From: Dysgonamonadaceae bacterium
Lineage (GTDB): Bacteria; Bacteroidota; Bacteroidia; Bacteroidales; Dysgonomonadaceae
Reading direction: 5' to 3'
DNA: 42,683 nucleotides
NCBI GenBank assembly: GCA_028696875.1
Contig: JAQVGF010000003.1
Coordinates: forward strand, 1-42,683
Shown: positions 1-42,683 of the stretch, piece after piece
How the letters are laid out: every line of letters starts with the position of its first letter
Numbering within the stretch: position 1 is the stretch's first letter
The notes under the pieces: generated by a model
Database searches by the model: none
The model's input: only the letters and a program-made list of their open reading frames with translations
What the model was told of the DNA's origin: nothing
Translations under genes and position numbers: made by a program

Positions 1-529
1 TAAAATATTGACGAGCAATCAACAGTCCTTGAATGAGAAAAGAGCTCTCAACCAAGTCTCCACCATTGTCTTTTTCGCTGAAAGGTTTCACCTTACCGGT
101 CTTTCCATATAACCAGTGAGGCCATACGCCATGAAAACGATCTGAACTTTCAAGATAATCCGCAATTTTATGCAATCGTTCAACTCCTTGGTTGCGTGGA
201 ATGAATCCTTTCTCAATTCCAACAATCAATCCGGCTATCCCAAATCCACTTCCTCCGGTTGTTACAACATCCGCATCGTTTTGTGGATAAATACCATCCA
301 TATGGATTCTTTCCGGTGCCAACCCTGAGGTTTTTTCTGCACCTTCCCACATATAATTAATATGGGTTTTTTGGATAAAATCCAAAAACTCATCGTCAGA
401 TTTGAAAGATAAAGGACGATTTGCTTCTTCTTCTATCTCGGTATTCGTTTCACTGTTTTTATCGGAACACGTTGCTGATGAAAAGATGATTAATATAAGT
501 AGTGCGTAATATATAAATTTATTATTCAT
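1..529 (-). CDS. Glycoamylase-domain (PF10091-like) lipoprotein, N-terminal part; C-terminus off the window edge; possible GH144-type glucanase
   Basis: My reverse-strand translation from the ATG at 529: MNNKFIYYALLILIIFSSATCSDKNSETNTEIEEE...THINYMWEGAEKTSGLAPERIH...TTGGSGFGIAGLIVGIEKGFI...GDLVETSFLIQGLLIARQYF. Lipobox-like ATC and motifs typical of the family. Not in the ORF track because it is truncated. Confidence 0.8.
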   Translation of the reverse strand, partial: MNNKFIYYALLILIIFSSATCSDKNSETNTEIEEEANRPLSFKSDDEFLDFIQKTHINYMWEGAEKTSGLAPERIHMDGIYPQNDADVVTTGGSGFGIAGLIVGIEKGFIPRNQGVERLHKIADYLESSDRFHGVWPHWLYGKTGKVKPFSEKDNGGDLVESSFLIQGLLIARQYF

Positions 530-532
530 GTT

Positions 533-1324
533 TTAGTTTTGTTGCTTTAGGAGCTTTTGAGCGTATAACCACGATATGAAATCGAGTTGATTGAATGCCG
601 GATCCCAACTTCCATGATTCACACCGGGAAATTCAAAATATTCGACACTTTTTCCAGTTTCCTTCAGTGCTTTGTACGCTTCGCGTGAAAATTGAACGGG
701 CACTACCGAATCGGCATCGCCATGATACAATCTAAATTGTGTATTTGAATCGATGTCACGCAATCGTTGCGTATTTACGCCGCCACAAATAGCTATTGCG
801 GCAGCAAACTTATCTGGATTGCGACATACAATATCATAAACACCCATGCCACCCATCGATAAGCCAATTACATATATTCTGCTTGTATCAACCGGATATT
901 CTTCAATTACTTGCGACAAAAGCTTCTCCACCATTCCTAAGGGTTCACTTATTTCATCATTCAAAGGGAAATAGTCCATATCGAATTTATCGGGACGTGT
1001 TGATGGAGCCCAATATTTATCTTCGGGACATTGAGGAAATAGAACAAACGATGGATAAGCCTCTCGATTTACCGGATTGGTAAATTGCATGCTTCCATGT
1101 TGTAGTTGCAATTTATTGTCAGATCCTCTTTCTCCGGCACCATGTAGAAATAGAACCAAGGGGTAGGTTTTGTTTTCTGCAATTGTTTCAGGAGAAAGCT
1201 GTCTGTATAAAAGAGTATCGCCGTTCAGATCAATGAACTCTTTCTTTAGATAATCATCATGTTGAGCCAATACCCCCATTGTTATTGTCATAAAAACAGC
1301 AAGTGTTATAATTTTATATGGCAT
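533..1324 (-). CDS. Secreted alpha/beta hydrolase (carboxylesterase / prolyl-oligopeptidase-like)
   Basis: ORF 533..1351; likely start MPYKIITLAV (signal peptide). LVLFLHGAGERG, GLSMGG nucleophile elbow, GVNHGSWDPAF with C-terminal His. Confidence 0.8.
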   Translation of the reverse strand: MPYKIITLAVFMTITMGVLAQHDDYLKKEFIDLNGDTLLYRQLSPETIAENKTYPLVLFLHGAGERGSDNKLQLQHGSMQFTNPVNREAYPSFVLFPQCPEDKYWAPSTRPDKFDMDYFPLNDEISEPLGMVEKLLSQVIEEYPVDTSRIYVIGLSMGGMGVYDIVCRNPDKFAAAIAICGGVNTQRLRDIDSNTQFRLYHGDADSVVPVQFSREAYKALKETGKSVEYFEFPGVNHGSWDPAFNQLDFISWLYAQKLLKQQN

Positions 1325-1389
1325 AATAAAGTGAGTAAAATAGAAGTCCAAAGTTAACTGATAGTTCTTTGGACTTCTATAATTTATTA

Positions 1390-2211
1390 TTATTTACCTT
1401 CAAATTTGGCCTTTACTTCCGCAACGGTCATTGCTTTGTTGTATATTCTCAACTCGTCAATTAAACTATTGTCTGATTTGTGTCCCCACTCATTGAATCG
1501 AGGTGAACCAGAACCAATGGACATGATGTCACAACCTTTCCATGAAACTGTAACATCTGAAGATGCAACTACCTCTCCGTCAATGTATAGTATAGCCTTT
1601 TCTTGAGTCAGTACTAAGGTGATAAACTTCCATGTAGCATTGGTAGGATCGATATCCGCCTTGTCACCTCCATCAAGCCAACTATCAGCTTCACCGTTCC
1701 CAATAATTGCTTTTATTCGTTGCATATCACCTGCACTCTCGCGAAAAATTCTTATACCCGCTGTTCTATTATTTTGTTGGTCAGCCGGGGCGCCCTCTGT
1801 CTTGGGCGCAATTACTAAAAGACCTGCACGTTCTACATCACCATTAACTTTGTACCAAAATGAAAAAGTCATTGTGGAAGTAAGTGGCGAAGCCAAATTA
1901 GCTGTTCCAAATGTTAGGTAGCTATCTTTTGCTCCGGCATAAGCAAGTCCTTTTTTCCCTTCGGCAAATCCGGGACTTCCAACTACGGTGGCTTCACCGA
2001 GACTTTGAAATTCTTCGTAATTGTCCTCAAAATCCATATAAAACATTTGCCCGTCAGCTCCTATAGGAGGAGGAACTGGTTGTTCGGGGTAATCGAACGG
2101 AGGATTTTGTCCTAAATCCTGAAAACAGGATTGGAGTGCCACCACCATTATGGTGATGATGGCTACTTGCATAATGATAAATATCTGTTTTTTATTTTTC
2201 ATAATAATCAA
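1390..2211 (-). CDS. LamG / concanavalin A-like jellyroll lipoprotein, PUL-associated
   Basis: Signal peptide plus LQSC lipobox; MTFSFWYKVNGD...ILYIDGEVVASS...IDELRIYNKAMTVAEV are typical of LamG_3 domains. Confidence 0.75.
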   Translation of the reverse strand: MIIMKNKKQIFIIMQVAIITIMVVALQSCFQDLGQNPPFDYPEQPVPPPIGADGQMFYMDFEDNYEEFQSLGEATVVGSPGFAEGKKGLAYAGAKDSYLTFGTANLASPLTSTMTFSFWYKVNGDVERAGLLVIAPKTEGAPADQQNNRTAGIRIFRESAGDMQRIKAIIGNGEADSWLDGGDKADIDPTNATWKFITLVLTQEKAILYIDGEVVASSDVTVSWKGCDIMSIGSGSPRFNEWGHKSDNSLIDELRIYNKAMTVAEVKAKFEGK

Positions 2212-2215
2212 TTTT

Positions 2216-3745
2216 TTAATAATTAGGATTTTGTATCAAGACACCGTTCGATTTGTCCACTTCTGTTTGTGGTAATGGTAACAATGCATGTTTGTCTTGA
2301 TAACCTGTTTTACCGGCCGCATGAAGTACATCTCTGGCAATTCCCCAACGAACTAAATCGTAAAACCTATCAAACTCCATTCCTAATTCCACACGTCTTT
2401 CGTGACGGATGGCATTGCGCAATTCATTTTGATCAGTCGTAGTTACTTTTGGCAACAGGGCATTGTTTGAGCCACGAGCTCTGGCTCTCACCATTTCAAG
2501 ATAATCTATTGCCTCTTGTGTTTTGCCTGTTTCGTTTGCTGCCTCGGCTGCCATTAATACAACGTCTGCATACCTGATCAAACGAATGTTGAACCAATGT
2601 CCACTTTTAGCATATTTTGCTCGTAGAGTAGAGCTGGTATATGCTTTTTTATTGTAATATTTATTTACAACATCAGCATTTGCAATTGGCTTTTCAGTTT
2701 GGCTGGCTGGTATTGAATCAGTGCTTTCCCCTGTTTTTACGAAGTAAAGTAATGTTTCATCCTTTCTTGGGTCACCTTCCTCAAATGCCTCGGCTAAAAG
2801 TTCAGTAGGAGTGTGCCAACCCCAACCTAAGTTCCATTCGCCGGCACCACGCACGCCTTGCACTTCTGCAAACTGACTGCCAATTTCGTTTGAATTTGGC
2901 ATGGCGTCTGTTGCCGTACACTGCAATTCAAAAATTGAACCGCTGTTGTTTTCTCCTTCTTCTCTAAATATTTTGTTATAAGGAGTATTAAGGTTGTATA
3001 GACCAGATTGAATAACGGCTGTTGCTGCTCCATACAGATTGCCCCAATCGTTACGCATCATATATGTTTTTGCATGAAGCGATTTTGCGGCACCCCACGT
3101 TAATCGACCAATGTAAACGGGAGCCCATATTTGTGGTAAATTCTCTGCGGCAATCTCTAAGTCGCTATCAATTAAAGCATATATTTCTGCTGCAGGAGAT
3201 TTGGCAATATTGGCTTCTTCAGCACTTTCCACTTTAAAATCTATTTTAGGAATATCTCCAAATGCTCTTACTAAATTGAAGAAAGAGAAAGCTCTGAAAA
3301 AATGGGCTTCTGAGAGATTAGTTAAATCACCCTCAGTTAACTCTTCTTCTTTTTCTGCAATATCTGTAATAATTTTATTCGCTAAAATAATTATTCCATA
3401 ATTATTTGTCCAATAATTAGTAAGAGTTGTATTGGAGGCAATGTATTCAAAGTCGTCAAACATTTTTCCGTATGCGGAACCATCTGACGCAGTGCTTCCC
3501 TTTTCGGCATCTTCTGAGCGGAAATTGTGTATAGCTAATGCAGTATTTCCCGATGTAACATGAAATCCACGTGCTTGTGCATAGAGTGTAAAGACATCGG
3601 ATTGAAATGATCCTCCAGCACCTTCATCACCTTCTACCCATTCTCCTAACGGCTCTTGATCGAGCAGATCAGTACAACTGATTCCGAAAGAGAAAAGGAC
3701 TATAAAGGCAGTTATTGTAATATATTTTATCCACTTATTTTTCAT
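2216..3745 (-). CDS. SusD/RagB family nutrient-binding outer-membrane lipoprotein
   Basis: Lipobox FGISCTDLLDQEP, SEAHFFRAFSFFNLVRAFGDIP, RLIRYADVVLMAAEAANETG, RHERRVELGMEFDRFYDLVRWG: classic SusD motifs. Confidence 0.95.
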   Translation of the reverse strand: MKNKWIKYITITAFIVLFSFGISCTDLLDQEPLGEWVEGDEGAGGSFQSDVFTLYAQARGFHVTSGNTALAIHNFRSEDAEKGSTASDGSAYGKMFDDFEYIASNTTLTNYWTNNYGIIILANKIITDIAEKEEELTEGDLTNLSEAHFFRAFSFFNLVRAFGDIPKIDFKVESAEEANIAKSPAAEIYALIDSDLEIAAENLPQIWAPVYIGRLTWGAAKSLHAKTYMMRNDWGNLYGAATAVIQSGLYNLNTPYNKIFREEGENNSGSIFELQCTATDAMPNSNEIGSQFAEVQGVRGAGEWNLGWGWHTPTELLAEAFEEGDPRKDETLLYFVKTGESTDSIPASQTEKPIANADVVNKYYNKKAYTSSTLRAKYAKSGHWFNIRLIRYADVVLMAAEAANETGKTQEAIDYLEMVRARARGSNNALLPKVTTTDQNELRNAIRHERRVELGMEFDRFYDLVRWGIARDVLHAAGKTGYQDKHALLPLPQTEVDKSNGVLIQNPNY

Positions 3746-3758
3746 AATAAATATCTTG

Positions 3759-6700
3759 TTAAAAAGTTAAATTAAGACCAAAAGTATAAATCATAGGCAT
3801 TGGGTATGTTCCTTTGTCGACACCAAATGATAAGGCATCGCCACCAATTTCCGGTGTGTAACCTGTGTTTCGACTCCATGTTTTCAAGTTTTGAACGTTG
3901 GCATATAAGCGCAACGATTTTAGATAAACTTTTTGCAACATATCGGTAGTGAAAGTATAGCCTAATTGCATATTACGGATTCTAAAAAAACTGCCATCTT
4001 CTATAAAGTAATCAGAGTTGACCAAATTTATTGCGTGAGATGGGTCAAGAATTGGTTCCCAATTTGAGGTGCCTTCGCCATTCCACCGGTCCATCCGATT
4101 GGTTAAGTAGTTGAGTTGTGCATACGTGGGATCATCCCATGTTCTGTATATCTCATTGCCATATACACCCATCATGTCAACTCCAAAGTCGAAGTTTTTG
4201 AATGTCAAGTTTACGTTGAATCCATAAGTGAAATCCGGTGTTGGATTTCCAATAATTGTTCTGTCTTCTTGATCTATTACTCCGTCGCCATTGATATCAG
4301 CAAATTTTAAATCGCCGGGAGAGGGTGTTCCTACGTTGTTTGGATAATATGTTTTTACGTCTTCGCCATTTTGATATACTCCTACTACCTTATATCCGTA
4401 AAAGTGTCCAACAGGATATCCTTCCAATGAGCGTGAAATGCCGTCTGGTCCTGAAAATATGGCATCTTCAGGCCCACGACCTAATGAAATAACTTCATTG
4501 TCTATGGTAGTAAGATTTCCAGAGATTGAATAACCAAAACCTGTTTCACCAATCTTATCGTTCCATGTAGCAGAAATTTCAACCCCTCGGTTTTGAATCT
4601 CTCCTAAATTCTCCAAAGAATTTTTCGCACCTGAAAAACCTGAAAGTAGAACTATAATGTCATTTGTTATTTTGTTATAGTAAATAGGCTCTATGCGTAA
4701 ACGACGATTGAACAAATCCATTTCAAAACCGGCTTCCCAAGCATAGGTTTTTTCCCACGATAAATCTTGTGGTAAATAATTGATAGAGTATCCACTAATA
4801 ATATTATCACCAAAAACTGCGCTTCCTGAGCTCTCCAGACGTGGATAGGTAGGATAGTTAAAACCTCCGGTGTTTTGACTTCCCAAAACTCCCCATGAAC
4901 CTTTTATTTTAAGATAATCTATAATGTCTTGATCTTTCATAAATGCTTCTTCCGATGCAACCCAACCACCTCCGAACGAATAGAAATTGTCCCATGTATT
5001 ACCTACCGATCTAAACACAGATGCTCCATCTCGACGATAAGAAGCATTGAAGAGGTATTTGTTTTGATAGTTATATAATGCTCTTAACAGGTATGACATG
5101 GTAAAGCGCCTGTATTGTGAAGATCCATTTGTTGAGGCTTTAGAATCAATAGAACTTATCCACCATTTATCATTATTATTTAATGGAATAGAAAATATAA
5201 TATCTTCCATATTTTGACTCCTACCCGCTTCCAATTTAGAATATTCAGTATAATTAGTTGTTAAACCTCCCATCAGGGTTAATGAATGTCCTTCAAACTT
5301 ATTATCATATGTAAATATGTAATCACTTTGTGCAACTGTCTTTGTTGATTTTGATTGAGACAGAGATTCAGATTCATTTAAATTCTCTTTTCCGGCAATA
5401 TCAGGATTATACACATATATTATAGGGCTGAACTTACGGGCTTCTTCCACAGCGTAATCCAAAGAAAATGTAGATTTAAATGAAAGACTTTTCAGAATAT
5501 CTACTTCACCATATACATTTCCGGCTGCTCTATTATTTGTGGGAATATTTGTATTTGCACGGGTTTCCACATCAATCATTGGGTTCCAAACCTGCGATCG
5601 TTGGAAGTCGGGCATGGTTTGTAACAAATCTCCATCGGGTCCATATACAGGAGCAATAGGCGCTGCTCTAATCGCACCGGTAACTCCTTTAGCATCTGTA
5701 GGCAAAGTTCTGGAACCATTTACCTGAAATCCAAATCGCAAGAAGTCGGTTACATTATAATCGCTGCTTGCATTAAGAGTAACTTTAGAGAACTTTTCAT
5801 TCTTAATATTTCCTTCTTCCGATGTGTAACCAACACCCAGATAAAAACGATTTTTCTCACTTGCCCCAGTTATGCTTACATTGTTATTGGTAATTAATCC
5901 GGTTTGGAATATTTCGTCTTGCCAATCTGTATTAGCACTATAATTTGTATAATCAAACGGCGACACTCCCTGATTAATCCTTTGTTCATCGTATAATTCT
6001 CTGAATTGAGAAGCATTGGTCATAGGCATTTTATCAACAACTTCTTTAAAACCGATTGAGGTGTTGAAATTTACGATTGTTTGTCCCATTTTTGCCCTCT
6101 TGGTGTTAATAATGATCACACCGTTGGCACCTCTCACTCCAAAAATAGCAAGTGAAGAAGGATCTTTCAATATCTCCATTGACTCAATATCTGCAGGATT
6201 AAGGTAATTAATATTGTCAGAAAATAATCCATCAACAACGTAAAGTGGAGCATACCCATTAATAGAGTTTGTACCTCTAATTCTAATTTCTGGATCTTGT
6301 CCTGCTCGTCCGGTGTTTACTACTTGCACCCCTGACACTTTTCCTTGAAGTGAAGCAAGTGGGTTTGTAGAAGGACGGTCCGCAATATCAGAAGCTTTTA
6401 TACTGGCAATGGAACCGGTTAAGTCTCTTTTACGCGCGGTACCATATCCTATAACCACCACTTCCTCCAAAGCTTGAATATCTTCTGCAAGAACTACATT
6501 TATAGTGGTACGTCCATTCACGTTTTCTTCTACGGACGTCATACCAATATAACTAAATTCGAGTGTGGCATTGGATGGTACGTTACTTAATGAGTAGTTT
6601 CCATCAATATCTGTAACAGTACCGATGGTTGTACCTTTCACTAATACAGTCGCCCCGATTGCGGGATCGCCTGTGGTTTGTTCTGTAACTACACCTTTTA

Positions 6701-6776
6701 CAGTTATCTCTTGTTGTGAGAAACCATAAAAACTCATAGTAAACAGAGAAATCATTAAAATAATTTTGAATTTCAT
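3759..6776 (-). CDS. SusC/RagA family TonB-dependent receptor
   Basis: N-terminal carboxypeptidase-like domain (VTEQTTGDPAIGATVLVKGTTIGTVTDIDGNYSL), TonB-box/plug VVVIGYGTARKRDLTGSI, IRIRGTNSINGYAPLYVVDG. Likely start MKFKIILM. Confidence 0.95.
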   Translation of the reverse strand: MKFKIILMISLFTMSFYGFSQQEITVKGVVTEQTTGDPAIGATVLVKGTTIGTVTDIDGNYSLSNVPSNATLEFSYIGMTSVEENVNGRTTINVVLAEDIQALEEVVVIGYGTARKRDLTGSIASIKASDIADRPSTNPLASLQGKVSGVQVVNTGRAGQDPEIRIRGTNSINGYAPLYVVDGLFSDNINYLNPADIESMEILKDPSSLAIFGVRGANGVIIINTKRAKMGQTIVNFNTSIGFKEVVDKMPMTNASQFRELYDEQRINQGVSPFDYTNYSANTDWQDEIFQTGLITNNNVSITGASEKNRFYLGVGYTSEEGNIKNEKFSKVTLNASSDYNVTDFLRFGFQVNGSRTLPTDAKGVTGAIRAAPIAPVYGPDGDLLQTMPDFQRSQVWNPMIDVETRANTNIPTNNRAAGNVYGEVDILKSLSFKSTFSLDYAVEEARKFSPIIYVYNPDIAGKENLNESESLSQSKSTKTVAQSDYIFTYDNKFEGHSLTLMGGLTTNYTEYSKLEAGRSQNMEDIIFSIPLNNNDKWWISSIDSKASTNGSSQYRRFTMSYLLRALYNYQNKYLFNASYRRDGASVFRSVGNTWDNFYSFGGGWVASEEAFMKDQDIIDYLKIKGSWGVLGSQNTGGFNYPTYPRLESSGSAVFGDNIISGYSINYLPQDLSWEKTYAWEAGFEMDLFNRRLRIEPIYYNKITNDIIVLLSGFSGAKNSLENLGEIQNRGVEISATWNDKIGETGFGYSISGNLTTIDNEVISLGRGPEDAIFSGPDGISRSLEGYPVGHFYGYKVVGVYQNGEDVKTYYPNNVGTPSPGDLKFADINGDGVIDQEDRTIIGNPTPDFTYGFNVNLTFKNFDFGVDMMGVYGNEIYRTWDDPTYAQLNYLTNRMDRWNGEGTSNWEPILDPSHAINLVNSDYFIEDGSFFRIRNMQLGYTFTTDMLQKVYLKSLRLYANVQNLKTWSRNTGYTPEIGGDALSFGVDKGTYPMPMIYTFGLNLTF

Positions 6777-6879
6777 AAGTTTAATTTTTTTGTTTAAATA
6801 AGGCAAAGTTTATGCTTGTTGACAATTATAACACTTATTATCATGTCTCGTTCATTTTGTACCTCTGTTAAAGTACGTT

Positions 6880-6893
6880 ATGTTATATAACAT
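6880..6893. promoter_or_regulatory. Candidate operator: perfect 14-bp palindrome ATGTTATATAACAT upstream of susC
   Basis: Perfect dyad, overlapped by a second perfect dyad TAACATGTTA (6888-6897), about 105 bp upstream of the predicted susC start and next to a regulator gene. Confidence 0.35.
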
Positions 6894-7093
6894 GTTAATG
6901 ATGAATACTCTTTTTGTACTTTGTGGAGTGCTAACAAATTGATAAACAGCTAAGAGTAATTTGTTAAATGAAAGTGAGTTGTTTCAATATAAAATAAAAA
7001 ACAGTATTAGGTTGAAACCTTTTATTCTGTCTCTTGGAGGACATGTAGCTCTCGCTCCATGTAAAAGAAATGTATGAAGGAGGAGTTTCAATC

Positions 7094-7146
7094 GCCCCTC
7101 CACCCCTCGTTTCAAACGAGGGTGAGAGACTTGCGCCAGCCTGGGC
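7094..7146 (-). repeat. REP-like hairpin element, GCTGGCGC family copy 1
   Basis: Reverse strand reads GCCCAGGCTGGCGCAAGTCTCTCACCCTCGTTTGAAACGAGGGGTGG. Internal hairpin CCCTCGTTT/AAACGAGGG at 7104-7122. Related copies at 17583-17645 and 26869-26897. Confidence 0.6.
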
Positions 7147-7190
7147 AAAAAACCGAAAAACCAAAATCACAAAAAACAACCCCCCATTTC

Positions 7191-10076
7191 TCAAACGAAA
7201 TTTATCATAAACGACACCAAATCTTCATTCTCTTGAATATCGATTTTTTTGCGCAGTCTATACCTGGCAGCCTCCACTCCTCGAATAGATAAGTTTTGTA
7301 TTTTGGCTATCTCTTTTGATGTATAATTGAGACGTAATAATGCACACATTCTTAAATCGACGGGAGTTAAATCCGGGTAAGCTGTCTTTAGATTTCGAAA
7401 AAAGTTTTTATGAATCAAATCAAAGTTTTCTTGAAAAACTGCCCATTCATCTTCTTCAGATAAGTTTTGACTAATTTTATCGATTAATATTTCACCTTGT
7501 CTTTTTTGTATTTTTCCGGATAACGTATTTTTCTGAATATCTTTTTTGAGTTCATTCAAAAAATCCTCATGATTAATAATCAACATCGTGGCATTCGCCA
7601 ACTCCTTGCTTTTGTGCGACAGATCGGCCTGCAACCGTTCACTCTTAAGAGTGGCAATTTCTTTTTGTTGTTTGTTTAATTGTGCAATGCGCTCTTTTTC
7701 TTGTGCATGAAAAAACTTGTTGTTTCGTCTAATTGCAAACTTTATATAGCTCAAAGTGAGCAAACCAGCTATTAGCAGAGCTAAAAAGATATAGATAATA
7801 TAAGCCCAAGTTGAGAGGAACCAAGGAGGTTTTACTATAAATGCAAATGAGATTTGAGACACTTCTTCGCCCAATTCATTTAGGATACGAGCTTTTAGTA
7901 CATAATCATTAGCAGGCAAATTTGCATAGGTAATGGCAAATTGGTTGTTTGCAGAAGTCCATCGGGTATCGTAATTTTCTAAAAAACACTCAACTTTTAA
8001 AGTTGTTTTCGAAAAATCGGGGTATCCAAAATTAAAATGAAGCGTATTTTCATTAAACTCAATAATATTCTCTTCAGTTAATGGCAAGTATCTACTTGTG
8101 TTGTTCTTTCGGTTGTAACTCCACACAGTGGACAGATATAGCTTTTTCGATTCATCTTTCTCCTTTTCAAGAAAATTGTATTTAGCAATTCCACCATTTA
8201 AAGTAAAATAGGATGTTCCGTCCTCATCAATATAGATATTGGCGCGTCCTTGATTGGGTGGATTATTGAGAATAATGAAGGGTATTTTGTCTTTCACTCT
8301 GTATATTCCCGAATCGTATTCTACCAGAACATATTCACTGTTTTTTATAAACCAAAATAGTTGGTCGTTGATTGAGACTATACGATACGTATCGGTCAAG
8401 CCGGGAAGCTGGTTGTTTAAAAGAGTGAATGGGATAACTTTTTGAGAAATATCATCGTATGTGTAAAACTTTTCATTATCGGTTAACACAATTCGGCCTC
8501 GCAATTTCATTAAATTTAAAGGTGTGGAGGTTTTTAAAGAGTCCAGCGTCTCAAAATATTCTTTTTCAACCACCCTTTTGATATCATTATCCAATCTTAT
8601 TCGATATATTCCCTTATACATATGTCCCAACCAAATATTCCCCGTGTGATCAACTTCAATATCTGCAATAAGATCCATAAAACCATCTCTAATATTGTGG
8701 CTAAACTTCCATTTACCGGACTCATCTTTTAAAAATACTGACAAAAAGCTATATGTAGATTCAATTAAGGCATTTCTGCCATTTATTGTTACATCTTTGA
8801 TATCGGTTCCTCCGGCGCTGCTCCCATTAACGAGTTGTTCTTGGTCGTTTACTATAAAGGAAGCACCTCTATTGTGTCCGGCAATAATTTGATTGTCTAT
8901 TTTTCTGAGATACCAGGTTTGGATATTAAATCCCGGAAGTTGCTTAAAACTCTTTACAACGGGATCATATAGATAAACGCCTTGATTTGATGCTACATAA
9001 GTTTTTCCGTTGGTCACTAAAATATCTTCCACCATACCGATTTGTATATCGGTTGGCTCGAAAAGAGAAACATACGAGTTTAGTTGAATGTGAGAAATTC
9101 CATTATCAAGAGCAGCCCACAAATTGTTTGCTTTATCTTTGAAAAGGCCTAAAACAGTATTGTTATTTAATCCATTTTTTCTGTTTAAATGCCATTTCAG
9201 TTCTCCTTTATGATCGATAGCATATAAACCTTCATTTATCGAGCCCATAACAAACAAACTGTCCGATATGCTCACTACTCTGTTTATTACCGCATTTTGC
9301 AATTCTCCATCAACCGAAGTTTTCCACTGCTTTACATTTTTATCTTTAGGGTCATATATAAACAGACCATTTTTAGAAGTTATAAGCAGGTAGGTGTTGT
9401 TCATTGAAACCATTCCCACCACATCATCATCCATTAATTGTTCTCTGGGAACAATACGTTCAAAACTCTTCTCTTTCAATTGAAATAAGCCGTTTTTTAT
9501 CATTGGGGCGAATATTTCGTCTCGAAGAGAGAACAGGTATAATGGACTCGGACTTAATTTGTTGGCTTTTAAATCGTTTTCGTTATACGAAAAATAGGAT
9601 GAGAAAGATTGGAAATAGATTGTATTGTTGTGTTTTACAATGGTCCAGATTTCATCGTTTTGGAATCTATAATCTTTGGCCAAATGTTTGAGCGAATGAT
9701 ATATTAATCTGTTTGTTGAATCTCGTTCAAAATAACCAAACTCTTCAAATGCACCTACATAGATTTTTTCTTTGATTTTGTTATTCACCTCAATATTGTC
9801 TATAAGAATAGATTTCACACCTATATTATTTGGTAATGTGTGAAGTTGCCAATTTATCCCATCAAAACTCAAAAGACCACTATTGTTAGCAACATATATT
9901 ATTTCGCTTTTATCTTGTGCTAATGCCCAGTTTTGATTTCCTGCTTTGTAATTGTTTGTGTTGTAATTATATACGGGAGGGACAAAAGGAATGTCTTGTG
10001 CAGATGCATACGAAATCTGCATGGTGTATAAAAAAAGTGTGAGTGTAAAAATGATGTTTATCTGCTTCATTTTCAT
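7191..10076 (-). CDS. Two-component-propeller / Y_Y_Y sensor with one TM helix, coiled coil and C-terminal LuxR-type HTH (SusR-like PUL regulator)
   Basis: Propeller-like repeats (NLWAALDNGISHI, NIWLGHMYKGIYRI), Y_Y_Y-like segment, TM WAYIIYIFLALLIAGLLTLSYI, HTH LTPVDLRMCALLRLNYTSKEIAKIQNLSIRGVEAARYRLRKKI. No kinase domain seen. Confidence 0.85.
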   Translation of the reverse strand: MKMKQINIIFTLTLFLYTMQISYASAQDIPFVPPVYNYNTNNYKAGNQNWALAQDKSEIIYVANNSGLLSFDGINWQLHTLPNNIGVKSILIDNIEVNNKIKEKIYVGAFEEFGYFERDSTNRLIYHSLKHLAKDYRFQNDEIWTIVKHNNTIYFQSFSSYFSYNENDLKANKLSPSPLYLFSLRDEIFAPMIKNGLFQLKEKSFERIVPREQLMDDDVVGMVSMNNTYLLITSKNGLFIYDPKDKNVKQWKTSVDGELQNAVINRVVSISDSLFVMGSINEGLYAIDHKGELKWHLNRKNGLNNNTVLGLFKDKANNLWAALDNGISHIQLNSYVSLFEPTDIQIGMVEDILVTNGKTYVASNQGVYLYDPVVKSFKQLPGFNIQTWYLRKIDNQIIAGHNRGASFIVNDQEQLVNGSSAGGTDIKDVTINGRNALIESTYSFLSVFLKDESGKWKFSHNIRDGFMDLIADIEVDHTGNIWLGHMYKGIYRIRLDNDIKRVVEKEYFETLDSLKTSTPLNLMKLRGRIVLTDNEKFYTYDDISQKVIPFTLLNNQLPGLTDTYRIVSINDQLFWFIKNSEYVLVEYDSGIYRVKDKIPFIILNNPPNQGRANIYIDEDGTSYFTLNGGIAKYNFLEKEKDESKKLYLSTVWSYNRKNNTSRYLPLTEENIIEFNENTLHFNFGYPDFSKTTLKVECFLENYDTRWTSANNQFAITYANLPANDYVLKARILNELGEEVSQISFAFIVKPPWFLSTWAYIIYIFLALLIAGLLTLSYIKFAIRRNNKFFHAQEKERIAQLNKQQKEIATLKSERLQADLSHKSKELANATMLIINHEDFLNELKKDIQKNTLSGKIQKRQGEILIDKISQNLSEEDEWAVFQENFDLIHKNFFRNLKTAYPDLTPVDLRMCALLRLNYTSKEIAKIQNLSIRGVEAARYRLRKKIDIQENEDLVSFMINFV

Positions 10077-10103
10077 TTTATCTAATGTGCATTAAGAGCG
10101 TGG

Positions 10104-10138
10104 TTGTAAGTTGTAAGTCATAAGACGTAAGGTGTAAA
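10104..10138. repeat. Degenerate heptamer array, 5 units
   Basis: ttgtaag|ttgtaag|tcataag|acgtaag|gtgtaaa. Confidence 0.75.
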
Positions 10139-10190
10139 GGGCTATGAGATGACACATTTCAATTTTTCCCCAAATCATCGTTTGCGCGCA

Positions 10191-10402
10191 TCGCTTTAGC
10201 GAAATCTTCTTTGAGTGCACTCCGAAAAGTCAATTACCCTGCTTTCTGAGGGTTTTCAGAGTGGACTCTTCTTTTATTTTTTTGCTTCGCAACATTCACC
10301 CTGTGAAATTTAATTCTATTTCACGGGTGTGAACCCTATGGAAAAAATCGTAGATTTTAATGCAAAGCATTATTCCACGGTACTAACGGTTTGCAAAACC
10401 GT
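10191..10402. repeat. Cluster of hairpins / inverted repeats in one intergenic region
   Basis: TCGCTTTAGCGA (10191-10202); GAGTGCACTCCGAAAA/TTTTCAGAGTGGACTC (10213-10228/10253-10268, 14/16 paired) enclosing ACCCT..AGGGT; CACCC(t)GTGAAAT/ATTTCACGGGTG (10297-10329); AATGCAAAGCATT (10359-10371); ACGGTTTGCAAAACCGT (10386-10402). Confidence 0.7.
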
Positions 10403-10433
10403 GCGAGTGGGAGTTCCTCTTAAAGTGTAAATT

Positions 10434-10468
10434 GCAGCCAAAGTCCCAACAAGAGGATTTAGGGGCGA
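10434..10468 (-). repeat. REP-like element, CCCTAAATCCTCT family copy 1
   Basis: Reverse strand CGCCCCTAAATCCTCTTGTTGGGACTTTGGCTGC matches 41511-41541 gccctaaatcctctaaagaggactttggctg. Confidence 0.65.
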
Positions 10469-10491
10469 TTGACTTATGGGAGTAGACTCAC

Positions 10492-10533
10492 CTTTTAACT
10501 TTTAACTCTTAATTCTTAACTCTTAATTTTAAA
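10492..10533. repeat. Degenerate heptamer array, 6 units
   Basis: cttttaa|cttttaa|ctcttaa|ttcttaa|ctcttaa|ttttaaa. Confidence 0.8.
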
Positions 10534-10567
10534 ACTTGCAAGTTAGCCGATTAGCGCACACTAACAA

Positions 10568-11305
10568 TCAGCCAATCGGCTGTTTTCTTTGCAAAAGTCT
10601 TTGAATTTCCTCATCGCTCAAGACCTTTACATTCGTAAATAAGAATCTATTGTCCAGAAAGTCACCATATTTATTGCATTCTTGTATTGCCGCATTTAAG
10701 ATGGCTTTTACATCTGTTTCGAAAGGGAATAGCATTAAAATAGAAAAGTAGTTTTCTTTTATTTCAAACTCTTCAATTTCAACCTCAGCTTTTTCCAATT
10801 GGAATTTAAACTCGCGCTCAACAATCTCTTTTTGAAGATCGCTGAAATTTTCGAGCAACTGTGATGTGAATAGTGAAAAAAAACGTAGTTTTTGATTGTG
10901 ACCACCTAATCCGGATGAGATGTAAACTTGCTGTTTGCCGGATAAGTCGGAGTTAAGCACAATTCTACTGCCCAATAAGGCAATGGAAGACCAGTTTTTG
11001 AGCTCCGGTTCGAGTGGACTGCTTTGGTAAGTTTCGATGGAGCGATAAGCTCCTACATCGGGTATGGATGCAAGCAAGGTTAAGCTCCGTTTTTTTTGTT
11101 CTATTGTGGCATCGGGTGAAAACAAGATAGCTATCTCTTCGTCGCGAACAAAGGGTTCGTTAGCAGTTCTCAGATATTCAAAATATCTGAAATATTCCAT
11201 TTGCTCCTCGATTGGAACTAATTCTTCGAGGATATGAAAGGAGTCTATTCCCTGATTGTTTAGGGTAGCTCTCAATTTATCAAGTATGTTATTCCACTCA
11301 TTCAT
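10568..11305 (-). CDS. Conserved-looking protein of unknown function (245 aa)
   Basis: Long ORF with normal composition; no recognised motif; flanked by heptamer arrays on both sides. Confidence 0.75.
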   Translation of the reverse strand: MNEWNNILDKLRATLNNQGIDSFHILEELVPIEEQMEYFRYFEYLRTANEPFVRDEEIAILFSPDATIEQKKRSLTLLASIPDVGAYRSIETYQSSPLEPELKNWSSIALLGSRIVLNSDLSGKQQVYISSGLGGHNQKLRFFSLFTSQLLENFSDLQKEIVEREFKFQLEKAEVEIEEFEIKENYFSILMLFPFETDVKAILNAAIQECNKYGDFLDNRFLFTNVKVLSDEEIQRLLQRKQPIG

Positions 11306-11434
11306 TATAACAAAGATACGAATTTTGATCCATCAAAATATGTTTTTTCGGGTTTTATAAGCTTTCTTTTGAGAGTAATTCCCTTAAATTTTATCAATTA
11401 GCTCTATTATTGAAGAGAAATGTATAATTTCGCA

Positions 11435-11736
11435 GTTGGGAACTCAAGATTGGAAACTCGGGACTCGGAATTCGGAATTCGGGACTCGGAATTCGGAATT
11501 CGGGACTCGGAATTTGGGATTAGGGATTCGGGATTAGAGAATAGAAATTAGGTGTTAGAAGATAGGTGTTAGAAGATATTAGAAAATAGAAGAAGATAGA
11601 AGAAGATAGAAGATAGAAGATAGAAGATAGAAGAAGATGTTAGAAACTGGAAACTGGGAAGTAAAAATTAGAATTTAGAAATTGGAATCAACCTCCCAAC
11701 ACCTAACTCCTGAACACCTAACTCTTTACTTCTTAT
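11435..11736. repeat. Long degenerate heptamer array with strand switch near 11688
   Basis: gttggga|actcaag|attggaa|actcggg|actcgga|attcgga|attcggg|actcgga|attcgga|attcggg|actcgga|atttggg|attaggg|attcggg...gatagaa...attggaa, then tcaacct|cccaaca|cctaact|cctgaac|a|cctaact|ctttact|tcttatt. Confidence 0.9.
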
Positions 11737-11761
11737 TACAAAAAACAGAAAAAACAGAAAA

Positions 11762-12196
11762 ATGCGCATCAAAATTATAAATAAATCCACTAATTCTTTA
11801 CCCGAATATGCAACTGCGTTGTCTGCAGGCATGGATTTAAGGGCAAACCTAAAAGAGCCTGTAACCTTAAAACCACTGGAAAGAGCGTTGATACCCACTG
11901 GTTTGTTTATTGAACTGCCGACAGGTTACGAAGCACAAATAAGACCACGAAGTGGCTTGGCAATTAAGCACGGAATATCTGTGTTGAATTCACCGGGAAC
12001 AATTGATGCCGATTATCGAGGTGAGATTTGTGTTGTTTTAGTTAACCTTTCTAACATCGAATTTGTTGTAAATCATGGCGAACGAATTTGTCAAATGGTT
12101 GTTACATCACACTCCACAGTGGAGTGGGAGCAGACTGAAGAACTTGCAAAAAGCGAGCGAGGAACTGGAGGTTTTGGTCATACAGGCAAACATTAA
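11762..12196 (+). CDS. dut: dUTP diphosphatase
   Basis: [58 protein letters not shown]: all dUTPase motifs. Confidence 0.97.
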
Positions 12197-12206
12197 ACCC
12201 ATAAAT

Positions 12207-13967
12207 ATGGAACAGATAATGAATTACAGTATAAAAACAGTAAGTGCTTTTTTAAAAGCTATTGCACCAACATTGTTACTTTTATTTTTGACAACCAATT
12301 TTGTTTTGGCACAAAATAAAAACCAGTTGGCTTTTGACACAGATAATCAGCGAAAATTTGATTACTACTTTTACGATGCACTGAATGCGAAAGCACAAGG
12401 AAAGTTTGCCGAAGCATTCGATCTGTTTCAACACTGTCATGCATTGGACTCAACCAATGCTAATGTATTGAGCGAGCTAAGTAGTTTTTACAATGTTTTG
12501 CAAGAAAAATCAACAGCTGCCAATTATCTCAGCAAAGCTGTTGAGAAAGATCCCGATAATTATTACTACAATATGATGCTGGCATCGTTATATGGTGAGC
12601 TCGATCGTAAAGAAGACGCCATTGGTATTTACACTACGTTATTGGACAAAGATCCCCAAAATACTGATGTGTATATGGCATTGGCGGAGGCTTATAACAA
12701 CAATGGCGATCTTGAAAAAGCTATTGAGACATTGGATGCATTAGAGAAGAATGTTGGAATTAGAGAAGCAATTACCTTAAATAAATTCCGACTTTATTCC
12801 ATGTTGAGTAAAAAAGAAAAAGCATTTGAGGAAATTGAAACCATTATAAAGAAAAATCCGGATAATTTGGGCTATATACTTTTGTTGGGAGATCTGTATT
12901 TGCAAGATGATCAATTAGACAAAGCGCTAAAACAATTCGAAAAAGTAAAAGCTATTGATCCTGATTATCCTTCCTTGGTACTGTCGATGGTAAACTATTA
13001 TGAAAAAAGTGGCAGTCCCAAGTTGGCACAGGAGGAAATACGCTCGGCATTGGTAAACCCAATGTTTGAAGTGGAAATGAAATTACAATTGCTGACACGA
13101 TACATCTCTTTGTTGCAGTCCAATAAAACCGATACCAAAATTGCTAATCCTCTTTTTGAAACATTGTTTGATCAACATCCTCACAATCCACAACTTAATT
13201 ATCTTTATGGGAATGTTTTACTGTTGCAAGAAAACAAAGAGGAGGCAATGAAACAATTTCAGCTTTTTGCCGATGCAGAACCCAGTAATCCGGCAGGTTG
13301 GGAACAAATGCTTCGAATTGCGTTGCCCGATAGTCTGGATAAAGTAGTGGAAATTACCCAAAATGCATTGAAATACAACCCCGATGCCTATCAATTTTAC
13401 TTCTATTTAGGTGGCGCAAAATATCAGCAAGAGAAATATCAAGAAGCATTAACTATTTTCGAAGAAGGACTTGAGCTAATGGATGATGAAAATCCTCTCG
13501 TTAAGTCCGACTTTTATGCTCAAATTGGCGATCTAAATTATCATTTGGGAAAAAAGGAAGTTGCTTTCGAGAATTACGAAAAAGCATTGAAGTTGAACCC
13601 GCAGAATTTGGGTGTTTTAAATAATTACAGCTATTTTTTGTCGCTTGAAAACAAAGACTTGGATAAAGCAGAGCGCATGAGTGGCATAACCGTTAAGGAA
13701 GAACCTACAAACGCTACTTTTTTAGATACTTACGGCTGGGTTTTGTTTAAACAAGGAGCCTACACGATGGCGAAAATATACATTGAAAATGCTGTTAAGT
13801 ACAGCGAGGATGAGCCTTCAGCAGAGGTATTAGAACATTACGGTGATATTTTATATAAAACGGACGAACCGGAGAAAGCTCTTGAACAATGGAAAAAGGC
13901 CAAAGAGCTAGGTAGTGATTCAAAAACACTAAACAAAAAAATTAAAACAAAAAAATACGTAGAATAA
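12207..13967 (+). CDS. Tetratricopeptide-repeat protein with signal peptide
   Basis: ORF 12075..13967 overlaps dut; likely start ATG 12207 (MEQIMNYSIKTVSAFLKAIAPTLLLLF). Repeated TPR motifs (e.g. KEVAFENYEKALKLNPQNLGVLNNYSYFL). Confidence 0.9.
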   Translation: MEQIMNYSIKTVSAFLKAIAPTLLLLFLTTNFVLAQNKNQLAFDTDNQRKFDYYFYDALNAKAQGKFAEAFDLFQHCHALDSTNANVLSELSSFYNVLQEKSTAANYLSKAVEKDPDNYYYNMMLASLYGELDRKEDAIGIYTTLLDKDPQNTDVYMALAEAYNNNGDLEKAIETLDALEKNVGIREAITLNKFRLYSMLSKKEKAFEEIETIIKKNPDNLGYILLLGDLYLQDDQLDKALKQFEKVKAIDPDYPSLVLSMVNYYEKSGSPKLAQEEIRSALVNPMFEVEMKLQLLTRYISLLQSNKTDTKIANPLFETLFDQHPHNPQLNYLYGNVLLLQENKEEAMKQFQLFADAEPSNPAGWEQMLRIALPDSLDKVVEITQNALKYNPDAYQFYFYLGGAKYQQEKYQEALTIFEEGLELMDDENPLVKSDFYAQIGDLNYHLGKKEVAFENYEKALKLNPQNLGVLNNYSYFLSLENKDLDKAERMSGITVKEEPTNATFLDTYGWVLFKQGAYTMAKIYIENAVKYSEDEPSAEVLEHYGDILYKTDEPEKALEQWKKAKELGSDSKTLNKKIKTKKYVE

Positions 13968-13988
13968 GATAAATTCGTTTTTATAACA

Positions 13989-14837
13989 ATGAAAACTCAT
14001 AAACTACTAAAATATTTCGTAAGCTTGCTATTGTTACTAATAGTGGGCATATACTCATGTAAACCCAAAGAACGAATAATTCAGGCTCAGGCAGCATTAG
14101 AAGATAAAACTCAATCCAAGCTTTTCAAGGATGTGATGAGCAAAGGTCTTGAATTCAACACTTTTTCGTCTAAGTTAAACATGACCATCTCTACTGGCAC
14201 CAAAACTATCAGTTCAAAAGGAAATTTGCGCATCATAAATGATGAAGCCATACAGGTATCGGTCCAACCACTATTTGGTATTGAGATGTTTCGTCTTTAT
14301 GTTGAGCCTGATTACCTGATTGTTTTGGATAGAATGAATAAGCGTTATGTAAAAGAGTCGTTTCAAGACCTGACAGAGGAAAACCCGGTTGGATTTAACT
14401 TCTATACTTTACAATCACTCTTTACAAACAGTTTGTTTATCCCGGAACAAAAAGAGGTTTCACTTCAAGATTATAGTAAGTTTAAATATTCTGAGAGTGC
14501 AGATAATTATCATTTAACGGCACGCGATAAAAAATCGAAAATTGATTATTCTTTTTCTGTGAATGGGAACGATCAAATTACCCTTACTCAGTTGTATATA
14601 CCCGAAAAAGGATATTCCCTTCAATGGAATTACAATCAATTCTCGTTAATGCGAAATCTATTTTTTCCACACGAAATGAAAATCACAGCTTCTACTCAAA
14701 AACGTAAGTTAGATACTTCCATTTCACTGTCCGACATCAATTTGAACCAACCATTAACTCTGGAAACGCTCATACCGGGGAGTTATACAAAAGTAGAATT
14801 AAGCGAAGTGCTAAAAATGTTTTCCGATAAAAAATGA
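13989..14837 (+). CDS. DUF4292-family lipoprotein
   Basis: Lipobox IVGIYSCKPKERI; conserved position between a TPR protein and an EnvC-like peptidase; FSSKLNMTISTGTKTISSKGNLRIINDEAIQVSVQPLFGIEMFRLYVEPD. Confidence 0.75.
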   Translation: MKTHKLLKYFVSLLLLLIVGIYSCKPKERIIQAQAALEDKTQSKLFKDVMSKGLEFNTFSSKLNMTISTGTKTISSKGNLRIINDEAIQVSVQPLFGIEMFRLYVEPDYLIVLDRMNKRYVKESFQDLTEENPVGFNFYTLQSLFTNSLFIPEQKEVSLQDYSKFKYSESADNYHLTARDKKSKIDYSFSVNGNDQITLTQLYIPEKGYSLQWNYNQFSLMRNLFFPHEMKITASTQKRKLDTSISLSDINLNQPLTLETLIPGSYTKVELSEVLKMFSDKK

Positions 14838-16168
14838 AACAGGTAGTTGCTCTTTTTAGTTTAGTAATAAGCCTTTCTGTTTTCTCGCAAACAGGTGATT
14901 TGGAACGTTTACAAAATCAACGAAAAAACCTGCAAGCAGAAATTGAGAATACAAATCGGCTCTATTTAAATGTAAAGAAACAAACAACTACTATCATACA
15001 GCGCATTAATCTTATCAACAAACAGATAGAAAACCGAAAGAAAATTATTGCTGTTCAAAACCAAGAAATTGCCGCTCTCGATAATGAGTTATCTCGTTTG
15101 CAAAAAGAGATAGAGGTTTTAAATCGTGAACTTAAACAAAGACAGGATAAGTATGCGAATGCAATAAAAACTGTAATGCATAAGCGACAATCGGAAAATA
15201 AAATCTTTTTTATCCTCTCAGGTAAATCCTTTGGCGAAACATTGCGACGGATGCAATATTTAAAGCAATATTCACGCATGCAAAAAAATCAGGCTGATGA
15301 AATAAAAGAGAAAAATGCAGAGTTGCAAAAAAAACGGACAGATATTGAGCAAGCAAAAATTGAGCGTAGTAAAACACTTGCTGCAATAAGAACAGAACAG
15401 TCGAAATTAATTGAAGAAGAGCAAAATCGTAAAAGCGAAATGAATGAAGCACAAGGCAAACAAAAAGAGTTGCAAAAAGTGCTTCAAGACAAACAAAAGC
15501 AAGCCAATCGCCTGAATTCAGAAATAGAAAAACTGATTGCCGAAGAAGTGGCACGACAAGAACGCGAAGCCAGGCGACTGGAAGAGGAGCAACGCAAAAA
15601 GCGTGCAGAGGAACAACGTCTGGCAGAAGAAAAACGACTCAAAGAGCAAAAGAAAAAGCCTAAGAGAGAAAAAGCAGAACCTGAAAAAGAGATTCCTGAG
15701 CGTACTATCGTAAAAGAAGAACCGCTTATTGCAGAAGCTGAAACATTCAACCTCTCTAAAAACTTTGTTGCAAACAAAGGCAGTTTACCGATGCCTGTAA
15801 CAGGTGCTGCTACAATTGTTTCAAAGTTTGGGATAAATAAACATGCAGAGTGGAATGTATCTACCAATAATAGCGGAATTGATATTCAGGCACAAAACAA
15901 TGCCGACATCCGCTCCATATTTGATGGAGAAGTATCGCGCATCATTGCGTTTCCGGGATACAACAACTGTGTAATTCTCCGACACGGAGATTACTATACA
16001 TTCTATGCCAATATCATAAATGTGTACGTAAAACAAGGACAAAAAGTTAAAACAGGCGAAGCCTTAGGGAAAATATATACCGATTCGGATACAGGTGTTT
16101 CCACAATGCACTTTCAGCTTTGGAATAAAACCACGAAGCTAAATCCGGCGCCCTGGCTCAAAAAATAG
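14834..16168 (+). CDS. EnvC-like murein hydrolase activator (coiled coil plus M23/LytM domain)
   Basis: Signal peptide, long coiled coil, C-terminal LytM-like domain SKFGINKHAEWNVSTNNSGIDI...VILRHGDYYTFYANI...MHFQLW. Overlaps the previous gene's stop by 4 nt. Confidence 0.88.
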   Translation: MKQVVALFSLVISLSVFSQTGDLERLQNQRKNLQAEIENTNRLYLNVKKQTTTIIQRINLINKQIENRKKIIAVQNQEIAALDNELSRLQKEIEVLNRELKQRQDKYANAIKTVMHKRQSENKIFFILSGKSFGETLRRMQYLKQYSRMQKNQADEIKEKNAELQKKRTDIEQAKIERSKTLAAIRTEQSKLIEEEQNRKSEMNEAQGKQKELQKVLQDKQKQANRLNSEIEKLIAEEVARQEREARRLEEEQRKKRAEEQRLAEEKRLKEQKKKPKREKAEPEKEIPERTIVKEEPLIAEAETFNLSKNFVANKGSLPMPVTGAATIVSKFGINKHAEWNVSTNNSGIDIQAQNNADIRSIFDGEVSRIIAFPGYNNCVILRHGDYYTFYANIINVYVKQGQKVKTGEALGKIYTDSDTGVSTMHFQLWNKTTKLNPAPWLKK

Positions 16169-16217
16169 ACTGAAAATATAATATCGTTAATTTCTATTCA
16201 TTGTAAACTACATTTTT

Positions 16218-17468
16218 ATGAATCTAAAACTACGTTTAATTTTGATGAACTTTCTCCAATATGCAATTTGGGGAGCATGGTTAATTTCATTGGGCGCTTA
16301 CTTAGGTGGTAAGCTGAATTTTACAGGCGTACAAATTGGCAGCTTCTTTGCTACCATGGGTATTGCCTCGCTTTTTATGCCTGGACTACTGGGAATTATT
16401 GCAGATCGATTTATACCAGCAGAAAAATTGTTAGGTATTTGTCATTTATTGGGAGCTATGTTTTTGTTTTTGGCTGCTCCTCAAACTGAATATATTGCGC
16501 TTTATACTTACATATTGCTTGCAGTATTTTTTTATATGCCAACCATTGCATTATCAAATGCGGTGGCATACAACGCACTTGAAAAATCGGGGCATGATAC
16601 TGTGAAGTCCTTCCCACCCATTCGTGTGTGGGGCACAGTGGGTTTTATAATCGCTATGATTTCTGTTGATCTGCTCCGTATAGATGGAATGAAATTTTCT
16701 CAGACGGCTTATCAACTCTATTTTTCAGCGGGTCTATCATTTATATTGGGGATCTATTCGTTTACACTTCCAAAGTGTCCTATCAGTCCGGCAAGTGAGA
16801 GCAAATCGTGGGTGGATAATTTTGGCTTGCGTGCATTCGCATTGTTCAAACAACGTAAGATGGCTGTCTTTTTCACTTTCTCCATGCTTCTTGGAGTTGC
16901 CCTTCAAATTACAAACATGTTTGCCAATGACTATTTAACCAATCATTTCGGCAAAATGCCGCAATATCAAGACACATTTGGAGTGCAATATGCAAACATT
17001 CTGATTTCAATTTCTCAAATGTCTGAAACACTTTGTATTTTGTTAATTCCTTTCTTTCTGAAACGATTTGGGATTAAGAAAGTAATGCTGATAAGTATGT
17101 TTGCATGGATATTACGCTTTGGCCTATTAGGGCTTGGCGATCCAGGTGGAGGAGTTTGGATGCTTGTTCTTTCAATGCTTGTGTATGGTGTAGCATTTGA
17201 CTTTTTCAACATATCCGGCTCTTTGTTCGTAGAACAAGAAACGAGTCCGAGAATTCGTTCCAGTGCACAAGGACTTTTCATGATTATGACCAATGGCATT
17301 GGAGCTTTTATAGGTTCATATGCTGCTGGACAAGTGTTAGATATGGTTGGCTGGCCCAATGCATGGTTTGTATTTACCTCCTACTCTGTAGTGGTAATGA
17401 TTCTTTTTGCTATTCTCTTTCAATATAAGCACGATCCTGTAAAGATTGAGAGGCATTTGGTGGGGTGA
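16218..17468 (+). CDS. MFS nucleoside permease (NupG/XapB-like)
   Basis: MNLKLRLILMNFLQYAIWGAWLISLGAYL with ~12 hydrophobic segments; characteristic nucleoside:H+ symporter N-terminus. Confidence 0.88.
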   Translation: MNLKLRLILMNFLQYAIWGAWLISLGAYLGGKLNFTGVQIGSFFATMGIASLFMPGLLGIIADRFIPAEKLLGICHLLGAMFLFLAAPQTEYIALYTYILLAVFFYMPTIALSNAVAYNALEKSGHDTVKSFPPIRVWGTVGFIIAMISVDLLRIDGMKFSQTAYQLYFSAGLSFILGIYSFTLPKCPISPASESKSWVDNFGLRAFALFKQRKMAVFFTFSMLLGVALQITNMFANDYLTNHFGKMPQYQDTFGVQYANILISISQMSETLCILLIPFFLKRFGIKKVMLISMFAWILRFGLLGLGDPGGGVWMLVLSMLVYGVAFDFFNISGSLFVEQETSPRIRSSAQGLFMIMTNGIGAFIGSYAAGQVLDMVGWPNAWFVFTSYSVVVMILFAILFQYKHDPVKIERHLVG

Positions 17469-17507
17469 GGTTGTTTGTGGTGCGGTGTTTGAGGTAGTGT
17501 GAGGAAA

Positions 17508-17563
17508 GAAGAATGAAGAACTAAGAATGAAGAGTTAAGAATGAAGAACTAAGAATGAAAAAT
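17508..17563. repeat. Degenerate heptamer array, 8 units
   Basis: gaagaat|gaagaac|taagaat|gaagagt|taagaat|gaagaac|taagaat|gaaaaat. Confidence 0.88.
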
Positions 17564-17582
17564 CACTCTAAAAATTCTTCTC

Positions 17583-17645
17583 GCTGGTAAGTCTCCAGAC
17601 TTATGCCTCTAACTCCCAAGGCACAGGTCAGAGACCTGCGCCAGC
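17583..17645. repeat. Inverted doublet of GCTGGCGC-family REP-like hairpins
   Basis: Left arm gctggTAAGTCTccAGACTTAtgcc (17583-17607) and right arm ggcaCAGGTCagaGACCTGcgccagc (17620-17645); each is its own hairpin and together they form an imperfect inverted repeat. Confidence 0.75.
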
Positions 17646-17771
17646 CAAAGTTCTGCAAATTTCAAAAAACAATATCATTTCAAGCGTATGTGAGAAATCT
17701 GTTTCTACAAAGAACTAAGGGATGTTTCATTTGGTTATCATAACAAGAGACCAGTATTATTCTTTTATTGC

Positions 17772-17886
17772 CAATCCCGAAAGGGATTGAATGTTTATAG
17801 CACTAATTACAAAATAGAATTCGACCACGATGTGGTCGAATTTACTTTCGTTTTTACGCTATAAACATACAACCTCTTCGAGGTTG
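17772..17886. repeat. Three-hairpin inverted-repeat element (~115 bp, MITE/BIME-like)
   Basis: Hairpins CAATCCC-gaaa-GGGATTG (17772-17789), AATTCGACCAC-gat-GTGGTCGAATT (17818-17842), CAACCTC-ttc-GAGGTTG (17870-17886); arms TTGAATGTTTATAGC (17787-17801) and GCTATAAACATACAA (17858-17872) are inverted, 14/15. Confidence 0.85.
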
Positions 17887-17970
17887 CAATGTAAACCTAA
17901 TTTAATTCCTGACATAGATACTTCTAAAATTGAATGAAAATTCCGCCTCATATTTTTTATTATTACAACC

Positions 17971-18009
17971 AAAAAAAAGCGCCAAGATTTAATCTCTTGA
18001 CGCTTTTTC
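17971..18009. terminator. Bidirectional intrinsic terminator between convergent genes
   Basis: aaaaaaaagcgccaagatttaatctcttgacgctttttc: stem AAAAAGCGCCAAGA/TCTTGACGCTTTTT with A/T tracts on both sides. Confidence 0.75.
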
Positions 18010-18076
18010 GTTTTTTATATAAAAGAACTGCTACAATTTTTGATGTTTATACATTGTGCAGTCTCTTGAAAACCAC

Positions 18077-20896
18077 CTATTCTACGGCATCTTCTTCCCC
18101 CTCAGTCGGCATCATACTCACAATTATTTCATTCTCTTGCGAAAGCAATTCGTTTGCAAATTGTTTCACATCGGCCATTGTTATTGAATTCAATGTGCTT
18201 AGATAATCTGAATAATTATCTTCATTGTAGTAATAATAAGTATCTAAGATATTGAGCCAATAGCTATTCTCTTTCATATTTTCGCTATACTTCTTGTTCA
18301 TGAATTCTTTCACTTTATTGAAGTCAACTTCGCGTGGTCCGTTTGCTGCAATATCACGAAGTTCTTTATGAACAATTGTATTCAGATGCTCCATTTTTGC
18401 AGGATCAGTATCGTATACGATTTGCAAAATCGTTTGATTCTCAGGGTACCGTGCAATATTTCCTCTGGAAGATACTCCGTAGGTTCCGCCTTCATCTTCA
18501 CGAATTTTTTCGGTGTAAACGATGTCCAGAATTTGATCAAACATGCTCATAAGAATTGTGTTCTTCAATGTTCTGTCCATCTTACCGGTAAATGCATTAA
18601 AGACGGATGCTTTTGGGTTTTGCATCTCTCTTTGGAAAATATTTTTTGTTTTACCTGTCTTAACGTCCATTGGCACGTGTAAGAACTCTCCCTCCACAGC
18701 CTCGCCCGGTAATGATGCAAGGTAAGTTAAAACAGCAGGTTTAATTGCTTCTTCGTCGACATTTCCCACGAAAGTGAAAACAAAGCTACCCGGATTAATG
18801 AATATTTGTTTATACATTTTCATGATTTTGTCGTAATCTATCTTTTTTAAATCTGCCAGTTTAGTACGCAACACAATTGGATTGTCTCCGTACAAAGCAT
18901 ACATGGCTGAATCGCTGAAAGCAACCATCGGTTCTGCTTCCACATTTTTAAGTTGCGACTCCATCCGTTCGATAAACGAATCGAAAGCGTCTTTATCGCT
19001 TCTGGGCGATGTGAAATAGAGGTAAATCAACTGCAACATGGTTTCAAAATCTTTGATGGAAGACGATCCTCTAAAGCCTTGAGTGGTCAAAGCAACTGTT
19101 GGGGAAGCAGATGCAGTTTTTCCGGCTAACACTTTGCGCAAATTAGTTACACTAAAGTTTCCAACACCACCTAACGACATAACATTGCTCATCATCTTGC
19201 TGTTTATCGGATCTTGTTCGGCATACGAAGAATATCCGCCAACACTTGACGCGGTCATCAGAATTTGGTCATCTTTAAAATCGGTATTCTTCAAAACAAC
19301 TTTCATGCCGTTAGAAAGAGTCCAAACTGTTGCATCAAGAGCTTCGTTTGTTTCTGTTTTTGTAATTTCGCCGGCAGTAGGAGGTGTTGTGATAAGCGGT
19401 TCATCGGATACTTCTTCTACGTATGCTTCAATTTCCTCTTTCTTCACTTCCTCAACGAGCGCTAAAATCTCGCTTGCGGTAGGATATACCAATTCCTCTT
19501 TTGCAGGTCCTGATATAGAGATAACCATGTTTTTATCTTGAATCAACTGAGCAACTGTTTGGTTGATTGCTTCAACAGGTATGCTTGGAGCAATCATTTT
19601 AATCATGTTGTACTCATATTCAATTCCGGGAAATGGTTCATTGTTGGTGAAGCTACTCACGTATTCTTGCGAATAGACTCTGTTTAGTTGCTTATCTCGG
19701 TTGTTGTAAGAGTTTTCGTAATTTTTAATCGTGTTTTCACGCGCTCTTTCGTATTCCGATTCTGTGAAACCAAACTTCTTCATACGTTCTGTTTCGCGAA
19801 TCATTGCCGATAAGGCATCTTTGATTTTGTCGTCGGCAGATGATGCTGCAACAGTCCATGCATCTTTTGTTTTAGCAACAAAATAGTCACCGTCGTATGC
19901 ATACGCATATGTAAATGGAGCGTTTGGCTTTTGAATTATTTCCTGAAAACGATCATTTATCATGCTCGATGCTACATTTTTAATGTAATTGATCACAAAT
20001 CCGGCTTGCGATAATTTTATTTCGTCCGGTATTGGATCATGTTTGTAGAAAACCATCAGGCTTGTGCGGATAGATTCAGGATCGGTGGCAATAGAAACAA
20101 TGGTTTCTTCATTATCGGGAACGGGATAATATTCGCGTTCTGCGGCATTTTCAGGCATCTCAATTTTTGAGAATAGCTCTTTCACTTTTGCTTCAACTCT
20201 ATCGGGATCAATATCACCAACAATAATTATTCCTTGCAAATCGGGGCGATACCATTTTTCGTAATAATCGCGAATTTCCTGATGCTTGAAGTTATTGATA
20301 ACATCGATGCTACCAATGGGCAATCTATTTGCATACTTGCTGTCTTTGAACATAACAGGGAGCATTTTTTCCCACAAGCGAAACTGTGCACCGCCACGCG
20401 TTCTCCACTCTTCACGAATGACACCGCGTTCACTTTCAATTTCGTCTCCGTCAAGGGCAATTTCGTTTGCCCAATCGTGCAGAATGAGCAGCGCCGAGTC
20501 TACAATCCCTTCGCGTACCACAGGTACATTTGACAGGTAATAAACCGTTTCGTCAAACGATGTATAAGCGTTTACATTTTCGCCAAATTTCACTCCATTT
20601 TCTTCCAGATAATTTAGCATCTCTTTCTTCGGGAAATGGGTGGTGCCATTAAATGCCATATGTTCTAAGAAGTGTGCCAAGCCTGCTTGAGGATCTTCTT
20701 CTTGCATGGAACCCACTTTTTGAGCAATATAAAAATCGGCTCTGTTTTCGGGCAATTTGTTTTGACGAATAAAATAAGTCAGCCCATTTTCAAGTTTTCC
20801 GTAGCGTACTGCCGGATCCATGGGTTGAGGAGGGTTTTGTTGTGCAATTGTTGTTAAACTGATTAACAAAACTGCCAGTAAAGATAATTTTTTCAT
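18077..20896 (-). CDS. M16 family zinc peptidase (pitrilysin/insulinase-like, two-domain)
   Basis: HFLEHMAFNGTTHFP (HxxEH motif), signal peptide, 939 aa with duplicated M16 architecture. Confidence 0.95.
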   Translation of the reverse strand: MKKLSLLAVLLISLTTIAQQNPPQPMDPAVRYGKLENGLTYFIRQNKLPENRADFYIAQKVGSMQEEDPQAGLAHFLEHMAFNGTTHFPKKEMLNYLEENGVKFGENVNAYTSFDETVYYLSNVPVVREGIVDSALLILHDWANEIALDGDEIESERGVIREEWRTRGGAQFRLWEKMLPVMFKDSKYANRLPIGSIDVINNFKHQEIRDYYEKWYRPDLQGIIIVGDIDPDRVEAKVKELFSKIEMPENAAEREYYPVPDNEETIVSIATDPESIRTSLMVFYKHDPIPDEIKLSQAGFVINYIKNVASSMINDRFQEIIQKPNAPFTYAYAYDGDYFVAKTKDAWTVAASSADDKIKDALSAMIRETERMKKFGFTESEYERARENTIKNYENSYNNRDKQLNRVYSQEYVSSFTNNEPFPGIEYEYNMIKMIAPSIPVEAINQTVAQLIQDKNMVISISGPAKEELVYPTASEILALVEEVKKEEIEAYVEEVSDEPLITTPPTAGEITKTETNEALDATVWTLSNGMKVVLKNTDFKDDQILMTASSVGGYSSYAEQDPINSKMMSNVMSLGGVGNFSVTNLRKVLAGKTASASPTVALTTQGFRGSSSIKDFETMLQLIYLYFTSPRSDKDAFDSFIERMESQLKNVEAEPMVAFSDSAMYALYGDNPIVLRTKLADLKKIDYDKIMKMYKQIFINPGSFVFTFVGNVDEEAIKPAVLTYLASLPGEAVEGEFLHVPMDVKTGKTKNIFQREMQNPKASVFNAFTGKMDRTLKNTILMSMFDQILDIVYTEKIREDEGGTYGVSSRGNIARYPENQTILQIVYDTDPAKMEHLNTIVHKELRDIAANGPREVDFNKVKEFMNKKYSENMKENSYWLNILDTYYYYNEDNYSDYLSTLNSITMADVKQFANELLSQENEIIVSMMPTEGEEDAVE

Positions 20897-20923
20897 TGAT
20901 TAAATTTTTTAAGATTAATAAGT

Positions 20924-21790
20924 TTAAATTCGGTCTAATACTATTTTAATTAAATCTTCTATTGATCCTTGATAGTTGGCATTCGATTCCTGAGCTACTC
21001 TGTTGGCAATAATGGAACAAACTGTCATGGCTTTGTGTCCCATGAGCTTGCTCAAACCGGCAAGTGCAGAGCTTTCCATTTCATAATTCGTGATGGAATG
21101 ATCTTCAAATCGAAACGACTCAATTTTGGAATTAAGTTCCGGATCGGCTAATGCCAATCGAACATGTCTGCCTTGTGGTCCATAGAATCCGATTGCAGAA
21201 ATGGTTACACCTTTAATCATATCGTAACCAATCTGATCAACCAACCCTTCATCAGCACTCACCACATATGGCGAGCAATGATAAGGTGACCAATTAACAT
21301 GTTTTTGAAAAGAAAGTTCAAACTCTTCTTCCCTTATTTTCTCCGAATTATTGTAATAATGAATTAGCCCATCAAAACCAATCGATTTTTCGGAAACAAC
21401 AAAAGTGCCCACCGGGCAATGTGGCTGCATTCCACCGGAAGTGCCAACTCGAATCATCGTGAGTTGTTTAAAGTCTTTTTTCACTTCACGTGTTTTGAAA
21501 TCTACATTTGCCAGAGCATCCAATTCTGTAACAACAATATCGATATTATCGGTCCCGATACCGTGGGAAAGAGCTGTTATTCGCTTACCTTTATACATAC
21601 CGGTTACGGTATGGAATTCACGACTTTGAATGTCGAACTCAATAGAATCGAAGAAAGAGGCGGTTAAGGTAACGCGCCCCGGATCGCCCATCATTATTAT
21701 CTTATCTGATAATTGTTCAGGCTTTATATGTAAATGGAAAATGCTTCCATCCGAATTAATTATTAATTCAGATTCAGGTATTACTCTCAT
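20924..21790 (-). CDS. Nucleoside (uridine) phosphorylase
   Basis: MMGDPGRV, GIGTDNIDIVVTELDAL, MIRVGTSGGMQP, NYEMESSALAGLSKLMGHKA: PNP_UDP family motifs. Confidence 0.92.
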   Translation of the reverse strand: MRVIPESELIINSDGSIFHLHIKPEQLSDKIIMMGDPGRVTLTASFFDSIEFDIQSREFHTVTGMYKGKRITALSHGIGTDNIDIVVTELDALANVDFKTREVKKDFKQLTMIRVGTSGGMQPHCPVGTFVVSEKSIGFDGLIHYYNNSEKIREEEFELSFQKHVNWSPYHCSPYVVSADEGLVDQIGYDMIKGVTISAIGFYGPQGRHVRLALADPELNSKIESFRFEDHSITNYEMESSALAGLSKLMGHKAMTVCSIIANRVAQESNANYQGSIEDLIKIVLDRI

Positions 21791-21854
21791 ATTTTCTTTT
21801 GTTTTTAATGGTTCTATTTTATGTGCGATGCGTTTCGTTTTAATGTTTCTCAGC

Positions 21855-21868
21855 CGTTGTATGCAACG
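21855..21868. repeat. Degenerate REP-like hairpin cgttgtatgcaacg followed by tctctat
   Basis: CGTTG-TATG-CAACG stem; right flank TCTCTA resembles the TCTCTAC arm of the 38391-38424 palindrome. Confidence 0.45.
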
Positions 21869-21955
21869 TCTCTATGGGTTTGTTATCAATATACATTGCG
21901 ATTATTCAAGCGCCCACATACCGCAAAACGCATACCCCATATCTCACACCCCAAC

Positions 21956-22945
21956 CTATTTATTTGGAGTAATTTTATCAGAACCCTTTTGTGGTTTAGA
22001 AATAGAATCGCGCATCTCCGTATCGGCCTGGATATTCTTCATGCGATAATAGTCCATAATGCCCATATTGCCCGCTCTAAATGCTTCGGCCATGGCTTTA
22101 GGAACTTCTGCTTCGGCTTCAATAACTTTTGCACGAGCTTCTTGTGCTTTTGCTTTCATTTCTTGCTCCAATGCAATAGCCATTGCCCGACGTTCCTCTG
22201 CGCGCGCTTGCGCAATATTTTTATCGGCTTGTGCCTGGTCAATTTGTAGTACAGCACCAATATTTTTACCTATGTCGATATCGGCAATATCGATGGATAG
22301 AATTTCAAATGCGGTTCCCGCATCCAATCCCTTTTTTAGAACCAGCTTAGAGATAGAATCCGGATTCTCTAATACCGACTTGTGCGATGCTGCAGAACCA
22401 ATAGAGGAAACAATACCTTCGCCTACGCGCGCTAAGATAGTCTCTTCTCCGGCTCCTCCTACTAATTGTTTGATGTTTGCACGAACTGTAACGCGGGCTT
22501 TAGCAATAAGCTGAATTCCGTCAATAGCCACTGCGGTAACGGGCGGTGTATCAATAACCTTGGGGTTTACTGACATTTGAACAGCTTGCAAAACATCTCT
22601 ACCAGCCAGGTCAATGGCTGTTCCCATTTGGAATGACAAGTCGATGTTTGCTTTGGATGCCGAAACCAATGCATGAACAACTTTCTCCACGTGTCCTCCG
22701 GCCAAATAGTGAGCTTCCAGATCATCGCGCGTTATGTTTTTGAGCCCTGCCTTGTGGGCTTCAATCATTGCATAAACAATGGTGCGTGGCGGAACTCTTC
22801 GCAATCGCATCAAGAATAACTGTACCAACGAAATATGTACTCCCGCCGACAGTGCGTTTATCCATAAGAAAAACGGTACGTAATAGAAAAAAATGATTAC
22901 TACAAACAGAACCGCTGCTGCAGCCATAAAAAGTGTAAATTCCAT
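21956..22945 (-). CDS. floA: Flotillin-like protein FloA
   Basis: N-terminal TM hairpin, [82 protein letters not shown]. Confidence 0.92.
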
Positions 22946-22994
22946 AATATTTATTTTTAGTGTTTATGAATTATTTTAGTTTATTATTCCAAAA

Positions 22995-23480
22995 TTATAC
23001 AGATGTGGTAACTTTAGCAACAAGTACATTTGACCACTCAACTTTAATCACCTCTACTTCTGTTTCCTCGTCAATCATTTCGCCATCAATTGATTTTGCT
23101 TCAACGGTCAAACCGTTGATGGAAACTTTCCCGATAGGGTTTAGACGTGAAATTGTGATTCCTGTGTCTCCTATATTGATTTTTTTTAAATCAGAAACAT
23201 CCACTGTCGAATCAATATTTGTGTTGAGCGCAATACGTCTAAGGGATTTTGATTTGACCAGGAAAAGGAAGCTCCCCATTATCAAGAATACTGTTATTAG
23301 CAGTGTGAAGTTTCCTGCCGATGCGCCCATGTACTTGTAAGCATATAGAATTCCGCCCGCAATAAAAACTATTCCGGCTATTCCGGAAATGGTAATCCCG
23401 GGAATCAGGAATATTTCTACTAAGAGAAAAATAATTCCCAATAGAATTATTATTGCTATAATTATGATATTAAAAGTCAT
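22995..23480 (-). CDS. NfeD family protein
   Basis: Hydrophobic N-terminus followed by an OB-like domain (GDTGITISRLNPIGKVSINGLTVEAKSIDGEMIDEETEVEVIKVEWSNVLV); adjacent to floA. Confidence 0.9.
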   Translation of the reverse strand: MTFNIIIIAIIILLGIIFLLVEIFLIPGITISGIAGIVFIAGGILYAYKYMGASAGNFTLLITVFLIMGSFLFLVKSKSLRRIALNTNIDSTVDVSDLKKINIGDTGITISRLNPIGKVSINGLTVEAKSIDGEMIDEETEVEVIKVEWSNVLVAKVTTSV

Positions 23481-23485
23481 GTCAA

Positions 23486-24916
23486 TTATGGTTGTGAATT
23501 AATATATTGTATCTCTTCGTTTCGTGCAACTGTTTCTGTCGCTTTCCATTGATCGAATAGTTCGCTAACCCTTTTTTCCATATAAAGAATTTCTACTCCT
23601 AAGGGAGTTGAAACATTTGATGCAGACGCTGCATATTGCTCTCGTTTTTCATCCAGTTGTTTAGATAACTCTTCGAATTCTCTCTTTGCATCCCTTGCTC
23701 GTATAAAATATTCTCTTGCACTGAAACTTTTAAAGTCGGCAAGCTGATGATAGGTATAATCATTGTTGATAACAAAATCAAAATCTGCTGCCGTGTCTGT
23801 GATCTTATTACTTCTTTTTGAAGCTATATCCCGCAAGGATGAATAATCTTTATCGGTTCTCCACGAATCTTGAATACTGCTAATTTTTGCACGATTCGCC
23901 AGTATCTTTTCGTCATCCGATTGAATTAGTAAAACTTCTTGATTTGGAATGAATGTGTACACACATACTTGCCCTTCGGGCTGATAGCGATCGCTGGCAA
24001 ACCATCCGATTCCTTTCTTTTCGTCAATCACCATCATATAATCGTTAAACGGTGAATTGAAAGGCATATTCATCTGATTGGGAGTTAAGTAAGTGTTAGA
24101 GTTTAAGTTTAACCGCGAAGCGTACAAATCGTAACCCCCAATGGTTTCGTGGCCTTTGGTAGCAAAATAGATAGTCAGTCCATCCGACATAATAAATGGA
24201 TAGGCTTGGTCTTTGGCATCACTAATTGGAGCAGGTAACATCTTTTCGTTCCCGAAATTTTCCAGCATCTTTTCCATGGTGTAAAGTGTGGAACCGCGCT
24301 CTGTTGCAAAACGCGAGAAATAGACTTTTGTCTTTCGTTCGTTCATAAAAACTACCGAATTATCCTCGTTCCAACCATCATCGAAAAAATCACGTGCCCA
24401 CTCTAATGAACCACCGCTTTCACTCAGATTATACGCGCTCAGGAGATCTCTTTTGCTTACTACAATGCTGTCGATTATTTGGATATCTTCTGTACGGCCG
24501 TTCATTCGTCGAAGCCGATCTGCATATTCACGCTCCTTTTCCAATTCGGCCAATGCTTCTTTGTTGCGACGCATTGCTTTCTCGAATGCCGCAAACTGCT
24601 TTTCTGCATCATCAAACTTATATTGCATTGCATAGAGTCGACCCAGATAAAGCGTAGCTTCGTGAATGCGTTTTTTTGAAGCAACGGTCAAAGAGTGTTC
24701 TGCTGTTTCTATGTCGCCGGTTTTTAAAGCGGCAATACCAAGCAATTTATTTATTGTGGCATCTGCCGGATCGTTCTCAAAATCTATTTTCAGGACAGAT
24801 TTAGCCTGCTCGTAATTTCCTTCTTCAAAAAGTTTCATTGCCTCTTCCGAAACCTGACCAAATGCCCAAGCCGGGAAAAACAGAATCATTAAGAATATAA
24901 GCTTATATAATTTCAT
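23486..24916 (-). CDS. TPR plus PD40/WD40-like propeller periplasmic protein
   Basis: N-terminal TPR (EEGNYEQAKSVLKIDFENDPADATINKLLGIAAL) and PD40-like motifs (AYPFIMSDGLTIYFATKGHETIGGYDLYAS). Confidence 0.8.
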   Translation of the reverse strand: MKLYKLIFLMILFFPAWAFGQVSEEAMKLFEEGNYEQAKSVLKIDFENDPADATINKLLGIAALKTGDIETAEHSLTVASKKRIHEATLYLGRLYAMQYKFDDAEKQFAAFEKAMRRNKEALAELEKEREYADRLRRMNGRTEDIQIIDSIVVSKRDLLSAYNLSESGGSLEWARDFFDDGWNEDNSVVFMNERKTKVYFSRFATERGSTLYTMEKMLENFGNEKMLPAPISDAKDQAYPFIMSDGLTIYFATKGHETIGGYDLYASRLNLNSNTYLTPNQMNMPFNSPFNDYMMVIDEKKGIGWFASDRYQPEGQVCVYTFIPNQEVLLIQSDDEKILANRAKISSIQDSWRTDKDYSSLRDIASKRSNKITDTAADFDFVINNDYTYHQLADFKSFSAREYFIRARDAKREFEELSKQLDEKREQYAASASNVSTPLGVEILYMEKRVSELFDQWKATETVARNEEIQYINSQP

Positions 24917-25148
24917 TCCAATAATGCATAGTTCTAATCTTCAAAGATAATAATATACTTTTTAAATAACGTTACAATCCGTGTAAATATACTATAAATC
25001 ATGATTAAAAAGAGTTCTCTTTCATTTACTTCTGTCTAAGGAATGAAGCAATCAGTTCAATTTAGTGCATTGATGAATTACAATTGTGTGAAATCTATAT
25101 TGGAGCATACATCACAATATTTTTTGTTACTGAGCTTGTCAGTGTAAA

Positions 25149-25176
25149 TTTTCAACTTCCCATTTTCCATTTTCAA
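25149..25176. repeat. Degenerate heptamer array, 4 units, upstream of guaA
   Basis: ttttcaa|cttccca|ttttcca|ttttcaa. Confidence 0.6.
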
Positions 25177-25200
25177 TTAAAATACCATATCTTTTTTTCT

Positions 25201-25208
25201 TATATTTG
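25201..25208 (+). promoter_or_regulatory. Candidate Bacteroidota -7 element TATATTTG upstream of guaA
   Basis: Matches TAnnTTTG, 21 nt before the ATG at 25229; no clear -33 element seen. Confidence 0.45.
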
Positions 25209-25228
25209 CACCTTAAAACTTGCAAATT

Positions 25229-26746
25229 ATGGATGAAAAAATAATTATTCTTGATTTCGGTTCTCAAACTACTCAACTTATCGGACGAAGAATTCGCGAA
25301 TTGAATACGTTTTGTGAAATAGTTCCTTTCAACAAATTCCCGTTTGAAGATAAAACCGTTAAAGGAGTAATCCTTTCCGGTAGTCCTTTTTCTGTAAACG
25401 ATAAAGAAGCGTTTAAAACCGATCTTTCGGAGATTAGAGGGAAATATCCTGTTTTAGGAATATGTTATGGAGCTCAACTTATAGCTCAAACTGAAGGAGC
25501 AAAAGTGATAAAAACAGACTCCAGAGAATATGGACGTGCCAAATTAAGCACGCACGTTGACGACCAATTATTTAAAGATGTTTTGAATTTATCAACCGTT
25601 TGGATGTCACACGGAGACTCCATTACCAATTTGCCCAATCATTTGCAACTTATCGCTTCAACAGAAGATGTTGAAGTCGCAGCCTATCGTGTATCAGATG
25701 AACTCACGTGGGGAGTTCAATTTCACCCTGAAGTGGTTCACACCGACGAAGGAGTTAAATTGCTCTCCAACTTTTTAGATATTTGTGGTTGCAAGAGAGA
25801 TTGGACACCTGCTTCATTTGTAAAATCGACTCTGAAAAATCTAAAAGAAGAATTAGGCAACGATAAAGTTATTTTAGCTCTTTCCGGCGGTGTAGATTCA
25901 TCCGTTACTGCTGTTTTGTTGCACCAAGCCATCGGTAAAAACTTAACCTGCGTTTTTGTGGATCATGGTTTGCTTCGCAAAAATGAATTTGAAGATGTGC
26001 TCACCGATTACGAGCATCTGGGATTAAACGTGATTGGAGTAAATGCAAAAGATATATTTTACAAAGAGCTGAGCGGTGTAACCGATCCGGAAGAAAAACG
26101 AAAAATTATTGGAAAAGGTTTTATCGATATTTTCGATGAAGAAGCGCACAAACTAAAAGATATAAAGTGGTTGGCACAAGGAACAATCTATCCAGATATT
26201 ATCGAATCACTTTCAATAACGGGAACCGTTATCAAAAGCCATCACAATGTGGGTGGTCTTCCTGAAAAAATGAATCTTAAACTTTGCGAGCCGCTAAAGT
26301 TACTTTTCAAAGATGAAGTTAGAAAAATCGGTCTTGAATTAGGTATGGAACCTCATCTGATTCATCGCCATCCTTTTCCCGGTCCGGGATTGGGAATTCG
26401 GATTTTAGGTGAAATCACTCCCGATAAAGTACGAATTGCACAAGAAGCGGATCACATTTTTATTTCGAATCTTCGAAAAGCAAATTTATACAATAAAGTG
26501 TGGCAAGCAGGAGCTATTTTGTTGCCTGTGCAATCCGTCGGCGTGATGGGCGATCAACGAACATATGAAAACACCATTGCACTGCGTGCGGTCACCTCAG
26601 TTGATGCCATGACAGCAGATTGGGCGCAACTCCCGTATGAATTTCTTGCAAAAGTATCCAATGAAATTATCAATAAAGTGAAAGGAGTGAACCGCGTGGT
26701 GTATGATATTTCGTCGAAACCGCCGGCAACGATTGAGTGGGAATAA
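25229..26746 (+). CDS. guaA: GMP synthase (glutamine-hydrolysing)
   Basis: GATase motif [30 protein letters not shown]-loop, C-terminal [15 protein letters not shown]. The ORF track starts at TTG 25220; the ATG at 25229 is preferred. Confidence 0.98.
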
Positions 26747-26747
26747 A

Positions 26748-26775
26748 GGGAGTTAAGAATTAAGAATTAAGAACA
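26748..26775. repeat. Degenerate heptamer array, 4 units, immediately after the guaA stop
   Basis: gggagtt|aagaatt|aagaatt|aagaaca. Confidence 0.7.
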
Positions 26776-26791
26776 AATGCTCATAGACTCT

Positions 26792-26817
26792 GTAGGGGCA
26801 ATCCCTTGCGGTTACCC
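26792..26817. repeat. REP-like hairpin gtaggggcaatcccttgcggttaccc
   Basis: GGGGCAA...TTACCC imperfect stem in the same intergenic region as another REP-like element. Confidence 0.45.
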
Positions 26818-26868
26818 TCTGCTTATTTTTGAGACTTTTTGAATCTTTCTCCATAAACAGTGTATCCG

Positions 26869-26897
26869 CTGGCGCGGGTTTGAAACCCGTGTCTGCC
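26869..26897 (+). repeat. REP-like hairpin element, GCTGGCGC family
   Basis: gctggcgCGGGTTTgaAACCCGtgtctgcc; same frame as copies at 7094-7146 and 17583-17645. Confidence 0.65.
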
Positions 26898-26983
26898 GTA
26901 GGCAAAAAATTGCATGTTGCACATATTTTAATGATATTAGCGACACAACATTAAGTCGCACTCCAAGATAAAAGATTTAGCAA

Positions 26984-29110
26984 TCAAATCTCATTCAACG
27001 TCTCATCCCTCTTCAGTGGCTTTTCTTCATTCAATTCCGGATACGCAATCCGCGAATGATAAATTGTTTTCAACTTTTCCACAAAAAGTTCTTTTATGAT
27101 ATCCACTTCTCTGAACGTAATAGGCGCTTTTTGAAACAACCCGTCCCGCATTTGAGAATCGATCAGTTTATTAACCAATTTTCTTATCGACTCTTCGGTG
27201 TATTCTTGTAAGCTGCGCGAAGCTGCTTCCACCGTGTCGGCCATCATCAATATAGCAGTTTCTTTACTAAACGGATTTGGACCGGGATAGGAGAATGCTG
27301 CATCGTCTATTTCTTTACCGGGATTGGCATTTTTCCAGGAGTTATAAAAAAACTTCGGTGTACTGTCTCCATGATGCGTCTCAATGAAATCGATAATTTG
27401 TTTTGGTAAACCTGCTTTATGCCCTCTTTTAACACCAAGAGGTACATGATCAATAATAATACGTGCACTTTCTTCGAAAGGAAGTCCGGCATGCGGATTG
27501 ATTCCCGGTGACTGATTTTCTGTAAAGAAAATAGGATTATCTATTTTCCCAATGTCGTGATAGAGCGCACCTGTTCTAACCAACGAAGCATTTGCACCAA
27601 TTTTTTGTGCGGCTGCTGCTGCCAAATTCGATACCTGCATAGAGTGTTGGAAAGTTCCCGGAGCTTCTTCCGAAAGCTGCCTTAGTAAAGGTTTGTTTAT
27701 GTTTGCCAATTCCACCATGCTTACACCCGAAATAAATCCGAATGATTTCTCTACCATATAAACCAAAAGATATGAGAAGGTAATAAATATGAAATTGATG
27801 AGAAAATAGATAAGAATTTCCCAATTAACCATGGTGATATCTCCTTCTTGAGCCAATACCAATGCCACATATATAATAACGTATGAACTTAGAATCACAA
27901 ATGAGCTTCGGATCAACTGAGAACGTTCGGTTAGTTCCTTCAAGTTGAAAATTGTGATCATGGCAATGGTCACTTGCAATATCATAAACTCAAATGCAAA
28001 CGAAACCATCAATGCACAAAGCAGTATAGTAACCAAACTGGCGTAGAGGGCTGTTCGTGAATCAATAAAAGTACGGACCAGAATTGTAACAATTACGTAG
28101 GGAATGATGTAAACGTTGAAAAAATTGAAACTCACATTTATTGCGGTGAGAACTACAAAAGATGCAATTAGAAGAACCATAAATGTTACGTGCTTCCGAT
28201 TTCGAAACTCATCGATTCGGAAAAAGAGCAGGTACATATAAAAAGATCCCATCAATATGGCAATGAGCATAAATTCCCCAAAAATTATCCAGTTTGATCT
28301 TCCACTGGAACCCGTTCTTTCTTCCGTAACTTTTTTGAGCGAAGAGAGAATATTATATACATTTTGGTTTACGATTTCTCCTTCGCCAATAATTCTTTCG
28401 CCGGCTTGCACCATTCCTAACGTAGGAGAAACTTGTTGTATAAACTCATTTTTAGCTTTTTCTGAAGTTACAGGGTCATAAACAATGTTTTCTTTCAGGT
28501 AATTGTTTACATCCGCTGCTTTCAATGTGTTTTGGTCTAAGACAGGAGGTGCGTTTTTAATAATCTCTTCATATGCCGATTTTATGGTATAAAATGATTC
28601 TATTTCCCTGGTTTTTGCCTCTTTATCCTCGCGCAAGCGAAGAGTTTTCTTCTTGGTAGCCGCAACTTTGTCGTATTCGGCACTGTTGATTATTCCGGCT
28701 TCATATATGTTTAATAGTTTGATCCTGATGTAACTAATATAGGATTTATCCAATTGATTCAAAGCGGGATCTAAATTTGAATCGGCATCAAAGTTTGCAA
28801 TTGCCTCTATTTCGGCAGCTTTATCAATTTTGTAGTAAGGTTCATAAAAGAGCAAAATACTGTCCTGATCTTGTTGCAGTTGTTGTGCAGATTTAAAAAT
28901 GGGAAAATCAAAGGGAGCTGTCAACAAACCATATCTCCATGGGCGACCTTCGTTAAAAGAGTATTTAAATTTTCCTTGACGGGGAAAAACATACGTAATT
29001 AATAAGGTTGCAAGAATAAAAATGAGCGGTACATAGATTCGCGTTTTTATCCGATATTTCGATTGTGACTTTTTCATTTTATTCGGGTTATTCGTAGAAT
29101 AATGTTTCAA
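26984..29110 (-). CDS. 7TM-HD family phosphohydrolase (PgpH-like c-di-AMP phosphodiesterase)
   Basis: Multiple TM segments followed by HSMQVSNLAAAAAQKIGANASLVRTGALYHDIGKI...HHGDSTPKFFY...MMADTVEAASRS. Confidence 0.92.
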   Translation of the reverse strand: MKHYSTNNPNKMKKSQSKYRIKTRIYVPLIFILATLLITYVFPRQGKFKYSFNEGRPWRYGLLTAPFDFPIFKSAQQLQQDQDSILLFYEPYYKIDKAAEIEAIANFDADSNLDPALNQLDKSYISYIRIKLLNIYEAGIINSAEYDKVAATKKKTLRLREDKEAKTREIESFYTIKSAYEEIIKNAPPVLDQNTLKAADVNNYLKENIVYDPVTSEKAKNEFIQQVSPTLGMVQAGERIIGEGEIVNQNVYNILSSLKKVTEERTGSSGRSNWIIFGEFMLIAILMGSFYMYLLFFRIDEFRNRKHVTFMVLLIASFVVLTAINVSFNFFNVYIIPYVIVTILVRTFIDSRTALYASLVTILLCALMVSFAFEFMILQVTIAMITIFNLKELTERSQLIRSSFVILSSYVIIYVALVLAQEGDITMVNWEILIYFLINFIFITFSYLLVYMVEKSFGFISGVSMVELANINKPLLRQLSEEAPGTFQHSMQVSNLAAAAAQKIGANASLVRTGALYHDIGKIDNPIFFTENQSPGINPHAGLPFEESARIIIDHVPLGVKRGHKAGLPKQIIDFIETHHGDSTPKFFYNSWKNANPGKEIDDAAFSYPGPNPFSKETAILMMADTVEAASRSLQEYTEESIRKLVNKLIDSQMRDGLFQKAPITFREVDIIKELFVEKLKTIYHSRIAYPELNEEKPLKRDETLNEI

Positions 29111-29175
29111 GAATTAAAACATCAAATAGAGTACATTGTTTAAAAATATCGTTTGCAAAATAGTTGTAGTTTTAA

Positions 29176-30402
29176 TTAGAGTGCTAATTGACTTACTATT
29201 TTTTGAGTAGCTCCCGCATTTGCATAAATATATTCCGATGCTTTTTGGCCGGCAGTTTTACGATCTTGGGGAGATGTAACAAGCTTTTTCAAGATCTTAT
29301 TAAAATCAACTTCGTTGTTAATACTATATCCTCCACCATTTTTTAGCAGTTCTTGCGCTTCAAGAAACTTGTGGTAATGTGGTCCAAAAATCACCGGTAT
29401 TCCATGCACTGCCGCTTCGGGCAAATTGTGAATTCCGGCACCGAAGCCGCCTCCGATATAGGCAATTTCTCCATATTGATAGATTGAAGAGAGCAACCCG
29501 AAGTTATCCACAATCAAACAATCGTAATTCAATATATTATCTTCGGTAGCTTGCGAATATCTTACAAATGGGCGTTTGAGTTTACTCTCTATTTGTTTAA
29601 GATGTGTTTCGTCGATAAGATGAGGAGCAATAATTAGTCTCAAATAAGCGTGTGTATTAAAATAACTAATGAGTATGTTCTCGTCTTCCGGCCATGAACT
29701 ACCGGCAACAAGGGTGGTCTCACTATTTTTTGGTTTGGCGAATTTTTTTACCACAGGTAGTGGTAATGCTTTTTCTTTAATTTTTATCACCCTATCTATC
29801 CGTGTGTCGCCCATAACGATAACATTGTTTAAGCCTTGTCCCTGAATAAGATTCTTTGACTCTTCGTTCTGAACAAATATTTGAGTGTAATATCTCAATA
29901 TTTTTGTATAGACATCGCCCCACGGTTTAAAAAACAGTTGATTGGGGCGGAAAACTGCAGAAATCAGATAAACAGGAATCTCTCGTAAATAGAGCTGATG
30001 GATAAAATGATACCAAAATTCATATTTTACAAATATGGCAATTGCTGGGTTCACTAAATCGAGAAAAAGCTGAGCATTTTTCTTTGTATCGAAGGGGAGA
30101 TAGCAAACTACATCGGCTGTGTCGTTATTTTTTTGTACTTCATATCCCGAAGGAGAAAAAAAAGATAACAATATTTTATACGAGGGATTCTCCTTTTTGA
30201 TAATTTCCATCATCGGTTGTGCCTGTTCGTATTCACCCAACGATGCTACATGGAACCACACATATTTACTTTTGGGATCGATTTGTTCTCGCAAAATCTG
30301 GAAGGTTTCATTGTGACCTTCGATCATCAGTTTAGCCTTTTTGTGAAAGGGTGATACTAAACGAACTAAAAACGAATAGATTGAGATAGCGACGTTATAC
30401 AT
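29176..30402 (-). CDS. waaA: 3-deoxy-D-manno-octulosonic acid transferase
   Basis: VWFHVASLGEYEQAQPMM, ILLSFFSPSGYEV, AYIGGGFGAGIHNLPEAAVHGIPVIFGPHYHKFLEAQELL. Confidence 0.93.
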   Translation of the reverse strand: MYNVAISIYSFLVRLVSPFHKKAKLMIEGHNETFQILREQIDPKSKYVWFHVASLGEYEQAQPMMEIIKKENPSYKILLSFFSPSGYEVQKNNDTADVVCYLPFDTKKNAQLFLDLVNPAIAIFVKYEFWYHFIHQLYLREIPVYLISAVFRPNQLFFKPWGDVYTKILRYYTQIFVQNEESKNLIQGQGLNNVIVMGDTRIDRVIKIKEKALPLPVVKKFAKPKNSETTLVAGSSWPEDENILISYFNTHAYLRLIIAPHLIDETHLKQIESKLKRPFVRYSQATEDNILNYDCLIVDNFGLLSSIYQYGEIAYIGGGFGAGIHNLPEAAVHGIPVIFGPHYHKFLEAQELLKNGGGYSINNEVDFNKILKKLVTSPQDRKTAGQKASEYIYANAGATQKIVSQLAL

Positions 30403-30410
30403 GCTAAATT

Positions 30411-31940
30411 TTAATCTTTATGGATGGTGATTATTGCTTTTTTTAGTCGATTAATTGTCTCTTCTTGTCCAATTAATGCTGCTATATCAAAAATGTGTGG
30501 ACCTTTGGGTTCGCCAACTAATGCCAATCGGAAGGCATTCATTATATTGCCCAAATGATATTGTTTCAACACAATCCAATCTTTGATTAAGCTCTCGATA
30601 TTGGCACTTGAAAAATCTTCAACTCCTTCAATCAGATTGATTAATTCACCTAATTGCTCCGGTGTTTCAGCTTTCCATCTTTTTCTTACTGTTTTTTCAT
30701 CGTACGATGTTGGTGCAATAAAAAAGAAACTACCTTGATCCCAAAAGTCATCGATTAAGTGTGCGCGATTTTTTATTAGACCAATCACTTTTTCAACATA
30801 TTCTTTCGAGACAATTACTTTTTTCTCATCCAAAATAGGTCTGAACAATTTTTCCAGTTCTTCGTCAGAAGTTGTTTGAATGTATTGATGATTGAACCAC
30901 TTTGCTTTTTCGAAATCAAACTTTGCTCCGCTCTTGCTGCATCGATCAAAGCTGAAAAGCTCAATCATTTCCTCCATTGACATTATCTCTTCGTCATGAC
31001 CGGGATTCCATCCTAACAATGCCAGGAAATTAACTACAGCATGAGGCAAGTATCCGCTTTCGCGGTATCCTGAGGACACTTCACCCGATTGTGGGTCAAC
31101 CCATTTGAGCGGAAATATAGGAAAACCCAGACGATCGCCATCGCGCTTGCTCAGTTTTCCATTACCTTCCGGTTTGAGCAACAACGGAAGATGAGCAAAT
31201 TGTGGCATTGTCTCTTCCCAACCTAAACATTGATACATCCAAACGTGCAAGGGTGCCGATGGCAACCATTCCTCGCCACGAATAACGTGCGAAATGCGCA
31301 TCAGGTGATCGTCAACAATATTGGCTAAATGATATGTAGGCAATTCATCCGATGATTTGTAAATAACTTTGTCATCCAATACAGATGAGTTAACAATTAC
31401 CTCACCACGAATAAGATCGTTTACTGTGATTTCAATATCCGGCTCCACTTTTATTCGAACTACATAAGGTGTTCTTTTTTCGTTCAGCGCTTCCATTTCG
31501 TTCAGCGACAAGGCGAGTGAATTACGCATCTGCATGCGTGTTGACGCATCGTACTGAAAGTTGCTTATCTCTTTGCGTTTGGTGTTCAGTTCCTCCGGTG
31601 TGTCGTATGCAATATAAGCTTTTTCCGAGTTTAACAGTTTAGTAACATATTGTTGGTAAATCTCTTTTCGCTCCGATTGTCGATACGGACCATGTTTTCC
31701 ACCAGCCAAAGGACCTTCATCAAATTCTAAGTTTAACCACTCAAAAGCATCAGCAATATACTTTTCTGCCCCTTCAACAAAACGGTTTGAATCAGTGTCT
31801 TCTATTCGCAGAATAAATTTTCCACCCTGTTGTTTTGCGAAGAGGTAATTGTATAATGCGGTACGAACTCCTCCAATGTGAAGTGGTCCCGTTGGACTTG
31901 GTGCAAATCGCACTCTGATTTGATTGTTCATTGTTGTCAT
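30411..31940 (-). CDS. gltX: Glutamate--tRNA ligase
   Basis: [26 protein letters not shown] (HIGH class), [19 protein letters not shown] (KMSKS region). Confidence 0.97.
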
Positions 31941-32015
31941 ATTTTGTAGTGCAAATCTACATAAAATTTACCAAATTGAGGAATTTATAACGAGCGATAA
32001 CTCTAAAATCAATTT

Positions 32016-32636
32016 TTACAAATAGAGTCTTGCTTCATTTCCCATATTAAACAAGAGGTCGATAATGCTTGCGTTGGCAATGAATCCGTTTTTTTCTTCG
32101 AAAACCTGATAATAGGGTTTTGCTTCAAACTCGGAGTCAAAACTCCTCCAATCTCTTTTTGGATGGATACTCTCTCTGTAATCCTTTATTTCCGATGGAT
32201 AGTTTTCTATAAACTTAGATGAATATTCAATTGGCACTTCAATGCCTATTAGTTCGCAAATAAGCGAGCGAAGTTGTTCGTTTAAATCGAGAAGGAAGCG
32301 GAATCTGTTTTCGTAGAAATAACGAAATTCATCCCGATAATAATCAAAAAACGGGGTAGAATTGTATGCCGAAATTAATGCATTCCAATGCAAATGTTGC
32401 CAGTTTCCATGTTCAGCAATTCGAACATCCTTCATCTTACTTTTAAGCCCAGCGGGCTTCTCAATGGGCACACTCAACGACATTGCACCATTGGCAGCAG
32501 CAATTACAGAGCGGTTTCGATAAGATTGCTTTTGATAATTGTCGTCTGTTTCAATGATCGCCCTTTCGGCACGAAAGAGTTTGCTGTAATATTGTATTGG
32601 CGCAAGGTACAAAGAAGATAGAAGAACAGTATTCAT
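32016..32636 (-). CDS. WbqC-like family protein
   Basis: LSSLYLAPIQYYSKLF, NRSVIAAANGAMSLSVPIEKPAG, NWQHLHWNALISAYNSTPFFDYY. Likely start at 32636, overlapping the lepB stop by 1 nt. Confidence 0.85.
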   Translation of the reverse strand: MNTVLLSSLYLAPIQYYSKLFRAERAIIETDDNYQKQSYRNRSVIAAANGAMSLSVPIEKPAGLKSKMKDVRIAEHGNWQHLHWNALISAYNSTPFFDYYRDEFRYFYENRFRFLLDLNEQLRSLICELIGIEVPIEYSSKFIENYPSEIKDYRESIHPKRDWRSFDSEFEAKPYYQVFEEKNGFIANASIIDLLFNMGNEARLYL

Positions 32637-34141
32637 TATTTTTTCGCACTTCGGAACAATCTGTTCCAACGGATTTTACCATTTAGCCAGGTTTTATCTT
32701 TTTCTAACGATAACCAAATCAACAGAGGTTGCCCCACCACATGATCTTCCGGAACGAAGCCCCACACGCGGGAGTCGGCAGAGTTGTGCCTGTTATCGCC
32801 CATCATAAAGTAATAATCCATTGTAAATGTGTAGGAATTAGTCTCCTGACCATTTATATAAACTTTTCCGTCGCGATAATCGAAGTCATTGCCTTCGTAA
32901 TTTTTTATACAGCGCTCGTATGCAGCAACTTTATAATCGGCATCTGTGTCAAACGTAATGGTGGTTCCTTTTTTAGGTATCCAAAGCGGACCAAAAGTAT
33001 CTCTTGTCCATCCTTGCTGGTAATCAAGCGGGTAATATAAACTGGAACCGGCCGGTTCAGACTCTTTAATCACATTCCAGACAAACGGTTTCGATCTCAT
33101 TTTTTCAACCATTTCATCGGTCATCGGAATGTTATAATAAAGTTTTCCTTTATTTCCACTGACGTCTTTCAATCCAAGATTTGCCATGCTCATACTATCG
33201 GCATACGCTAAATCTTGCATCCGTGCTTGTCCCGACATATCTTGTGCAACATAATCGTCTCTGTTTATCCCGATCTCTGAAAACACCTTTGATGAGATCT
33301 CAGATCCATCTGTTTGAATAAAATAATTGTGTTGAGACAATTTGGGGTTTGGTAGAAAGGAACCGTCAATAAATACAGAGTCGTTTCTCATCTCCAATGT
33401 TTCGCCCGGAAGGCCAATACAACGTTTCACATAGTTTTCTCTTCGATCGACCGGACGATAAACAATTTCGCCATACGTTCTTCTGTCCGATTTGATCCCT
33501 TCGCTTCCGTTTGCATTGTATGCTGACAATACATAATAGTCGACCGACTCCATATTGGTTGCTACAGTGTCACCCGTTGGAAAATTAAATACTACAATGT
33601 CATTTCTTTTCACCTCACCAAAACCTTTTAGTCTTCGATACTTCCACTGAGGTTTTTCGATATATGACTTTCCTCCTACAATGGGCATGGTATGTTGTGC
33701 CAAAGGAAAGGAAAGTGGAGTTATTGGTGCACGAGGACCATAACTAAGTTTGCTTACAAAGAGAAAATCGCCCACCAACAACGATTTCTCTAACGATGAG
33801 GTGGGTATTTGGTAATTTTGGAAGAAAAAAGTGTTAATAAAATAAACTGCAATCAAAGCAAAAACAATTGCATCAACCCATTCCATCACTTTTCGTACTG
33901 CCGGATTCTTTGTCTTTTTCCAAAATGTCCATGGCACAAATTTTGTTATATAGATGTCAAAAAGAAAAAATATAAACAGGAGAAGCCATAAATTGCCTGC
34001 CCACAGTGAAAAGAGAAACCACGCAGATGCTGTGCCGATAAACCATATCCATTGACGGCGCGATGTGTTAGAAATACGTTCTTTTAATGCCATAGTTATA
34101 AACTGAAAAATCTGTTGAAATTTATTGGGCTTTTGTTGCAA
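32636..34141 (-). CDS. lepB: Signal peptidase I
   Basis: YQIPTSSLEKSLLVGDFLFVSKLSYG (Ser), RRENYVKRCIGLPGETL (Lys), FMMGDNRHNSADSRVWGFVPEDHVVGQ. Confidence 0.95.
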   Translation of the reverse strand: MQQKPNKFQQIFQFITMALKERISNTSRRQWIWFIGTASAWFLFSLWAGNLWLLLFIFFLFDIYITKFVPWTFWKKTKNPAVRKVMEWVDAIVFALIAVYFINTFFFQNYQIPTSSLEKSLLVGDFLFVSKLSYGPRAPITPLSFPLAQHTMPIVGGKSYIEKPQWKYRRLKGFGEVKRNDIVVFNFPTGDTVATNMESVDYYVLSAYNANGSEGIKSDRRTYGEIVYRPVDRRENYVKRCIGLPGETLEMRNDSVFIDGSFLPNPKLSQHNYFIQTDGSEISSKVFSEIGINRDDYVAQDMSGQARMQDLAYADSMSMANLGLKDVSGNKGKLYYNIPMTDEMVEKMRSKPFVWNVIKESEPAGSSLYYPLDYQQGWTRDTFGPLWIPKKGTTITFDTDADYKVAAYERCIKNYEGNDFDYRDGKVYINGQETNSYTFTMDYYFMMGDNRHNSADSRVWGFVPEDHVVGQPLLIWLSLEKDKTWLNGKIRWNRLFRSAKK

Positions 34142-34148
34142 GGGCTAT

Positions 34149-34871
34149 TTAGAATGGAAGAAGATCTTTCATCCCAAGGAAACCTTTCTTGTTTGCTGTA
34201 AACTCTGCAGCTAATACTGCTCCAAGTGCAAAACCTTTTCGGCTTTTTGCATTGTGTGTAATTTCGATTTCATCTACTTCCGATTCGTATTTAACGGTGT
34301 GAATTCCCGGAACTTCTTTTTCGCGATAAGAATTTATTCTTAAATCATCATCAGTCGTCTCTTCATTAAGCTTCCACTGTTTTTTTTGTTCAATCGAATC
34401 CATTATGCCTTCGGCAAGCGTGATGGCGGTGCCACTGGGTGCATCCAGTTTATGAATGTGATGTGTTTCGTCAATATGTACATTATATTCCGGAAAGTTA
34501 TTCATTATTTTCGCCAAATAACTATTTACGGCAAATAAGATGTTTACTCCCAAACTGAAGTTGGATGCATAAAAGAAAGTTTTTCCCTCTTCTTCACACG
34601 CTTCTTTCACTTCGTCTATATTGTCGAGCCACCCTGTTGTGCCCGATACAACCGGTACATCTGCAGCAAAAGCACGGCGATAGTTCTCCAAAGCACTTTC
34701 TGGAGAAGAGAATTCAATGGCTACCTGAGCGCTCTTAAACTCGTCAGAGTTAAATTTATCTTCATCTCCTACATCGATGATGCAAACAATATCATGGTCT
34801 CTTTCGCGACAAATCTTTTCAATTTCGCGACCCATTTTTCCGTAACCTATAATCGCTATATTCATTTTCAA
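34149..34871 (-). CDS. dapB: 4-hydroxy-tetrahydrodipicolinate reductase
   Basis: IAIIGYGKMGREIE, VVSGTTGW, DETHHIHKLDAPSGTAITLAEGI. Confidence 0.96.
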   Translation of the reverse strand: MKMNIAIIGYGKMGREIEKICRERDHDIVCIIDVGDEDKFNSDEFKSAQVAIEFSSPESALENYRRAFAADVPVVSGTTGWLDNIDEVKEACEEEGKTFFYASNFSLGVNILFAVNSYLAKIMNNFPEYNVHIDETHHIHKLDAPSGTAITLAEGIMDSIEQKKQWKLNEETTDDDLRINSYREKEVPGIHTVKYESEVDEIEITHNAKSRKGFALGAVLAAEFTANKKGFLGMKDLLPF

Positions 34872-34976
34872 TGTTTTAGAACTGCAAAAATAGTAAATTT
34901 AAAATGTAAAACAGAATGGAATAAACAAAAAGATGTTTTGAGGACAAAATTAGTGTTTCAAAAGATCTGTTTATTT

Positions 34977-35987
34977 TCATAACCACCCTTTTTCCTTATA
35001 CCAATCAATTGTTTTTTCAACCCCTTCTTTTAGAAGAAAATTAGGGAAAAAACCGATATCCTCCTTCAAAGGGGTGATATCGCATGTCCAATTTCGTTGC
35101 TTCATTATTTTGTATTTGTCGGTGTTGAAGGTAATCGGTTTTCCTAACAATTCACCAATTTTTTCGCTTACATAAGCAGCTGCCTTTACGATGAAAAGGG
35201 GTATTTTCAACCGAAGCACACGTTTTTTTTGTAATGCACGTTGCACTATTTTATTGAACTCATCGTCCGTATATCCTTCTCCATCAGAAACAAAGTACAC
35301 TTTCTGCGCTATTTTCTTGTCGATACAAGAAAAAACGATATCGACCAAATCGCTTATATAAATAAAAGAGAGCAATTGTTTTTTGAATCCGGCTCCCACA
35401 TTAACTCCTTTTTGTACTGCTTTCATTAGTATCAAATAGTCGGTATCGTTGGGGCCATATACGCCCGTTGGGCGAAGTATTACGTAAGGGAAACCGGGAA
35501 TACTTTTCAAATAGTTCTCAGCCAATAGTTTGCTTTTTCCGTAAGCAGTATTGGGGTTTGGTTCTCGATCGCATTGCATGGGCAAATAATCTATTTCGTC
35601 TCCAACTCCCATAGCTCCCAATGTGCTCATAAATACAAAAGAATCTGGCACAATTTTTGCAGCTACTAATACATCCACAAAGTTTTTGGTGTATTGAAAA
35701 TTTATTTTTTCAAAATCTGCTTTACGAATCGCTTTGGTTAATCCGGCAACATGTACAATGGTATTGAACTTCCCATTTTTTTGAGTAAATGATCTAAGTT
35801 GATCGGTCAATTTTTCTTTGTCCGAATAGTTTAGGTCGATAAAATTTATACGTTTATCTTGCAACCTATCTTTTTTGCTGCTCGAACGGATACCTGCCCA
35901 TGTTTCGTAACCTTCTTCAAGAGCTCTTGCAACAATAGCACTGCCAATAAATCCGCTGGCTCCGGTAATGAGAATTTTCTTTTGCAT
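34977..35987 (-). CDS. NAD-dependent epimerase/dehydratase (extended SDR)
   Basis: MQKKILITGASGFIGSAIVARALEEG, AYGKSKLLAENYLK. Likely start inside ORF 34977..36026. Confidence 0.9.
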   Translation of the reverse strand: MQKKILITGASGFIGSAIVARALEEGYETWAGIRSSSKKDRLQDKRINFIDLNYSDKEKLTDQLRSFTQKNGKFNTIVHVAGLTKAIRKADFEKINFQYTKNFVDVLVAAKIVPDSFVFMSTLGAMGVGDEIDYLPMQCDREPNPNTAYGKSKLLAENYLKSIPGFPYVILRPTGVYGPNDTDYLILMKAVQKGVNVGAGFKKQLLSFIYISDLVDIVFSCIDKKIAQKVYFVSDGEGYTDDEFNKIVQRALQKKRVLRLKIPLFIVKAAAYVSEKIGELLGKPITFNTDKYKIMKQRNWTCDITPLKEDIGFFPNFLLKEGVEKTIDWYKEKGWL

Positions 35988-36242
35988 TTTATTTTTTGTA
36001 AGATACAGTCGGGCAAAATTAATCATTAAATGGCTAAAATGGGGTAGATCTTTTATGAAATAAGCAAATATAGCTCCAAATGCTCTCCGCCATTAACATC
36101 AAATGTGAAAAAAAAATGAACAATAGCACTTCATCTGCGTTTTTTATTGATTGTACAAACAATAACTAAATGCAGTTGAATTGATTATAAATTGATAAAT
36201 TTTAGTTACTTTGCGTTGCTGCAAAACTGAAAAACTAACCAT

Positions 36243-38393
36243 ATGAAAAAGAAAATGAATCCGAATCAATCGGAACCAAAACGTAAGAAAAAAGAATTAG
36301 CATCTGAAATTATTCAATTTTTGAACGATAATCAGAATAATCAATATAACTATAAGCAGATATCTGCAGCCTTGAATGTAACAGATGATAATGAAAGACG
36401 TTCCTTATCAGATGTGCTTGACAAGCTACGTGACGATGAATTGGTGCTGGAGACTTCACGAGGAAGATATAAATCAAACAATCGGAACCCTGTTCTTGAA
36501 GGACGATTTGAACGCAGGAGTAGCGGGAAAAACTTTTTTGTGCCCGACGATGATGGTAACATAATATTTATCTCCGAGCGAAATTCAAAGCATGCAATGA
36601 ATACGGATCGAGTGCGAGTGCAATTATTTGCAAAACGCAAACGTTCTGATACTGAAGGCGAGGTCATTGAGATATTAGAAAGAGCCGAAACTCGTTTTAT
36701 TGGAACCCTTGAGGTTCAAAAACAGTTCGCTTTTTTGGTGTTAGATAGTAGAATATTGGCCAACGATATCTTTATTCCGAAGGAACACTTAAAGGGCGGA
36801 AAAACCGGTGATAAAGTGGTTGTAGAAATTACTGAGTGGCCGGAAAAAGCAAATAATCCCATCGGAAAAGTAGTGGATGTATTGGGTGAAGCAGGAGATA
36901 ATGACACGGAAATGCATGCCATTCTTGCTCAACATAATTTACCTTACCGCTATCCGGAGAATGTAGAAAAAGCTGCTGATAAAATTTCGGCGGTTATTAC
37001 CGATGAGGAAATTCAGAAACGCAAAGATTTGCGCAATCTCTTTACGTTGACCATTGACCCAAGTGATGCAAAGGATTTTGATGATGCTTTGTCACTTAAA
37101 AAACTATCGGAAACCACTTGGGAAGTAGGAGTTCACATTGCCGATGTTACACATTATGTGAAACCTGGAGATATAATCGACACTGAAGCGCAGAAAAGAG
37201 CAACTTCTATTTATTTAGTTGACAGAACTATTCCGATGTTGCCCGAAAGATTAAGCAACGAGTTGTGCTCATTGCGTCCGAACGAGGATAAACTCTGTTT
37301 TTCAGTAATTTTTGAGATGAATGAGAAAGGAGACGTTCTAAATCATCGAATTGACAAAACAGTGATCAACTCCGACCTGCGTTTGTCATACGAAGAGGCA
37401 CAAACGCTTATAGAAACAGAGAAAGGTGATTATAGCAACGAAGTAGGAGTCATGAATAAATTGGCAATTCAATTACGTGAAAAACGCTTTGCCAATGGAG
37501 CCATCAATTTTGAACGTTACGAAGTTCACTTCAATTTGGATGAGAAAGGAAAACCTCTTGGGGTTTATTTTAGTGAGGCAAAAGAGGCCAATCATCTTAT
37601 CGAAGAGTTTATGTTGCTTGCCAACCGTACGGTTGCTGAGGAGATTGGTAAAGTAGGTAAAAACAAAAAAGCAAAAACATTCGTATATCGAATTCACGAT
37701 CTGCCCGATCCGGATAAGTTGGATACGCTCAATACATTTATTACTCGTTTTGGTCATAAAATTAGAACATCGGGCAGTAAAGTGCAGATTGCTAAAAGCA
37801 TAAACTCTTTGTTAGATTCTGTTCAGAATCGCCCGGAAGAAAATTTGGTGGAAACCATTACGATAAAAACAATGGCTAAAGCCGTTTATTCAACCAAAAA
37901 TATTGGTCACTACGGATTGGCATTTGAATACTACTCTCATTTCACATCGCCCATTCGTCGTTATCCCGATATGATGGTTCATCGTTTGCTGAATGACTAT
38001 CTGAATAACGGTAAAAAAAGTGCCGACCAAGAAGAGTACGAAAAACTTTCAAAGCATTGTTCCGATATGGAGTTGGTAGCAGTTCAAGCTGAGCGCGATT
38101 CCATAAAATATAAGCAAGTAGAATTTATGTCCGATAAAATCGGGCGAGTTTACGATGGCGTAATTTCCGGAATTACAGAATGGGGAATTTATGTTGAAAT
38201 AAATGAAAACAAGTGCGAGGGTATGATCCCTATCCGTGAATTAGACGATGACTTTTATGAACTTGACGAAAAAAATTATCGATTGATAGGCAGACGAACC
38301 AAGCGTGAATACCGTTTGGGACAAACGTTACCAATTACAGTGGTTCGTGCAAATTTAGAGAGGAAACAATTGGATTTTGGATTGGCGAAATAG
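36243..38393 (+). CDS. rnr: Ribonuclease R
   Basis: TIDPSDAKDFDDALSL, GVHIADVTHYVKPGDIIDTEAQKRATSIYLVDRTIPMLPERLSNELCSLRP, C-terminal S1 domain. Confidence 0.97.
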   Translation: MKKKMNPNQSEPKRKKKELASEIIQFLNDNQNNQYNYKQISAALNVTDDNERRSLSDVLDKLRDDELVLETSRGRYKSNNRNPVLEGRFERRSSGKNFFVPDDDGNIIFISERNSKHAMNTDRVRVQLFAKRKRSDTEGEVIEILERAETRFIGTLEVQKQFAFLVLDSRILANDIFIPKEHLKGGKTGDKVVVEITEWPEKANNPIGKVVDVLGEAGDNDTEMHAILAQHNLPYRYPENVEKAADKISAVITDEEIQKRKDLRNLFTLTIDPSDAKDFDDALSLKKLSETTWEVGVHIADVTHYVKPGDIIDTEAQKRATSIYLVDRTIPMLPERLSNELCSLRPNEDKLCFSVIFEMNEKGDVLNHRIDKTVINSDLRLSYEEAQTLIETEKGDYSNEVGVMNKLAIQLREKRFANGAINFERYEVHFNLDEKGKPLGVYFSEAKEANHLIEEFMLLANRTVAEEIGKVGKNKKAKTFVYRIHDLPDPDKLDTLNTFITRFGHKIRTSGSKVQIAKSINSLLDSVQNRPEENLVETITIKTMAKAVYSTKNIGHYGLAFEYYSHFTSPIRRYPDMMVHRLLNDYLNNGKKSADQEEYEKLSKHCSDMELVAVQAERDSIKYKQVEFMSDKIGRVYDGVISGITEWGIYVEINENKCEGMIPIRELDDDFYELDEKNYRLIGRRTKREYRLGQTLPITVVRANLERKQLDFGLAK

Positions 38394-38424
38394 GTAGAGA
38401 GAATTCATGAATTCTCTCTACCTA
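38391..38424. repeat. 34-bp perfect palindrome at the rnr/RAYT convergent ends
   Basis: TAGGTAGAGAGAATTCATGAATTCTCTCTACCTA; contains the rnr stop TAG (38391-38393) and the RAYT stop (38418-38420, reverse strand). Confidence 0.95.
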
Positions 38425-39068
38425 AACGTATCCCCATCCCAATTTTTAGGGTTGTTAATAATATAATTTTTAATACGATGATATGATTCAACGTCACGGA
38501 TAATATGATCGTAGTAATTCGTTTGCCAATTTTTTATACCCGGTGTGTTTCGTTTAATATTTATCTGTTTTGATGTTATCATCTCCAGTTTCCCAACCAT
38601 TTTTGGTATTATCATTTGTCTGCGTTGTTTGCGGTATTGTTTTATTTCGCCGATGGTGGGTTTATAGTTGGGATTGTGCCACCATTGGTGTTTTGATGGT
38701 TGCGGTGGTGTTTGTTGTGACCGCTGTAGAGAAAATTCATGAATTTTCTTTACCTGAATTCTCTCTACATCAATTCCCCCTACATCGGATTCATCCCTAC
38801 CATCATCCGTCAATTCAATTAACAAATGAATATGATTTGGCATCACAACCCATTCATCGATAATTGCACGAATATGGTAATCATTCATTTTTATGATTTC
38901 ATTTTTCACAATTTCGCCATAGTCAGACAATATCATCACCCCATTTTTAATATTTCCCAAAATACATTCTCTATTTTCCACACAAATGGTAATAAAATAG
39001 TGTCCGTTTGCAGAATAATCCCAATACTGCAATCGGTTTGATTCAATCCGATATCTATTGTTGAATTT
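38418..39068 (-). CDS. REP-associated tyrosine transposase (RAYT, IS200/Y1-like); apparent 5' frameshift
   Basis: HUH motif MPNHIHLLIEL, nucleophile region TNYYDHIIRDVESYHRIKNYIINNPKNW. The reading frame extends upstream of the tracked TTG start (39032) as KFNNRYRIESNRLQYWDYSANGHYF, a RAYT-type N-terminus, back to a TAA with no ATG. Confidence 0.85.
   Translation of the reverse strand, partial: KFNNRYRIESNRLQYWDYSANGHYFITICVENRECILGNIKNGVMILSDYGEIVKNEIIKMNDYHIRAIIDEWVVMPNHIHLLIELTDDGRDESDVGGIDVERIQVKKIHEFSLQRSQQTPPQPSKHQWWHNPNYKPTIGEIKQYRKQRRQMIIPKMVGKLEMITSKQINIKRNTPGIKNWQTNYYDHIIRDVESYHRIKNYIINNPKNWDGDTFR
38726..38771. repeat. REP-like palindrome plus degenerate half-copies embedded in the RAYT reading frame
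   Basis: GTAGAGAAAATTCATGAATTTTCTTTAC (38726-38753; one G/T mispair) followed by gaattctctctac (38756-38768); closely matches the core of the 38391-38424 palindrome. Confidence 0.9.
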
Positions 39069-39072
39069 TTAG

Positions 39073-39996
39073 TCATTGTTTGGTTGTTTGCGTTGTCAAA
39101 TAATTCGCCCTCGCCACTTTCGTTTTCTTTCTTGTTGCATTCGCCATAGGAACTTTCCCCAACAACTTAAAAGCCATCTTCAAATACGCTCCCGAATTTG
39201 AAAATCTTCCACCAAACCCTTCAATAAACATCTTCTTTATGGCAGCCAGCACACTGTAAGCTATCGCTTTTGAGAAGCTGTAGTTGATATTTGCCAATTC
39301 GCTCAAGAAATAGACATATTCGGCATAGAGAAATTCTTTGTTAGTTACCTTTCTGTTTTGTCTGTCGTGCGTAGCAAAAGCGTTTGGCAGATATCCAATT
39401 TTGAAGTTATGAAAATGAGTGCGCTGAATGTAGTTTCTGTCTTCTCCATAATGATAGAACAGGGGACTAAATCCGCCAATCTTTTTGACAACTGCAATTG
39501 GGAGCAACCAAAAAGCAGCATTCACAAAGGGTAATTCAACTAAGAGAGGTGATATTTGCACTATTTCATCGAGAGTTTTCTTGTTGGAATAGTTGGCAAA
39601 GCCATGATCGAGTGATGTACCATCCGATGAGAGATGAACCGGGGAAATAATTCCGAATTCTGAATTTGTCTCCGAAGCAATTATAAGTTTTTCCAACATA
39701 TCTTTTTCAATCCAAGTATCCTGATTCAGTAAAAAAATATAATCGAAACCTTTATCTAATGCATACTTAAAGCCGATATTATTGGCTTTTCCAAAGCCAA
39801 GGTTATCCTTGTTTTCAATCAAGATTACTTGTGGGAAGTCTTTTTGTACTCTTTCAACTGTCTTGTCATTAGAATTATTGTCAATAACGAGCACAGTGGA
39901 AGGAATTGTTGAAGCAAATACCGCCGGCAGGCACTTGTCAATCCACGGTTCAAAATTGTAAGAGACAATAATTACACAAACTTTTTTATTCTTCAT
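39073..39996 (-). CDS. Family 2 glycosyltransferase (rhamnosyltransferase-like)
   Basis: VCVIIVSYNFEPWIDKCLPAVFAS, VLVIDNNSNDKTVE, NKDNLGFGKANNIGFKYALDKGFDYIFLLNQDTWI. Likely start MKNKKVCV. Confidence 0.93.
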   Translation of the reverse strand: MKNKKVCVIIVSYNFEPWIDKCLPAVFASTIPSTVLVIDNNSNDKTVERVQKDFPQVILIENKDNLGFGKANNIGFKYALDKGFDYIFLLNQDTWIEKDMLEKLIIASETNSEFGIISPVHLSSDGTSLDHGFANYSNKKTLDEIVQISPLLVELPFVNAAFWLLPIAVVKKIGGFSPLFYHYGEDRNYIQRTHFHNFKIGYLPNAFATHDRQNRKVTNKEFLYAEYVYFLSELANINYSFSKAIAYSVLAAIKKMFIEGFGGRFSNSGAYLKMAFKLLGKVPMANATRKKTKVARANYLTTQTTKQ

Positions 39997-41449
39997 TATC
40001 ACTGTTTTTTGGTCTTTTTGAAGCAATAAATTGATTAATCTCTGTAGTCATTTCTAAGTTAAACACTCTGCACAAGATTAAATAGACAGCTCCCATTACT
40101 GCCATTGCGGCTAACATTTGCAAAAAACCATTTGATATTTGATAGGATGCAAAATAGGCAGCCAACACCGCCACAAGTGAAAGAGTTACATAAGGAATAA
40201 CATCTCTAATGAAATTCCAAAGAGAGTAGGCAATCAGTTTTTTGGATAGAAATAGCGAAATGATTAATGTGATGTACATGTAAACCACCCAACTCACAGC
40301 CAAACCGGCAATGCCTTGTTTGAAAAATGCGATAATCAGTGCGATTAGGATGATGCGCTTTACAATCTCTACGCTCAAAAAGAAATCGGCTCTCTCTTTG
40401 GCAATAAACAATTCGTTGAGTATAAAAGTAAAAGGTGACACAGCACCACCCAAGCATAATATCTGAAAATAGGGAACAGATGGTAACCACTTTTCACCGA
40501 ATACATTTACAAAAAGAGGTTCGGCAATCAATATTAAGATAACTGCAATGGGGAACGACAAAAATGACATCGTTTTCATTAGTTTTGCTACCACTCGATG
40601 CAATCGTTCGGTTTGTTGATTTATCTCTGAAAGAATAAGCATAGATACCGAACGGAAAGTATCGGAAAGAACGGCAAATGGAGTATCTTGATATTTGTAT
40701 GCTTGTGTATAAAACCCAACTTGTTGCATGGGATAAAACATGGCAATGACACTGGGGTAGATGTTGTTGAAAATGGCGCCTATTGCTCCCGAAGCCAATA
40801 GCTTATTGCTGAAAGCAAAGAATGTTTTTAGTTTGGACATTTTGAAAATCCATTTGGGTCGCCAAGGTGAATAAAGCCACAAAAATAGACTTCTGAAAAA
40901 AGCATATATTACATTTTGTGCAACCAGCGACCACACACCGAATCCTTTCCAAGCCATGATAAGGGCAATTGCGGTTGAGATAACCAGCGCAGAGGTGTTT
41001 GCTTTGGTCTGGGTTTTGAAATCGGATGCTTTGGTAAAGATTACCGTTTGAATCACGCTAAGCCCATTGAATAGGAGAGAAAGGAAAAGCACTCTGGAAA
41101 CAGGAATGAGCATTGGCTCATGGAATAGTTGGGCAATTAATGGTGCAGAAAGAAAGAGTGCTATATATAGAAATGCACTAATGGCAAGATTGAAATAAAA
41201 AACAGTGCTGTATTCAACTGCGCTGATATGTTTTCGATTGAGCAATGCACGCCCAAACCCACTGTCGATTAATAGCGATGAAATGGCGGTGAAAATGAGC
41301 AGTGATCCCATAATTCCATATGCCGAAATATCCAACAAACGCATTAGAAATACACTGCTAATCAGGAAAATAAGTTTCTGACCAAACTTATCTAGAAAAC
41401 TCCAAAAAAGTGCGGTGACAGTTCTTTTCTTAAGTGTTGAATCAGGCAT
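39986..41449 (-). CDS. Polysaccharide flippase (Wzx/WzxC-like, MOP superfamily)
   Basis: ~14 hydrophobic segments; TALFWSFLDKFGQKLIFLISSVFLMRLLDISAYGIMG, GSGFGRALLNRKHIS-like region typical of WzxC-like flippases. Confidence 0.9.
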   Translation of the reverse strand: MPDSTLKKRTVTALFWSFLDKFGQKLIFLISSVFLMRLLDISAYGIMGSLLIFTAISSLLIDSGFGRALLNRKHISAVEYSTVFYFNLAISAFLYIALFLSAPLIAQLFHEPMLIPVSRVLFLSLLFNGLSVIQTVIFTKASDFKTQTKANTSALVISTAIALIMAWKGFGVWSLVAQNVIYAFFRSLFLWLYSPWRPKWIFKMSKLKTFFAFSNKLLASGAIGAIFNNIYPSVIAMFYPMQQVGFYTQAYKYQDTPFAVLSDTFRSVSMLILSEINQQTERLHRVVAKLMKTMSFLSFPIAVILILIAEPLFVNVFGEKWLPSVPYFQILCLGGAVSPFTFILNELFIAKERADFFLSVEIVKRIILIALIIAFFKQGIAGLAVSWVVYMYITLIISLFLSKKLIAYSLWNFIRDVIPYVTLSLVAVLAAYFASYQISNGFLQMLAAMAVMGAVYLILCRVFNLEMTTEINQFIASKRPKNSDNEE

Positions 41450-41510
41450 CTGAGACTGTTTCTAATTTAAATTATGTGTCCACTCTGAAAAATCTATTTC
41501 TATGTCTTAC

Positions 41511-41571
41511 GCCCTAAATCCTCTAAAGAGGACTTTGGCTGAGTGCTGATTAGTAGGATTTTCCTTTAGGG
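41511..41571. repeat. REP-like element, CCCTAAATCCTCT family copy 2 with an inverted partial partner
   Basis: gccctaaatccTCTaaAGAggactttggctg, then aggattttcctttaggg; CCCTAAA (41512-41518) pairs with TTTAGGG (41565-41571). Confidence 0.65.
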
Positions 41572-41798
41572 ACAAAGGGTGAGAAAATTAACAATCAGCA
41601 GTTTTGTATTTCCAGAGAAGACTTATTAGTGCAAAAATACGATAAGTTTTTCACTTGTTAACAGCTTAATGTGCAAATTATAAGAACAAGACACTCCGTT
41701 TCCGATTTTTTTCTTTAAGTTTGGGTCGAGGTGTGGAGGTATGACGTCTGTAGTGTGAAGCCTGTGGTTTTGGTCTGATTTGGTCAGAACGCTTTCCA

Positions 41799-41847
41799 CC
41801 TATCACTTACATCTTACAACTTGCAACTTATTACTTACGACTCTTTT
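41799..41847. repeat. Degenerate heptamer array, 7 units, abutting the queG start codon
   Basis: cctatca|cttacat|cttacaa|cttgcaa|cttatta|cttacga|ctctttt, then t-ATG. Confidence 0.8.
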
Positions 41848-41848
41848 T

Positions 41849-42683
41849 ATGACACCGTCAGAAAAAATAAAACAACACGCACTCTCGTTGGGCTTTGATG
41901 CCTGCGGCATTTGTCGTGCAGAATCAGCCGGGGAAGAAAAGAACCTTCGCAATTGGATTAAATCCGGTTATCAGGGTGATATGTCCTATTTGGAAAGGAA
42001 TATTGAGAAAAGAGACGATCCCCGTTTGTTAGTTCCAGGTGCTAAATCAATTGTATCAGTTGCACTAAATTATTATCCACACGAAAAGCGAAATCCCAAT
42101 CTTCCCAAATTTGCTTATTATGCATACGGAAAAGATTACCACTCTGTGGTAAAAGATAAACTGAAACAACTTTTGGAATTTATCAAAACTATTTATCCCG
42201 AAACTGAAGGACGTTTTTTTAGCGACTCAGCACCCGTTCTTGAACGCTATTGGGCTGCTAAAGCAGGACTTGGATTTATTGGAAAGAACACACTGCTCAT
42301 TATTCCCGGTAAAGGATCATTCTTCTTTTTGGGAGAATTAATTATTAATCAAGAATTGGATTACGATGAACCAATCAATCTATCGTGTGGGTCGTGCACC
42401 CAATGTTTAGATGCTTGCCCAACAGGAGCTATCGAACAACCCAACTTATTGAACGCAACTCGTTGCATCTCTTATCAAACCATTGAGAAGAAAGGAGAAC
42501 AAGACGAAGATGTTTCAACCGGTGATTGGGTTTACGGTTGCGATATTTGCCAACTTGTTTGTCCCTGGAACAGATTTTCAAAACCTCATAACACTCCTGA
42601 GTTTAATCCTTCTCCTGAGTTTCTTTCGCTTGATTTAGAAACATTGCAAACGATGAATCAAGAACAGTTTAGTAGTTTGTTCT
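41849..42683 (+). CDS. queG: Epoxyqueuosine reductase, 3' end off the window
   Basis: My translation: MTPSEKIKQHALSLGFDACGICRAE...SDSAPVLERYWAAKAGLGFIGKNTLLI...CGSCTQCLDACPTGAI...VYGCDICQLVCPWN (two 4Fe-4S motifs). Confidence 0.95.
   Translation, partial: MTPSEKIKQHALSLGFDACGICRAESAGEEKNLRNWIKSGYQGDMSYLERNIEKRDDPRLLVPGAKSIVSVALNYYPHEKRNPNLPKFAYYAYGKDYHSVVKDKLKQLLEFIKTIYPETEGRFFSDSAPVLERYWAAKAGLGFIGKNTLLIIPGKGSFFFLGELIINQELDYDEPINLSCGSCTQCLDACPTGAIEQPNLLNATRCISYQTIEKKGEQDEDVSTGDWVYGCDICQLVCPWNRFSKPHNTPEFNPSPEFLSLDLETLQTMNQEQFSSLF

Follow-up and report, generated by a model that had tools for sequence, protein, structure and literature searches.

A RAYT gene with a REP-type palindrome in frame within its variable loop

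Results

A palindrome inside the RAYT reading frame

The RAYT gene described here contains, in frame and between its HUH motif and its tyrosine, a 28-bp palindrome of the "double foot" REP type. The palindrome differs at three positions from a second copy at the end of the gene, and comparable palindromes occupy the same loop in most of the related genes that we collected. We consider it probable that the element is a gene-resident, REP-type hairpin of a subclass-2.4-like RAYT, likely cognate to the encoded nuclease; on this view a disordered loop accommodates it, it passes down with the gene, and its symmetry is upheld at the level of DNA. Features of the window (the whole stretch of DNA analysed, 42,683 bp) are listed in Table 1.

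Table 1. Features in and around the RAYT gene (window coordinates).
Feature	Position	Strand	Basis or remark
Terminal perfect palindrome, 34 bp, where the RNase R and RAYT genes converge	38391..38424		28-bp core at 38394-38421
RAYT / TnpAREP-like Y1 HUH nuclease gene	38418..39032	minus	ORF, 204 aa from TTG start
Probable catalytic tyrosine Y190 (YIINNP)	38463..38465	minus	Invariant in 40 homologues
Predicted disordered loop, residues 81-110, holding the palindrome-encoded peptide	38703..38792	minus	AlphaFold2 pLDDT <50
In-frame palindrome within the gene, of the "double foot" REP type (GTAG/CTAC tags)	38726..38753		28 bp, 13/14 base pairs intact
Tandem GTAG-tagged left half-units, 15-bp period (5 codons)	38740..38800	minus	Tandem Repeats Finder; half-unit scan
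HUH motif region MPNHIH, residues 64-69	38826..38843	minus	M64, P65, N66, H67 and H69 invariant in 40 homologues

The ORF product matches the Pfam family Y1_Tnp (PF01797) with 25.5 bits (cut-off 23). Against the NCBIfam model REP_Tyr_transpos (NF047646) it scores 60.4 bits (E 1.8e-16), below the cut-off of 80, the ORF being devoid of the N-terminal segment and having a long loop. By sequence as well as by fold, the nearest solved structure is that of E. coli TnpAREP bound to a REP hairpin (PDB 4ER8), which aligns with residues 163-196 and is the top fold match of the predicted model (E 2.4e-06). Like other RAYT/TnpAREP proteins, it has a Y1_Tnp fold that carries an HUH motif together with one probable catalytic tyrosine, and it has the highly variable, repeat-bearing insertion between beta3 and alphaC that characterizes subclass 2.4 of TnpAY1. 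Y190 is most likely the nucleophile, judging from its conservation. The YYDHII motif was considered as the catalytic tyrosine site and dropped, since its tyrosines differ among homologues. The AlphaFold2 model has a mean pLDDT of 81.6 and falls below 50 only at residues 81-110; this segment belongs to a region, between the HUH motif and helix 127-138, that is rich in gaps in the alignment of 40 relatives and contains the palindrome peptide.

The frame of the gene extends upstream to about position 39068 and encodes there a conserved N-terminus, KFNNRYRIESNR, with no start codon in that part (39030-39076, minus strand). An in-frame stop precedes KFNNRYRIESNR, and the closest upstream ATG (39076-39074) is out of frame. 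From the sequence, this copy of the gene may be frameshifted near its start or may use the TTG as initiation codon.

The internal palindrome (GTAGAGAAAATTCATGAATTTTCTTTAC) encodes VKKIHEFSL, residues V94 to L102, together with the first base of codon 103, and is read in frame on the minus strand between the HUH motif (M64-H69) and the invariant Y190. When it is compared to the core of the terminal palindrome (GTAGAGAGAATTCATGAATTCTCTCTAC), the mismatches at palindrome positions 8 and 21 are found to pair with each other, replacing a G-C pair with an A-T pair, while the mismatch at position 25 disrupts its pair with position 4, leaving G.T in one strand and A.C in the other. The feet are GTAG and TTAC, in place of CTAC, in what is otherwise a double-foot REP lying in frame inside a subclass-2.4-like gene; relatives carry perfect GTAG/CTAC feet. 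These findings bear out an earlier sequence-only reading of the same DNA, which had described a REP-like palindrome with three differences from the gene-end copy, two of them compensating, and had placed the encoded peptide in the variable loop between HUH motif and tyrosine. The two copies are the sole matches with up to 3 mismatches in the 42,683 bp, the corresponding figure for dinucleotide shuffles being 0.00. A chance origin is ruled out by these shuffles and by the synonymous recoding of loops described below.

A tandem array of half-units

The degenerate half-units that had been noticed beside the palindrome proved real: they form an in-frame tandem array with a 15-bp period on the upstream side in the gene. 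Units lie at 38740-38753, 38755-38768 and 38770-38783, with a weaker fourth at 38787-38800; the codon blocks over 38740-38783 are VGGID / VERIQ / VKKIH. Comparable duplications occur in relatives (VDKIHVDKIH, HEFYLHEFYL, HALPLPHALPLP). Slippage that kept the frame, or unequal duplication, would be the simplest origin of the array. In another RAYT clade (L049/L168, L096, L108, L060/L177), the loop holds tandem arrays encoding ELHSPDNSN or VSHTPD-like peptides, which, by their sequence, apparently derive from GGGCGAAT-type half-palindromes.

The palindrome family in the source genome

The palindrome at the gene end, which the sequence-only reading had also noted, is slightly longer than had been stated, being perfect over 34 bp; folded as single-stranded DNA it reaches -13.0 kcal/mol (z -6.9). 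A GTAG-tagged palindrome flanks the gene, as in a REPtron, at one end only, and other copies are scattered over the genome. The GTAG foot of the terminal palindrome provides the stop codon of the RAYT gene (38418-38420) and the RNase R stop codon opens the palindrome, so that both convergent genes end on 38391-38424.

In the source assembly (2.35 Mb in 258 contigs, 86% complete), palindromes of the same type occur at C179:1818-1845 and C95:7393-7420, both between convergent 3' ends, and a more diverged copy is found on contig C124; all three are of the internal type. A degraded second RAYT on contig C38 has a palindrome at the equivalent place (C38:6927-6954), followed by remains of a RAYT C-terminus. 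Taken together, these copies indicate that the family is small and dispersed and that the in-frame palindrome of the loop is one of its members. This degraded RAYT (L002, G000:C38, about 1380-1680), which lies downstream of a queC-like ORF, has stops and frameshifts and has kept its internal palindrome.

Palindromes recur in the loops of related RAYT genes

The sequence-only reading had proposed a check on homologues, which we carried out on 95 distinct RAYT-like ORFs obtained from 138 matching genomes of the order and from a further contig scan, flanks being fetched for many of the matches; the scan of contigs from close relatives yielded 13 loci only. The loop does repeatedly encode a palindrome: a strong one is present in 65 of the 95 genes. 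Loops contain 67 palindromes in 25.6 kb, against 8 in the 37.4 kb of remaining sequence of the same ORFs. Under a strict definition (GT[AG]G...C[TC]AC with at least 12 of 14 pairs) there are 38 in 23.8 kb of loops; outside loops, 7 strict double-foot palindromes occur up to 600 bp from the genes, and the remainder of the 1.16 Mb of fetched loci has 21. When the loops are recoded synonymously, the best palindrome score averages 5.2, whereas the median observed is 11; the symmetry thus resides in the DNA rather than in the encoded peptide. Among 61 loop palindromes, frame 0 is used by 50 and the second frame by 10; a single palindrome uses the third frame, in which an intact GTAG would introduce a stop.

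No strong loop palindrome was found in the other 30 of the 95 genes. Within clades, one member has none (L105) and others have decaying ones (L160, L126, L152). Since so many genes do without a strong palindrome and clade members lack it or let it decay, the element is not essential.

Two further loci deserve mention. In L061/L178, a long stretch rich in NG/NV dipeptides in an upstream extension of the ORF lies beside an exact second copy of the palindrome. In L169 (genome G260), the internal and upstream palindromes are identical at the core and have different flanking inverted repeats (48 bp each); the differing extensions suggest, from sequence comparison, nested growth of the palindrome.

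Palindrome types follow the protein tree and their arms change in pairs

On a tree of RAYT proteins built without the loop, in which several deeper forks are poorly supported, palindrome type is mostly clade-specific. The IHEF clade comprises ten genes, including that of the window, with ATTCATGAAT centres (support 100), and the HALS clade eight genes with GGCATGCC-like centres (support 99); further groups have ACGGCCGT or AAAATTTT centres. Because palindrome type follows the protein tree, the palindrome appears to be largely inherited. The second reading frame is found at several separate places in the tree, which suggests several independent acquisitions, each followed by inheritance. The idea that the internal copy records a recent REP insertion is unlikely to hold for the window gene, as all ten genes of the IHEF clade share the palindrome, with neither its location nor its reading frame differing among them.

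Within the IHEF clade, pair 6 is T-A in five genes and G-C in the others (GTAGATAAAATTC...GAATTTTATCTAC versus GTAGAGAAAATTC...GAATTTTCTCTAC), a swap that alters two residues at once (E to D and S to Y). In the THGRA clade (ACGGCCGT), changes on both sides were found in 7 of 14 pairs (11 cells), compared with a mean of 1.6 pairs in shuffles, none of 500 being as high, a figure that leans upward because most of the 28-mers were found through their own palindrome, which favours paired counts. The signal is lost when the partner is slid. The set also includes unscored members located by their peptide (L122 of the THGRA clade, L160 of the window's clade) and the decayed L126 and L152. Judged from these sequences, the arms are changing in matched pairs, even where the protein is altered.

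Copies outside RAYT genes

That the gene carries the REP of its own genome, as the sequence-only reading had it, holds for part of the cases. Pattern searches in 26 and 15 whole genomes, tallied by hand at up to 2 mismatches in incomplete assemblies, revealed at least one extra copy outside RAYT genes in 12 of 28 genome/type combinations (e.g. G000, G076, G260, G035, G039). In the remaining 16 no such copy was found at up to 2 mismatches or with the pattern used, in assemblies that are incomplete (examples are G202, G287, G191, G276, G130, G240, G269, G274, G159 and G033). Continual re-supply from a genomic pool is therefore unlikely to be the general cause of the perfect symmetry. In fetched flanks, matches to the palindrome of the same genome were enriched about 7-fold over those of other genomes (27 matches in 1.14 Mb versus 228 in 69.5 Mb), which is weak evidence because palindrome types are common to several genomes.

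Discussion

We postulate that a GTAG-tagged hairpin entered the disordered, length-variable loop in an ancestor of the RAYT clade and was tolerated by the protein. It would then have been inherited with the gene, its dyad being maintained at the DNA level through matched changes that may each alter two amino acids, while partial, frame-keeping tandem duplication of 14+1-bp half-units would have produced the upstream copies. In single-stranded form, the hairpin probably serves the nuclease of its own gene as a cognate substrate, as the flanking and dispersed copies would, by analogy with the published biochemistry of the E. coli, Stenotrophomonas and Marinomonas enzymes. Upkeep of the symmetry could reflect selection for recognition or template-switch repair of quasipalindromes. 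Counted against this interpretation are the 30 genes with no strong loop palindrome, its lack or decay in members of the same clades and the one broken pair in the window copy.

Purely mutational upkeep would make the palindrome functionless, polymerase template switching perfecting a coding quasipalindrome so that each paired change is a single event. Template switching is described in three reports (PMC8794818, PMC8604942, PMC7202029) as creating and maintaining hairpins and homogenising the arms of inverted repeats in coding sequence, and paired nonsynonymous changes occur here with no donor copy found in the genome. However, such a process leaves unexplained both the near-constant GTAG/CTAC foot and the concentration of palindromes in RAYT loops over the rest of the same ORFs, and we regard it as an unlikely sole cause. 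Somewhat less probable still is recurrent insertion, in which the permissive loop of a RAYT gene is invaded or gene-converted time and again by REPs of its genome, the palindromes being recent records of which only in-frame survivors are seen. Quentin et al. 2018 (PMC6006769) put forward the idea that REPs insert into tnpAREP genes. The presence of several palindrome types and two frames at about one place does imply several separate acquisitions, and in G035, G039, G047, G151 and G260 the internal copy matches outside ones exactly or almost so; but more than half of the genome/type combinations (16/28) yielded no outside copy under the search used, type tracks the core tree, and one frame accounts for 50 of 61 palindromes.

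Di Nocera et al. suggested that REP hairpins may lower RAYT expression (PMC3733652), and a hairpin in the mRNA, or single-stranded DNA bound by TnpAREP, could in this way limit expression of its own gene. As single-stranded DNA the hairpins do have better folds than shuffled sequences, and the right arm can alternatively pair with an upstream left half-unit to give a competing hairpin. Autoregulation seems to us very improbable nonetheless, the hairpin lying in mid-gene, away from the ribosome-binding site, and being absent from many family members. Finally, a functional peptide (VEKIHEFSLQ, VETHGRASLQ and similar) with an incidental palindrome would account for the dominance of frame 0 (50/61), which keeps the V-E...S-L ends, and can hardly be credited, given that frame 1 versions yield unrelated peptides (RDAMHCVST, RDAINRVST), that synonymous recoding destroys the palindrome, that the segment is predicted to be disordered and that centres change and still pair.

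Returning to the inherited, gene-resident hairpin, one may speculate further that in these RAYT clades the internal palindrome is the primary cognate site, selectively kept above flanking and dispersed REPs, and serves as a portable, self-linked substrate that could re-seed the genomic REP family; we offer this as a tentative and rather doubtful extension. Since a single gene ties the type of palindrome to the clade of the protein, each sequence is a candidate enzyme-substrate pair, useful for the study of RAYT-REP coevolution. The paired nonsynonymous changes, in turn, provide a clean case for weighing selection against template switching in keeping palindromes of coding DNA perfect.

Palindromes in coding sequence are found in several other settings. 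Rickettsia palindromic elements (RPE) are translated in frame and spread across many host genes, with no tie to RAYTs. The present palindromes resemble RPE in their in-frame translation and differ in that the host is the RAYT gene. RPE inside ORFs are cited by Di Nocera et al. 2013 (PMC3733652), who described GTAG REPs in frame within other genes, such as uvrA, recB and dnaE2; GTAG palindromes in frame in coding sequence are common to both situations, but those host genes are unrelated, whereas here the host is the gene of the REP nuclease itself. Nematomorpha mitochondrial genes hold perfect inverted repeats within protein-coding sequence (PMC6649704); these are likewise kept in coding sequence, but are far longer, belong to another kind of genome and come without a nuclease.

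E. coli TnpAREP with its REP hairpin (4ER8), the best match in fold and sequence, acts on a GTAG-footed hairpin, like the probable substrate here. According to PMC8266576, single-stranded REPs that carry a GTAG motif are processed by their cognate TnpAREP proteins, and the stem of E. coli REPs is bulged, with the GTAG ahead of the hairpin. In contrast, the type of palindrome reported here has a perfect dyad of which the GTAG foot forms part, and its place is the long loop insertion of the gene.

The closest known system is that of Quentin et al. 2018 (PMC6006769). Subclass 2.4 TnpAREP proteins are abundant in Cyanobacteria and Bacteroidetes, their REPs end in GT[AG]G and C[TC]AC, and REPs inside tnpAREP genes preserve the frame; most of these occupy a peripheral extension that separates HuH from Y. 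HUH/Y core, variable insertion, occurrence in Bacteroidetes, GT[AG]G...C[TC]AC ends and in-gene, in-frame "double foot" REPs are all shared, and there is no difference in kind. Since in-frame REPs within tnpAREP had already been published, the window case is a member of a described kind. In the literature searched, the supplement of Quentin et al. aside, we found no report of inheritance, paired changes or sole-copy state. The basic phenomenon is that published in 2018; in the genes examined here the palindrome is frequent, is transmitted along with its gene and in many cases is the sole copy found in the genome. To the published picture we add the clade-wise inheritance, the paired nonsynonymous changes, the frequent sole-copy state and the 15-bp half-unit array.
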